Source: Eudorina sp. 2006-703-Eu-15 | Taxonomy: Eukaryota; Chlorophyta; Chlorophyceae; Chlamydomonadales; Volvocaceae | Reading direction: 5' to 3' | NCBI GenBank assembly: GCA_003117195.1 | Contig: BDSI01000135.1 | Location: 253,008-317,007 of the forward strand | DNA length: 64,000 nucleotides | Shown: positions 1-64,000 of the stretch, in pieces | Layout of the letters: each line of letters begins with the position of its first letter | Position numbering within the stretch: position 1 is the stretch's first letter | Notes under the pieces: generated by a model | What the model saw: the letters and a program-made list of their open reading frames with translations, nothing else | What the model was told of the DNA's origin: nothing | Databases searched by the model: none | Made by a program: the position numbers and the translations under genes

Positions 1-127
1 CCTATCCAACGCTCTTACGCCTGGGTCCCCGTCTCGTCGGCACCGGGGGGGGGGGCGCAGCAGCAGTGCGGCATCCCTGGCGGCGCGCTTGAGTGCGCTG
101 CCCTTGCAAAGCTCTAGGCAATAGCTC

Positions 128-349
128 GTGGTCGGAGGCTGGAGTGGCAGTGGCACCTGGCGCAAGGGTGACATGCTGTCTGCCGTCGGACGCCTGCAGC
201 AGGAATTGCGTCGGTTGGAGTGCCCGGCCCCCGTGTATATACTGCAAGGGCCACCGACTACTGAGGAGGTGCAGCGCCGCTTGGGCCTTCCGTGGGGCAT
301 CCCCTTAATGTCAACAAAGACAGCGAAATCGCGAAACAATCACCGATAG
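128..349 (+). other. Unidentified short ORF at window edge
   Basis: A 73-codon open frame reads through the first 350 bases. I recognise no domain, and the opposite strand is also open over part of it. It may be the tail of a repeat or gene that begins outside the window. The stretch from 350 to 555 is moderately AT-rich and shows no gene. Treat this entry as a placeholder, not a gene call. Confidence 0.1.
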
Positions 350-561
350 CGTAGTAGTTGTCCGGTTGACTGAAGCCGCCGTCGAAGTAGGTTGCAGTAA
401 TTATAAATGTAGTTGTGTATATATAGAGCAACGTAGAACTGCGTAAGGTTAAAAGAGCACTGCTGTAGTGGTGGCTGACCGCGCAGTAGCGAATGGCGGG
501 CGTCCAAGGAAGCACTGCTAGCTAAGTCGAGGACAGCTGGCTGACCTAAGCTGACGTAACT

Positions 562-831
562 TGAAAGGGAATAGGACCTCTCGAAGTTGGGAGCTCAAAG
601 GTTGTTACACAGTTGTAATGTTGAATGGCGTACGCCGACTTCACACACTTCAGAATGCACAACAACTTAAGTCTACTATAGTCAGCAACATAACTCCATA
701 ATATAGCCTCTACCGGCGGCGCACTAGAGGCGCACCGGGAGTCGTACTCAAACAAACTTAACGATCAACTTAACGGCAAACAAAGTTACCGATCAAAACA
801 ACTGCTGACTAGCCTACGGCTAATCCTTACA
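562..831 (-). repeat. 3' LTR of element 1
   Basis: This 270-bp repeat is identical by eye to 7745-8014. In element orientation it begins TGTAAGG and ends CCCTTTCA, the TG...CA form of LTRs. It is AT-richer than the coding interior. It is flanked on the outside by CGTAACT and on the inside by the polypurine tract. Confidence 0.95.
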
Positions 832-844
832 CTCCCCCCTGCTT
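832..844 (-). promoter_or_regulatory. Polypurine tract of element 1
   Basis: On the minus strand GCAGGGGGGAG abuts the first base of the 3' LTR. This is the expected place for the RNase H-resistant primer of plus-strand DNA synthesis. Position and composition both fit. Confidence 0.85.
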
Positions 845-1234
845 ATCACAAGCACCGTCCTCGGTGCGACTCACACGGACAGCACGCACAGACATGCGCC
901 ACCTCTGTTTTCCCTAAAGTGCGAAATCGGCAAGCGGGCTAGCGAGAGGAAAGGAAAGGGAAACAGAGTCAAGGCAAAACCCGTCCTCGCCCGGATGCCG
1001 GCCTAACCTAGGGCGCAGACGAACACAGACAGACGTGGTCCACAGACGGCAGGGTAATGCGAAACGGTTGCCAGGAGCTGACCGGTCGGTGACCGTGCTA
1101 CGACTGGTACAACCCGAACACACGCGCGCAGTACACAGTGTGCGTCACAAGTATGGTGCGGCAAAGCAGGCAAATGCACTAATCCCGAGTAACCCAGGCA
1201 AAATCCCATTATGCGAGTATCCCATGAAACTACA
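845..1234. other. 3' untranslated stretch of element 1
   Basis: Between the pol stop codon and the polypurine tract lie about 390 bases with no convincing coding frame. Short frames on both strands here have no recognisable domain. I read this as 3' untranslated sequence of the retrotransposon. Confidence 0.6.
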
Positions 1235-4200
1235 CTAACATGCGGCGCTGACGAAATGCACGATCCGCGGTGCGCGCTCAGGAAACTTGCTACGGAACCA
1301 CGCATATCGATCGGACATTTTGAAAGCGGTCCACGTAGGGGTCTCCAGGAACGCGCGGAACGCAGGCAGGCGCTTGACGTTGTCGTACGGCTCCCAAGCT
1401 GGGTCGCGGGAGGCTGACCACTGCACGAGGAAGACGACGGACGGGCGCAGCTGCTTGTCGTATCCCAGGCGGACGGCGGTGATGGTGGTGTCGGCACTGT
1501 CGTACGGGGACTCCAGCGCGACGGGGATGGTGGGGGGCGGCGGTGGGCGATCGGGGAAGAGGCTGGAATCGTTGTCAGTCCAGGGGAGAAGGCGGGAGAT
1601 GTGGAAGACGGGATGGATGCGGCCGAGGGCCGGAGGTAGATCGAGGCGATAGGTGACGGGAGAGATGACGGCGGAGATGGTGAAGGGACCGAGGTAGCGA
1701 GGGCGGAGTTTTGGGGAGGGGAAATCGGGCAGGGTGAGGTTAGTGGTGGAAAGGCGGACTTTGTCGCCGATCCGGAAGGTGAGGTCACGGCGATGCTGAT
1801 TGGCGGTGGCGGAGTAGCGGGTTTTGGCGGCTTCGAGTTCAGTGGCGATGGTGGAATGGATATCACGCAGATGACGATGGAGGTCGGCGGCGGCGGGGTG
1901 GGCGGGGGTAGATGACGACGAGGGCAGAGTGGCGGGGGTGATGGGGTGGTAACCATAATTGGCGTAGAAGGGAGTGGTACCGGTGCTGGCGTGGGTGGAG
2001 TTGTTGTAGGCGGCTTCAGCGATAGGAAGGTAGGAGGCCCAAGTGTCCTGCATTGGCTGGACGTACGCACGAAGGATTTGCTCGATGGTGCGGTGGGTAC
2101 GTTCGGTTTGACCGTCGGTTTGGGGATGGTAGGCGGAGGAGAGGTTGAGGGAGGTGCCGAGGTGTTCCCAGAAGGTACGCCAGACTGCGGCAATGAAGCG
2201 GGGGTCGCGGTCGGAGACGATGGTGGTGGGGAGGCCGTGGAGGCGATAGACGTGGGCAAGGTAGAGCATGGCGGTGTCGCGGGCGGTGATGGACTTGTTG
2301 GCGGGGGCGAAGTGGGCTTGTTTGGTGAACATATCAACGAAGGTGACGACGGCGGTGTAGGTACGGCCATCCAGGCCTTTGGATGGGGGTAGGTCGGTGA
2401 TGAGATCCATAGACACGTGGGTCCACGGGCGCGTTGGTGTAGGCAGGGGATGGAGGAGGCCAGGCGGGGGCTGGGTGGAGGGTTTGGAGCGTTGACAAAT
2501 GGCGCAGGATTGAACGTAGGCTTTGATGGTGCGGCTCATATGGGGCCACCAGTACCGGGTGGAGAGGGCGGCGAGGGTACGGCGGAAACCAGGGTGACCC
2601 GAGTAGGCGGCGTCGTGGAACTCATGAAGAAGGCGGCGGCGAATGGTGGGATCGTTGGGGACGGCGATGCGGTTGGCGAAGTAGAAGAAACCATCGGTGG
2701 AGCGGTGGAGGTAGGGTTTGCTGGGGGAGGGGCCGTTGAACATAGGGTCAGCGGCGTAACCCGAGCGGATGGCGGCGGCGAGGTTGGGGTCCGGGAGGAC
2801 GTGGGAGGCGATGGCGAAGCAGGAATGACGCAGAGCGTTGTTGGCGGGGATGTCGATAGGTGGGGAGGTGGTGGGCCAGAGTGGAACAGGCGGTGATGAC
2901 GAGGCGACGGCGGAGGCGAGGGACGGCGGAGCGGGGGCGGAGGGTTCGGGGAACGGTGGTGGATTGACGGGAAAGCGGGACAGGGCGTCGGCCATGTTCT
3001 GGGGACCAGGCCGGTAGGTGATGGTGATGTAGCCTTGGAAGGGGGCGAGGAGTTGAGCCCAACGAGCTTGGCGACGGGAGAGATCCTTTTGGGTGAAGAA
3101 ACGCTGCAAGGTGTCGTGGTCGGTGCAGAGGGTAAAGTGGCAACCTTCAAGGTAGCACCTGAACTTACGCACAGCGTGTACGACAGCAAGCAGCTCCAGC
3201 TCGTGGATGGGGTAGTTGGCTTCGTGGCGGTTGAGCTTGCGGGACTCAAACGCGACGGGATGGAGGGCACCATGTCGCTCTTGGAGCAAGACGGCGCCGA
3301 GACCAAGGATGGAGGCGTCGGTGTACAGGGTGAAGGTGGCGGAGGGTCCGGTTTCAGGGATGATGAGGGCGGGGGCGGAGATGAGGGCGTCACGGAGGGC
3401 ATGGAAGGCGGCGACGGCGTCGGCGGGGAGAACTTTTGGGAAGGGCTGCGTGGTCTTGGTGAGGGCGGTGAGTGGATTGGCGATGCGGGCGTAGTCTTGG
3501 ATGAAGCGGCGATAGAATCCAGTGAAGCCAAGGAAGGCACGGATGTCGGTGATGGTGGAGGGAACGGGGAAGTTGGCGAGGGCGGCGAGCTTTTCTGGGT
3601 CCGTGGTGATACCATCACGTGAGACGATAAAACCACAGAACTTGGTGGAGGGCTGGGCGAAGGAGCACTTGGACAGGCGGACGTGGAGGTTATTGGAGCG
3701 GAGGGTGCGGAGAACGGCTTCAACGTCTCGGCAATGGTCTTCGAAGGTGCGTGAGTATATCAGCACATCATCGAGGTACACAACGGCGCACTTGTTGCGG
3801 AAGGGGCGGAGGACGTCGTTCATAAGTGACATGAAGGTGGCGGGGGCGCCGGTGAGGCCGAAGGGGAGGACGAGCCATTCGTACAGGCCGTACTTGCAAT
3901 GAAAGGCTGTCTTGTGGACATCCGGTTCATGAACACGGACTTGATGGTAACCCGACCAGAGATCCAGCTTTGTGAAGTAGGCAGCGCCGTACAGCTGGTC
4001 CAGGAGCTCGTCAACTCGTGGCAGAGGGTACGCATTCTTGACGGTGAGCTGGTTAATCGCGCGGAAATCAACACAGAGGCGCAGTCCGTTGCCACCAGGT
4101 TTGCGGGCGAACAGAATAGGAGCGCCAAAGGGAGAAGTCGACGGGCGAATCCAACCACGGTCGAGATAGTCCTTGAGCTGCCGGTCGAGCTCTTGGAGTT

Positions 4201-6256
4201 CAGCCGGGGACATGCGGTATTCACGCTGCTTGGGCGGCTGGGCGTCGGGGACGAGGGGGATTTGATGGTCGCAGGGGCGGTATGGCGGAAGACCAGAAGG
4301 CTCGGAGAAGACGGCGGAGTGGCGGTCGAGGATGGATTGGAGGGCTGGCGGTACGGACGGGGACGGTGGCGAAGGCTGTGGTGGGGCTTCGGGGTCGATT
4401 TCTGGATCATCGAGAGGGCGGAGCATGCCGAAGTAGACAGGCGGAGCAGGGACGAATGGGGCACGTTTGCGGTGGTGGGTGGCGGTGGAGGGAGGGGGGC
4501 GGGCGGCGGCTTGGCGGATGCATTTCTGCATGCGGGCGACGGAGACAAACTCAATGGCGAGGGCGGAGGGCTGATACGGGGAACCACAGAGGGTGTGGGC
4601 GCCGACGGTGACGGTGTTGGAACGCCAATCGATGGGAGGGTTGTGCTGTGTTAACCAGGGCTTCCCAAGGATGGCATCATAACCGTCGAGGTCGAGGGTG
4701 AAGAAGGTGGTACGTTCGTGGTGGGACTGGATGGAGAGGTGGGTGTGGGTGAGAGCGGAAGAGGAGAGGGCGAGATGTCCGTTGGCTAGGCGGACGCGGA
4801 AGGCTTGTGAAGGCGGAAGGTCGGCGGGACGAAGGTGATGACGGGAGACGAAGGAATCGGCAATGAAGTTGCGGGATGCACCGGAATCAAGGAGAACCCG
4901 GGCGGGACGACCAGCGATGTAGGCGTCGAAGACGATGAGGGCGGTGGAGAGGTCGGCGGCTGCGAGGCGGCCGAGGATGGGAGGAACGGTAACCTGCGTG
5001 GTGGACGTGTTTTCGTCGACAGGTGGCAGGGTAGGCTGAGGGAGACGACAGTGTTGCTTGAGGGCGGGGCGGGGGATGGGAACGGCACGAGGTGGTGGTT
5101 TGGAAGCGGAGGCGGTGGGCGGGGTGACGATGGGGGAGGCGAAGGTGACAGACGGCTGTGAGGAAGTTGGGGACGGAGGAGGCACAGCCTTGGCGGTGGA
5201 GAAGCAGGAGATGAGGCGGGCGACGTTGGAGCGAGGTGGTGGTGGGCGGTCGATGGGAGGCGGAGGTGGGGAGGCGGGATTGGAGAAACGGAGGACGAGG
5301 GACTGGACGGTGGAGACGGGTGTCGATGGGGGATCAGGCGGAGGCGGCGGATTGAGTGGAGGAGAAGGAGGCGACGAGGTAGAAAGAGGAGAAGGTGACG
5401 AGGTAGGAAGAGGAGGAGGCGGCGAGGTAGGAAGAGGAGAAGGCGGAGACGGCAGGGAGGTTGCGGAGGAGGTGGCGAGATTGAAGGGGATGGAAGATGG
5501 CGGGTCGTGAAGGGCGACGAGCGGCCATGAAGCGGGGCCAGGAGGTTCGTACTTGGAGGCGTCGTTGGGGCAGCGGCGGCAGATGACAGGCGCTCCAGCG
5601 GGAAAACGGCGGACGACTGTCATGTGGCGGATTAGGGGCGCCCAGGGGGCGTCGGGGCGGTCCGGCAAGATGATGACGGCTGAGGTGCGAGGGTTGGCGG
5701 ACTTGGACTCCAGGTACTGGGCGACGAAGGCGGACGGGTTGCGGGTCGGCGGAACCATCCATACACACTCTCCTTCGACATGAGCCGAAAGAAAGGAGCG
5801 GGACGGCGAGAAGAACGGCGTGACGTGGGCGTTGATGCCGTAGTCATCACAGCAGGCATCGACGGTGAACGGGCCAAACTGCGAATCGAAATCGAGGAAC
5901 GTAGGGCGCGCTAGCATCCAATCGTGTTCAGCCGAGTCGACTCCCGATGGCGTGGAAGTTGTAGCGACATGAGCACGCATACAACCCACTCGGCGGGCAG
6001 GCTTACTGGCGACCAGGGCTAGGCGCTGACGGTCGAACGCTTGTTCGGACGATGACGCGACGTCAGGCACGGCTGACGGTTGCACAGCAGAACGCACCGG
6101 CGGGCTGTGACTTACGTGTTTGACCGGTGACGACGGCGAGGTCGATTTAGCGGCGCTCCGAGGAGCGCGACGAGGTGCGGGATGGCTGTCCCTTGCGCGG
6201 GTGGGGGCTGTCGGCGCGGCGGCTGGGGGAGCGGCCGCGGTCGGGGCGGTGGTCAC
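1235..6256 (-). CDS. pol: Pol polyprotein of element 1 (MT-like, PR, RT, RH, IN, chromodomain-like)
   Basis: A 1673-codon frame encodes the replication enzymes. Residues about 120-230 resemble the Dam-like methyltransferase module of DIRS-type elements, with VDACCDD early and a degenerate VPP where NPPF/Y would be. A proline-rich linker follows. The aspartic protease has DSGAS at about 457-461. RT spans about 680-840 with YLDD at 827-830. RNase H has YTDAS near 978-982. Integrase has an H2C2 zinc motif (about 1211-1254) and a DDE core with Asp about 1284, Asp about 1349 and Glu about 1385. The last about 80 residues contain FLVQWSASRDPAWEPYDN, a chromodomain-like segment that may steer insertion to chromatin. 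Pol overlaps the end of gag in another frame, so a frameshift or reinitiation is implied. The first ATG is not proven to be the start. Confidence 0.95.
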   Translation of the reverse strand: MTTAPTAAAPPAAAPTAPTRARDSHPAPRRAPRSAAKSTSPSSPVKHVSHSPPVRSAVQPSAVPDVASSSEQAFDRQRLALVASKPARRVGCMRAHVATTSTPSGVDSAEHDWMLARPTFLDFDSQFGPFTVDACCDDYGINAHVTPFFSPSRSFLSAHVEGECVWMVPPTRNPSAFVAQYLESKSANPRTSAVIILPDRPDAPWAPLIRHMTVVRRFPAGAPVICRRCPNDASKYEPPGPASWPLVALHDPPSSIPFNLATSSATSLPSPPSPLPTSPPPPLPTSSPSPLSTSSPPSPPLNPPPPPDPPSTPVSTVQSLVLRFSNPASPPPPPIDRPPPPRSNVARLISCFSTAKAVPPPSPTSSQPSVTFASPIVTPPTASASKPPPRAVPIPRPALKQHCRLPQPTLPPVDENTSTTQVTVPPILGRLAAADLSTALIVFDAYIAGRPARVLLDSGASRNFIADSFVSRHHLRPADLPPSQAFRVRLANGHLALSSSALTHTHLSIQSHHERTTFFTLDLDGYDAILGKPWLTQHNPPIDWRSNTVTVGAHTLCGSPYQPSALAIEFVSVARMQKCIRQAAARPPPSTATHHRKRAPFVPAPPVYFGMLRPLDDPEIDPEAPPQPSPPSPSVPPALQSILDRHSAVFSEPSGLPPYRPCDHQIPLVPDAQPPKQREYRMSPAELQELDRQLKDYLDRGWIRPSTSPFGAPILFARKPGGNGLRLCVDFRAINQLTVKNAYPLPRVDELLDQLYGAAYFTKLDLWSGYHQVRVHEPDVHKTAFHCKYGLYEWLVLPFGLTGAPATFMSLMNDVLRPFRNKCAVVYLDDVLIYSRTFEDHCRDVEAVLRTLRSNNLHVRLSKCSFAQPSTKFCGFIVSRDGITTDPEKLAALANFPVPSTITDIRAFLGFTGFYRRFIQDYARIANPLTALTKTTQPFPKVLPADAVAAFHALRDALISAPALIIPETGPSATFTLYTDASILGLGAVLLQERHGALHPVAFESRKLNRHEANYPIHELELLAVVHAVRKFRCYLEGCHFTLCTDHDTLQRFFTQKDLSRRQARWAQLLAPFQGYITITYRPGPQNMADALSRFPVNPPPFPEPSAPAPPSLASAVASSSPPVPLWPTTSPPIDIPANNALRHSCFAIASHVLPDPNLAAAIRSGYAADPMFNGPSPSKPYLHRSTDGFFYFANRIAVPNDPTIRRRLLHEFHDAAYSGHPGFRRTLAALSTRYWWPHMSRTIKAYVQSCAICQRSKPSTQPPPGLLHPLPTPTRPWTHVSMDLITDLPPSKGLDGRTYTAVVTFVDMFTKQAHFAPANKSITARDTAMLYLAHVYRLHGLPTTIVSDRDPRFIAAVWRTFWEHLGTSLNLSSAYHPQTDGQTERTHRTIEQILRAYVQPMQDTWASYLPIAEAAYNNSTHASTGTTPFYANYGYHPITPATLPSSSSTPAHPAAADLHRHLRDIHSTIATELEAAKTRYSATANQHRRDLTFRIGDKVRLSTTNLTLPDFPSPKLRPRYLGPFTISAVISPVTYRLDLPPALGRIHPVFHISRLLPWTDNDSSLFPDRPPPPPTIPVALESPYDSADTTITAVRLGYDKQLRPSVVFLVQWSASRDPAWEPYDNVKRLPAFRAFLETPTWTAFKMSDRYAWFRSKFPERAPRIVHFVSAAC

Positions 6257-7668
6257 GGCTGCTGTTGCTGCGAAAGGAGCGGTCGTCGCGGTTGTCGCGG
6301 CGGTCGTGGCGGTCCTGATGGTCGTTGTATCGGGCGGGCGAGCGGGAGGCGGAGGGGCGGGCGGGCGAGCGGGAGGCAGAGGGGCGGCGGCGCTGCTGCT
6401 GGCGGATCTTGGCCTTGAGGTCGGGGCAGTCCAGCTTGTCGTGGTTGCTGGCGCCGCACTGCAGGCAGAGGCCGGCGTCCTGGCGCTGCTGGCGGAGGGC
6501 GGCGCTGACGCCCACGCAGCGGGTGCCGCGCGGCAGGCGGGCGGACAAGGCGGCGGACGTGTCCATGGGGTCGTGCGGGCGGGTGTCCAGCGGGGCGCGG
6601 CCGGTGGACCGGTTCAGCAGGCTGGCGTTGATGTGGCCGGCGGTGATGCCGGTGGCCAGGTCGATGACGTCCTGCAGGTGCATGCCGTCGTCCTCCAGGA
6701 GGCGGCTGAACACCTCGCGGCGGAGGTCGTCCCGCAAGCCCTTGGCAAACACGAAGACGTTGTCGTGCTCGCACCGTTCAGGGATGTCCGTGATCAGGGT
6801 CAGGAAGTCGGTGATGTATACGGCCAAGGAGCGGGGCCCGCTGCCCTGACGCAGCTTGTCAAGGTCGAGCGGCGGTTCACCCGCGGCGAGATGGGTTTGA
6901 GCGCGGCGAGGACGTGGTCGAAGGACCGGAACGGCTCAATCTCGTGGGCGATGAGCAGGGACACCTGCGCCTTGCCCACGACGCACTGGATGCCGACCAG
7001 GGCTCCGTCCAGGGAGTTGGGCTCCACCCGGTGGAGCTGCATCTGGTGGCGGAGGGCGCGGGCCCAGTCGTCCAGGTGGTCGGAGGGGTTGGCGGGGTCG
7101 TAGGTCGGGCGCTTGATTCGGGGGGCGGTGGGTGCGCTCGACGAGCCAGAGGGGCCCGGAGCAGCGGCGGGGGGGCGTGGTAGGCGGCGGAAGCGGGCGG
7201 CGGCTGCGGAGGCGGCGGGGTTGTGCGCAAGGCGGCGACGACGGCGGCGCGGACGGCGGACTCCACGGCGGCGGCGATGGATCTGGTCTGCGACTCAGTC
7301 ATCCGGAACGGGGCGGAGGCGGCGGCGGCGAACGGGCGGCCCGAACTGGTGGCCGCGGCGGCCGAGGCGCGGCGGTCGATGAGGGCGGTCAGGGACGGCG
7401 GCGGAGGGGGGGACGGCGGCCAGTCGCGGTTGCGAGGGTGCTGGGCGGTGTAGTCAGGCTGGTGATGCGGCAGAAGGTGGTCGCTGGGGGCGGGTGCCGG
7501 GCCGGGGTGGCGGTCCGGCTCGGGGGAGAAGAAGTCGTCCGGGGTGCGCGAACGGAGGTTCGGCGGCATCCCCTCGATGGAGGAGCGGCTACGCGAACGG
7601 GACGTAGGGTCGCCGGGGAGGTCCGGGTCGGCGGTGATCTCGGGGTGAGCGGCGGATGGGGCAGCCAT
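6147..7668 (-). pseudogene. gag: Gag of element 1, interrupted by two frame changes
   Basis: Three frames together make one Gag. The N-terminal part (from 7668) is rich in Pro, Ala and Arg. The frame changes near 7120, at a run of six G, into a capsid-like segment beginning RPTYDPANPSDHLDDWARAL. It changes again near 6890 into the frame that runs to 6147 and carries the typical YITDFLTLI helix and FVFAKGL motif. A CCHC zinc knuckle CLQCGASNHDKLDC (CX2CX4HX4C) follows, then an Arg/Ser-rich tail. Gag packages the element RNA. Because the LTRs are identical, the two shifts are either very recent or consensus errors; the first sits in a homopolymer. The ATG at 7668 is the first in-frame Met after the primer-binding site. 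Confidence 0.85.
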
Positions 7669-7730
7669 GTCGACGGAGAAAACGAGGCGGCGCAGCGGCG
7701 GCGACGAGGCGAGCGAGGAGGATCACCCAA

Positions 7731-7742
7731 GCTCGGATACCA
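7731..7742 (-). promoter_or_regulatory. Primer-binding site of element 1
   Basis: On the minus strand TGGTATCCGAGC lies two bases inside the 5' LTR. It starts TGG, complementary to the CCA end of a tRNA, and differs by one base from the classic initiator-methionine site TGGTATCAGAGC. Minus-strand DNA synthesis would start here. Confidence 0.85.
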
Positions 7743-7744
7743 AC

Positions 7745-8014
7745 TGAAAGGGAATAGGACCTCTCGAAGTTGGGAGCTCAAAGGTTGTTACACAGTTGTA
7801 ATGTTGAATGGCGTACGCCGACTTCACACACTTCAGAATGCACAACAACTTAAGTCTACTATAGTCAGCAACATAACTCCATAATATAGCCTCTACCGGC
7901 GGCGCACTAGAGGCGCACCGGGAGTCGTACTCAAACAAACTTAACGATCAACTTAACGGCAAACAAAGTTACCGATCAAAACAACTGCTGACTAGCCTAC
8001 GGCTAATCCTTACA
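7745..8014 (-). repeat. 5' LTR of element 1
   Basis: This 270-bp direct repeat is identical by eye to 562-831. It should carry the promoter for the genomic RNA, although I cannot point to a certain TATA box. The outer flank CGTAACT matches the other side of the insertion. Confidence 0.95.
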
Positions 8015-8021
8015 CGTAACT

Positions 8022-8640
8022 AAAGTAGAACCACAGAGGTCAAGCAGGGGGTTATGCGACAACAGCGCGTGACATGCCACAAGCAAGCAAATGCCCAACA
8101 CATGGAACCCGCCCTCTACGTGCAAGAGCCACCGTAGACTGACCTGAAAGCAAGGGAAGCAATGCGCCCGCAGAATAGGGAAGAAACAACGAAGGGCAGT
8201 TAGTGTCGGTTAAGAATCGAGGACTGGATGATAATGCCATGGCGGTGCACAGGCAAATACGCACGCGTGGACGCAACCGGCCTATGTTAATAATATGGCT
8301 GTAAGGCTGAGAAGTAAGGAAGCTTTGGCGCGGGGGCGGATTATAGCAGGATTGCGAGCCGTACTATGATGGCGGTTACTGGCGGGACTGGCGGCGCGGG
8401 CGAGAGCAAATTTCCGGGGCAAAGGGCACGGAAATGGAGCAGAACCCCAACCCGTAGCTCTGAACTCGCGGGCATGAGCAGGTGGCCAGAGGGCAATGGG
8501 CAATGACATGGCAAACCCAAAAGACCGAGGCGGCAGAGGCCCCGTCCCCATCCCCGGGAAAAGGTGGCGTGCGGGCTCGCATGAGCTCCCCACAGCACCA
8601 CCCACCCCAGCGGAGCGAATGCATGCAGCTCGCTGGGGCG
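8022..8640. other. Non-coding stretch between element 1 and the GGCA satellite
   Basis: No frame here has recognisable protein features. Open frames on both strands are short or are extensions of the neighbouring low-complexity repeat. I see no gene. Confidence 0.5.
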
Positions 8641-8834
8641 TCACGTGGCAGGTGGCAGGCAGGCAGGCGGGCGACAAGCAGGCATGCAGGGTGGCAGGAT
8701 CGCGGGCAGGCAGGCAGGCGTGCCGGCTGGGAGGCCGGCGGGTAGGCAGGCGGGCGGGTAGGCAGACAGGCAGGCAGGCTGGCAGGCATGCGGGCAGGCA
8801 GGCGGGCAGGTAGGCAGGCTGGCAGGCATGCGGG

Positions 8835-8886
<52 letters not shown>

Positions 8887-9190
8887 CATGCGGGCAGGCA
8901 GGCAGGCAGGCTGGCAGGCATGCGGGCAGGTAGGCAGGCAGGCTGGCAGGCGCGCGGGCAGTCAGGCAGGTAGGCTGGCCGGCATGCGGGCAAGCAGTCG
9001 GCAGGCAGGCAGGCCGGCAGGAAGGCAGGCAGGCAACCAAGCAGGCGGGCAGGCAGGCGGCTGGCTGGCAGGCATGCGGGCAGGCAGGCTGGCAGGCTGG
9101 CAGGCAGGCTGGTGGGCAAGCGGGCAGGCAGGCAGGCAGGCTGGCAGGCAGGCTGGTGGGCATGCGGGCTGGCAGGCAGGCAGGCGGCGG
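8641..9190. repeat. (GGCA)n-type low-complexity satellite
   Basis: About 550 bp are built from GGCAGGCA units, with interspersed CATGCGGGCAGG and GGCTGGCA variants, and a pure run near 8836-8886. All frames are open because the unit lacks stop codons, which yields spurious proteins of the Pro-Ala-Cys-Leu and Arg-Gln-Ala-Gly type. It grades into GC-rich unique sequence at 9190. I do not support any gene inside it. Confidence 0.9.
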
Positions 9191-9507
9191 GGGCGTCGCA
9201 GTTCGGGGCGGTAGGGGACCCCGGTGGCGAAGTCCAGGAGCGTTTGGGGTAGACCGGGCGCGGCGACGGCAATGGGATCCCGCGGCGAGGTTGCGCCAGC
9301 GGCAGGCGGCACAGTTGGCGTCACGGTGCGGCTGCGGTGGAGTCGTCATGCTGCGGCTGTGGAGCCGTTGTCATGCTGCTGCTGTAGGGTCGGCGCTGCT
9401 GGTGTTGTCGTAGCCGTTGCGGCGCGGCTGTTGTTGTAGTCGTTGCCACGTTGTGGGCGCCGCAGCCGTGGGCCCGCTGTGCCTGTTGTCAGGCTGCAAT
9501 TTGGCAG

Positions 9508-11051
9508 CTAGTGGTGCGGGTTGTCGTTCGCCAGGCGGGCGTCTTGTTCGAGGGCGTACACGCGAGCTCGGATGCGAGACTCCAGCGGTGTGTTGGGCTG
9601 ACGGCGGTGCAAGTAGTACGCAGTGGGGTGCAGCCGGCAGAGTTCGTCGCAGCGCTGGAGCAGGCGCGGCAGCGGGTACGATTGCGTGGCCAGTACGCAA
9701 ATGACAGCAGCCACTTGCTCGACGAAGTCGTTGACATCCAGGATGACGCCGCGTAGGCGTTGGAACTGCCCCGAGAAAATGTTGCGTTTGGCAGCCTCGT
9801 TGACGTTGGAAGATGCCGGGACGAAGCGGGAAAGGCGCACATGCTGGAAGGCCGGCTGTTCCCGTTTGTCGTACAGGCGGGTGGTGAAGCGGCTGATGAG
9901 GGCGGCGGGCCCTCCCGTCGGTGGCGTGATCATCACCGGGCTGTGTACGAGAAGCACGTCCAAGAAGGGGAAGTGGTGGGCCGGAAGGTGGGGGTGCAGC
10001 TGCGCCGGGATGTCGAGGGCGTCTGGGTACAAGCCATGCAGGCCCGTTTCCGCATCGACCGTGGAAGCGCGTAGGTAGCGCTGCAGCTGGGGGTTGTTCA
10101 GGGTGCAGAGGTCGACCAGGAAGCGCTTCGTGAAGCGGAACCGAGACAGGGCCTGCCGGGCTTCCTGCTGCTGGTCGGGCACGGGCGGGTGCAGGTACTG
10201 CCGCAGGAAGCGGAACTCATACCAGCCCAAGAAAAGGTTGGCGATGTAGGGCGCGGGCGCGATGCCCATGGGAATTCCGCAAATTTGTTGCACCAGGACG
10301 TGGCCGAAGTGCACGAAGGCTGTGTTGAGAATACTGCTGAAGAGAGTGTTGAAATCGGCGACAGTGAGGTACCGGGTGGCGCTGCGGCCATCAGTCACGT
10401 GCTGCTGGGCGGGCACTGGCCCCTGATGCCATGTCACTACATGATGTGGCGACTGGTCTTCACGGCCCGGGGGCGCCGGCGTGGTAGTGACCCGCAGGGC
10501 GGTGGCCCCCGCATGGTTGTAACACGCTGTGGCCAAGGCGTCGAAGGTGTCACGCAGGTCATCGTGGCGGATGTTGGTGTACAAGCGCGTGAAGTCATGG
10601 AGCTGCGGCAAGGTGAAATCGTCGTCCGCGGCGTGGTAACCGACTTGGTGGTAGTCGTGGAGCATGTTGATGACCGCGGAAGAGTTGAGGCAGAACCACG
10701 GCGGGAACTGGGGCCCGAGGGCGGCGGTCCAGAGATCCCGAAACGTATTTGCCAGGCATCCCCTGCCCTTTCGATGTGGTTCAGGCGGGCGTTGCGGCGC
10801 ACGAGGCATGCACGCTGTACAACAACCTGGCTGCCCGTGAGCATCTGGGCCTGGTCCTGCGGCGGAGACGGGCTGGGCCGGATCGCCGCTTGGGCGCACT
10901 TCAGCTGCCACACCGACAGCCCGCAGTGGCGCAACGGTTGGAGCTGCTGCCGCACGTCCCGGCGCATGTCCCGGGTCAGCGCCTTGAGGCTTTGCCAGTG
11001 GACCTGCAGGACGCGCCGCTGCGCACCGTGCCGGCAGACGTACCCTGCCAT
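9508..11051 (-). pseudogene. Penelope-like reverse transcriptase, frameshifted and with altered active site
   Basis: The main frame (9508-10911) has RT hallmarks in Penelope-like form. DFTRLYTNIRHDDL fits motif A, and QICGIPMGIAPAPYIANLFL fits motif B, followed by YEF. The next block, KRFLVDLCTLNNP, lines up with the usual R(Y/F)xDD...NNP motif C, but the second Asp is Leu. Upstream sequence from about 10745 to 11051 continues in another frame with DAWQIRFG, so there is one frameshift. I see no GIY-YIG endonuclease in the 470 codons. Penelope-like elements prime at DNA ends and are widespread in green algae. Loss of one catalytic Asp and the frameshift suggest a dead copy. The assignment to Penelope rather than another RT class rests on motif B wording and is an inference. 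Confidence 0.7.
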
Positions 11052-11275
11052 CCGGAGAAGGAGGAGTGGGAATTTATTTACGGGAGCTGCCGACGGATCT
11101 CGTGGTCCACGCGCTCAGCGTGCCAGTGGCACCGCCCACCGTGGCCTGTGTCCTGGCGTCAGCGTTTGCGCTGCAGCGGCACTACGTGGCCCCACATGAC
11201 ACGCATGCGCATCCGCCGCGGCGTGTGTTTTCTGACCCGGTGCCGCTGGGGCGGGGATGCAAAGGATGCACACGT

Positions 11276-11490
11276 GTTGTGGCAGCGGCAGCCGGACTCG
11301 GAGCTTGCCACCGCCTTCACTGCTGCGCTGGCGGAGGTGCCCGACTTGCAAGAGGCCGTGGATGACGATGTGGAGGTAGAGATTGGGCGCGCGCTGCTGC
11401 AGCGGCAGCCGGGGTTCGGACTCGCCACCGCCCTGACGACGGTGTTGGTTGAGGCAGCCGACCAGCAGGAGGCCGCAGTGCAGCCGCAGT
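11276..11490 (+). repeat. Two tandem copies of an approximately 117-bp coding repeat
   Basis: The protein phrase QRQPDSELATAF recurs 39 residues later as QRQPGFGLATAL, each followed by an acidic Glu/Asp-rich tail. The DNA copies begin at about 11282 and 11399 and are clearly diverged. They lie in the retroelement remnant upstream of the integrase zinc motif. Function is unknown. Confidence 0.6.
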
Positions 11491-12179
11491 GCCCGAATGT
11501 CTGGAATGACAAACCTGTGATGGAGGAGCTGTGGAATGGAGGCGTGGTGGCGGGCGGGACCGGCGACAGCCGGTGAGTCGCGCGGTGTGCTGCGTGCTAC
11601 CGCTGGGACGGCACTCAGCGTCTGCGTGTGGTGTCCAATGGTGGGCAGAGGGTCTGCCCGCCGCCGGAGGAGCGCTTGGAAGTTGTGTAGGCGGTGCATC
11701 GTCAGCTCGGTCACCTGGGGGTGCGCCGCACGCTGGCGTTGCTGCAGCTGGGGCACTGGTGGTACGGGATGCGACAGGATGTGAGGCAGGTGGTGCGGCA
11801 ATGCCGGGTGTGTGATATGGGCAACGCGAGGGGCACCGTGCGCCCGGTGGAGCTGCATCCTCTCCCGATCAGGGGGCTGTTCTACCGCTGGGGCATGGAC
11901 ATGGCCGGGCCGCTGGTCGAGACCCCCGGGGCTACAAGTTTTGCATGATGGCCATCGAGCACTTCAGCAAGCACATCGAGGTGGTTGCGGGACAAGTTCG
12001 CTGCCAGTGCGTGTGGCGACGGCCTTCACAGACGTGCTGGCGCACTTCGGTGCGCCGGCCGAGATGGTGACTGACAATGACACGGAGTTTGAGGTGGAGT
12101 TTGCGGAGCTGTTGGAGCGCTGCTTCATTGACCACCGCTTGACCTCGGTCAATCGCCGGGCGCTGCTGGCGCTGCTGGA

Positions 12180-12234
12180 TTCCACTGCTGGGGAATCACT
12201 GGCTGGTTGCGCCAGTGATTCCCCAGCAGTGGAA
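12180..12234. repeat. Perfect 24-bp fold-back palindrome inside the integrase remnant
   Basis: The arms 12180-12203 and 12211-12234 are exact reverse complements separated by TGGTTGC. The right arm encodes the natural IPQQWKE-like continuation of the integrase, so the left arm looks like an inverted copy created from it. It could form a strong hairpin in DNA or RNA. Confidence 0.9.
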
Positions 12235-12996
12235 GGAGCGCCTGTCGCCGCCGATTGACTTCGATAATGCTGCCACCGCGGCTCAGTCGCTTGTTGATCG
12301 GGCGGCGTGGGTGCGCCAGGCGTACCCCACAGCGGCCGGCAACCTGCTCATCGTGCAGCACCGTGACACCCTGTGGTATGCGGCTATCGGCACGGGTCGC
12401 TACCTCGCGAAGCCCGTCGAGTTCGCCCCAGGTGACTATGTGTACATGCGGCGGGTGGGGGTGAACAACACCCTGCAATTCCCCCAGCACGACGAGATCC
12501 TGCGGGTGGTGTCGATCGGGCCGCTGGGCGTCGCGGTCCTGGTGGGGAGCGACAAGGTGCTGACGCGGCGGCATGTCAGTCAGCTGCTGCCCTGCTACAT
12601 GGAGGTGGACCCGGACACGCGTCTATTTCGGCCGGCGCGCGAGGCGCGACCTGCAGTGTGAAGTGTGCGGGTCGTCCCTCGGCGAGCCACGCATGCTCCT
12701 CTGCGACAGAGGTGCCGGAAGCTCGGTGTGGAGGGGCCCAAGGGCCCTGTGGCACAACGGGAGGCAGTCGGCGCGCTGCTATTCCCGAGGGCCGCGACGC
12801 GGCGGCAGGATGCGGAGGCTGCGGCGCTGGATGGGGGCCGCTGGAGCAGGGAAGAGGGAAAGAGATGCTGTGCCGGAAAGGGATCCTCGAGTACCAAGGT
12901 GCCCTGGCGCGGCCGAGGTATTTCGTGGTGCGCAGTGATGGGGGAAAGTCCGAGGAGGTGACCTTGAGCCGGGCGCGGAAGATGCTGGTGACGTAG

Positions 12997-14160
12997 GTTA
13001 GATGATCGCAGGGCAGGTGCCGTACAGACGTAGTCGGTGTTGAAGTAGGGCAGTTGCTGGGATGTTCCGACGGCGATTGTTGGCTTGTAGTTGCAGTCCA
13101 GGATTGTCAGTCAAGAGTTTGGTGCCGACGTCAGTCGGAGGTAAGTATGGCAGTTTAGTGCAGGTGGCGCTGAGGACAATGGGCGCAGATGTTGTTGTTG
13201 GGGTACTCGTTAAGCGCGGTAGGTGCTGTGGTGGTACGTATCTGGCCAATAGGCTGGTCTTGGGGGAGTACCATGGCAGCGTCGCGCTGCATCCAGGTGA
13301 GTGTCATCCTCATCGCACATGGCGTTGCGCATCATGGCCTTGCGATGTGCCTGCGTATGTAGCCTAGCAGCATGCCCCACCAGTGCGTCTTTCGTTGCCA
13401 TTCCCGTGGCACTCCACCCCGTGGCGGTGTGGGAGCACACTCGTGCGTGGTTCGGATCTCGGGGGCCGTGAAAACGCCCCAGCGCGCGCACCGTACAGCA
13501 ACACGCGCAAAAATCCTGGCCCTGCAATTCCACGTAGCGGTATGGGTAGAGGCCGTGCTTGCATGAGTAGCCGGCCTCAGCTGGGTGCAGGAACCCCTAG
13601 AGCGAGCCGGTGAGCCCCAGTGCTGCCCACCCAATGGGACACGTGTGCGGTACATCTGTACATCTGCATGTGTGCGTGATCCCCCGCCCGTGGTTGTGGG
13701 GGGAGGTAATCGTTTTTCAGCAGAAACAACCGTGTGTGGTGATCCCACCCACCCACACTCGGCTGTGGCAGGGCCCAGGTGTCATCAAGAGCTCAAACCA
13801 CCATCGGAGCCTGACACCATAGTGCGTGCACTCACTTCCAATTGGCTTCCTGCTGGCCAACACGCACAAGTGCCAAACAAAGACACGGTCGTCGCGGTGT
13901 CGCACCATGTTCACAGAGGTTGCTCAAGGGGAGATCCGGGCTTGTAGACCTTCCATTGTCATCGTAATACGAAAGTGACTGCAAATGCAGAGTCCCCCAA
14001 ACAAAAAGCGCACAAAGAAGACCCATCCTCAGATGTTAGGCATGCCATCTATACCTACCAATGTCCCAGCTCCAAGCTCCCAGTAAGACAAGTGCCACAA
14101 CCCGCCGCACAATGATGAGTCCATTCATCCTACATTCAAGTCCTGCTTTGGTTCCTATCC
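12997..14160. other. Intergenic stretch, no supported gene
   Basis: Open frames of 60-140 codons occur on both strands, but none has recognisable motifs, introns with a consistent frame, or support from neighbours. The base composition is closer to host-like unique DNA than to the flanking repeats. I see nothing I can name. Confidence 0.5.
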
Positions 14161-14429
14161 AGACGCAATGCAGTGTGTGCATATAGCAGACATCATCATC
14201 ATCATCCACCTAGAGCTTCTGCTCCACCTCTCCCTCCTGCGACTCAGCTACTTTAACTGTCCCCCGCCTCTACTCGGCAGTCGCCCGCCTCTACTCAGCA
14301 GTCCCCCGCCTCTACTCGGCAATCCCCCGCCATTACTTGACAGTCCCGTGCTTCACCCCAGCATCCCTCCGCTTCACCCTGACGTCCGCTTGCTTCACCC
14401 CAGCGTCTGCCTGCTTCGCTTCAGTGTCC

Positions 14430-15842
14430 CCCTACTTCACCTCAGCGTCAACCTGCTTCACCTCAGCCTCAACCTGCTTCACCTCAGCCTCAACCTGCTT
14501 CACCCCGGCGTCCACCTGCTTCACCCCGGTGTCCCGCGCTTCACCTCGGCGTCCGCCCGCTTCACCTCCGCGTCCGCCCGCTTCACCTCGGCGTCCGCCC
14601 GCTTCGCCTCGGCGTTCGCCCGCTTCGCCTCGGCGTTCGCCCGCTTCGCCTCGGCGTTCGCCCGCTTCGCCTCGGCTTCTACCCGCTTCGCCTTGGCATT
14701 CGCCCGCTTCGCGTCGGCGTCCGCCCGCTTCGACTTGGCTTCCGCCCGCTTCGCCTCGGCGTCCGCCCGCTTCACCTCGGCGTCCGCCCGCTTCGCCGCT
14801 TCGCCTGGGCGTCCGCCTGCTCCGCGTCGGCGTCCGCCTGCTCCGCGTCGGCGTCTGCCTGCTCCGCGTCGGCGTCTGCCTGCTCCGCGTCGGCGTCCGC
14901 CTGCTCCGCGTCGGCGTCTGCCTGCTCCGCGTCGGCGTCCGCCTGCTCCGCGTCGGCGTCCGCCTGCTCCGCGTCGGCGTCTGCCTGCTCCGCGTCGGCG
15001 TCCGCCTGCTCCGCGTCGGCGTCTGCCTGCTTCGCCTGGGCGTCCGCCTGCTTCGCCTGGGCGTCCGCCTGCTCCGCCTCGGCGTCCGCCTGCTCCGCCT
15101 CGGCGTCCGCCTGCTCCGCCTCGGCGTCCGCCTGCTCCGCCTCGGCGTCTGCCCGCTTCGCCTCGGCGTCCGCCTGCTCCGCCTCGGCGTCCGCCTGCTC
15201 CGCCTCGGCGTCCGCCTGCTCCGCCTCGGCGTCCGCCTGCTCCGCCTCAGCGTCCGCCTGCTCCGCCTCGGCGTCCGCATGCATTACCTCGGCATCCACC
15301 TGCTCCGCCTGAGCGTTCGCCTGCTCCGCCGCCAGCTGCCACAACTGAGCAGCCAGATACTTCTGCATCAGAGCCGGGTCATAGCCATGTGAGGCCCAGC
15401 CCTCCTTCGAAACCTTCAGAGTGCCGGGCTTGAGCCAGCCCTCTCTTTCGGCATTCCTGATCGCGAGCTGCGCGTGCACTGCAAGCAGCCGGCGGTCAGG
15501 GAGCTTGTCACCCGTCACGTGCAGGTTCTGGCCGTGCACGTCCTTCCACTTCTTGGTGTCGCCCTTGCTCGCGTCACCCGTCCCGATGTTCGACGATGGA
15601 TGCTTCGGGTCCAGCCGCGACGGGTTCAGGACGTAAATCTGAGCAAGAAAGCACGGGATAGCCAGAAGCAAAGCACAATTTCGAGGAGAACACGAGCCAA
15701 AATTTGTTTGAGGGCACGAAAGGGTAGAGTGGTCGCTATCCGTCGTACTTGGGGTCGTACGTTTCGGCTTGGCTCCTTCCGTGTGTTTGTTTGTTGTTTC
15801 GTTCGACGTCGGTAGCTGTTTCTCCTCCGCTGTTTCCGTCAT
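14430..15842 (-). CDS. Coiled-coil repeat protein, probably with one intron and one frame change
   Basis: The minus-strand frame begins with ATG at 15842 (MTETAEEKQLPTS...) and runs 356 codons. After a Lys/Thr/Ser-rich start there is a hydrophobic stretch that may be translated intron: TTTCTTGCTCAG before ATTTACG near 15640 looks like an acceptor. A unique region follows (DRRLLAVHAQLAIRNAERE...GYDPALMQKYLAAQLWQLA). Then come about 25 heptads of EQADAEA/KRADAEA type, predicted to form a charged alpha-helical coiled coil. Near 14790 the frame changes and heptads such as KRANAEA continue to 14521. The DNA is a 21-bp minisatellite, so repeat number can change without breaking the frame. The plus strand is also open across it, an artefact of the repeat. 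Function is unknown. Confidence 0.55.
14520..15300. repeat. 21-bp minisatellite coding for heptads
   Basis: The unit is close to TCCGCCTGCTCCGCCTCGGCG, repeated over about 780 bp with CGCTTC variants at the low-coordinate end. Every second position varies between C and T in register, which changes codons conservatively. A plus-strand degenerate version of the same repeat continues to about 14340. Confidence 0.85.
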
Positions 15843-15859
15843 CTAAGGGAGCTAGTTCC

Positions 15860-16140
15860 GTCTTTGCCGTGGGCTCTTAGGACTAATCGGCGGCTTTGTC
15901 AGGGCGCTCCTTTCGGCGCCAAGCTTCATCTGCTTTCCCACCCGCCCACCCGGCAACCTAAGCAGGGGGTGTCGCGCCCTTCGGGTCCCGGGAGGGGGAT
16001 CGGACCGCGGGACGGCCTTCGTGAGACTGGGCGAGCGGGAGAGGGCGCTGCGGTTTGGGCCTAGGCAGGAGCGCGAACTTCAGCCGTGGACTTGAATCGG
16101 TACTTAGAGCTCGCGCCATGAAGCAACCCAAGTAAAGGCA
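15860..16140 (-). other. Possible last exon of the HNH-like gene
   Basis: On the minus strand near 16147-16060 one frame reads YVVLPLLGLLHGASSKYRFK and stops shortly after. It lies downstream of a GTATGG donor at the end of the HNH exon and could be the terminal exon. The acceptor is not certain. The remainder of this stretch, toward 15860, shows no gene. Confidence 0.3.
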
Positions 16141-16155
16141 GTACAACGTACTTCA

Positions 16156-16259
16156 AAGGATGAAACTTTGTACTAAACCACCTCACCTCCCAGCCCTCGA
16201 CCCCGCAAAGGATGAAACTTTGTACTAAACCACCTCACCTCCCAGCCCTCGGCCCCGCA
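16156..16259. repeat. 52-bp tandem duplication
   Basis: Two nearly identical 52-bp copies, each starting AAAGGATGAAACTTTG, stand head to tail and differ by about one base. They lie just after the HNH-like exon, probably in an intron of that gene. The high identity points to a recent slippage or repair duplication. Confidence 0.85.
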
Positions 16260-16260
16260 A

Positions 16261-16900
16261 ATGAACATACGTCCATACCTTGAATACGCTGCGGCCCTCA
16301 CTATTCTCAGGGATGATTGTGAAGTCGAGCTTGTCGAATGCGCCCTCCACTTCCTTGCGCATCAAGAGGATATTGCGAGGTTCGTGCACGGACTTGATCC
16401 CCAGCGGGGCCTGTGCACAAGGGTTGGAAACAAGTACCGGGATTTTATATTGTGTTTTGCTTTGTATGTGCCCTAGGTGGTCCTTTCACACGTCAATATC
16501 TTGCGGCACGGCTTCAACAAGAACAACGGGCATGAGCTGTCTCATCTACAACAACCGCAGGCCGCAGACTTACAAGCAAACCCTTGCTCCACCACCCCTT
16601 CTGGCGGAAGATGTGGCCAGCTCTGATAGCGCTGCGCGGCATTTCCTCGCCGGTCACCATGCACGTCACTGGTTTGTCATCTTGTTTGTAGCCGTAGTAC
16701 TCAAGAGCTGGTGGGCGGTACACGTTGGAGTCCCTGCTGCTGGCCGAACTAGTCCCCTCAAGCTGGCCGCAAAGGATGATGCTGATGAATTGCTGCATCT
16801 CCTCCAGCCGCGTCCCTAGCCGCTGCTCCAACTCATCCAGCAAATCCCCCGCCTTGTCGCCCAGCCGCGTCCCTAGCCGCTGCACCAACCCTTCGAGCAA
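16261..16900 (-). CDS. HNH-nuclease-like split gene (partial model)
   Basis: Exon A (from at least 16900 to about 16592) encodes an amphipathic helix with a duplicated QRLGTRL, then VTCMVTGEEMPRSAIRAGHI, which resembles the first half of an HNH_2-type nuclease (Cys, then A-x-HI). It ends at a strong GTAAGTC donor. A small middle exon may read MRQLMPVVLVEAVPQDIDV. The next exon, after an acceptor ending TTGTGCACAG near 16410, reads GIKSVHEPRNILLMRKEVE, then FDKLDF, and ends at a GTATGG donor near 16260. The N-x-L-L...E...FD pattern matches the second half of that family. These proteins are predicted metal-dependent DNA nucleases. Whether this copy is functional is unknown. The upstream start may lie further away, perhaps in the exon at 18218-18409. 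Confidence 0.5.
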
Positions 16901-17038
16901 TACTGCATGCGTTTGCGGCCAAAGGAAATGAGGCTTTAGAAGCTATTAGCCCAGACTAGCCCAGACTAACAATGACAAGGCAGCCCCGCGTAGGCCGCAG
17001 CTCCCGTGACACCAGAAGAACATCCGCGCGCTGACTGA

Positions 17039-17098
17039 CCCTAAACCCAACCCACGACTGCTAAACCCTAAACCCTAAACCCTAAACCCAACCCACGA
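17039..17098. repeat. Interstitial telomere-like CCCTAAA repeats with duplicated linker
   Basis: Four tandem CCCTAAA units are flanked on both sides by the same linker, CCTAAACCCAACCCACGAC. CCCTAAA/TTTAGGG is the plant-type telomere repeat, also found in several green algae. The surrounding sequence is unique, so this is interstitial and not a chromosome end. Confidence 0.85.
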
Positions 17099-17099
17099 C

Positions 17100-17950
17100 G
17101 CAGCGGCCCAAGGACAGCAAGATATCCAGGTCAACTTGCAGGAAGCCGTTCAAAGTTCGGCTCTAAAGGCACACTAAGCTCAAGGTGGAGTGCACCGAGT
17201 GCCAAAAACTGGCAGGTGCGGAGCCCGTGTGCCTTGGCATGGGCGTAGGCTGGCAGAGGCACTTTTGTAACGAAAAAACTTTTTGCATGGCAGTATCATG
17301 CCGGAAATGAAGACTTGCGCAAACCCTACATCAGCAATCCTGCGTTGCAGGACAGACGTTCTAGTCTGAGTCCCCGCTTCAAATCAAACCCAGGAACGAG
17401 CGGTGAACAAACCTCGCCACCGCAGTGGAAAGGACAGAAAGCCTGGATGGGGGCCCCGCCTCCCACTGCGTGACCCTGTTTTGACGCCCCGAGCGCGCCA
17501 CGCCGCGCCACGCAGCTCCTGTACTATGCTGCGCTCTGATCCGCAGCAGGTAAAACACTTACGTACTATACCGAGCCACTCGTACCAGAGTCTAAGCTTA
17601 GATCAAGCTAGCACAACTCACCGGCTCCTGTCGTGCTCCCCGCGCCTAGGCCAGCCGCTGAGGCTGCACGACATGCGAGCGGTCGGGGCACACGTGAAAA
17701 TTACAGTTGCATGTCAAAGTGTGTAAATGCGACGTGCGGAAACGCGACACGCTGCCAATGTCGTCTTACTCCCAACGTGCATGCCACTGCACGTCTCAAG
17801 CCTCCTGCATACCGCACACCGTAGCGTGCAACAACAACCCCAATACGCTTCAATGATTTTCATTGGTTGGTTGGTCAATAGGACGCGCCCAGCTGTGCCC
17901 AACGTACTACACCTCCGCGGGACACTAGAGCCGGAGTCTTAACTCAGGTC
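17100..17950. other. Intergenic stretch
   Basis: Frames of 60-110 codons on both strands lack recognisable motifs and paired splice sites. I see no gene, RNA gene or repeat here that I can support. Confidence 0.45.
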
Positions 17951-18217
17951 AAGTCTGGGCTAGCACAACCAACTCACCAGCTCCAGCCGCGCTCTCCACG
18001 CGGAGGCCAGCTGCCCAGGCTGCACGACATGGGAGCGGTCGGGGGCAGGTGGAGATGATAATATGTTGGTGCGGGGTTGCTGGGTGCAAGGCGCGCTAAC
18101 ACGTGCGGGGTTCCGCGCACCAATGCATGGAGCCCGTGAGTGTTTTGAAAATGAATGCGGGCGTCGCGACAGGAATGGAAGCAGGAAGGGCAGCAGTTCA
18201 AAGATCCTCCTACCTCT

Positions 18218-18409
18218 CGCAGACCGCGCGAACGCAATGATTGCCTTATCTCTATCCTTGCTTATTGCTGCGCCTGTTGGAAAGAACTTGAGCTGCTCCT
18301 CCGATAGTTGCGACAGCGTAAAGAGAAGGTCGCCGAGCTCGTCCCCGTCCAAGCCGAGCGCCTCCGCGGCAGCGTTGAAAGCCGCAGCCACCTCCTCTTT
18401 GCTAACCAT
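18218..18409 (-). CDS. Possible first exon of an unknown gene
   Basis: From an ATG at 18409 the minus strand encodes about 64 residues: MVSKEEVAAAFNAAAEALG, then a Leu/Asp-rich helix and KDRDKAIIAFARS. A plausible donor, GTAGGAGG, follows the codons for SARG. The composition is that of a real helical protein and not of a repeat shadow. No downstream exon is certain; the HNH-like exons at 16.3-16.9 kb are on the same strand and could belong to it, with the telomere-like tract then inside the intron. Confidence 0.3.
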
Positions 18410-18424
18410 ACCGCTCGTGCAGTG

Positions 18425-18655
18425 GCACAACAAAGTCTGAAGGACGGCTACACGCTTTATGCCGAGGCGTGTATGTTACCGAAGTTGCGGAAAGCGATGT
18501 TGCCAGTGCTGAAAAGCTACTGTTTAAGATCTATAGTTGTGAGCCTCCTTTCTGCTGACTGCTCGTTCGTGCGTTGTGGTGTTGGATGTGAGAATGCTGA
18601 AGCACAACAAGGTCTGAAGGACGGCTATACGCTGTATGCTGATGCAGGGTTATCT
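18425..18655 (+). repeat. Two copies of a 45-bp motif encoding LKDGYTLYA
   Basis: ACAACAAAGTCTGAAGGACG at 18426 recurs at 18605 with few differences, and the shared 45 bp would encode QQ(S/G)LKDGYTLYA(E/D)A. A related phrase, GLYADAGL, is readable on the minus strand near 19925. No complete gene can be built around them. They may be remnants of one dispersed repeat. Confidence 0.45.
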
Positions 18656-18699
18656 GAATGTGTTAGTTTAGTAGTTTGCGTTGCATAGACGTTTGACCG

Positions 18700-20390
18700 A
18701 AGTTTAAGCAAGGTCAAGTTCTTGGGCGCAGTCCAGCAATGTGCAAATGTCCGCGATGGGGACGGCTTCAGTCCCAAAAAGAATTGCGGATTTCTGAGCC
18801 TGAGGCGGCATTCACATATGAAGCAGGAATCGCGCGTGCCTGAAATGAAAAAGACAAAAATGCCTCCGGCCACTGTTCACATAGAGGACGAAATTACAAA
18901 TCTTTTGAGTTTCAGTTACCGTTGATTTCATGCTCGGCCGTGGATGAAATGTACCGAGGCCGAAAATTTTGTTGCTGAAATCTGAAGCATGAAACAACAA
19001 GTGATCTGACGCAGAGCAGAGAGCTGGGCCACTGACCCCTCGCCAGAAAAAATGCGTTGTTTTGCGCCTTCGGCCTGACAAAGTATCATAAAATAATGTT
19101 ATCTATCAAAGTTATTATGGGCAAAAGACCTGATATGTAATGGATAGGAAGCTCGTCCAGACCATCCCCTCGCATTACCGTTATGAGGTCTGCTGGCGCC
19201 TCTGGCCGCTCGCAAGCAAGGCGCACCCGCTGACATCTATTCTCATACATAAACATTCATTCCAAGCAGCATGGCTTTGGCGTGGGCGCTTCCAGGAATG
19301 TTGGTGGTGGACATGCACAGAGCTTTTGAGCCACGCGCGTCAGAGCGCGTCACCTCGGCACCAACGCTCGCCGTAGGAAGTCAGTATAAGTCACTAAGGT
19401 CATTTTGGCCCAGGGGTTCCTAGGGATTCGCTACTTTCGGGCGAGGAGCCCGTCCGGTACTCGTTCCCGCAGTCGTCTGTCCCGCCAGCCCTGACGCGTG
19501 CAAATTTCGGCCCCACGCCCAGCCCCCAATCCCATCCCCCGACCCGACCCGTCTTAAGCCGCTAACAAAAACTCCGGCACACATCGGATGGGAACCTTAG
19601 TGCATGAATTGGATGAATTTTACATACAGTAGACCACGCATGGTGGTGCCCCCAAGGGCCCCGAAGGGCAGCAAAGGAGCCCGCTCCCCGCACCGCAATA
19701 TGGTAGAGAAGAGATCAAAAGTGTCAGCACAGACATGAAAGCCAGCCAGACACAGTTGCCACGACACGTCTAGCGGGGAGTTCCATCTAGTCCATACGTC
19801 ATCGTATCGTATGGTTTGACAAACCCCGTTTCGTTCCACAAACCCCGATCCCGCCCAATGCACGAATACACGCAACCAGACATCCTGCGCGTCTCTCGCA
19901 TCACACAATCTTCACCGAGCCCAGCATCCGCATAAAGACCCTGTGCTTTGTCTCCAGACGTCCAATGCCACGACTGGTTCTCAGACCCCAGCCTCTTGCA
20001 CCATCCATCGTCCCACAGTAACGAGACCACGACACACACTGTAACGAGCACACCATTGCCTGGCATATGTACACTGGCGTATCAAATCTGTACCGGAACT
20101 GTACAAATTCCATAAAGGCAAACGCTGCCCCTAAGAAATGGTCTCGGCATCGCAACCTAGACATGCATGTACCGCTCTAAGGGGACACTCCACCCTGGCA
20201 TGCTTTCGAATCGTACGAATGTCGTGCGAAACGTGTATCCAGTTTAGGTTTCATCGCACTATTACAGCACACATACTTGACCATGCATCAATGAGACATT
20301 AACCACACTCCTATTATTGCTCCAAACAAGCTGCGAGTGCGGCCTATGCACAGAGTCCGCCCCTCAAACCCTGCATGCGTCGCGCGCCCC
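18700..20390. other. Intergenic stretch with one dispersed-repeat fragment
   Basis: Near 18797-18840 the plus strand can encode LRRHSHMK...VPEM, matching a minus-strand segment near 29160-29220. Apart from this, frames are short and featureless. A GC-rich poly-C stretch lies at 19500-19560. I support no gene. Confidence 0.4.
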
Positions 20391-20395
20391 GTCCC

Positions 20396-21418
20396 TTACC
20401 AACCCTCTCCCCGGCCTTTTGGACTTAAGGCTGTGTGCCCTTGCTGCCGGATTTTTTTTGTCGCTTCGCCACGCGCTGTTCCTGTGGCTCCTGGCGTTCT
20501 ACCTCGCGATGCACTCCATCTAAAACCTGCGGTCCTCCTGGAAGGTGTTGCTGGATCGCCTGCTGTTGGAACACCTGCTGCTCGAACATCTGCTGTTGGA
20601 ACATCCGCTGCTCGAACATCTGCTGCTCGAACACCTGCCGCTCGAACATCTGCTGCTGTTGGATCGCCTGCTGCTCGATCGCCTGCTAGCTGTTGGATCC
20701 CCTGCTGCTGGAACATCTGCTGCTGGAGGACTTGGTGCTGGGGCGCAGTCGCTGGCTGGGGAAGGCCGCTGGGAAGAGTGTTGTACACAGTCAGGCCACC
20801 GAGCCCGTACATATGTAGTACTGGATCAATCGCCGTCCCAGGGTGTAGTGCAATTTGTTGTGGCCCTAGAAAAAATGCTGCGAGCTCTGGGTCCATCGCA
20901 AGGGGCGCGCCAAGCTGCATGGCCACGGGCGCCATTGTTGTAGTTGCGATGGCGGTCGCCGCCTCGGCACGTAAGGCAGCGGCAGCCGCCTCGGCCTCCT
21001 CCTCAGCTGCCTTCACCGCTGCGGCCCTAGCTTCCCTGGGGGCCTTATCAGCCACCTTCTTGGCCGCGGCCGCCTCAGCTTTACGCTCCTCTCGCAGGGC
21101 CTGTGCGTCGGCTGTGTCTTTGGCACTCAAGACAGCCGTGTGTCGTAGCAGGCTAGTGAGATTGGCGTGTACGTACTTCGAAACAAGCTGCTGCATCAGC
21201 CGGCGGAGCTGGTCCTTGCCCTCCTTGCCACTGACAACTGTGTCGTATCGGTCCATGACGCCCACATCACGGCACATCCCTAGGAATGCCGCCCAGAGAG
21301 ACCGATCGCGGCGCATCAAATCCATCCATTTCTGTACAGCATTGGCGCCAATGCTGCTGATGTTAGAGGCCGTTTCAGTCCAGGCCATGAGCCGTTCCTG
21401 GACCTTCGAGGAACACAT
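20396..21418 (-). CDS. Helical, Ala/Glu- and Gln-rich protein of unknown function
   Basis: A 340-codon frame starts MCSSKVQERLMAW at 21418. Residues 1-83 form a predicted helical unit containing DRSLWAAFLGMCRD. A long Ala/Glu/Lys-rich coiled coil (about 95-160) and a Pro/Gln-rich part follow. Near 20690 the natural reading seems to shift: the adjacent frame continues with MFEQQ repeats and ends with the basic run AKRQKKSGSKG, a possible nuclear localisation signal, at 20425. The annotated frame instead gives Ala/Asp repeats. The first 83 codons and the upstream region are the part repeated in the 413-bp array. It lies downstream of the P-type transposase on the same strand. No family recognised. 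Confidence 0.5.
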   Translation of the reverse strand: MCSSKVQERLMAWTETASNISSIGANAVQKWMDLMRRDRSLWAAFLGMCRDVGVMDRYDTVVSGKEGKDQLRRLMQQLVSKYVHANLTSLLRHTAVLSAKDTADAQALREERKAEAAAAKKVADKAPREARAAAVKAAEEEAEAAAAALRAEAATAIATTTMAPVAMQLGAPLAMDPELAAFFLGPQQIALHPGTAIDPVLHMYGLGGLTVYNTLPSGLPQPATAPQHQVLQQQMFQQQGIQQLAGDRAAGDPTAADVRAAGVRAADVRAADVPTADVRAAGVPTAGDPATPSRRTAGFRWSASRGRTPGATGTARGEATKKIRQQGHTALSPKGRGEGW

Positions 21419-23235
21419 CGGGCATGGAAGGCAAATAAAACACCCATGTTAAGAGCCTGTCGTTCAAAGGAACACGGTCCTAGGTGTAAACATGACACAA
21501 ACTCGAGCACATCGGTATTTGGCAGAGACAACAGAATTCAGACGGGTAAGATCAATCCACCTGTTAATATACCTGTTTGAAGAACGTACTTCGAAACAAG
21601 CTGCTGCATCAGCCGGCGGAGCTGGTCCTTGCCCTCCTTGCCACTGACAACTGTGTCGTACCGGTCCATGACGCCCACATCACGGCACATCCCTAGGAAT
21701 GCCGCCCAGAGAGACCGATCACGGCGCATCAAATCCATCCATTTCTGTACAGCATTGGCGCCAATGCTGCTGATGTTAGAGGCCGTTTCAGTCCAGGCCA
21801 TGAGCCGTTCCTGGACCTTCGAGGAACACATCGGGCATGGAAGGCAAATAAAACACCCATGTTAAGAGCCTGTCGTTCAAAGGAACACGGTCCTAGGTGT
21901 AAACATGACACAAACTCGAGCACATCGGTATTTGGCAGAGACAACAGAATTCAGACGGGTAAGATCAATCCACCTGTTAATATACCTGTTTGAAGAACGT
22001 ACTTCGAAACAAGCTGCTGCATCAGCCGGCGGAGCTGGTCCTTGCCCTCCTTGCCACTGACAACTGTGTCGTACCGGTCCATGACGCCCACATCACGGCA
22101 CATCCCTAGGAATGCCGCCCAGAGAGACCGATCACGGCGCATCAAATCCATCCATTTCTGTACAGCATTGGCGCCAATGCTGCTGATGTTAGAGGCCGTT
22201 TCAGTCCAGGCCATGAGCCGTTCCTGGACCTTCGAGGAACACATCGGGCATGGAAGGCAAATAAAACACCCATGTTAAGAGCCTGTAGTTCAAAGGAACA
22301 CGGTCCTAGGTGTAAACATGACACAAACTCGAGCACATCGGTATTTGGCAGAGACAACAGAATTCAGACGGGTAAGATCAATCCACCTGTTAATATACCT
22401 GTTTGAAGAACGTACTTCGAAACAAGCTGCTGCATCAGCCGGCGGAGCTGGTCCTTGCCCTCCTTGCCACTGACAACTGTGTCGTACCGGTCCATGACGC
22501 CCACATCACGGCACATCCCTAGGAATGCCGCCCAGAGAGACCGATCACGGCGCATCAAATCCATCCATTTCTGTACAGCATTGGCGCCAATGCTGCTGAT
22601 GTTAGAGGCCGTTTCAGTCCAGGCCATGAGCCGTTCCTGGACCTTCGAGGAACACATCGGGCATGGAAGGCAAATAAAACACCCATGTTAAGAGCCTGTC
22701 GTTCAAAGGAACACGGTCCTAGGTGTAAACATGACACAAACTCGAGCACATCGGTATTTGGCAGAGACAACAGAATTCAGACGGGTAAGATCAATCCACC
22801 TGTTAATATACCTGTTTGAAGAACGTACTTCGAAACAAGCTGCTGCATCAGCCGGCGGAGCTGGTCCTTGCCCTCCTTGCCACTGACAACTGTGTCGTAC
22901 CGGTCCATGACGCCCACATCACGGCACATCCCTAGGAATGCCGCCCAGAGAGACCGATCACGGCGCATCAAATCCATCCATTTCTGTACAGCATTGGCGC
23001 CAATGCTGCTGATGTTAGAGGCCGTTTCAGTCCAGGCCATGAGCCGTTCCTGGACCTTCGAGGAACACATCGGGCATGGAAGGCAAATAAAACACCCATG
23101 TTAAGAGCCTGTCGTTCAAAGGAACACGGTCCTAGGTGTAAACATGACACAAACTCGAGCACATCGGTATTTGGCAGAGACAACAGAATTCAGACGGGTA
23201 AGATCAATCCACCTGTTAATATACCTGTTTGAAGA
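21171..23235. repeat. Five tandem 413-bp units
   Basis: Units begin with ACGTACTTCG at 21171, 21584, 21997, 22410 and 22823; the array ends at 23235. Each holds the 5' 83 codons (minus strand, starting MCSSKV) plus about 160 bp of upstream DNA. Copies differ by about one to three bases (for example one base near 22287, and two bases only in the first unit). Only the first unit (21171-21583) is joined to the rest of the gene. In the others the frame runs into YVLQTG and stops after a possible GTATAT donor. Confidence 0.95.
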
Positions 23236-23300
23236 ACCCGCCGACGGCCGGCTTGATAGACACCAGTTGTCCGATGGGCATGGTCGCACGCAAGCTCTCG

Positions 23301-26300
23301 TCAAGGCAAAGTCGACTGGTCCCATGCATCTGCCAGGCCGTTACGCATGAGCTCCAGAACAGCGCGAAGGTCCAAAGGGGTCGTGTTAGCCATTGTCGGC
23401 GACCGCTGCAGGCCCATCACAGCCCAGCCGCCAATATAAGCACATGACGATTCACACGCGAACCTCTTAAACCCCCGATCGTGCTCGGCCTCCGTTGCCT
23501 CTAATGAAGTAAACGAAAGGGACTTGCGCTCGAAGACAACCTCACGCCGCAGTAGCCGGAAGCAGAAGTTGTAAAGAAGCCAAGCTGGCTTGCTGATTTC
23601 TGGAATCCCTGGACAAAGCGCCATACAACATGTCCGCCATAGCTGGGTGCTCACTAGCTTATATTTGAGATGGAGCAGGTCACGGAGTGACGACTTCGAC
23701 GGCTTCTTGCCGTAAACAGAGGACATGCTGCGGATCATCGAGTTGACGAATATGTCAAAAGGACCACCACTACGAAGTGGTCCATCGCTGTGCGGCACAG
23801 TTCCGAACAGGGCTGAAAGGTGTAGCGCTACAGAGTCAGTGGCTGTGGTATCCGACCTGTCCCCAGCCCCAGCGGCGGCCCCGATATCACCGACACAGGT
23901 TGTAATGTTGGGGTCCATAGACTGAAACGACTTTGTAGAGGTCAGGTCATCGCGAACATGATGCACGACTGCCATCGTATGGCTGAGTGGCTGGCCAACA
24001 GACCCGTTCGTTGGTCCTGCTGCCAAGGTCCCGTCAACATCCGACAGCTGCCAGTACTGGGAGTTGGATACAAAGCGCCGATGTGGCATGACCGCGGCCG
24101 CCAACTGACTTGCTGCTTTAGCACGGTCGTCTGCTGGCATTGACGCATCATCAGCGGCCTCGTAAGACTCAGTGCCAACCATGGTGACACCAAACGCCCG
24201 TTGTACTGCTCGGGCACGAAGATGCTGAATGCCGTTCTCAACGTTCAAAGCATTGGGCATCTTGTCGGCACCGCGAGCACGAAGCTGTGAGAAATGGTTC
24301 TCGACTGCATTCTGGTTCAGCGATGTGGCAACCAGGCCACCAGACGTCGCGGCCTCTGGCTGAGCGAGGTAGTACCGGGTGACAAGCACAAACCCAAAGC
24401 AAGCAACCTGCAAGCACGATCGGGGGTTTATTGACCGAAGCAAGGGTGTATGAATCTATGACAAGGCAACCAAGTGTACTATCTTAAACCTAGACGCACA
24501 ATGACCACAGCACCCGATTCAACCAAACACCGTGACTAACTCACCTGCAGGTCATAAGCGCATTGATCAGATAGCCCATGACATCCGGCCTTTTTTGCTA
24601 AGGTCCTCTTGAGAGGGCCGTTCTTCTCCGCCGCTGCCAGGTCCTCGTGCCATTGGTGACAGCGTGTGGCCGTACGGATCACCTGAGATATCCGAGCATC
24701 GGTGGGCTCCATGATGGGTTCACGCCGGTCTAGGACGACGTGTAAACTGTTGAAGATCCTGCAACGGTTGAATGGGGAGTAGACACAGCAGCGGGTGGAA
24801 ATCAGGTGCACAGCAAAAGGGCTCGCTGTTGTAGCGCAGTATTCGACAGCACCGACCCTGTATTCATGTGGACATTGCCTATCCTTACCTTGCGTAAGGC
24901 TCGACACGTGTGATGGCCTCCAATACCTCGGGCACCGGCTTGTTGGCGTCTGCTCCCCAGCCTCCCTGTCTAGCCCATTCTGCAAGCGCGATCATGCCCT
25001 CGAACGTCTCGGTGGCCAGATGGCATCGCATGCGTGACCAGGGAGTGAGGAAGAGGTGCGCTTTGTTACACCGTTGAACGGGTGGGCTGGAATGCAGATC
25101 CCACAGGATAGCCCGTTTCACATCTACCCACTTGACGGTATGGCCGTCCGCGTCCGACGCAGCTGTGGGCTTGACATCATCTTCGGGGCGTGGGATCCAG
25201 AAGGTTTGCCGTGTGTCATTCTTGCCCACGCCTGTGCAAAAGGTGCAATTCAGACCGTCAATCATAATTCAGCCATATTCAATAAAAGGCCATTACAATT
25301 ATCGTCCATGTACATGTAATTGCGCAGTACGGCTGTCGTACAAAAGCCCTTCCCGGGCCACCACATACCTTATCCACGCTAACAACCCCGCCCACACACC
25401 AAGCAACCCGAGCAAAGTGGCGCGGTATGCAAACTCACCTGATCCTGCGTAACTCTTGGACAAATTGTTGCGGCCTTTCTTGATGAGATGCGGAAAATCA
25501 GATAGGCAGATAATTGGCTGGTCTGGGAAGGCGGGGTGGCGAAACACTGCTAGATGCGCATCTGTCTTGTCACTGGGAAGCGGGATGTCGTATTCTGCAT
25601 GGTGATCATCAGAATCGGTGACAATGTCAGGATGTCGCTTGATTGGCAACAACATCCAACACGCGCGACCAATTCACACAACACTAGGTCACCCTCATGC
25701 GAACTTACTCTCGGCCATCTCCTTAGCAAACACAGGGTCCGCCATCAACCGGAAGAAAGAGCGGTTCTCAGCTGCCCCGTCAGCTACAAGGTAGACGACA
25801 CGCAAGCCCACCCGGGTGAGAAGGTTGATGCCCCCTTCCACAACATTCGCCAACTCCAACGCCTCCACACCGCCAGTGAAGACATAGCAGACCGGGTACC
25901 TGGGAAAAAACAACATGCTTCAGGGTCAGCCAGTTGGACCTTGTGACATTAGGTAGGGAGTAAATTATATGGGACGCGTCAAGCACTTGCCTGCATGTTG
26001 TAGCCCCCAAGCTGCTCCAACAAAACTCCAGTACGTGGGTGGCACTGGCATGGACCATGTTTGCAAGGTCGGACACGTCCACGTCCCGTCCAGCCAACAG
26101 GTCCGCCAGATAGTCGCCCTCACAGCGATCGGAAAGGTCAACAAAGCCAACCAGCTCGTTGGTAGAGAGCTTGAAGACCAACCCGCTCTTGATTTTCATT
26201 TCATCGAAGGCCAACCCCCCAAGTGCACAGGCCCCAGAATCCTTGACCAGCTTCGCACTTCGGCAGCAGCATTCTCCGTCCAGCCGCTACCCTCCATGGA

Positions 26301-28660
26301 GAAATTGTGATACCGCTTAACAGTCGACTGACTGGGCAAATTGAAAAGGCCGATGTGCTTCAACTCTTCGATACACCGCCGACCGCCCATGTTCTGGAGG
26401 AGGAGAGCGAACTTCATGGTCCTGAACACACGGTTGAGAAATTGGATAGACAAAGAATCGTAAGGCGCGGGTGATGCACCAACAGCAAAAATGGGCAAGG
26501 CTGGACACCAATCAATCGATAGGGACAGTTCAACGGCCTCAAAGTGTCCAACTGTTCGAGTGTCGTACTTACGAGGCGTGCCAACGCATGCCCTTGAGAG
26601 CCTTTGATCCGCCCTTCTCCTGCCTTCTCCAGTACTCGACCTGGTCATCAAAAAATGCTTTGAACTCCAGGTGGGCTTCCAGATACACGGCAGTGGATGG
26701 CGACTCCAGCGTCTTCCGACAGGTGTCACTCATACCCTCTGGAACCCAAATCATCTCGCTCTGGGACTGCTCGAGGGCATCGTGCGCCTTGTCGCCCATG
26801 GCGGCAATGGCGGCACTGGTGGCCGTCATTTGGGACTCCAGCTCCCGCGCGCGTTCCTCTGCAGCCTGCAACTGCGCAGATGTCTCTGCGAGCGCAGCTG
26901 CCTGCAAGGTATTGCGCCGCTGTGCAGCGTGGTGCGCGTCGCTGATGCGTGAACGCACCCTAGCGGCATCACGATGGCAGGCTGGACACCGCAAGAAGGT
27001 CCGGTTCCCACTAACCAAGCCACTGCAGTCGGGATGGACGAGGCGCGCCTCGGGGAGGCAGCCCCTGTTACTGTCGTCCAATGACAGAGACTGCTGAAGA
27101 AGAGACAGAGAAGACGGGTGTTCGCTGCTCCGGCTAGGGTCAAAGTGGACAATCCGTTGGATGTGGGTCGGCATCTCACCCAGTACCGCCAGCGCTTGCT
27201 GCGAAGCAGCTCCATAACACGGCTGGATTTCACTGACGTACTCCAGCAGGGACAGAAGATCCTCCTTAGAGGAGACACGCCCAGGGACAGGAGCGTCACA
27301 GGGCACGGGTATCAGCTGCCAGTACACATACAGCTGCACGGTCAAATCCGCCTGCACTGTGAGACGCGTCAAGTTTGCGCGATGGTGTCCGTCGCGCCAC
27401 GTGAATGTGTCCGGAACTGTCCAGCTCGGCCCGCCAGACAGCGTCCGGCCGGGCCACAACGGACTGGATAATGCTGAGCCTCGAGGTGGTGGGCAGCCGA
27501 TCAAATCCGTCATGGTCCACGGCCAGTGCAGACAGGATGTCCATAGCAAGGTAGGCCAGCTCCGACGAGACAGTAACGTCTCCCTGCAGCAGGCACGCAG
27601 CAACACAACAGCCATCTAAGATACGGTGCAACGAAAGACAGAACACAAAGACACAAACAGCAAGAGGTTCCGAAATCAGCACCTCAGGGCAAACCCAAAA
27701 TCGTGAGGTGCCCATCCCTTTTCGATCAGACCATCTTACCTTGCTGTCCAGCACACCGTGCAACCTGGCGGCGCACTCGGAGACGCTGAAGGCGGTGACA
27801 CTGACTGCGGCGGCGCTGTGGCGCTTCTGCTTCCCGATCTTGTGACGCGTGCTCTCCCAGAACCGCCTAAGTGAAACAGCGGTAAAGTCCCGACCACCCA
27901 CTGCGGCTAAAATCGCAGCGCTGCGCTCCCAGAAGACGTCCTGTGATGAAACATTCGGTGTGTGCTGATCCCGGAGCTCCTTCATCGCACCCATCATGGC
28001 GAGCCAATGGAAGAGGATCTCGGCGGGGCCCTGGTTGTCGCCACCAAAAGCATCAGTCGGAGAATCAGGCTGAAGGGCAGCGCCCACCGGGCGATCGTCG
28101 CCAACATTCCCAAGACCGACATCCAAGAGCAAGGATCGCTGCTTGGGACGAGCCGGGACATTGACAGTCTGTCCAAGAATCGTTGGAGACACATCAACCA
28201 TTGAATGGCTGGGGCCGGCCACGGGTGCAAGAGGAGGCGGCAGTGGATGGGAGGGCGAGGCTGACGGAGAGGATAAAGGGCTGAGAGGCGCCAGCGCACT
28301 TCTAACCGGGCTGTGCAGGGCTGGGGCCATGTGACCAACAGTGGCGACCACGCCCGTCACGCTGCTGTTGATCTGCCGCGAACGACGAGGCGTCACACGA
28401 CCGCCAGCAGCTGAACCACCCGTCGTGTCACCGTGAAGGCCGGCGCTCATCAGCTGCAAGGGGAGCAGGGAGGAGCCCGAGTTGAAGAACAGCTACGCCA
28501 CAGATGACTTCCTCGCACTGCCGCAGCCCCCTGACTGTGGTGAATGACCAGGCAGGACCCTGAAGTGCGCCAGGGCGTGGTGCCGCTCCTTCAACTCTGA
28601 TTCGGCAAGCTGTTCAGTGGAGGAGTGGGCAGTTGCTGTTTTGCACGCCGTGCGACGCAT
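23301..28660 (-). CDS. P-element (THAP9-like) transposase, about ten exons
   Basis: Exons read from splice sites (minus): 28660-~28500 (MRRTACKTATAHSS), 28453-27740, 27583-26573, 26421-25991, 25899-25709, ~25640-25439, 25231-24899, 24758-24545, ~24409-23301. Exon 3 holds a Cys/His segment (RCPACHRDAARVRSR) and a coiled coil. Diagnostic P-type blocks follow: LAFDEMKIKSGLVFK and NELVGFVDL (first catalytic Asp), VYLVADGAAENR (second), ICLSDFPHLIKKGRNN, and near the end LNQNAVENHFSQLRARG, where the catalytic Glu is expected. The enzyme cuts and pastes DNA with P-type inverted repeats. The intron after 25991 uses a GC donor (GCAAGT). The frame changes once at a C6 run (26213) and once near 27400; both may be errors or damage. 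No THAP zinc finger was seen. Terminal inverted repeats were not found. It stops at TGA 23301. Confidence 0.8.
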
Positions 28661-29900
28661 GGAGGAGTAAGGGGCTTAAGTCTCTTGGGTACATATTGCC
28701 TGGGGCTAAGCTACGATGGGTTAGTGTGACTCTGTAAGAATTGTTTCTACGCTGACAGCGTTGGTATAGATGTTAGCGGGATGTTAGTCGTGACCATGGA
28801 TGGCGTCCTTGGCGTGTCGCCGAATCGCATCCATCGACTTCTCTTAAACCATGATGGAGAAATAGTAACATTTAGAGGAAATGAAATATTAGGAATTTTT
28901 AGATCGGCAAATGCTGTAAGCGTAAAGAAAGGGTCCGTCCTCTGCCGTCCTTATTTTGTTTCTGTCTCCACAGTCGTTCGCTTCATTCGGCAAGCATGCC
29001 ACAGCTTAATTGAGTCAACCTTCATACATTGAACTGATTGGGTCCTTGAGATATGAACAAATGCCTAGCCAGACCCAATGACCCAGGCGTTGGAAATAGT
29101 TTGCGTCCGCGAAAATGATATGTGAACGCATCCTGAGTTAATAACTCAGTACGACACCTTTCTGGTTCATGCATCATTTCCGGCACGTTTTTTATCAGCT
29201 TCATATATGAATGCCGCCTTAACACCTTTGGTGCGTATTGATGATACAGTGCTTGGTTGCAACGTGAAGAGATTTGGACTCGCTCGTCGTTGGATCGGAG
29301 TCCCAAAGCGAGCACAGTTCCCTGATATTTTACAATATGCGCATCCTCATATCTGAGTTTTCTCCTCCGGTCGTAAGCTTCGTGCTGCTGCAAGCGACCA
29401 CAACTTATGGTAGCATCCGTGCCTTTCCCTCGCGGCTATTGGAGGTGCTAACGAGCTGCGGGGTACAAGAGGTGAATCTGAGAGGCGCATCTCCGCACCT
29501 TGGCCGGGCACGCGCCCTTGGCCTGGCACGCGCTCTCTCCTCCTCTCTCTCCTCTTGCGCGCGGACTCCTCTCTCACGCACACAAGACCTGCTGCATTGC
29601 AATTTCGTCCACATACAACACGCGGTCTTTCTGCGTGCACCGCAACAGGCGCGTATTCCTGCATACTTCTGCTCCGATCCTTACAAGCACCTCTTCTTCA
29701 TCTCCACCTCTTCTCTACGCAACAACATAACACAACACGCTGCTGCAAGCAGGTACGCTACGGTGCACGGCATTATCACTCCGAAGCAAGGAACCCTTGC
29801 GCACACTTATGGACCTGCACACGCGCGCATACACGCGCGCACACATAATCTCACTCCCTCTACAGCTTCCCTCTACAGCTTGTAACTTTTTTCTTGTGCA
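28661..29900. other. Region between the transposase gene and the 30-kb gene
   Basis: Contains AT-rich upstream DNA of the transposase gene, an unassigned plus-strand frame at 28781-29032, and a minus-strand frame at 29022-29393 that includes LRRHSYMKLIKNVPEM. From 29480 to 29600 the DNA is rich in CTCTCC runs. I see no supported gene, although 29885-29925 may be the 5' leader of the next one. Confidence 0.4.
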
Positions 29901-29927
29901 TGCCGCTCTTGTTGCCAGGGCGCCACA

Positions 29928-31440
29928 ATGGCCTCTAAGAGGTGCCTTAGTGACATCATAGACCTAACAGAGGACGATGACAACCCGCCCGCCCAGAAAG
30001 CCAAGCTGACCCACGCCTCATCTCAATACACCAATGAGACGGGCAACCTGTGACGGCAGGTGAGGCATTTCTGTGCGTGGGTTGATTTCTCCCCTGCACT
30101 GCACATTCTCCACTCTTCACCTCTCCACCTTCATCTCCCTTCAACTCCCCACCCCTGCACTCTTTAAACGCAGGTGGGCAAGCCGCACGTGTATGATGAC
30201 CTCAACACCCTGGTTCCGGCCTTGAGCAGGGAGCTCAGCTGGAACGTCCAGGGTCACTTGGCCCTGTGGCCGGGGGCACTGGCAAAGGTGCCACCCGAGA
30301 CCTGGCGTGCGGCATTTATAGAGGCCGAGGATGCTAAAATCGTCAAGACATGGGGCAGGCGGCGGGTAGTGCAGTGGTACGACGCACGGAATGTGGTGAG
30401 CATTTGGGCTGGCGGTTGAGGGAGTCATGGGTCTCTACGTCCCAGTAGTGCAATGCGCATCTGATGCTTGTCTCGTCTCATTGCTCCCAGGGACTGCTCA
30501 AGAAGGAGGACGGTGCCTTCCGCATTCTCATGGAAACGGTGCACGACTACCTCGAGTCCAGGCTGCAGGAGGGGTGTGTGCCGCCGCTGGAGGAGCTCAA
30601 ATACTTCTTCGCCCTAAACAAGCCCGTGTCGAACGCTGGACAACGCTGTGACGACAGCCGTGTGGTGAGCGACAGCAGTAGGCTATGCGCGGGTTGTAAT
30701 GTAGTGCACACAGGTGTCTGTGATGTGTTGTGTTGTAATGTGTCGTGTTTCCATTGCACTCGCAGCACTCGGACGAGCCAGAGGAGGTATGGGAGCGTGA
30801 TGCTGAGGCGATGGGTCGGCCAGACCTCACAGGCACGAAGCAAGGCCGTGATCGTGTCGTGTTCAGGTTCGACATGCCATTCACGCCCGACCCGCTTTGC
30901 ACCTTCATCGACTTTGGTGCGTCATCTATGGCACCACTGGCCTGCTCCCTGCCTCTCTTCCACGGGGACGCTTACATGGGCACTGCGAAGGTGAGAAGGG
31001 AGGTGTACGTATGTATGCTTGCCCTCCTACTACTCTCCCCGTGCCTACTCCAACTATTATCCCCATGCATACTCCTACTCTCCACCCGTGCCGATTCCTA
31101 CTACTATCCCCGTGCCCTACAGATGATGGGCATGATGAAGAACGGTGATGGCGGTCGCAAGCCTCAGCATCAGCCCCGCACGGTCGGTGAGGGGATGTGC
31201 GGCAGTCTGATGATTGACCTGCCACACGACGAGACTCAGCATACAAGGCGCTCCACTTGATGGCCGCCTGCGCCAGGCACCCTCGGCCCCCATCGACACC
31301 GCTGCAGCACAGAAGGTGGCAACGCAGTTTGTGGACAAGCGCCTGTACATGGAGCCTATCGAGACGGGCAGCGAGATGGACTTTTTTCTCCACACCTACG
31401 AGCATTGCAATATTGCAGGTAATGACGAGGTGGCAAAGGG
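29928..31440 (+). pseudogene. Split gene of unknown function with SUMO-interaction-like motif, apparently damaged
   Basis: At least five exons can be joined on splice sites. Exon 1 (29928-30060) reads MASKRCLSDIIDLTEDDD; IIDL followed by acids is a typical SUMO-interacting motif. Exon 2 (30174-30393) starts VGKPHVYDDLNTLVPAL and ends before GTGAGC. Exon 3 (30491-30663) starts GLLKKEDGAFRILMETV. Exon 4 (30766-30918) starts HSDEPEEVWERD and holds FRFDMPFTPDPL. A later exon (31124-31420) begins MMGMMKNGDGG and continues in another frame to DTAAAQKVATQFVDKRLYM. In exon 1 a TGA (CTG TGA CGG) stands before the donor; CGA would keep the frame open. A frame change lies near 31235. No family recognised. 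It may be a decaying host gene or part of a transposon. Confidence 0.5.
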
Positions 31441-31910
31441 GTAGCGTACAGGAATTATCTTGGAATGTGGCGCGTGTGTAAGTGTCCTTGTCGTGCAAAG
31501 GTGCTTGTATATGGGTCATTAATGCCCTGTGTGCTTGCCTCGTTGTCATACACACACAGGGAACGTGGGCTGGTGGTGTATGCCAGTAAGTGCTTGCGGT
31601 CTGTGAGCGCCTATGCTTGGGCTGGGTTTGTGCCCTAGGGTAGGTGTGCAACCGTTGGGCTGTGCGGCGGTACCGCCGGCCTGCCAAACATTGAACGCCT
31701 GGAGTTTGTCAACTCCTTAATACCCGCCTCGACTGGCTTTCGGCATCTTGTGGGTTGCTGCGGCCTTTGCAACTGGATAGTGGGCCAACTGGGTACTGGC
31801 CCGCCAAGCATGCAGGGCAGCCGGGCACACAGGCGGTGCTCGTGTTGGCTTGCCTCTTGCCCCTTCGGGCGGAGCCCTTGCGGTCGCATCGAGGCCTTCT
31901 CGGTTACCAG

Positions 31911-32080
31911 CCTCCAGAGCGCTTCAGAGCCCTTCAGAGCGCTTCAGAGCCCTTCAGAGCGCTTCAGAGCCCTTCAGAGCGCCTTAGAGCCCTCCAGAGC
32001 CCTGCAGAGCCCTCCAGAGCCCTTCAGAGCCCTCCAGAGCCCTTTAGAGCCCTCCAGAGCCCTCCAGAAGCCGGTGCAGA
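31911..32080. repeat. 10-bp tandem repeat CTTCAGAGCC
   Basis: About 16 copies of a 10-bp unit, CTTCAGAGCC alternating with CTTCAGAGCG in 20-bp dimers at the start and CTCCAGAGCC at the end. Frames through it are open and repetitive. I read it as non-coding satellite. Confidence 0.9.
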
Positions 32081-32269
32081 TTCCTCCAGAGGCTGAGCGG
32101 CTCTGAAACAGCCCGTGTCAGGAATGCCAGACCACCCTGGAGGTAGCAGGAAGCCGCCTTCCTACGAAGCACTGGGAAAAAGCACGCTTTTGAAGACATT
32201 ATTCATGCTCTTCCCCGCTTACATGTGTTGCAGGTACCAGCTGGTACCAGCTGTGCAGCGCGTGTGGCT

Positions 32270-33160
32270 TGCTTTTTATGCAGGGTCGCCAGATTGAACT
32301 ACCAAGGGGCCCCGGCCTGCACATCATAGCCAATGTCAGTAAGAGTATGTTTTCAGTTTTGACTGAGTTTCAGCTGAATTTTGATCGAGTTTCTACCCAG
32401 CTACTTGCTGAGGGCTACATAGACACATGCATGCGGGATAGCGCACCTCCTGCTCAAGGTGTTTGACCTGTACAACAGCACGCAGCACTCAGCAGACCAA
32501 GGAGACACCTCCAGGGCTTGCATCTTCCGGGGTTAGGCCACCTGGGCCACTGCCGCTGGCGAGAAGAGCTTTGCCACGTTCTCACCCACGGCACCCAGGG
32601 CCAAAAAAATGCTACATTTTTAGCGTGGTGGGGGGGATCCATCCTTTGATGAGGCATTCGCAGGTGTGGACTTCATGCTGTCGCTGCACAAGGGGCAGCA
32701 TGCTAAGAACACGCGCGTGGTGAGTGGGTTCAAGCCTGGTGACCGCGTACGATTGTTGGAGGGCACGGGGCTGTTCGACAAGGAGAAGGCCACCTATTCA
32801 CAGGACATTTTTACACCGTGACTCGGCAGAAGGGCTATAGGTTCGCCGTGGAGGGCAAGTGACGCCTGCATAGCCCGTCGGAAATGCTGTTGGTTCGTGA
32901 AGTGACTACAGGGTAGCAGGCGGGGTGAAGCGCCAGGCAGAGGCAGCACAGGAGCAGCGCCAGGTGCGGCGTGTTGCGCGTGCTCTTGCCACAACTCAGC
33001 AGCAGGCTACACGCGCTATTGAAGCTCAAGAGGCACCACCAGCTGCGCCTGCAAACAAGCCTGCGGGCAAGCGTGGCAGCAGGAAAGATGTAAGATGTGC
33101 CCCACGCGAAGTTAGCTTTCACCGACAAGCCCGCGAAGTTAGCTTTCACCGACAAGCCCG
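32270..33160 (+). pseudogene. Retroelement integrase C-terminus remnant
   Basis: From about 32660 the plus strand reads VDFMLSLHKGQ, then FKPGDRVRLLEG, GLFDKEKATYSQDIFTV and, after one frame change, GYRFAVEGK and SEMLLVREV. The pattern G-D-x-V-R...F-x-K...S-x-x-x-F matches integrase C-terminal domains of retroviral-type recombinases found in retroelements and large DNA transposons. A Gln/Ala-rich tail follows (32925-33090). Stop codons and shifts show decay. A 27-bp tandem duplication, GCGAAGTTAGCTTTCACCG and on, lies at 33105-33158. Confidence 0.5.
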
Positions 33161-33439
33161 CGAAGAACACACAGCACTGCCAATGTCCTCTAAACCAGTC
33201 ACCGGCAGTGAGGCGTGGCTGGCACAGTTGCCCGGCGAGCTTCAACCCGCCGGTCTAATCGGCCGCTCTGTCGGCACAGCCGCGGAGGCGTCGGCAGAGG
33301 CGCTAGGCACCATATGCTACATCTGCAGTGGCATTGCCCTCAGCTAAGAGCGCTGTGCGCTTTTCTGGGAGCCGCTCCAGCGACCCAGCACGCTTCTCAG
33401 CCTGCCCGCGCACCACGAGCAGCACCGGGCGGACTGGCT

Positions 33440-33930
33440 ACTGATGCACGCTGCTGGGTGGGTCACCATCGAGGCGCACTCATTTCCCAACAAGGCTGCG
33501 TCCAACACGGTGGAGGCGGCAGCGCAGACGGCGTTCAGTGAGGCGCAGCGTGGCGCGAACCAGCACCTCAGCTTCTGGGCGCGTGACGGCAACGGCGTCA
33601 ACCAGCACCTGCGTAACGAGGCGTCATTCATGGGGGGGGGCGCAGTTCAGCCCCTGGGCGATGCTGTACGTGCGGGCGCTGCACGGGCTGGAGCCACACA
33701 GGGCGCTGGTGGTAAACTTGGGCGAGTCATGGGGACTTTGGGAGGTGGTGGTGCAGTTTAGCCCCGACACCACCCCCATCAGCACCTATATGGTGACCAC
33801 GGCGGCTGGGGAGCAGGCGAAGCAGGCGGTGCAGCCTGTGCCGGCGCAGTGGGTGTCGGCTGACAGCATGCAGCAGGCAGCCAGGGTGGCGGCGGCGGCG
33901 GCACCGACCACGGTGTTGAAGGGGGTCCAG
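33440..33930 (+). other. Unassigned coding-like stretch in retroelement remnant
   Basis: One frame reads GWVTIEAHSFPNKAASNTV and HLSFWARDGNGVNQHL, and after a shift FSPWAMLYVRALHGLEP. The residue composition looks like protein, not repeat noise, and it lies between an integrase end and a chromodomain. I do not recognise the domain. Confidence 0.35.
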
Positions 33931-34136
33931 TGCGCGGGTGCAGGGGGCCCTTGGGCAAGCGCGAGCAGGTGCGTGGCGAAACACACTTCGAAGTGTCGCG
34001 CTTCGAGGACAGCAAATTTGTAAAGGGCAAGCTGCAATTTTTGGTAAGATTTAAAGGATTTCCCAAGGCTGAATGGCTGCCCGCTGCTCAGCTGCAAGAA
34101 GCTCCGACGCTTACCGCGCGCTTCGCAAGGCGATGA
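33930..34136 (+). CDS. Chromodomain fragment of a retroelement
   Basis: This 68-codon frame contains HFEVSRFEDSKFVKGKLQFL followed by VRFKGFPKAEWLPAAQLQ. That is the chromodomain pattern: a beta strand, then L-V-x-F/W-K-G-F/Y, then an aromatic and a final helix. The usual WEP is replaced by WLP. Chromodomains at the end of gypsy integrases bind modified histones and bias insertion. It is probably the 3' end of the element remnant that begins near 32.3 kb. Its start codon is not meaningful in isolation. Confidence 0.65.
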   Translation: MRGCRGPLGKREQVRGETHFEVSRFEDSKFVKGKLQFLVRFKGFPKAEWLPAAQLQEAPTLTARFARR

Positions 34137-34192
34137 AGAACTGACGCTAGTCGCTAATTACTCACAAGAGCAAAAAGACTAAGAACACCCTC

Positions 34193-34275
34193 CATTGTTC
34201 GACTTCGGAGTTTCAGCCGAGTTTCCTCCGAGTTTCCCCCGAGTTCTGACTGAGTTTCCCTTGAGTTTCTGTGCC
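34193..34275. repeat. Degenerate GAGTTTC cluster
   Basis: Six to seven imperfect copies of GAGTTTCnnCC stand in tandem. A smaller cluster with the same word is at 32353-32396. They could mark the two ends of the 32.3-34.3 kb element remnant, but this is only suggestive. Confidence 0.5.
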
Positions 34276-34309
34276 TCGCCCCACAGTGCGGCGCCGCCCC
34301 CGCCGCGCG

Positions 34310-34580
34310 AAAACAAAGGCCTCCGAATAACGCGAGCACGTCTGTCTGTCCACACTGCTCTAGAGGTCAGAGTACGTTAATCTCGCTAATTTGTAGCGCC
34401 AAGGCTCCTCACGTGAAGTGCAAGGCGCGACGTCTAAACCGGCAACAATTTACCGCTCAACCCAGCACGGCTCGCAAGCGGTGGTCACAGTACGGCCCAT
34501 CCTCTGCCGTACCCGTACCAAAGCACGGCTGTTAACTCGTCTGCAAACCATATTTTCGGATTAACCTAAAATCTAATTTT
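34310..34580 (-). repeat. 271-bp terminal repeat, 3' side of YR retroelement
   Basis: Direct copy of 50251-50521, starting AAAACAAAGG and ending ATCTAATTTT on the plus strand. It differs from the partner at one position (CCAGCACGG against CCAGCGCGG). No second short repeat flanking it, as in the Kangaroo-like split repeats, could be found. Confidence 0.93.
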
Positions 34581-34834
34581 GAGTCGAGTTCGCCATGCAA
34601 TCAGACGCAAACCAATTCACACCATTACCGAAATAACTGAAAACCCACGCCACGGTTTCCCAGGAAGGGAAGTCCAAATAAGGAAAGGGGGAAAAGCTGC
34701 CGGGCACTCGCCCGGGCTCGCCACGGGCGCTGTCCCGCACCACACTAACACAAGGCGAGCACCTGCACACGCGCGTAGGCCGCCGCACCGGCGATGTCCT
34801 AAGCGCATACACCCCCCTCACCAAGTCTTCACAT

Positions 34835-35716
34835 CTAGGGGTTCTCTAGGGGTTTTACTAAACCCTTCTCCACTACTGCCCGGCGCACCGCCACCGACTT
34901 CTTCATGTATAGCTGCACGGCCTCCGACTTCCATCTCCCGTGCTCCTTGATAGCCTCCGTACTGACCCCGGCATTGGCCGCTGCCGTCGCCCCGCCTCGC
35001 CGCAAACTGTGGGCCGAGAGGGCGGTGAGGTCGACCGAGAGATCCGACACCGCCTGCTGCAGCTCCTTGACCAGGAGGCGCAGCCTGTTAGTGAAACCCG
35101 CCCGGTCCCAGGCCACGAGGCACGCCCCTCGCACCTTCCGGGTGAACAGCGGGGCTTCGTTGCCCTGCTCCCCGACGAACCCCAGATGCCTGCGCACGAT
35201 CTTCCCGATAGGCACACCACTAGCGGTCCGCTCCGCTAGGCAAATAAAGGCCCAGGCGCCCTGCTGGTCCGTCTTGCTTCGGGCCACTTGCACCCCGATG
35301 CCCCCACCCGCAAGCTCCTGGACGCTACCCACGGTCAGCGCTGCGAGCTCGCTCCGCCGCAACATCCCAAAGAAGCCCACCACGAGCCAGCAGGCATCCT
35401 GCGTGAATTCCGCCTCCCGGCCCGGCACCTCCTTCCCCCGCTGCCGGAGCCAGCCCACCAGCAACTGCAACAGCGCCAGGGGCAACGGCGCCTTTTGCTG
35501 TGGGTGCGTCGCTCTGCCCTCCACGGCGGCCCTCCGTAGTGCCTGCCCCAGCACACGCCTCAGGACTGTGTCCCGGCTAACGAACAGCTCCGGCGCCACA
35601 CCCTTAAACCTCTGCCAATCAGCCAGCGCGCTGATGGTCCCCTCCACCGTTGAGGGCGCCAGTTTACCTACCGCGTCCGCCACAAACAGCCGCACCCGCT
35701 CCACGTTCAGATTCAC
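34835..35716 (-). CDS. Tyrosine recombinase of the outer YR retroelement
   Basis: A 293-codon frame holds the catalytic domain of a lambda-integrase-type recombinase. Box I is GFFGMLRRSEL (Arg about 120), box II is SAHSLRRGG (His 236, Arg 239), followed by EHGRW (His 259) and the nucleophile in VQLYMKKS (Tyr 270). All expected catalytic residues are present. The enzyme would join the circular DNA intermediate to the chromosome. The first codon here is GTG/Val and the natural reading enters from the PHD frame upstream through a one-base shift next to a run of five G/C near 35725. The stop is 254 bp before the terminal repeat. Confidence 0.9.
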   Translation of the reverse strand: MNLNVERVRLFVADAVGKLAPSTVEGTISALADWQRFKGVAPELFVSRDTVLRRVLGQALRRAAVEGRATHPQQKAPLPLALLQLLVGWLRQRGKEVPGREAEFTQDACWLVVGFFGMLRRSELAALTVGSVQELAGGGIGVQVARSKTDQQGAWAFICLAERTASGVPIGKIVRRHLGFVGEQGNEAPLFTRKVRGACLVAWDRAGFTNRLRLLVKELQQAVSDLSVDLTALSAHSLRRGGATAAANAGVSTEAIKEHGRWKSEAVQLYMKKSVAVRRAVVEKGLVKPLENP

Positions 35717-36096
35717 GCCTGGCCCCCGGGCAGTGCCTCATCCTCTGGCACCCCCAGTGACTCCAAACAAAACCGGGTGAAGCGCCTGCGGGCTGACTCG
35801 TATGTCGCGGCCGAGCTCTCAGCCACAGCGCTACTGGCGAGCGAGACGAGGCGACCCGCAATGTCGCAGGCCCCAGCCGTCACCGCCGACCGTGTGATGC
35901 CTGCTGCCCGAAGTACGCAGGCCGGGCACCGAAACCAGCCCCCCGGGTAGGCCCCCGGGCTTAAATCGAGGCATCGGCGGTGAGCCGCCGCCAGACAGCC
36001 CTCACAGCGGACGTCCGTAGCTCGGCAACGCCGGCCGCAACCCACACACGTGTCGGGCCCACCCTCGCCAGATCCTGTCGCAACTGGGCGGGGCAT
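35713..36096 (-). CDS. PHD-like zinc finger and N-terminal part of the recombinase
   Basis: The frame begins near MPRPVATGSGEGG and contains CVGCGRRC, then RCEGCLAAAHRRC and WFRCPAC. This spacing of seven Cys and one His is that of a PHD finger. It is followed by SSAATYESARRRFTRFC, the usual start of the SAM-like core-binding domain of YR enzymes. The frame meets the recombinase by a 1-nt shift at GGGGG. A chromatin-reading finger on an integrating enzyme could guide target choice; that is an inference. Confidence 0.75.
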   Translation of the reverse strand: MPRPVATGSGEGGPDTCVGCGRRCRATDVRCEGCLAAAHRRCLDLSPGAYPGGWFRCPACVLRAAGITRSAVTAGACDIAGRLVSLASSAVAESSAATYESARRRFTRFCLESLGVPEDEALPGGQA

Positions 36097-38054
36097 GGCA
36101 TCATCAGTTCAGACGAAGCACCAGCAGATCGTAGGCCGCCGGGTCCGCCTCGGCACCCCAGGGCCACAGGCAGTGCGACCGCCCCTTCTCTAACATGGTC
36201 AGCACACGGAACGAGCCACCCCCATGACCACTGCCCCGCACAAACTGCCTGAACCACGTCCGCTCCGGCCAGTGTGGGACCACGACTGTCGCCCGCGTGC
36301 TGCGATTTAGCCGGTAAGCTGCCTCCAACTCGCCGAGCACCTCGCCGATCAAGGTCTTTGGTGGGAAGGCCCACAGCACCTTGCCGGCAAGTTGTGCTGC
36401 CCTCCCCAAGACTGAGTTGTCCGGGCTGAAGAAGGTAGTGCAGCCCGCCTGGGCGTTCAGCCCCAGCACATCGCAGCAGCAGTCGACCGAGGGTGTGTAG
36501 ACGCCACCCACCAGTGACCGGAACGTACGTGGCTTGCTTGAGCCGCGGGTTCAGGGCCCGCGCCTGCTCCAGCTGTCGGCTGAGGCGGTCCGCACGCACA
36601 TTGTCCACCCCGGCGATGTGCTCAGCCCGCACTTCAAACTGGTAGCGGATGGCCAGCTCCGCCAGGCTCCGACTGATCTGCCGGCCGTCCTTGACCCGCG
36701 TCGACCCGTGATTGATGGCGGCCACCGCCTGGGTATTGTCACAACGGACGAGGACGCGGCGGCCAGCCAGTCGGGGCGCCCAGGTCTCGAGGGCGCGGAG
36801 AACGGCGGACAGCTCTAGCCACGCGATGTGTAGGCTGCGCTCGGCTGGGGCCCATACCCCCTGCATTTCGGCTCTGTCCCAAGCAGCTCCAAAGCCGGCG
36901 CCACTGGCGTCAGTGAAGATGGTTGCTGCCTCCGCTCCCGCAAACTCCCCCCTCACCAAGTCCAGGTCGGCCACCGTGCAGCGCTTGACCCCATCCCAGA
37001 CGGACGAGTCGCTGCGCAGCACATCCCACCAGAACTGCAGATCGTCCACGGCGCCGCCATTGAGCCGCAAGGACGGTGGTGGTGACCGCACGGAAAAGAG
37101 GCTGTCGTACTGGCCTTGTAGGAAGACGTTGCCCCAGCGGCACGCCCGTGCCAGGAAGGTTAGGCGCCCCGCCACCGCCTCGACGTCGGAGCGGGGGACC
37201 GGACCGACCAGCACAGCGTCGAGCAGTGCCCGTACCTCCAATGCGTAGCGGCAGCGTTTGTCCGGCGCAATCTGCATCTCCATCCGGACCGTGTCAAAGA
37301 GCATGCCCAGGAACTCCAGCTGCTGCAACGGTGTGTCGCGGCCTTTGTCCTTGCTGAGTTTCCACTCCAGCCCCAGCTCAGCGCCCACCTCGTCCAGCAC
37401 CGCGAACGTGCCCTGCACGTCGGCATGTGTCGCCCCCATGATCATGAAGTCATCCACATAGACGAAAATCTGTGCCTTGAGGCCCCGCCGGTCGCACTCT
37501 CGCTGGAAGATGTCGGCCGCGGCCGTGGTGAGCTCAACGAAGATGGCGGGGCTCTGGCTCGCACCAAAGGGCAGGCCAACCCACCGCTGCAGCGCTTTGG
37601 TGGTGGGGTGTCGGAAGGCCATGAAGTGGCGGGCGTTGGGGGTCAGCTTGACGTGGTGGAAGCCATTAGCCAGGTCCCGTTTGCCGAGAAACCCGCCCCG
37701 GGGTAGGTGCTGTAGCAGGGTTGCCAGGTCTGGCAAAGGGCACGGCAGCTTGACCATGCAATCGTTGACACCTGAGCGGGACGGGTCAGTGATGGGATGC
37801 TGCCGTCGGGCTTGAGCACTACGTGCAATGGGTTGACGACAGCTGCGAAGGCGTCCTCCGTGCCGTGGCAGTGTGGGTCGTACTGTTCCGTGACACCGCT
37901 CCGTAGCAGGGCGTCGAAGTGAGACTCCATTTCCGCCATGTGCGGGTGAAGGGACGGGTAGTTTTGGAGGTGGTGAGAGGCCGCAGGGACGGTGTGAAAC
38001 TGCCAATCGGCCTCGTTGCGTGTGGCGGGAGTGTTGATCCCATACTTGAGCCAC
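35961..38054 (-). CDS. Reverse transcriptase-RNase H of the outer YR retroelement
   Basis: The 697-codon frame carries RT blocks LGKRDLANGFHHVKL, LPFGASQSPAIF and the active site FVYVDDFM. RNase H shows IFTDASGAGFGAAW, a central Glu in WLELSAVL, and VRCDNTQAVAAIN. The last about 180 codons are out of frame: near 36520 the reading shifts into 36104-36511. At the N-terminal side the reading enters from the 37643-38722 frame through a shift near 37795, where LKPDGSI joins TDPSRSGVN, the standard DIRS-type phrase. The enzyme copies the element RNA into DNA. Confidence 0.9.
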   Translation of the reverse strand: MAQVWDQHSRHTQRGRLAVSHRPCGLSPPPKLPVPSPAHGGNGVSLRRPATERCHGTVRPTLPRHGGRLRSCRQPIARSAQARRQHPITDPSRSGVNDCMVKLPCPLPDLATLLQHLPRGGFLGKRDLANGFHHVKLTPNARHFMAFRHPTTKALQRWVGLPFGASQSPAIFVELTTAAADIFQRECDRRGLKAQIFVYVDDFMIMGATHADVQGTFAVLDEVGAELGLEWKLSKDKGRDTPLQQLEFLGMLFDTVRMEMQIAPDKRCRYALEVRALLDAVLVGPVPRSDVEAVAGRLTFLARACRWGNVFLQGQYDSLFSVRSPPPSLRLNGGAVDDLQFWWDVLRSDSSVWDGVKRCTVADLDLVRGEFAGAEAATIFTDASGAGFGAAWDRAEMQGVWAPAERSLHIAWLELSAVLRALETWAPRLAGRRVLVRCDNTQAVAAINHGSTRVKDGRQISRSLAELAIRYQFEVRAEHIAGVDNVRADRLSRQLEQARALNPRLKQATYVPVTGGWRLHTLGRLLLRCAGAERPGGLHYLLQPGQLSLGEGSTTCRQGAVGLPTKDLDRRGARRVGGSLPAKSQHAGDSRGPTLAGADVVQAVCAGQWSWGWLVPCADHVREGAVALPVALGCRGGPGGLRSAGASSELMMPCPAQLRQDLARVGPTRVWVAAGVAELRTSAVRAVWRRLTADASI
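36104..36511 (-). CDS. Methyltransferase-like domain following RNase H in the outer YR element
   Basis: This 136-codon frame follows RNase H after a one-base shift. It begins GGVYTPSVDCCCDVLGLNAQ and contains FFSPDNS, VLWAFPPK and VVVPHWPERTWF. The layout (acidic D-x-C, F-S motif, W-x-x-PP, V-x-P-x-W) matches the Dam-like N6-adenine methyltransferase module known from DIRS elements, but NPPF/Y is AFPP. Catalysis is therefore doubtful. It ends with a stop at 36104, just before the PHD-recombinase frame. Confidence 0.7.
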   Translation of the reverse strand: MGGVYTPSVDCCCDVLGLNAQAGCTTFFSPDNSVLGRAAQLAGKVLWAFPPKTLIGEVLGELEAAYRLNRSTRATVVVPHWPERTWFRQFVRGSGHGGGSFRVLTMLEKGRSHCLWPWGAEADPAAYDLLVLRLN

Positions 38055-38834
38055 GCGGCGGTGTTGAGCTTGGAGCCGGACAGCCGTCCAAGAGGGTTGC
38101 CGCTGGGTCGAGGTACCACCGCGGTGGGTTGCTGCCGGATGGGGGGTTGTGGCCGCGGTGAGGCTGCATGGCGGCCTGTACGTGTGGCCAGCCCACGGAG
38201 GCCCACCACCTCTGGGTCGACAAGCACTTCTTGTGTCAGCCGGCCGAAGTCGCCCGCATCGATGGCGTCCTCGATATCGGCCTGGTCTGCGTCCACATGG
38301 TCGTCACGGGTGCCCGCCGCTGTACCACCCATCCGTGGGGCTGTACCACCCATCTGTGGGGCTGCTGTTGCCGCTGTCGTCCCTGCTGCCGCTGTTGCTG
38401 CTGTTGCTGCCACTGGCCCCCGGACCCGCTCGCCTGCCCGGCGGGTTCCCGCACCAAGGCTCGGGCCTGCAGCCCCCGCAGTCTCACCTGGTATTTCGGC
38501 AGGTGGGGGCGCCGCGGGGCCCTGGAGAAGTGCTGTCTTCCGAGCGTAGATTGCTTCCCGCGCCTGCTCCCGCAGCTGCAGGTCTCGGCGGTACGATGGC
38601 TCCTGACGCCCGAGAAGTCGGCGCTTTTGTTTATATTGGGACCGAACGAGGTCAATTTTCGCGGCATACGAGTCCTTCGCGGCTTTGCTAGCTGTCGCCC
38701 GCGGGACCTCCAGCGTCCCCAATTTATCCAGCTCCTCGCTATTAATTTCCGTGAGCTTTTCTAAGGCCTGGTTCAGGTGCTGAAACTCAAGGTCGCTGAG
38801 AGGAGGGTACTTCTCGAGTTCCCTGTCGCAGTCT
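37643..38834 (-). CDS. ORF1/Gag-like region of the outer YR element, main part
   Basis: Entering from the gypsy junction at 38834, the frame reads SDCDRELEKYPPLSDLEF, then MGTLEVPRATASKAAKDSYA with Lys/Arg-rich helices. A low-complexity Ala/Gly/Thr part follows, then ALKYGINTP-like residues that begin the RT (HMAEMESHFDALLRSGVTEQ). It is the nucleic-acid-binding part upstream of the RT. Its first nine codons lie on the other side of the insertion (50180-50152). The frame runs on past the RT shift as a shadow to 37643. Confidence 0.7.
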
Positions 38835-38839
38835 GAAAA

Positions 38840-39224
38840 TGTAACGCGGATGTTACGGACTTAAGAAATACTTAAGGACGTAGGCATCGCGACACAAAGC
38901 CACAGAGCTATCGGCCTGGGAAGCCGTATACGGTTATGACCGTATATGGGAAGGACCGTAGGCCTTGCCTATTTAGGATCACCTTCAAGACACCTTCCAC
39001 TACGGGGCGTACGTCGTGGTAGGGTATATGGTATCACGCGCTACATGCCGTAGTACGGCACTAGGCCTGAGCGAGGGCCTAGGCGCATAAAGGCTCGCAC
39101 GGGTAGGGCGGGTGCCGTGTCGCTATTACGCCTAGCGGCTGAGGATCGTTTCCTCACTAGACTCTGATCCTACGCTTCCGCAGTGGTTACACTTGTACGC
39201 TAAGTACCCACACGCGTCGTTACA
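38840..39224 (+). repeat. 5' LTR of gypsy element 2
   Basis: 385 bp, TGTAACG...CGTTACA. It should carry the promoter. Compared with the 3' LTR it has an extra GT near 39118 and lacks 14 bp near 39160. Multiple inverted motifs such as CCGTATACGG occur inside. Confidence 0.95.
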
Positions 39225-39225
39225 G

Positions 39226-39237
39226 TGGTATCCTACG
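39226..39237 (+). promoter_or_regulatory. Primer-binding site of gypsy element 2
   Basis: TGGTATCCTACG starts one base after the LTR. Its first eight bases are the same as in element 1, consistent with the same or a related initiator-methionine tRNA primer. Confidence 0.75.
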
Positions 39238-39286
39238 ACCAACTAGAGTCTTTTCCATTTTATTTTTAAGTGCTAGAGAAAAAAAA

Positions 39287-41636
39287 ATGCCGCCCAAGCC
39301 TAATGCCACTCTGCCTGCCAAGCCAGCCCCAGTGCCGGGACTGGACTCGGACACGGAGGTCGATCTGGCGACCGAAAAGGTGGCGCAGGGCGCCAAGACC
39401 CAGTCGGTGGGTCGCAAGGGAACGGGCTCGAAGGTCGAGCATAAGTTAAAGATGCTTCAGAAGGCTTTGTCGTTGCCGGAGCTCTATAAGAGGGCTGCCG
39501 CTCGCACCGGGAAGAAGAAGTCGGGACCGAAGAAAATGCCTGTTAAGAAGGGTCCCATTGCGCGGCAGAAGATAGGTAATAAGACCTATTTCAACAGCGA
39601 TGAGGAGATGGAAGACGTTACCGGCAAGAAACCGGTCGCTACGGGCACTGCCGTTGTTGATGCGAAGCGCGCCCTGGCTGTTCCGACATCCTCTGATTCG
39701 CTGTCCAGCTCGTCTTCTTCCCTCGAAACTTCTGACGATGATGACGATGCCCCTCTGCCGCGGACGGCCGCCCGACAGGCTGACAGCTCGCTCGCCAACG
39801 AGTTGGCGAACACGGGTCTCACGGAGAAGGCCCCGGCTGTCAACGGTGCTGGACCAGCCGGCGAGGGCACGGCTGGCGCTCGTGCGACCACTGCCGCTCC
39901 GGACAACGGTGCGGCGGCGGGCGCCAATGCGCCGGTCACCATGGAAATGATATGGCAGATGCTGCAGACCCAGCAGCGGCTGATCGACCGGACAGATAAG
40001 TTGGAAGCGATGACGGTGAATGAACACGGTGGATCTGGTCGGCACGTTGGTTACCAAGACCACCGACCTGCAGGCGGACTTCAAGCGCCTGACCCGGCAG
40101 GTTGGTCAGCTGGCCAGTCCCCCGCCCCGCCGGGGGCGCTCGCCGACAACCTCCAGCTCGTCGGAATCCGGTCAGGCGTCTGACTCATCTTCTGAGTCGG
40201 AGCGCCGCAAGAACAAGCAGCAGCGCCGCCGGGAGAACAAACGCCAGAGGAAGGCGGACGCCGCCGCCAAGGAGAAGGTCGATGCCCTGCGGATGGAGCA
40301 GGCGCAGCTACAGCAAGACCGGATGGCGGTCGACGCCAAGCCAGCGCCGGAGCGCCCGCAGATGGTTCCCATGGCACCGGGCGCCGCAGCTTTAGTGCCC
40401 GCGGCGCAGGCCACCCCAGGTGGTGGGCCAACCGACTCTCCTGGCGCCGGCTCTGTCCCCGCAACATGAATCCCGCACCAGCCGGCCGTGGCGCCCATCA
40501 AGGAGATGGTGGCCCGCTTTATGGAAGCAATGCAAGGTTCCCCACTTCCTTTCTCGGAGCTTGCTAATCTGACGCGCGAGGCCGTTGCGGGTGCCCTGGG
40601 GAAGGAGCGCTTGGACCCGAAGGAGACCGGAATAGTCGCGGTGGAGATGATGCGGCACTTGAATGATCGCCGCGCTCCGATGGAAGCTGGGCCTTCCAAC
40701 CCAGGTGGGCAGTCGTGGGCAATGGTGGCGCAGCGGCCAGCACAAGTCACGGGAGCTGAGCCGACTGCCGGGCAGCAGGGTTCCGAGGTGAGCATAGGTC
40801 ACCGTCGCTTGCCTAACCCCGTGAAGTTTCACGGGAAGGTCGATACCCATATTTCGTGCGCTCAGACTTGGTTCGATACGCTCGTGCAGTACATGCAAGC
40901 GTCGGGATTAGAACCAACGAAGCATTTTGCCTTCTGGCTGACGGGTCGTGCACAGGAATGGGGGCAAGCGCTTCTGAAAATGTATGCTGATAAGGGCGAG
41001 CAGCTTACTTTGCCTGCTTTGCGTGCTGCATTCCTTTTGCAATATGGGGATGTACGGCGGCATACAGCCAATGAAGTACGGGAACGCCTGTTTGCCGGCG
41101 AGCATAATATGAAATCAGGGGAACGTGTGCAGGAATACACACAGCGTTTCCGTGATGTCATCCGTGATGCACGGGATATGTCACAGGGTGAAATGATTGC
41201 ATGGTTCGTGCACGGGTTACCCACGGCAATGCGAAAGGCATGTGTTACGGATGCGAACGGCCGGGATTGGAAATCACTCGATGACTTGATTGAGTACGCC
41301 ACCGGTCAAGAAATTCGCTCTCGTGTTGCCGCCCTTAAGAGTATGGCTGCCACGCTTAACTTTGTCAAAACCCCCCGCTCCAAAACCCTGCGCAAGCAGA
41401 AACGCCATGGAAGCAAGTCTGATGGCGGCAGCAAGCCGCCGGTCATGTGCTACGGTTGTGGACACATGGTCCAAGACTTGAAGAAGCATAAGGAATCGGG
41501 CGTCTGCGAGCAAATCAGGGAACTGGCTGGGCCGCCTGTACGGCTCCAGCATAATGAGCGTAATAAGAACCGCGGAAGGGGCAATGGCCGGGGGCGTGGT
41601 GGTCGCGGCGGAAGGGGAGACCCGATGCAAGAATAG
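39287..41636 (+). pseudogene. gag: Gag of gypsy element 2 with one frameshift and one in-frame stop
   Basis: ATG 39287 follows an A-rich leader. The N-terminal 240 residues are Lys-rich then acidic/Ser-rich (SSSSSSLETSDDDDD). Near 40018 the frame shifts by one base into the frame holding QADFKRLTRQVGQL and a basic ERRKNKQQRRR segment. A TGA at 40467-40469 breaks this frame, after which the capsid-like core continues in the same frame: RRLPNPVKFHGKVDTH, ALRAAFLLQYGD, QEYTQRFRDVI. A zinc finger CYGCGHMVQDLKKHKESGVC is C2HC-like with wider spacing than a retroviral knuckle. An RGRGN/RGG-rich tail precedes the TAG at 41634-41636. Gag would form the particle. Confidence 0.85.
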
Positions 41637-41651
41637 GGATTTGGCAAGCGC

Positions 41652-43512
41652 TTGGAGGGTCTCAGTCAGGGAAGGAATGACTCACGGGGTGTTGCTGCTG
41701 AAATGCACGATGGACCCGTACCGGTTTTGCAGGATGGGCCTGCTATTGTTCCGCCTGACTTGAGTGATTGGTTGCCGCCTCCGCCAGAGGCTGAGACGTC
41801 TGATAGGATGTTTTTGGACTCAGAATTTCGAGCGGTTCAAACGAAGCTCGGTCGGACGTTCACCTTTGACGCGGCGTGTAATGATGATGGCGGCAATCGA
41901 TTGTGTCAGCGTTTTGCCTGTCCCAGCCGTTCGTTCTTCGACCATGATGTGTCGGGCGAAGCGGTATGGGCTCACCCTCCAGTCACACAGATCGATCAAT
42001 GGCTGCGGCATTATCAGAAATGCAAGCTCAAATTGCCAGAGTGTACAAGCGCTGTGTTTGTTGCGCCACAGTGGCCGCATGCCCAGTATCTTTTCAGGAA
42101 AGCTGGATTCCAACTGTTTAAGACATACCCTGTGGGAACGCAGTTGTTTACGGGCCCAGGGAAAGATGGACAACGGGTGCAGCTACCGGGAATTCATTGG
42201 CCGGTGCAGCTTTGGTACGACCCGCCCAGGGAACCAGCGAAGTTGAGTACTCTGTGTGTTGGGCGCAGTCATACGATGCAGTTCGATGCTAGGATTGCCG
42301 ATTCTCCAGCACGAACTCTGGTAGACAGCGGTGCGGATTGCAACGGAACTGCCCATGGCTTTATTACGTTGTCCCTTGCACGACGCTTGTCTTTGCTTGT
42401 ACAGCAATCAGTTACGGTCACGGTACGGCTTGCAGATGGCCAATCCTCTCGGTTACACGGTCAGGTCCGTGCTAGATTACGGATTGGAAATCATACCGAG
42501 TGGGTCACACTGTTGGTGCTGCCCGAAGGGGTGCCGGGAATCGACGTAATCCTGAGTTCAGATTGGCTACACGCCCGCCAAGCACGTATGGATTACAAGC
42601 GTAACAGGGTGATCATTTGCCACAAAGGACGTGATGTCAAACTCAAGCCGTCACACGCAGCGCTGGAAGGCTTTGATCCGCTGAGCGGCAAACCGCTGCT
42701 TAGTACCGCAACTGTTCAGGTTACCGGCGATAAGGATATAGGGCTCCTTTCTGCTAAACAAGCGGCAAAGGCCCTTGCACGGGGAGCGCGCAGTTATCTA
42801 ATGCTGGTGCGCGCAGAGAGCCAACCGTCCGTCGAGCGCACAGCGCTCGCAGCAACCGTCGCTGGCCGAGCCGAAAGTGTCGGTGACAACCTGGTTCCGG
42901 AGCAGGAAATACAGGCGCTATTACATGAATTTCAGGACGTGTTTGAAGAGCTCAAAGGCCTACCGCCTGACCGCGGTACCGGTCACACTATTCCCCTCGT
43001 GCCGAATGCGGAACCGCCTGCAAAACGGATGTATAGGCTTTCGCCTAAAGAAATGGAGGAAGTACGGAAACAAGTCACCGATCTTCTGGCGAAAGGTTAT
43101 ATTGAGCCTTCCAATTCCCCGTACGGGGCGCCGGTACTTTTCGTCCAGAAAGCAAGCGGAGAGCTGCGTATGTGCCTCGACTATCGCGCTCTGAACAAAA
43201 TTACGGTGAAAAGGCGGTACCCAATGCCCAACATCACGGAAATTTTTGACACGCTACAAGGTGCACAAGTGTTTACATCACTTGACCTCCAGCAAGGTTA
43301 TTATCAGATCCGCATATCTCCGGAAGATATTCCCAAAACGGTATTTATCGCCCGGGGAATGGGTCAGTTCGCTTTTCGGGTACTTTGTTTCGGACTGACA
43401 AATGCGCCTGCGACTTTCCAATCCGTGATGAATGGGATTTTTGCTAAGTACATTGGGAAATTTGTCCTAGTGTATTTGGACGACATTTTGGTGTTTAGTA
43501 AGACACCTGGCG
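41652..43512 (+). pseudogene. pol: Pol of gypsy element 2, 5' part (MT-like, protease, RT)
   Basis: This frame is the same as gag, separated only by TAG 41634-41636 and five codons. Residues about 51-170 (genomic 41800-42160) are the methyltransferase-like domain: FTFDAACNDDGGNRLCQRF, CPSRSFF, VWAHPP, VAPQWPHAQ. Protease has ARTLVDSGADCNG (about residue 225). RT begins near YRLSPKEMEEV, with LDLQQGYYQIRI, FRVLCFGLTNAPATF and FVLVYLDDILVFSKTPG. At 43512 coding stops at the insertion of the nested DNA element. The codons after it, ending at 43547, belong to that element. Confidence 0.95.
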
Positions 43513-43523
43513 CAGCTCACCGT

Positions 43524-43582
43524 TACATGTTGGGGCTCCTACGGTAGGAGACGTACTTTTCTCCTATACAGGAGAAACGACC
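43524..43582 (+). repeat. Left terminal inverted repeat of the YR/protease element
   Basis: The 59-bp repeat contains two palindromic modules: CTCCTACGGTAGGAG, and TTCTCCTATACAGGAGAA. Each has 6-7-bp inverted arms around a short spacer, the architecture of tyrosine-recombinase core sites. It ends in CAGGAGAAACGACC, close to the box repeated in the internal array. Confidence 0.9.
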
Positions 43583-43678
43583 TGAATGGATTCTTTCGCA
43601 ACTGATACTGAACGTATTATAATGACGTTTAGGTCATAACATATAGGGTGGCAAGTTCGTTATGGCGAGTATTACCAA

Positions 43679-44128
43679 ATGTTCATGAACAACATCTCCC
43701 GCAAAGGATCAGTCGCGATCGTTGCTCTCATTATTGTTGTGCTCACAATTAGGAACTATGAATGGATTATAGCGGCCTCGGGGCTCACTGGCGGCGGCAG
43801 TCGCCTCAGCATGGCCAGTAACGGCACTTTTACTATGTCCGACAGCTCGGAAGGTTTTGAGGAAAAGTTTAAATCTTCTCGGTTCACCCGAGGGGCCTCA
43901 TCCAAACGTAAACTTGGAGATGGTAAAGACGGTGCGGACGGCAGCCTCCCTGCTAGCCCAGGAGAATCGCCCGTGTGTCTACTAGCTCAGGAGAACGATC
44001 ACGCGTCTACTAGCTCAGGAGAATCGCCCGTGTGTCTACTAGCTCAGGAGAACGACCACGCGTCTGCTAGCCCAGGAGAATCGCCCGTGTGTCTACTAGC
44101 TCAGGAGAATCGCCCGTGTGCCTACTAG
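43679..44128 (+). CDS. Possible membrane-anchored ORF reading into the box array
   Basis: A 149-codon frame starts MFMNNISRKGSVAIVALIIV, with a hydrophobic segment at about 11-22 that could span a membrane, followed by Ser/Gly-rich and charged residues (SSEGFEEKFKSSRF, SSKRKLGDGKDG). From 43960 it reads through the 28-29-bp boxes as GESPVCLLAQEN repeats and stops at 44128. The pre-repeat part looks protein-like, but no family is recognised and coding status is uncertain. Confidence 0.3.
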   Translation: MFMNNISRKGSVAIVALIIVVLTIRNYEWIIAASGLTGGGSRLSMASNGTFTMSDSSEGFEEKFKSSRFTRGASSKRKLGDGKDGADGSLPASPGESPVCLLAQENDHASTSSGESPVCLLAQENDHASASPGESPVCLLAQENRPCAY

Positions 44129-44485
44129 CCCAGGAGAATCGCCCGTGTGTCTACTAGCTCAGGAGAATCGCCCGTGTGTCTACTAGCCCAGGAGAATCGC
44201 CCGTGTGTCTACTAGCTCAGGAGAACGACCACGCGTCTACTAGCCCAGGAGAATCGCCCGTGTGTCTACTAGCCCAGGAGAATCGCCCGTGTGTCTACTA
44301 GCCCAGGAGAATCGCCCGTGTGTCTACTAGCTCAGGAGAACGACCACGCGTCTGCTAGCCCAGGAGAATCGCCCGTGTGTCTACTAGCCCAGGAGAATCG
44401 CCCGTGTGTCTACTAGCCCAGGAGAATCGCCCGTGTGTCTACTAGCCCAGGAGAATCGCCCGTGTGTCTACTAGCCCAGGAGAAT
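43964..44485. repeat. Array of about 19 CAGGAGAA boxes (28-29-bp period)
   Basis: Two box types alternate: CAGGAGAATCGCCCGTGTGT and CAGGAGAACGACCACGCGTC, joined by CTACTAGCC/T. I count about 19 CAGGAGAA words. The word is shared with the inner end of both TIRs (CAGGAGAAACGACC). No spacers of unique sequence occur, so it is a minisatellite or iteron-like array. Confidence 0.9.
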
Positions 44486-44499
44486 TGCTTTGCACGCTT

Positions 44500-45249
44500 C
44501 TACGCTCCAAACCTGCGGCTGTTGAAGCCGACCATCATGGACAGCACAAGATGCACGATCTCGCTCACATCCACGCGCTGGTTCCCGACGGTTTGCCCCA
44601 TGCAGCGCCCAAACTCCGCGACGTAGTAGCCACAGCTGTAGCTGTCGTTCTGCTGTGGGACATTCCGTGAGTACCGCACCGACCACAGGTTCACATCGAT
44701 GGTGCCCTGCAAGTACTTCTTGACCAGCAGCATGATGTTGTTGTGGGCCTTGCTTGTCTCGAGCATCTTCCCAGCCGCAGCGGAGTCGTACACGGTCATG
44801 ACCTTTTTCTTGATGTCCACCACCAGCAGCCACCAGTGGATGTTGCTCGTACGACACGTGTCAACACGCGTGTTGACCGGAAGCAGCCACATGCCGTACT
44901 CCTCGGATGCCTTGTCTTCTGGGTAGTGGTTAGCCTTGCGGTTGGCTGGGCGAGCAGAGAGCATAAGCCGCCACCAGCGCTCTCTTGACGGTATCCGCCT
45001 GGAGCGAGCTCCCTAGATCCTTACTTTTGGGGGCCAGCCACACGCCGCGGAGCCGCACTTTCCAGCACACGTGCCATCACATTTGGGTGCGCAGTGTGGG
45101 TCGTCCAACTCCATGCCGGGCCGATCTTCTGCCCTCTGAAGCGTGTTGGCCGTGCCCTTCTCCTCATCCTCCAGGTCCTCCGCCGCGTCGCTGGGAGGTA
45201 CACCGGCGGCGGCTGTCTTGGCTTCCACCTTGCACCAAGCAGCGATCAA
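44500..45249 (-). CDS. Ulp1/C48-like cysteine protease of the TIR element
   Basis: The main exon (44500-44964) contains IHWWLLVVDIKKKVMTVYDS and VPQQNDSYSCGYYVAEFGRC. The H-W, the Asp in VYDS, the Gln and the SCG correspond to the His-Asp-Gln-Cys catalytic set of SUMO/NEDD-deconjugating C48 proteases. An upstream frame (45013-45249) ends in a Cys-rich stretch, CAPKCDGTCAGKCGSAAC, and could be an earlier exon; the junction is not resolved. Such proteases recur in algal and plant DNA transposons (Mutator- and KDZ-like) and may process element or host SUMO-conjugated proteins. It is divergent in orientation from the recombinase gene. Confidence 0.8.
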
Positions 45250-45620
45250 TATCGCCTCTCGACGGTTAACAATGTCCGACTCGCAGCAACCCAGTGCCGG
45301 TCTGGCTTCTTCTATCCAGCCGGTAAAACATTAAATCGTATCGCCTCTCAATGCGACGGCGGGCTATTTAGCCTACGAGTGTTACGACTTCTGGACTATG
45401 CTTGCTCCTCGCAGGTTAGCTCCGGCCTCGTGCTGGGTGCGTTATTGCCCGTTCCGGGCGGATATGCCATCGTTCCCCTGAGCGGCGTGGTGGTGCCCTC
45501 TCGAGCTGGCGTGGCCTCTCCTGCTCTTACACCGGCAGCTCCCGCCGTTGGTTCGCAGTCCCGCACCGGCCCACTCTCTTTGCCGTCCTACCGACAGATG
45601 CTGAAACGGGCCGTAATGAC

Positions 45621-46856
45621 ATGATGCAGGGCATCCGGCCGCGCTCGTTCGCCGCAGCGCGTCTTGCCACTCTCACTCGTGCTAGCCCTGGACCCCAGCC
45701 TCCTCGGGCCGCCCCCACCGTGGCTGCGGTGCGTGAAAAGGGGCTGCTGTCTGCGCTGGGCTTCTTGCGGCATGCCAAGTCGGAATCCACCTGGGAGAGC
45801 CAGCAGGCCGCCGCCCAGGAGTTCTCGGATTGGCTGGCTGTCTACGGCGAGGGTGCAGACCTCACCACCTGCACCCCTGAGGACGTGCTCATCTACCTCA
45901 TGGCGCACTGGTTGCTGGCTCACCGTGGCCGCAAGCGGCCTGACGGGCTGGTGGGGCCAGCCGCAGTGAAGGCGACGCTCTCTAGCCTTAACGGCTTCTT
46001 CTCCCACGCGGGGCGGGAGGGCCACTACAACGAATCCACGTGCCTGGGTAACCCTTGCGAGTCCGTGTGGGTCAGCGATTTTCGGAAAGCCTTTGAGCGG
46101 GTCTCGATGCTGGACGGCTACCTGGAGCAATCGGCCGTCCCAATGACCGAGGCCAAGTACCGACTGCTGGTGCGCTATCTGTGGGACCTGTACTGCGCCA
46201 GCTCCAGTGTTCTGGGCGCGCTAGTGACCTTGCGCGATTTGCTGGGCTGCCAGTACATGTGGCTCAGCAGCCAGCGCGGGCACGACACCGGCAAGCTAGC
46301 CCTCGCCGACTTCGTCGATCCTGCTGACCCAAGCAAGCCGTATCAAAGCTTCCCGCTCCCGGCCCCGCAGCTCTGGCCGGCGGATCACGCCAGCCCCACC
46401 CTGTGCGTTGCGGAGCGCGGCACCAAGACGAGCCGCCTCAGCCGTGCACCACCTGTCATCCTGGCCCCTAATCCCGCGGAGCCAGAGTTCAGCTTCCCGC
46501 ACACCCTGGCGCTCTACATGTCGCTCGCGAGCAGCCCTACAGCCCCCCCGGGTAGCGCCATCACGGATCACCTCCTTCGCCCCCTGCGCCCGGACCGACA
46601 TGGGTTCCAGGAGGCGCCCCTCAGCAGCACCGCACTGGGCGCGCGCATCCGGCTACACCTGATGATGTCCGGGGCCTATGAGGGCGAGACCAGCCACAGC
46701 TTCCGCCGTGGTGCGCTCCAGCACGCCGCAGCTCAGGGTGCCAACCTAGAGACCTTGCATGCGCTCAGCCAGCTGCGCAGTGCGGAGATCCTTAAGAGGT
46801 ACCTGGACCCGCACCGCCAGCATGGGGCCCGCCGGGTGCGGCCCCGCAACAACTAA
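45621..46856 (+). CDS. Tyrosine recombinase of the TIR element
   Basis: An intact 411-codon frame starts MMQGIRPRSFAAARLAT. Residues about 37-135 form the helical core-binding domain (FLRHAKSESTWES...). Box I fits GALVTLRDLLGCQYMWL (Arg about 205). Box II is ETSHSFRRGALQHAAA (His 359, Arg 362). The nucleophile lies in SAEILKRYLDP (Tyr 394). The enzyme ends in a basic tail. This is the only integrase/transposase-like gene in the element and is expected to recombine its ends. The nearest relatives by motif are eukaryotic Crypton and YR-retroelement recombinases. A Met two codons earlier than an alternative Met makes the exact start unsure. It is the one large uninterrupted gene in the nest. Confidence 0.9.
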   Translation: MMQGIRPRSFAAARLATLTRASPGPQPPRAAPTVAAVREKGLLSALGFLRHAKSESTWESQQAAAQEFSDWLAVYGEGADLTTCTPEDVLIYLMAHWLLAHRGRKRPDGLVGPAAVKATLSSLNGFFSHAGREGHYNESTCLGNPCESVWVSDFRKAFERVSMLDGYLEQSAVPMTEAKYRLLVRYLWDLYCASSSVLGALVTLRDLLGCQYMWLSSQRGHDTGKLALADFVDPADPSKPYQSFPLPAPQLWPADHASPTLCVAERGTKTSRLSRAPPVILAPNPAEPEFSFPHTLALYMSLASSPTAPPGSAITDHLLRPLRPDRHGFQEAPLSSTALGARIRLHLMMSGAYEGETSHSFRRGALQHAAAQGANLETLHALSQLRSAEILKRYLDPHRQHGARRVRPRNN

Positions 46857-47242
46857 ATGCCCAAACAACACGGCTTTGCCGTATAAGTGTGGGAGGGTGG
46901 GGCAATTCAGCGCGTCGCCCCGCCTCCAATTTAATAGCCGTCTGTGTAGGTCGGTTATGATGCTAAGCGGTGCTGAAGGACGGAACGAGTTCGGCTGGTT
47001 TGCTGTTGGACAAAGAGGGTCTTGTCTGTGCTCAGAAAAATTGTGTCCATAAAGTAATTCCATAGCAATGTAAGCAGTCGTATGCCAATACATTTTATCC
47101 TTCGGCCTGCGTGAGTGCAGCCAGGCACGTCACACTGCTCCGCGCCGCTCCCGGCCATAGCCCACGAGCGCAAAATTCCTGCTGTACTAACTTATCCTCT
47201 GTAAACTGTACCTTATATAACAAAATGAAGCCGTTTTGTGAG
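46857..47242. other. 3' flank of the recombinase gene
   Basis: About 385 bp between the recombinase stop and the right TIR show no coding potential. AT content rises toward the TIR. It probably holds the polyadenylation signal, but none can be named with certainty. Confidence 0.5.
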
Positions 47243-47301
47243 GGTCGTTTCTCCTGTATAGGAGAAAGGTACGTCTCCTACCGTAGGAGCCCCAACATGT
47301 A
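47243..47301 (-). repeat. Right terminal inverted repeat of the YR/protease element
   Basis: Reverse complement of 43524-43582 with one mismatch. It contains the same two palindromic modules in mirrored order. Confidence 0.9.
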
Positions 47302-47319
47302 CTGCTAAGATGCCTGGCG

Positions 47320-49688
47320 AGCACGTACAACACCTCCGTACTGTGTTGTCGTTGCTGCGCGAGCACCAGTTCAAGGCTAAGCTGTCAAAATGCGACTTCA
47401 ATAAATCGGAATTGAAGTTCCTCGGGCATATCGTGAGCCGCGAGGGTCTGAAAGTTGATGCCACTAAAGTCGCGACGGTGCGTGATTGGCCCGTCCCCAA
47501 GGACGTTCGTAAGCTCCGCGAATTCCTTGGATTGGCAAATTACTTCAGACGCTTTATCCAGGGGTACTCGAGCTTAGCAGCTCCCTTGACAGCTCTGACC
47601 GGGTCGAAAGTGCCCTTCGACTGGTCGCCTCGGTGCCAAGCTGCATTCGAGGGCATTAAGACAGCCTTGATCAATGCACCTGTCCTCGCCCTACCCCAGC
47701 TGGATAAATCCTTTGAGGTCTGGTCCGACGCATCGATATACGGTACGGGAGCCGTCCTTATGCAGGACGGACACCCAGTAGCCTACACAAGCCAGAAGTT
47801 CACCAGTGCTGAACACAACTACACAACCACGGATCAGGAATGCCTCGGAGTCATTCACGCTTTGACGGAATGGCGCTGTTACCTAGAGGGTTGTGAGTTC
47901 ACTCTGGTTACGGACCACCACCCCTTGGTTTATTTGCATGAGCAGCGCGGAGCTGGGTTGCTGTCTCGCAGACAGGCACGCTGGATGGAATACCTTCAGC
48001 GGTTCAACGGTATGAAATGGGAATACCGTCCAGGGCGTATCAACGTGGCTGACCCCCTCAGTCGGATCCATGACACGGTGCTAACGGTGCTTGCCGGGGC
48101 CCTAACGGTTGGCGACCTTGGCAAACGGATACGTGGAGGGTATGCTGGAGACCCTTGGTTCTCAGGAAGAAAACCGAAGGCAGCACGGATGCAGTTAAAA
48201 AGACGGGAAGATGGGTTCTGGTACAAGGGAGATCAGATAGTCGTACCCAATGACCCCGCGCTGCGCACGTCAATTATTCAGGAGTACCATGACACTCCGT
48301 TCAGTGGGCACCGTGGTGCAAATCGCACCCAGGAAGCAATCGCGCGAACGTTCTGGTGGCCTGGCCTCCACACAGACGTACAACGATACGTTGCAGCTTG
48401 CCCTTCGTGCCAGCAAAACAAGCCCCTAAACAGGAAGCCGGGGGGCCTACTGCGTCCTCTCCCGATTCCACAGGGAGTGTGGGAAAGCGTGTCCCTGGAT
48501 CTGATCACACAGCTGCCAACCACCAAAAACGGGCATGACGCTGTCGTTGTGTTTGTGGACCGGCTCAGCAAAATGACCCACTTTGCTGCCACGCACACCA
48601 GCGCCACGGCGGAAGACTTGGCACGCCTATTTGTGTCCACTGTCTTCAAGCAACACGGACTACCCAGAAACTTAGTCTCAGACCGCGATCCACGGTTCAC
48701 GAGCAAATTCTGGAAGGAAGTAACGCGCCTGCTTGGGACTCATTGCTATATGAGTACGGCGTTTCATCCACAAACAGATGGCCAGACCGAGCGGATGAAC
48801 CGACTCCTAGAGGAGACACTCAGGCACTACATTGGTCCCACACATGATGATTGGGAAGACCACCTGCCGCTTGTGGAGTTCGCGATAAACAATGCTTGGC
48901 AGGAGTCTATTGGCACCACCCCGTTCTTATTGAACGGTGGGAGGCAGCCGCGTACCCCGGCTGACCTTGGGTTACAAAGTAATGTGCCTGGCGCTGTACG
49001 ATTCGAGTCCAGCCTCCGTGAACGACTCGCGAGAGCAAAGGCGTGCCTGCAAGTCGCGCAGGAACATCAGAAGAAGCATGCCGACAAGCGACGGAAAGCT
49101 GTCGCCTTCTCTGAGGGTCAAGAGGTGTTGCTCAATACGAAGAACATTACGTTCAAGTCCCCTGGGACGCGCAAGCTGATGCCGCGTTGGATCGGTCCGT
49201 ACCGTATAGAGAAGATGGTTGGATCCGCGGCCGCCAAACTCAGTTTGCCAGTAGACATGAAGATACACCCAGTGTTCCACGTTTCGTTGCTGAAACCTTA
49301 CAAGCGGGATGGCCGGACTCCGCCACCACCGGCCTTCACAATCGGTGAAAATGAGTACTGGATGGTAGATGATATCGTGGATCACCGAGATGTCAGTGCC
49401 GGTCGGGGCCGATACAGGCGCGAGTATTTTGTCAAATGGCAGGGCTTCCCACCTTCTGAAAACAGTTGGGAGCCTGACGACTCGCTACGAGAGTCCGCCC
49501 CGGTGGAACAGCTGGTGGAAGCATACGAAGCCCGCCTGCCTGAGGCGAGCCGCAAGGAGCATTGTCATGCTGCGCTCAAGGCGCAAAAACAGGAAAAACG
49601 GGCCAGGGAAGTGGCCCCTCCGCCTCAACAGGAGAAGCAAGATGCCTCGGCCGTTCCGCAGCCGCCGTTGGGTAAACAACAACGGTAA
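47320..49688 (+). pseudogene. pol: Pol of gypsy element 2, 3' part (RT end, RNase H, integrase, chromodomain)
   Basis: Coding resumes with EHVQHLRTVLSLLREHQFKA, exactly continuing the RT across the insertion. RNase H shows FEVWSDASIYGTGAVL. Integrase has the zinc motif (YHDTPFSGHRG, CPSCQQNK) and a DDE core in SLDLITQLP, VSDRDPRFTSKFW and HPQTDGQTERMN. The C-terminus is a canonical chromodomain: EYFVKWQGFPPSENSWEPDD. A Lys/Gln-rich tail ends with the stop at 49686-49688. Apart from the insertion this half is intact, so the element was probably functional when hit. Confidence 0.95.
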
Positions 49689-49741
49689 ATGGCTGATGGC
49701 TGATGACCCCTGGGCCACAGAGCTCTCGGGACGTTCGCTTC

Positions 49742-49754
49742 AGAGGGGGGGGAG
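49742..49754 (+). promoter_or_regulatory. Polypurine tract of gypsy element 2
   Basis: AGAGGGGGGGGAG directly precedes TGTAACG of the 3' LTR. It has the same composition and position as in element 1. Confidence 0.85.
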
Positions 49755-50151
49755 TGTAACGCGGATGTTACGGACTTAAGAAATACTTAAGGACGTAGGC
49801 ATCGCGACACAAAGCCACAGAGCTATCGGCCTGGGAAGCCGTATACGGTTATGACCGTATATGGGAAGGACCGTAGGCCTTGCCTATTTAGGATCACCTT
49901 CAAGACACCTTCCACTACGGGGCGTACGTCGTGGTAGGGTATATGGTATCACGCGCTACATGCCGTAGTACGGCACTAGGCCTGAGCGAGGGCCTAGGCG
50001 CATAAAGGCTCGCACGGGTAGGGCGGGTGCCGTCGCTATTACGCCTAGCGGCTGAGGATCGTTTCCTCACTACGCCAAGACGACTAGAATCTGATCCTAC
50101 GCTTCCGCAGTGGTTACACTTGTACGCTAAGTACCCACACGCGTCGTTACA
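49755..50151 (+). repeat. 3' LTR of gypsy element 2
   Basis: 397 bp. It differs from the 5' LTR by a 2-bp deletion near 50033 and 14 extra bases (ACGCCAAGACGACT) near 50072-50085, plus at least one substitution. It is followed by GAAAA. Confidence 0.95.
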
Positions 50152-50180
50152 GAAAAGGTCTTACAGTGGTCAAACGCCAT
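50152..50180 (-). CDS. Start of ORF1 of the outer YR retroelement (separated by the gypsy insertion)
   Basis: On the minus strand ATG at 50180 gives MAFDHCKTF. The next codon is completed at 38834, reading SDCDRELEKY. The continuity across 11.3 kb of inserted DNA, once one GAAAA is discounted, proves the order of insertion. Confidence 0.85.
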
Positions 50181-50250
50181 CGTGGCGACGCAAACGCTCG
50201 TCGGGCACTCAAGCTGCTAACTTAATCCGTAATGAAGATACGATAACAGC

Positions 50251-50521
50251 AAAACAAAGGCCTCCGAATAACGCGAGCACGTCTGTCTGTCCACACTGCT
50301 CTAGAGGTCAGAGTACGTTAATCTCGCTAATTTGTAGCGCCAAGGCTCCTCACGTGAAGTGCAAGGCGCGACGTCTAAACCGGCAACAATTTACCGCTCA
50401 ACCCAGCGCGGCTCGCAAGCGGTGGTCACAGTACGGCCCATCCTCTGCCGTACCCGTACCAAAGCACGGCTGTTAACTCGTCTGCAAACCATATTTTCGG
50501 ATTAACCTAAAATCTAATTTT
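50251..50521 (-). repeat. 271-bp terminal repeat, 5' side of the outer YR retroelement
   Basis: Matches 34310-34580 with one mismatch. It lies 70 bp upstream of the ORF1 start, so it should contain the promoter of the element. Confidence 0.93.
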
Positions 50522-51930
50522 CAGTGCAGCCCCCTTGCGCGGCGGGGGGCGGCCGCCCCCCGCCGCGCCGGTCAGCCGCAGCCGCGTGTGAGCTCTGATG
50601 CAGCTCGATCGTAGGTAGGAAGACTGACGCGCCGCACCGGTGCACGCAGTGCACCGCACGCGGCCATGTCCTCACCTGGCTGGATCACATCCCATCACAT
50701 CCCACACGCCACTTCCCAGCGCGGCGGGGACGGCTGGCGCCGCCCCACCGCGCCAGTTACAGTGCAGTCCGTGTGAATTCCGTGTGCAGCCCAGATGCAG
50801 CCTATGGAAAGGCGCAGCCCCATGCATCCCATCTGAGTTTACACGCAGCTCACACGCAGCTTCCCAGCCAGCACCACACGCAACTGCCAGCTCCCACTCG
50901 TGCGCCACGCCAACCGCCAGCCACCACCCCCGGACCTCCGCCGTACACCTATGCACTCATGTCGCTTCGCAGCCGGTCTCCCGTGCAACTTCCAGCTCCC
51001 AGCCGTACAGCTACCCGACTCATGCCAACGACCCGTGTGCGTGCCCCCAGGCTCGGCAGCTTCCCAGCCGGCCCTCCATACGACTACCAGCTCCCACCCA
51101 CGGCAGCTACCGACACCCAACCGCAGCTCCTGTACGGCTGAGGGGGGTGGGGGTGCCGTACACGAGTTAGTTGGGGGTTAGTCGGAGCTGTCCTAGAACA
51201 TACATTATACTATTTTTTTCTTCCTTGTCCCGGCCATCTTCCCTCCCACTGGAACCCGGCTTGCCCTGCACCATTCCCCCTCCACCATGCCCCGACCCCC
51301 AGTGTTCCCGGTGGTGTCTCTATCTGCCATCTCCACCTCAACGCAGCCTCCACTGGAGGTGGCACCTATTCACCAATGCGATCCACATCCAACCATGCCT
51401 TCACACATCCCTGCCTCTTAAAAGGCCCTTCATCACGTGCATCCATGCCCTACATAGTCTAAGATGTGCACATATATATACACCAGTATGCACCAACTGG
51501 CCGCCTTGCTTAAGCCTTGCTTAGCCGCTAGCCCCCGCAGCTGCTGTGCTCCACAAGTGCTCCCCCATCCAGCAGCCACGCCAGCCTCTCCTGGGGAGAA
51601 AGGTGGTTGTAAAGCTATCACTGACATACTAACAACGTTGTGCAAATAACGTTAAAGTACAGTTACTCAGAGTAGCAAATAAAAAGAGGACTACGCCAGA
51701 TAGTCGAACGAAGTCCCACAAGCCTATCATCCCTAGCAGGTCGCATTAACTAAAATCAAATCCTATTTAAGGCAAGCGTCACTTTGGGCTGTGCAGCCTA
51801 ATGTTTGCAGAACTTACGTTCTCCAATTAGCACGGCGCTTGCTACCGGAGTGGTCGTCTCGCACCATGTCTCGACCCAGGACAGATGCAATGAAGACTGC
51901 AGCGGAATAACGTTAATGGGTTCATTGATA
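50522..51930. other. Low-complexity and unique non-coding stretch
   Basis: 50540-50590 is a G/C-only patch. 50820-51120 holds degenerate CAGCTCCCA/CGCAGCTTCCC repeats that make several frames open on both strands. From 51180 the DNA is more ordinary, with no supported gene. A short AT-rich tract is at 51640-51780. Confidence 0.5.
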
Positions 51931-51933
51931 CAT

Positions 51934-53157
51934 GAATGAATGAATGAATGAACGTTACAGCGGACCCCAAAGGGATCACCGGTGTATACCAGGGCAAGCC
52001 CCAGCAGGCCCCACCGCCAAGGCGGCAGGACACCTCCACACCTCAACGCCGCACCCAAAAACACACCGGGCCATGACCCCACCCAGCCAGACACCGAAGC
52101 AAGCAGAGGCGCGCAGCGGGGCAACACTACCAAAGGGAGAGGCACAGCAGACGGCAGAATCCCCAGAAGTGGATAAAGCCAAGCACAGGGGAGGTCGCCC
52201 ACACAGGCACCCCATCACCCAGCTACCACCACCCCTGAGGCACCCATCGCTGCACCCTCTCGAGGTCTTGGAAGACCCACGCCTGGCTCGTGACACTGCC
52301 CAGCGACCGCTAGTGGAGCAGCCCGCATCAGAAGAAACACCTAGGCCAAGCAATAACACACCAACGGGAGCCCTGCCTCCTACCCAATCTGGGGGCAGGC
52401 CAGGTCCCCAACTTGAGCCCCGGGTCGGACAACCCGAATACAAACAGGTGGAGGGCGGGGAACCCGTGCCTCATCCCTCATCAGGAGCAGGCCCCGCACA
52501 CCGCAAGACTCCCCCCGACACTTGCAAAAAAGGGTGGAAGGGGCCCACCGAGGTCCATCCACGTCTCGGGAGGCCCAACTGGGCAAACCCGTGAAGGCGC
52601 CTCCAAAAGTCAGCGATTGCGCGCCGCTCCCCTTGCTCTGCCAATTCCGGTCCCGGCCGTACAGTCGTACCCTGACCAGGTGCTGACCGCCGCAGGGCGG
52701 CCGCCATGAATCGGCGACCAGTCTCCATGGCCGCGATCGCGGCCAACACCACCACATCCCATACACATTGCTCCACGGGTGGCGGGGGTTCCGCCAGCCA
52801 GACATGCGTCCTCCGTATCCGTGCCCTTAGGCGCGATTCCATCTGACCCACCACCGCCTGGGCCACCCGGCACGACCAGAAATGGTGCTGGCGGGGTGTT
52901 TCTGTCCCCCCGCCTTCCGTTGGGTATCCACCGCATCCACACCGCGCCACCCTCGCGTGGCGCATATGGGAATTGCCCAACAACGGGACGCCATCGACTG
53001 CAAGGCGCCAAAAGGCCTCCTTATGCTCATTTTTGGGCGGGGCCCCAGCGCGAAGCGCGTTCGGGGGGCCCCGCCACCTAGGATTGCCCATGTCCGTGTG
53101 TGTGTGCCGTGCGTGGCTAACGGCAAAACGTTCATTATCCGCTAAACTAATTCGCAA
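51934..53157 (-). mobile_element. 5'-truncated LINE with zinc-finger end and (GAAT)n tail
   Basis: The minus-strand frame 52471-53157 ends a LINE-type ORF2: NEHKEAFWRLAVDGVPL, then CGCGGYP and RQHHFWSCRVAQAV, the C-x-C...H-H...C zinc motif found after LINE reverse transcriptases. About 530 bp of 3' untranslated sequence follow and end in a GAAT repeat (51934-51953), equivalent to (ATTC)n in element orientation, as in several green-algal L1-like elements. The RT itself is missing. The same 3' end occurs at about 60950-61025 in the opposite orientation. Confidence 0.65.
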
Positions 53158-53510
53158 TGTTTGTCATATTAATTGTCCTCTATTGCAAGGTATCCTTGGT
53201 TTGGCTGAAAAAAACTCTTTGCGCACAAACGGTCAAAGTAAAGCTCCGCGGTCTCCATGGACCCGAGTCAACATCCACCCAACGCCTCTCGCGTTCATTT
53301 TTGTTGCAACAGGTGCCGTGTGATGAATACTTGGATTAGGGGCAGGTGGCGCGTGCTAAATTGAACTTCCATAGTGTTCTGATGTTTGAACATCAAGATG
53401 CCACCAACACCAAGATTTGCCTTTCTGTTTTGCCAGATGAATACAATTCAACATTATGTTTTGAATCAAAGTTTCAAGATGCAAAGGGATAGCATACCGA
53501 GTACCAACGA
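53158..53510. other. Unassigned stretch between the LINE and the Kangaroo-like element
   Basis: AT-rich relative to its neighbours, with short frames only. The 5' truncation point of the LINE probably lies at its start. Nothing else is seen. Confidence 0.45.
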
Positions 53511-53572
53511 GTTTTCTGCAAAGACTCCATTACACCGCTAGAGCCCCACCGGGGCGATAATAAACAATGCAG
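53511..53572 (-). repeat. Split repeat B2 of the Kangaroo-like element
   Basis: Begins GTTTTCTGCAAAGACTCC and matches 53809-53871. It is the outermost 3' segment of the element. Confidence 0.9.
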
Positions 53573-53811
53573 GGCCGGAGAAGGGCGAGGACGCACCGAC
53601 GATGGACAATAACAAACGGCCAACACACAGCCGCAACAAAAAGTCCAACGCCAGCACAGCCCGTAGCGCTACGATGATCTCCGAAAAGTACCAAACACTG
53701 ACGCTTCTGCGTCCCAACAGGAGCCACCCGGCTCCAGAACCACAGACGCTCGTCTGTCGTATATTGCAGAAAACCTTGGTTTTCCTCACAAGCTCGGAAA
53801 ACCTATACGTT
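53573..53811 (-). repeat. Split repeat A2 of the Kangaroo-like element
   Basis: 239 bp, matching A1 at 58136-58374. It ends CCTATACGTT on the plus strand, where the short overlap with B1 begins. Confidence 0.92.
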
Positions 53812-53897
53812 TTCTGCAAAGACTCCATTACACCGCTAGAGCCCCACCGGGGCGATAATAAACAATGCAGGGCCGGAGAAGGGCGAGGACGCACCGA
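53809..53897 (-). repeat. Split repeat B1 plus 26 bp of A
   Basis: Matches B2 and then continues for 26 bp with the first bases of A (GCCGGAGAAGGGCGAGGACG and on), so the 298-bp B-A unit is partly tandem. It lies just downstream of the recombinase stop codon. Confidence 0.9.
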
Positions 53898-53923
53898 ACC
53901 TTCAATTATTACGGGGGGAGCCG

Positions 53924-55268
53924 TCAGTACTCCAACACCCCGGTAACGCCCCTCCGCGCCTCCTGCGAATCCTTCAGGTACGGCAGCATCGCCTCCCGTG
54001 AGCGCCAGCCCCCATGGGCCTGAAACAGGCGCTCGTCCACTCCCCGCGCCGCCACCGCCGACACCCCCCCCGAGCGCAGACTGTGCAGCCCAAAGCGCGC
54101 CTGGGCCACATCCTTGGGGACCCCTTGAACCTTGGCCACGTACGACAGGACCACCCCGCGCATTTTGCCGTACGCGACGGGCCGCGGCAGGAACACGGAC
54201 GGCGCCCCGCGGTTTCGCGCCTTGTGCCCATCCCAGTCCCGGAAGAGTGGGTCTTCCGGTGCCCACGCACGCGGCCGACGCCAAATAGCGCCGCAGTAGC
54301 GCCACCGGGCACACCTCCGAGGTACCCGCTCTGATGACCACCACGTTCCCCTCCCGGAACTGGTCGTTTTTGCGCTGACTCAGAAACAGCTCTACCTGGT
54401 CTGGCCCCAAGCGCGTGTCCCGCACCAGGAGGCGCTGCGCGTCATCATACCGCAGGAACCCCGCAAAGCACACCATCACATACGCCGCAATCATGATCTC
54501 GTGCGTGCGCGGCGTGCCCTCCAACAGCATGCGTGCGATCGCCGTCACTTCCTCCAACGTTAGGGGCTCCTTCCGGTTCCGCACCAGTAACCCGAGCTGC
54601 CGCTTGGCCGCCGCCCGCACGTTCTTACAGAGGACGTGCTTCGTAGGCGGCACCGTGACGCCCGCCAGTTCGTGGTGCGTGAAAATGGCGGCGCTGGCAG
54701 TTTTGACCACCGCGTATGACGCGGCCGACTGCGCCACCAACGTCAGGAACATGGCCACCGCTGCTGGATGCGCGGGCAGGGCCGTGTACTGCCCCTCCGC
54801 GCAAAACTTGCAGAACGCCGCCCACGAGCCGTGGTACTGCGCCAGTGAGGACTGCGCGCGAGAGCCCAGCATCATCCGCTGTGTCGCTTTCCACAGCCCC
54901 GCGTGCGCGGGGTGGACTGGCAACTGCGTGCCCCGTCCGCAGGGGCCGGCGTGCGACTCTGTGGTCGGGGTCGGGAGGGGTTGTTTCAGGACAACGTCGG
55001 GCCCGGCAGGGTCCGGCGGCGTGCCCATTCGCCCCGGAACGAGACCCGTAGGGCCATGACCCTCCACCTCGGCGCACCCGCTGCTTCCCGGTTCCCAGAC
55101 GCCGGGCCCGACCGAAACAATTCCGCTGCCCCCGGCAGGGCCACCGCGCCCACTACCGCTGGGGACCACCGGCCCTCGGCGGGGCACAACAACGGCCACC
55201 ATACCGCCGACGGCCACACCGGGATAATCACCGTGGCTACCGCCCTCTGCTCCTCCAGGAAACGCCAT
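53924..55268 (-). pseudogene. Tyrosine recombinase of the Kangaroo-like element, one frameshift
   Basis: The frame from about 54940 to 54260 encodes the core-binding domain (MMLGSRAQSSLAQYHGSWAA) and the first half of the catalytic domain, with box I in MVCFAGFLRYDDAQRL. Near 54260 it shifts by one base into 53924-54196, which continues EDPLFRDWDGHKARNRG and then FGLHSLRSGGVSAVA (His, Arg), QAHGGWRS and MLPYLKDS (Tyr nucleophile). All catalytic residues are present. The frame extends upstream to 55268 as overlap with the RT ORF, probably without meaning. It circularises or integrates element DNA. Confidence 0.88.
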
Positions 55269-56770
55269 AACCGGCCTATCAACGCGAATGGGGGGTTACA
55301 CCAGTTGTTCTCCCCCGCCCACTGCTGCGCGAAGCAATCCACCGCCTCTGTCCCCGGGCAGTGAAACAGCGAATTGAAGCGCCGCAGCTGTGTGTTACGG
55401 TCCGACGCGAAACGATCCACGGTGTGCGGACCCCAACGGGTGTCCAGCTGCCGGAACAACTCCGGCAGCAGCTGCCAGTCGCAGCTCTCCCGGATCTTGC
55501 TGAAGAAATCCGCCACCTCGTTCTGCTCCCTTGGAATCCACGCGACCGACAGTTGCACCCGGGCGGCTTTGCACCACCAGAACACTTTTAGCGCGATCGC
55601 CTGCAAGTGGGCCCCCTTGCTCCCCTTCGTCGCAATGGATCGCGCGTTGGTACTGTCCGTCAGGACGTGCACCCTCTTGCCCCGAAGCCGACCCTCCAGG
55701 GCTTGCAGCGTGTACAGCAACGCAAGCATCTCCCGCATGGCGGACGATTCCTTCCTCTCCTCCGGGGACAGGTAACCGTGGGCCACCGCCTGACCCGCCA
55801 TGACCCCCGCCCAAGCGAAGTCGCTGGCGTCCGTCCGGACCTCGACTGCTGCCGTGCCGGCCAGCCTCACTATTGGGGCTGCCAGGGCTTCCCGTGGCAG
55901 CCCCTCCCAGAAGCACAACTCCTCCCTCACTCCCTCCGTGACTATCACGTCACCGTTCCAGCCCTCTTTTTCCCTTAGAGAGGCTTCAAATGCCCGGGTG
56001 AACAGGCGAGCGAGCGCCCCCATCACCAGCTGCATGCTGACCGCGTGGCCAATTACCCTGGCCATTGCCCGCGCGGGCACGGACTCCCTGCCCTTAATAA
56101 CGGCCTGCACAGCCTCCTGGAACGCCTCCCACCGGTCTTCCGGGATGGTGAAGGTCATCGTCACCGAGTTAATCACGAACCCAAGACAGCGAATCTCGGT
56201 GACTGGAACTAGCTGACTTTTGCTGAGGTTCACCCCGAGTCTCGCATTGCAGAACTCCTCCAGGAGGGCCTCCCGCTGCTGCACCGCGCCTGCTTGGTCC
56301 CCCCCAAGCAAAAACAAGAAGTCGTCCAGGTAGTTCAAGACCCGGAAACCCTTGTGCCGCAAATACGCGCAGAACTCCCGCATCAGCTTCGAGAAGCCCC
56401 AAGGTGCTGATTTCATAGATTTCAAACCGAACGGCAACACCGTGAAGACGTAGTACTTCCCTCGCCACTCAAAACCCAAATACTCATGCGCCGCATCATT
56501 CATCCGAAGCTGCTAGTACGAGTTGGTCAGGTCGATGCCTACCATGAGGTCCCCCGGCCGCATCAGGGCCTCCAGATCTGCCAAACGTTCGTACTTAAAC
56601 TTTGGGCAGTGCAAGGACTTATTCACATGCCGGCCGTCCAACAGGACCCTAAACTTTCCCAGCTGCTTCTTGGGGATGACGTTGAGCGGCAACACGCACT
56701 TAGGGGGTAACGGCCCCTCCCACTCCCGGGCTGCCCCTGCTGCCAGAAACTCTGCAAGAGTCGCATCCAT
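54986..56770 (-). pseudogene. RT-RNase H-methyltransferase ORF of the Kangaroo-like element, one nonsense codon
   Basis: RT begins in 56513-56770 (FLAAGAAREWEGPLPPKCVL; NVIPKKQLGKFRVLLDGRHV). A TAG at 56513-56515 interrupts it between LTNSY and QLRMNDAAHEYLGF in the same frame. The main frame continues with LPFGLKSMKSAPWGFSKLM and NYLDDFLFL. RNase H shows EVRTDASDFAWAGV and VLTDSTNARS. Residues about 352-440 of the main frame form the Dam-like methyltransferase module: WGPHTVDRFASDRN, FNSLFHCPGTEAVD, NNWCNPPFALIG, VIIPVWPSAVWW. Here the NPPF catalytic motif is complete. The end of the frame past about residue 440 overlaps the recombinase ORF. Confidence 0.9.
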
Positions 56771-56779
56771 GTACTCTGC

Positions 56780-57300
56780 GTGCTCCTTCGACCCTGGGTG
56801 GTTTGGCTGTTGTCGCCGTGGGGCGGGGTTCTTCGCATCCTCCTAAACCAGGGGGAAGCCGTTCTTCACCCACCGCCTTGTCCACTTGCTGGCACAGATA
56901 TTCTTGAGCCAGAACTCCTTACGGGCGTTGATCTGCCCAGACGCTGCCGCGTGGCCCCCTCGCTTTCGCGTGCATCATTTCCTTCCTCCCACAGGTCATC
57001 TGCGGTTACAAAATCGGAAGGCAACCGACACCACGGGCCTTCAGACGTTCCACGTCTCACAGACAAGTGCTGTCGCACTGTCCTCACTGCCTCTGTGGGC
57101 CAAAGCCTCTTTGGGCCAACGGTAGGCTGCAGCCTGACCGGTCACTGGGCTTCCTGCCCTTGTCCACGGTTTCCGAACGTCCGTTCGCTACGGTTCTCCG
57201 CCGTGAGATCCTGACAGCTGCTGCCGTGATCCCGGCGACCGCACCACGCACCCACCGCCTGAGCATGCTGCGGTGACCCCCCGTACGTCCACCTTCCCTC
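56780..57300. other. Segment between gag and RT of the Kangaroo-like element
   Basis: No continuous minus-strand frame joins the gag zinc knuckle to the RT start. It should contain the linker or the RT N-terminus, decayed or frameshifted. Frames on the plus strand here are shadows. Confidence 0.4.
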
Positions 57301-57302
57301 CA

Positions 57303-58132
57303 TTACTTCTTATTGGGGCACTCCTTCGAGAAGTGCCCCGCGACGCCGCACGAATAACAGTAACGCGGAGGCGGAGCCTGCGGCGCGGCCGCTTGCTGCA
57401 CCCGCCGGATCCCCACACCCACGCCCTGCGACTGCTGCGCGCCCCCAAAGCTTCCTGACGAAGATCCTCCCGTTCCCCCAGACTTAAACTTGGCCTTGCC
57501 CTTGCCCTTGCTGGACTTCGCGGTCAATTCAGCCGCCTTGATAGCCGCTTTCAGCTTCTTCTGCTCCTCCTCGGTTTGCGCGTACGCAGCCCCTTAGCTT
57601 GGAGCCCCTTGACCACCTCCCAGCCGTGGTTATAGGCTACCACTAGGTCCTTAGCCGCTCCCACGAAGGCCTTCTCACCCTCGGCAATCGCCTCCTCCAC
57701 CTTCTTCATTTTGGTGGGGCGCTCCTGCGCCGCAGCCTCCTTCAAGTCCGCTACGGCGTCCTTGACATCTTGCAGCGAGTTCCATAGGTCGACCAGCTTG
57801 TCGCGCTGGCCCAGCAGGGATTTGTTGGTCTTTCCCTCACTGACACCGAAGTCGCACTTGTAAAAGGGAAGCTCCTCCCGGTGGCGTTTTGGCGGGATTT
57901 CCGGCGATGCGCGCTGCCGTTGGAGCTGGTTGGCCTCGGCTAGCTTCTGTTCCGCTGCCAAAAAAGCATTGTATGCTTTCTCCTCCGCCTCCTCAAGGAT
58001 CGCACCCGGGTCCTCCTTCAGTTTCTCCATAACTGCCTTCACTGCTGCATTCTGTGCCAGCGAGGTCAATCGCTTCTGACGATTCGAAATAATGTCGTCA
58101 ATTGACTGAGCTCGGTCCTCGTTTTCCGCCAT
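57303..58132 (-). pseudogene. gag: Gag-like ORF1 of the Kangaroo-like element, one frameshift
   Basis: ATG at 58132, four bases inside the A1 repeat boundary, gives MAENEDRAQSIDDIISNRQK. Long charged helices follow (EEAEEKAYNAFLAAEQKLAE; KMKKVEEAIAEGEKAF). Near 57590, at a GGGG run, the frame shifts by one base and continues AAYAQTEEEQKKLKAAIKAA to a Gly/Ser-rich part and the zinc knuckle CYSCGVAGHFSKEC (CX2CX4HX4C), stopping at 57303. The protein would bind element RNA. The frame upstream of 58132 to 58189 belongs to the repeat and is not needed. Confidence 0.85.
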
Positions 58133-58135
58133 AAT

Positions 58136-58374
58136 GGCCGGAGAAGGGCGAGGACGCACCGACGATGGACAATAACAAACGGCCAACACACAGCCGCAAC
58201 AAAAAGTCCAACGCCAGCACAGCCCGTAGCGCTACGATGATCTCCGAAAAGTACCAAACACTGACGCTTCTGCGTCCCAACAGGAGCCACCCGGCTCCAG
58301 AACCACAGACGCTCGTCTGTCGTATATTGCAGAAAACCTTGGTTTTCCTCACAAGCTCGGAAAACCTATACGTT
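58136..58374 (-). repeat. Split repeat A1 of the Kangaroo-like element
   Basis: 239 bp, matching A2 at 53573-53811 with no difference noticed. It is the 5' end of the element and expected promoter region. Confidence 0.92.
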
Positions 58375-58594
58375 CTCCAGTTCCGATGGCCCGAAGTCCG
58401 GGTCTCTTTTCGCACCCTGTTCTTGCCTTATATTTGCTATGTAACTATTGATAGCAAACTTTAGAGGTTCACGTCTGCTGCGGGCGTGCAACTGAAGGGC
58501 TGCATGCTTGCCGACGGACCAAACAACTACGTACAGTTGCAGGGCAAAACAAGAATGCTTCAAGCTTGCTATGTGATCATCTGCTTGACAGACG

Positions 58595-58785
58595 GATGCG
58601 GTAGTGCAGAGGCGTCTAGCGTTACGATACGGGCTCATAATCCCGGGGTCCCAGGTTGCGCGGGTTCGCATTCCCCTGTAATCTGGGCAGTGGGCCATTA
58701 TTACTGCTACGTAGCACTTGGGAGGTGACGCGCCCCGTGACTACCGTGAGGGTTCGAGTGCATGCCTGACCGGGTGCGAGGACGC
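58595..58785 (+). other. tRNA-like segment, possible SINE head
   Basis: TAGTGCAGAGG at 58602 fits the pol III A box, and GGTTCGCATTCC at 58663 resembles a B box about 60 bp later. Between them GGGCTCATAATCCCG looks like a methionine-type anticodon arm. The acceptor stem cannot be closed, so it is not a functional tRNA gene. A second B-box-like word, GGTTCGAGTGC, lies at 58752. A tRNA-derived SINE is possible but no tail or target duplication was found. Confidence 0.3.
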
Positions 58786-59040
58786 TCCCTGCTGATGAGG
58801 GTGACCGCCGTCGCCGGCGGCGCGTACTGCAGGATGGTTTCGGGGCTGCCGACGTGTTTGGGCTTGGTGAATCTATGCACGCCAATCCACCTTCAACATC
58901 AACGACACCCCCAATGGTAACCTTTCACTCTCTCATACTGTTGCGCGGTAATAGAGTTTTCGTTCTAAAGCAAGCGGCCTGTACGGATTATAGGGGGCCC
59001 CTCCCTTTTCCGGCTTCGAGGAAGCCGACCCCTACTTGTC

Positions 59041-59710
59041 CCACCGGGTACTAAGCCAGAGGCGGCTCAGCAGTCCCTGGATCCGGGCGGCCGCCACCTG
59101 AGTGATCGGGTCGGTGGCCCCCAGTCCTACCGCCTCACAGCAGGGTGGCTATCTTAAGATATAAATATATATTCGGCCAAAAACCTTGCGTTTCGATAGA
59201 TACTTTCCCTCGGTAGAAAAATGGGGTTTTAGATACTCTGGCCTCTCGCACGGGGAAAAGCCCCCTTTGAGTAGATAAAATGCCGGCAAAAGCTCCCTCC
59301 GACAGATACTTTCAGCACGATTGGGCAAGGAGTATCTCCGGCCGTAGATACTCTGCAAAATAAGATAGCCATCCTGCCTCACAGGCAAACAGCAAATGGG
59401 CCGCACTGCGCCGTTGCGCCACCTCGGCTAGTTGCATCGCCGTCCCCACTCGAACAGAGTAATCTCTCAGGGCCACCTTCAGCCCATTCTTCAACCGCCA
59501 GCCCATGCGATCGAGCAGCATGGCCGTCACCTCCTCTTCCGTGGGCACATGCGCCCCCTGAGCCCCGTTCGCCCGTACCTCTAGGGCCGCTGCCACCCAG
59601 GCCGCTGGCAGCCTTGCTTGAAGGTCCACCAGGCGTTGGTCTAGTTCGGCCCATTGCCGCCAATCACCCCATCGCCCGGCCCCCGCGCGAGTACCCAGGC
59701 AATCCTGTGC
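59041..59710 (-). pseudogene. ORF of unknown family disrupted by a MITE
   Basis: Removing the MITE and one copy of the 8-bp duplication joins MQLAEVAQRRSAAHLLFACE to AVGLGATDPITQVAAARIQG in one frame, ending with a stop near 59050. Upstream the frame reads AGAGRWGDWRQWAELDQRLV from about 59690. The protein is helical and rich in Ala, Leu and Arg. I do not recognise it; it could be the end of a larger gene or element ORF. The MITE-bearing allele would give a truncated product. Confidence 0.5.
59133..59384. mobile_element. hAT-type MITE with 8-bp target duplication
   Basis: The element (59141-59376, 236 bp) has terminal inverted repeats CAGGGTGGCTATCTTA and its complement with one mismatch. 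CCTCACAG is duplicated on both sides (59133-59140, 59377-59384). TIRs beginning CAGGG and an 8-bp duplication are the signature of hAT elements. It contains no gene and would need a hAT transposase encoded elsewhere. GTAGATACT-like words recur several times inside, perhaps subterminal binding sites. Confidence 0.9.
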
Positions 59711-59719
59711 GAAGGTCGC

Positions 59720-60940
59720 CTATGCCCGTGCGGCGCACCGTGCCATGCGAGCGGAGTCGATGTAGTGTGGCGCTGCCCAGCCGTCTGTTACCATCCGGAG
59801 CGCCTCCCCCACACGGAGGAACTGTCCGATCGTTTGCAGCCCGGTGCAGTCCACCAGGTCTGGGAATATATGCATGCTCGAGGCCGGGGCGGCCCCCCTC
59901 GGGCAGTTCCTCCGGGAGCAGTTACCCTATTATTAGCGAGCGATCGAACCACCACCCCAAGGCGGGGTCACTTCTCCAGCGGTGGCCCGCGCGCAGTACA
60001 TGTGGATCCCCGCTTAAGGGTGGGTGCAGCTGTTTTACTTCGACTTGCTTCAGGTGGGATTATTCTCCGTCCTAGTCACGTTGATTTGAACCGTCGTGCA
60101 ATACACAAGGGGCGGTAGCAAGGGCGACCGAGCAAGGCCGGCAGCGGCCCGGGTTATCCAAACCTATCTAACGGTCGCACATTGCAATTACCACAGGCTC
60201 TTTCTAGTTCAAACATTGGGTTGGTACAACAGCGATGAAAAGTTATTCGGATGCATACGTAAGCTGAATGTCGATTTCAGTGGATATTGGTGAATGGCGG
60301 GCGGGCAGCTGCTGCCAATGGCGGGACGTTAACACCTCATGATACCGAGTTACAAGATTTCCTACTTCTGTCTAACATATTGTTTGCACATGTATGTTGC
60401 CGTGTTGCCATCCTTGGTTCCTGATCATTACCCGTATATATGTGCGCGATCAAATGCCAGAATCCATATGATTTAAAATGTTTTTTGATGAAAACAAGAA
60501 TTTTAACAAAAGTGCGCATGATGGACGTGGTTGTTCGAACGATGGCGAATGCGTGCTCCCTTCGTTACTGTAGCGTTTGGTGACAAAGGCTACTCGAGAT
60601 GTTGTGCGGGCTCTTTGATATTTACTTATACTGTGTACGCTATGCCGTACGGTTGTTACAGTTACTGCCGTATCAAGCAACAGTGCATCATCATATGATG
60701 ATCAAGACAGAAATGAACCACTTAACAATAGGGCCAATCTTAAGAAAGCCGATAACTTTGCGTAGCGAACAATGTGATGGACGGAGTCATCCAGCAGCAC
60801 CGCAGCACGAAAGGAGTGCATGTATGGAGGAAAAATATAATGGCATGTAATTTAGCACATCTACAGCATGGAACTGCGTACTGTTATGTGTGACGCTTGC
60901 GGCACTACTGATCACGCTGCAGCGTGGGCAGCGGCGCCAT
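59720..60940. other. Non-coding stretch
   Basis: A plus-strand frame at 59654-60118 is open but has no recognisable motif, and the opposite strand is open over part of it. From 60120 the DNA is AT-richer and frames are short. I support no gene here. Confidence 0.45.
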
Positions 60941-60949
60941 AGCGGCGGC

Positions 60950-61025
60950 GGTGGCCGGCCTGCCCAGCAGACATGCCCTGGTATACACCGTTGATCCCTT
61001 TGTGGTCCGCTGTATCGCTCATCCA
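60950..61025 (+). mobile_element. LINE 3'-end fragment
   Basis: About 75 bp match, in the opposite orientation, the 3' end of the LINE at 51.95 kb: GGTATACACC, TGATCCCTTTG and GGTCCGCTGTA are shared and are followed by a degenerate TCATCCAT tail. It is a short, 5'-truncated copy of the same family. Confidence 0.6.
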
Positions 61026-61029
61026 TGCC

Positions 61030-63280
61030 TATCGTGAAGTAAGTGCCGTACCGGGCGACCAGCCAGCCGCCGTCGCTCGATGGGTGCTATCGATCGGCAG
61101 GAGAATACAGGTAACTGCTTATTCGTTAGCCAGCCAGCCAGCAGGTGTAAGGGGACACGCACTAACGACGCAGCCCGCCGCCGCCACACACGGCCCCAGT
61201 CATGCACACATGGTTACGAGCGACGTGCGTGCTGTGGAAATCAGAAACTAATAACGGATCAATGCGTAGCCCGTCCCGCCACGCTATCTAACTGTACATG
61301 CAAAGCAAAGTGGTCGTGATTTACCTGTCTAGTGCAGTACTACGGCCTTGCTTTACTGCACGCCACATACAGGCGCAGGCAGGCTGCAAGCAAGCAACTA
61401 ACGTACATTTCACAAAGTGATGCTCCCCGACTACCCCGACCAGCCAGCCAGGCCGCAACTATCAGACGAAAGAATACAGTGTCGGTACTACAACGGTGTA
61501 CTACAACGGTCTCTCATGAACAGTTACTTCGTTGTCTGACATTATTTATTGGGGGCGCAGGTATCCACTTGCTGCGGTCCCTGCGGACCCTGCGTACTCC
61601 TATTACCAGTCACGCTGCAACCATCGGCTATCTCCTGCTACTGGATCGATAGCTGGCATACGGTCTGGACTTGTTATTACTGGGTCCGTGCAAAACTTTT
61701 GACGTGCACATCTCGATATCTCCCGTTATTTGTTTGAAAGTGACGCATGTATGTACGTATGATGAACAGGCCGGCCGCGGGCGGGGCCCGGCGGGGGCGA
61801 ATTCGCATTCAACGCCCCCGCCCCGCTGGCTTGGCCCCTTGCTTGAGGAAAGGTAAACGAACTGTGTTTTAAGCCATTAACAACAAAATAAACAATGCTT
61901 ATACCTATGCTATGGGGGTTGCTTGGAGCAGCTACGGACGCAAGAGTATGTAGGGCAAACAAACCGGCCCGTGGTAAACACCCCCAGGGCAAGGGGACAT
62001 GGACACCCGCCCCTTGCTCAGGGCGTAACGGCCGCACGCAGTTTCAGCCCCTGACATGCCGTTCAGCCCAGGCGACAGGTGCAACTGCATCCCTGGAGCC
62101 CTGCGCACCCACATAATTATTTACAGCGAGCCGCCGCCGCGCCCACCAGGCGTCATTCGTGTGCGTGATTCATTGCAACGGGTCCCTGATGTACACACCA
62201 CGCGGGATTATTCCTTGCGATCCGCGAGGCCCCTGCCTTGCTCGGGCCTGTGCGAGGCAACAAAGGAAACGCCGCCCGACTAGCAAGACCGCTCCTGCAC
62301 ATGTCCCGACGCGACCTTTGCCTGCCTGCCGCGGCGGAACGCCGGCCATGGCGTGGTGCGAGCCAGGGACACACCGGCGGATAGCCCGCGGTAGCCTGAG
62401 CAAGGGGCCGTACGTGCATATGCATCCCTGCTCAGGGTTTAGCCGCGGCCATACATTGATTGTATGTGGCGGCCCTTTCACGCACACCAGCCAACCTGCC
62501 TCGGCAACAGGTAGGTGCCACGGCATTCCCAATTGAATAATTTTCAGTCGGCAGCCTCGAGCGAGCATACATGCAGCTGCAACCGCCGTACGTGAGAGCA
62601 CTGCTGGGTACCTGCCGTACACTTTCCATGCCTGACGTTCATCACACCCCTTGCTTGCTCATGACCGGGGCCGTGGATATTTACCCATACACGCACGCAT
62701 GCATCCTGCTGCTGCATGCCGCGCAAGCATGCACAGCTCCGTCCTGCGGTCCACGCGCACAGAATAATGGCAGACAGGCACGCAGCAGGCCGCCGATCAC
62801 GCACGTCACACGAAATACACGAAACGAAGCAACATGCAATGCATGCATGGCGCGCACACTGATGATGGACGCCTTGTTCTTCCTGCTGTATACTAATTGT
62901 ACAGCAGTGTTCAATGAATATATACAGGGAGCGAGTTTATGTATGCTTCGTTGTTAGTAAAATCGTACATGCATGAGGACATATTCTTTGGTCCGCCGTA
63001 TGCGTGGAAACGAACTCCATACATTTGCACATACGGTACATATGTAGATAGGCATGTATGTACTTACCGGCGTCATCGATATTGCTGTTCGACTGCTACC
63101 TGCCGTCATGACTTGCGGTTACTGCAAAATCGGAACCACGAAGGACGGAGGCGAGCGAAGATCGACTAGCTATTCGTTGATCTGTTAATAAGTGAAGCAA
63201 GGAATGGCATGTGTTTTGCTTAGCAACAGATGAATGTATGTATGTCCGTCAGTTCCGCGGCATTTTTGTTTGTATGTTAT
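61030..63280. other. Non-coding stretch
   Basis: Short frames on both strands with no motif support. GC-rich patches at 61770-61830 and palindromic GCATGC words around 62680-62870 are present. I see no gene or RNA gene here. Confidence 0.45.
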
Positions 63281-63284
63281 TGTT

Positions 63285-63350
63285 ATTGCATACATCTATA
63301 TATATATATACATACCATATATACCATATATACCATCCGGCCGACCAGCA
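63285..63350. repeat. TA-rich microsatellite
   Basis: TATATATATATATA is followed by three CCATATATA units. Simple-sequence repeat, no coding meaning. Confidence 0.85.
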
Positions 63351-63372
63351 CACAACTCATGAATGAACTTAC

Positions 63373-63613
63373 ATGATCACGTAGACACAACCGCCTGGGT
63401 ATCCGTACATTGACGAATAAATGTTCTCGAGGTCGCCGCCGCCATACAGAAAATTATTTTTGTCGAAAGCCATGCACGATCCGTCCTTAAGACACGCCGC
63501 ATAAGTGTCCTTGAAACACTTGACTGGCAGTGCCGTATCCGACAGGGGCGGACGCATGGCGTGGTCGATGGCCACGTCCGGGTAACCAATGGCGCCAGGC
63601 ATGGGTGGACACA
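63373..63613 (-). CDS. Probable internal exon of a host Cys-containing protein
   Basis: On the minus strand a frame bounded by an acceptor (ACACGCAG) and a perfect donor (GTAAGTTC) reads PMPGAIGYPDVAIDHAMRP, then KCFKDTYAACLKDGSCMAFD and GYPGGCVYVI. Four Cys in 50 residues suggest an extracellular, disulphide-bonded module, perhaps PAN/apple-like, but I cannot assign the family. The splice signals and the lack of repeats make it the best host-gene candidate in the last 5 kb. Neighbouring exons would lie upstream, toward or beyond the window end, and downstream below 63.3 kb. Confidence 0.5.
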
Positions 63614-64000
63614 CTGCGTGTATGTATGTACAAACACGGTACGTATGAGGGGCTAACGAGGGGCGAGGAGATAGAAGAACGGCAATCAATGCAGATCCGG
63701 GTCCCGCATGCAAGTTTGCCCGTACAAAACTCGGCAAACCCGTACATAACTACGTACACGGACTAGCTAGCACAGACCGGGTCGGTAGCCCGCCGTCCGG
63801 TAACCGACGACAGACCCGCCGGGTCCGTTACCAGGTCGATTACCGGGGTACCGGCCGCCCGGAACCGGGTCATTTAATGCCACAGGGGAGGAATACATCG
63901 CTGCATATGTACCTCGATGCATGATCGCGTCGTCACCACGCCAGCTACACACCTACAACACGAACGAATGCTACGTCAGCTGCTACTACTCACTGCTTTT
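63614..64000. other. Probable intron or intergenic end of the window
   Basis: After the exon acceptor the sequence shows no further frame with motif support. A GGTACCGGCC-rich patch with short repeats of ACCGGG lies at 63780-63870. The next exon of the gene may lie beyond the window. Confidence 0.4.

What the first reader, a model, noticed from the sequence alone, without database searches (positions are those of the whole stretch)
43506..47319. TIR-bounded element that pairs a tyrosine recombinase with an Ulp1/C48-like protease
The sequence shows a clean 3.8-kb insertion in a gypsy RT, with 59-bp inverted repeats, a 7-bp repeated target CCTGGCG, an intact 411-codon YR (Arg 205, His 359, Arg 362, Tyr 394) and a C48-type protease. 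Known Cryptons are YR DNA transposons without TIRs or proteases. Known KDZ transposons have Ulp1 proteases but a DDE transposase. The combination does not fit a family I know.
Basis: partly seen in the sequence, partly recalled or inferred. Interest (0 to 1): 0.92.

Follow-up and report, generated by a model that had tools for sequence, protein, structure and literature searches.

The report
TIR transposon carrying tyrosine recombinase gene
A green alga, probably a volvocine, carries a small family of jumping genes that looks like a classic cut-and-paste transposon from outside but encodes a Cre-like recombinase and a SUMO-type protease, with no classic transposase seen, so how it jumps is an open and testable question.

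Summary
The element is 43513-47312 (3800 bp) with about 70-bp inverted ends, inside a gypsy reverse transcriptase, flanked by CCTGGCG; six uninterrupted gypsy copies have it once. The ends occur at 20 places in the window's own genome. Of 16 two-ended copies, 11 have an exact 7-bp target duplication, all different. I saw no DDE transposase in the copies read, and found no other element with such ends. The 411-aa protein has a Cre-like predicted fold. The C48 protease keeps its H/D/Q/C residues but lacks its N-terminal part here. Thirteen of 13 copies aligned across it lack YR codons 264-307, with invariant Lys269; L038 and the truncated L056-L060 keep them. The family therefore probably spread in trans. 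YR, long TIRs, variable 7-bp duplications and C48 without DDE match no family I found. Whether the YR or an unseen DDE enzyme makes the duplications is unresolved.

The parts
43506..43512 (.). left 7-bp target-site duplication CCTGGCG
   Evidence: single in 6 of 6 uninterrupted gypsy copies read
43513..43582 (+). left terminal inverted repeat, tip CAGCTCACCGTTACATG
   Evidence: at most 1 mismatch to the window over the left 80 bp in the 16 other copies compared besides L049 (copies were picked by an exact 17-base match at the tip)
43558..43577 (.). 8-4-8 palindrome TTTCTCCT-ATAC-AGGAGAAA inside the left TIR; possible recombinase-type site (inferred)
   Evidence: one of three sites in the element with arms of 8 or more and loop of 8 or less
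43679..44128 (+). 149-codon ORF of unknown role; may not be a gene; its end runs into the minisatellite
   Evidence: no Pfam family over its cut-off
43953..44485 (.). 29-bp minisatellite (18.5 copies); some units carry CAGGAGAACGACC, resembling the inner TIR edge
   Evidence: resemblance read by eye
44500..44964 (-). C48/Ulp1-like cysteine protease, N-terminally truncated (154 aa); H, D, Q, C motif present
   Evidence: Pfam PF02902 E 5.2e-14; aligned to SENP1; truncation by comparison with other copies
45621..46856 (+). tyrosine recombinase, 411 aa, full-length ORF
   Evidence: Foldseek best hit Cre, E 1.8e-10
46412..46541 (+). segment of the YR gene (codons about 264-307, with invariant Lys269) missing from 13 of 13 other copies aligned across it; kept in L056-L060 and, from 46419 on, in L038
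47243..47312 (-). right terminal inverted repeat, tip (read inward) CATCTTAGCAGTACATG
47248..47267 (.). 8-4-8 palindrome in the right TIR
47313..47319 (.). right 7-bp target-site duplication CCTGGCG
41652..49688 (+). host chromodomain gypsy pol, interrupted by the element (not part of it)

Best explanation
This is a copy of a real DNA transposon family, probably recently active, with about 70-bp terminal inverted repeats and 7-bp target duplications of variable sequence (shown). The family's recognised coding content is a Cre-fold tyrosine recombinase plus a separate C48/Ulp1-like protease (shown by fold prediction and profile match). Most likely the YR is the family's recombinase (inferred). 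It would bind the TIRs, which hold an 8-4-8 palindrome, excise the element, and insert it at staggered cuts 7 bp apart, a spacing within the 6-8 bp overlap of YRs. Filling-in or repair towards the chromosomal strand would leave the target sequence on both sides (inferred). Most copies have lost an intact YR, so they were probably mobilised in trans by YR from a full-length copy like this one or one not in the assembly (loss shown, source inferred). The protease may strip SUMO from the recombinase or host repair factors (inferred).
For: Twenty places share the ends. Exact 7-bp TSDs in 11 of 16 two-ended copies, with six empty sites for the window insertion. No DDE ORF seen in the copies (DNA comparison with the window; ORF lists read by eye, in part cut to 60 residues; Pfam on the window's ORFs only). 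A 26-bp TIR pattern with up to 3 mismatches finds only known loci (35 hits, control 0). Cre-like fold. Catalytic-type residues conserved across relatives, several from volvocine algae, and a supported clade (98/98) of YRs apart from the other YR elements tested from the same genome. YR plus C48 is the content of some Cryptons (PMC3212892). Starship movement by a YR captain is reported to create target duplications, with direct repeats variable in length and sequence (PMC12506042).
Against: Variable 7-bp TSDs are what staggered DDE strand transfer gives. Classical YR exchange conserves sequence and needs matching overlaps, yet all 11 exact TSDs differ. A related YR element nested in L046 inserted without a TSD. 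The window YR differs from the majority of the other copies by 12 nonsynonymous and 4 synonymous codons (11 and 3 without two positions that rest on few rows), some at positions nearly fixed in relatives (Asn124, Cys141), so it may already be decaying. None of the copies read has both genes intact. The relict L070 has the left tip and a protease remnant but no YR match, and the remnant points the other way than in the window.
Confidence: 0.47

Rival explanations
1. The ends and 7-bp duplications are the work of a DDE-type transposase supplied in trans by an element absent from, or unrecognised in, this assembly. The YR is an accessory enzyme, for example resolving intermediates, as proposed for Tec elements, while C48 is an auxiliary protein as in Mutator, Ginger and Crypton elements.
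For: Variable 7-bp TSDs with exact empty sites are typical of DDE strand transfer. Precedents combine DDE and YR: Tec1/Tec2 and MarCry (PMC3212892). Copies with both genes broken still have near-perfect ends, so the mover acts in trans. No clear purifying selection on the window YR.
Against: Searches for the ends in the 181-Mb assembly found no element with a DDE gene (new loci read: L070, L071, L072). None of the 7 KDZ domain matches lies in the family. No transposase remnant was recognised in the copies read.
Confidence: 0.4
2. Composite: a non-autonomous TIR transposon into which a YR gene (and separately a protease gene) was captured as passengers without function in movement.
For: A TIR copy without YR exists (L045, 7 kb). 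YR genes are abundant in this genome in other element types (105 matches, fragments counted apart, 101 of 212 candidates scored). The relict L070 shows tip and protease without a YR match.
Against: No long direct repeats of a YR element are seen around the YR inside the TIR element. The YR belongs to its own clade apart from the other YR elements tested. L045 looks like a deletion derivative filled with minisatellites.
Confidence: 0.12
3. Chance or assembly artefact.
For: None found.
Against: Many dispersed copies with independent TSDs, and empty sites.
Confidence: 0.01

Closest known systems
Crypton (CryptonF-2_PS and some CryptonS of oomycetes)
   Same: DNA element encoding a YR plus a C48/Ulp1 peptidase (PMC3212892, passages); no RT, no DDE
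   Different: Cryptons have neither TIRs nor long direct repeats, only 4-6-bp terminal direct repeats; here about 70-bp TIRs and a 7-bp duplication different in every exact copy
Tec1/Tec2/Tec3 of Euplotes
   Same: TIR elements that encode a YR (TIRs recalled; YR from PMC3212892)
   Different: Tec1 and Tec2 also encode a DDE transposase; TA target duplications (recalled); the two Tec papers are not held
MarCry-1_FO
   Same: TIRs and TSDs with a Crypton YR inside
   Different: carries a mariner DDE transposase; TA TSD (PMC3212892)
Starships (captain YR)
   Same: YR-driven DNA elements whose insertion leaves target duplications, variable direct repeats (PMC12506042, PMC9594970; passages)
   Different: over 100 kb in the examples seen, DUF3435 captain and cargo; the window YR gave no such Pfam match at E <= 1
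Split-direct-repeat YR elements (PAT-like/Kangaroo type; name by layout, recalled)
   Same: related YR, 42-50% identity; present in the same genome
   Different: A1-YR-B1A2-B2 repeats in the one family resolved in full, long direct repeats in two more, no TIR found, no TSD in the one insertion resolved
Ulp1-carrying DDE transposons (Ginger1, Mutator; KDZ by recall)
   Same: TIRs, TSDs; an Ulp1 domain in Ginger1 and Mutator (PMC2836005, passages)
   Different: DDE transposase; KDZ elements have 4-8-bp TSDs and 139-241-bp TIRs in Cryptococcus (PMC12810828, passages)

Membership tests
Crypton | encodes a tyrosine recombinase | tested here: met
Crypton | no TIRs; short direct repeats shared by the family at the ends | tested here: not met
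   about 70-bp TIRs; 11 different exact 7-mers
Crypton | no RT, no DDE | tested here: met
   no such Pfam hit in the element's ORFs in the window; none seen by eye in the ORFs of the copies
Tec-like (DDE + YR + TIR) | DDE transposase | tested here: not met
   Pfam was not run on the other copies (searches failed)
KDZ | KDZ transposase domain in the element | tested here: not met
   7 KDZ matches in the genome, none in family loci
Starship | DUF3435-type captain and large cargo | tested here: not met
   only a weak PF00589 match; two-ended copies are 1.2-9.1 kb
PAT/Kangaroo/Ngaro | split direct repeats around YR, RT | tested here: not met
   no such repeats in the element; no RT apart from the host gypsy
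TIR cut-and-paste DNA transposon (general) | TIRs and fixed-length TSD of variable sequence with empty site | tested here: met
   (empty site tested for the window copy only)
TIR cut-and-paste DNA transposon (general) | excision/insertion activity of an encoded transposase | not testable with these tools
   needs an assay

The most novel reading that the evidence does not exclude
A eukaryotic transposon class in which a Cre-fold tyrosine recombinase acts at long terminal inverted repeats and inserts at arbitrary 7-bp staggered targets, producing fill-in-type duplications. Such a YR would be freed from the rule that donor and target overlaps must match, and helped by a deSUMOylase-like protease.
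Probability: 0.4. Interest if true: 0.9.

Novelty: new variant of a known kind. Interest (0 to 1): 0.73.

Why it matters
Tyrosine recombinases exchange strands between matching sites and are not expected to leave random-sequence, fixed-length target duplications. If the encoded YR does this, it is a new transposition mechanism and a possible insertion tool with little site preference. If not, the family still shows YR and C48 travelling together inside a TIR element, outside the oomycete Cryptons where the pair is described. The family is small and has a testable full-length YR frame.

Tried and rejected
Rejected: chance inverted repeats (many copies, empty sites). Rejected: site-specific YR integration at a shared core, because the 11 exact TSDs all differ. 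Rejected: a KDZ element. Rejected: an intron in the YR; the segment missing from other copies begins near a GTGCGT, but that sequence is kept in the deleted copies and the segment is coding and conserved in relatives. Led nowhere: relatives in viral contigs and bacterial/archaeal genomes; homologues of the protease (none at E <= 0.001 among the 7999 candidates scored); sequence search of the YR profile in the PDB. Two tip matches with one mismatch, L071 and L072, are unclear: no protein match and no internal DNA match of weight, so chance or worn-out ends; the reversed-pattern control found 0 in both searches. The contigs behind P0001-P0006, the closest relatives, could not be reached, so it is unknown whether they have TIRs.
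Full report
OBSERVATION. The unit at 43513-47312 is bounded by inverted ends (59 bp at 98%; 71-nt arms at 92%) and by CCTGGCG on both sides. It interrupts the reverse transcriptase of a chromodomain gypsy element. A 120-base flank search gave 40 matches including the window; six near places were read, and 6 of 6 hold one CCTGGCG with no insert. The 7-mer is therefore a duplicated target. No empty site was sought for the other copies.

FAMILY. The window lies in a 181-Mb genome held as G000. An 85-base TIR query gave 40 matches and a 26-base pattern 35 matches at 20 places. I read 20 loci besides the window: 15 two-ended copies, 16 with the window; three with one end (L033, L040, L047, the last with the same right flank as L046, so probably a duplicated stretch); and L048 and L050, which hold only a diverged end or a short piece of one. 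Of the 16, 11 have a 7/7 duplication and all 11 sequences differ; L038 and L045 match 6/7; L035 matches 5/7; in L031 the same 7-mer lies 2 bp further out; L049 does not match. In L044 the left tip reads GCGCT instead of CAGCT. Two-ended copies are 1.2-9.1 kb. L045 is long because of minisatellites and L046 because of a nested element. The outer 80 bp differ from the window by 0 or 1 base in all copies compared except L049 (left 38; right 0); copies were picked by exact tip matches, which lowers these counts. Pairwise difference is 0-1.2% per 20-bp bin in the TIRs, 0.6-5.5% in the next 220-240 bp, and up to 12.4% further in (17 left ends, 15 right ends). I read this as selection for mobile ends, but mosaicism between subfamilies could add to it. 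An older relict, L070, keeps the exact first 18 bp of the left end beside a protease remnant at about 52% identity; the inner palindromes are gone, the remnant points the other way than in the window, and there is no YR match.

GENES. The YR frame of 411 codons has only a weak Pfam match (PF00589, E 0.25; the best of 8 relatives scanned reaches 8.7e-4, also under the cut-off). Fifteen relatives are found, five of them named as Gonium, Pleodorina or Volvox (7999 candidates scored). In an alignment of 20 sequences R205, R219, K269 and R362 are invariant and H359 and Y394 nearly so. The AlphaFold model (14 sequences; P0006 and P0014 left out; pLDDT 80.5, pTM 0.60) matches Cre best (E 1.8e-10, TM 0.43/0.52). 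A tree of 19 rows (P0006 left out) puts it in a 98/98 clade with P0001-P0005, apart from four other YR elements of the same genome (L051, L053, L055, L063); of these L053 is of the family with full split direct repeats, L055 and L063 show long direct repeats with no second B repeat found, and L055 is a long branch of unsure place. The protease matches Peptidase_C48 and aligns with SENP1 over the His, Asp, Gln and Cys motif. Six other copies hold about 470 bp just upstream of it that the window lacks. In at least eight other copies the protease reading is split over two frames.

WHO MOVES IT. Thirteen of 13 other copies aligned there lack about 130 bp of the YR gene with the invariant Lys269. 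L056-L060 (truncated upstream) keep it, and L038 keeps it from 46419 on; L033, L040 and L045 lack the region. In L037 and L042 the frame stays open across the deletion. One deletion thus sits at many sites with separate TSDs, so movement was probably in trans. I saw no DDE transposase in the ORF lists of the copies (read by eye, for most copies only the first 60 residues of each ORF); Pfam was run only on the window's ORFs, and two attempts on further ORFs failed. By DNA comparison most copies consist of stretches shared with the window plus the 470-bp stretch; L033, L040 and L045 hold unrelated or tandem-repeat DNA. Searches for the ends found the known loci, L070 and two unclear single matches. 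KDZ domains exist in the genome (7 matches) but not in this family. Hence either the YR moves the family, or a DDE enzyme that I could not see does. Against the YR: random 7-bp duplications; a related YR element (A1 105 bp; B1/B2 165 bp, 100% identical) that inserted into L046 without duplication; and 12 nonsynonymous against 4 synonymous codon differences between the window YR and the majority of other copies, where P0001 sides with the window at 3 and with the other copies at 6 of the 12; pairwise pN/pS lay between 0.35 and 1.95 on small counts (the L046 row there is mixed with its nested YR). For the YR: it is the only recombination enzyme recognised in the family; its active-site residues are kept across species; the coding pair equals that of some Cryptons; Starship captains are reported to create variable target duplications (PMC12506042); and each TIR holds an 8-4-8 palindrome of the kind a YR could bind (speculative). 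I give 0.47 to the YR and 0.40 to a trans DDE enzyme; the first was 0.48 before L070's lack of a YR was weighed in.

KNOWN OR NEW. The YR + C48 pair is known from oomycete Cryptons (PMC3212892, passages). TIR + YR is known with a DDE gene (Tec, MarCry). I found no paper with YR, C48, long TIRs and variable 7-bp TSDs without DDE in searches of an open-licence library (listings, and passages of the papers named here), so print elsewhere is possible; Repbase reports were not searchable. The green-algal survey PMC8226300 (passages) names PAT-like DIRS, Zisupton and Kyakuja, and the word Crypton does not occur in its main text.

Noticed in passing
window 41652-43547, residues 59-120 of the gypsy ORF: Weak Dam (N6-adenine methyltransferase, PF05869, E 7e-4, below cut-off) match upstream of the gypsy protease and RT.
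   Followed up: no
L046, element coordinates about 2944-8816 (G000 C7); also L052-L054: A nested YR element with split direct repeats (A1/A2 105 bp at 99%, B1/B2 165 bp at 100%) and a minisatellite but no RT seen; inserted without target duplication. At least a dozen copies with a 400-codon YR frame in the genome.
   Followed up: partly
G000 C101: 45641, 49132, 52624, 56119: YR matches spaced about 3.49 kb, suggesting a head-to-tail array of a YR element.
   Followed up: no
L056-L060 (C718, C594, C476, C1893, C70 start): A right-hand part of a family copy is embedded in a nearly identical block of 4.4-7.5 kb shared by small contigs and the start of C70, in three of them beside long inverted repeats: perhaps subtelomeric.
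   Followed up: partly
L031, L035 and L044 junctions: Imprecise junctions (2 extra bases; mismatches at both outer TSD positions; altered left tip) although the TIRs are otherwise near-perfect, as if repair at insertion is sometimes inexact.
   Followed up: no
window 43953-44485: 29-bp minisatellite units resemble the inner TIR edge; the array varies in length between copies.
   Followed up: partly
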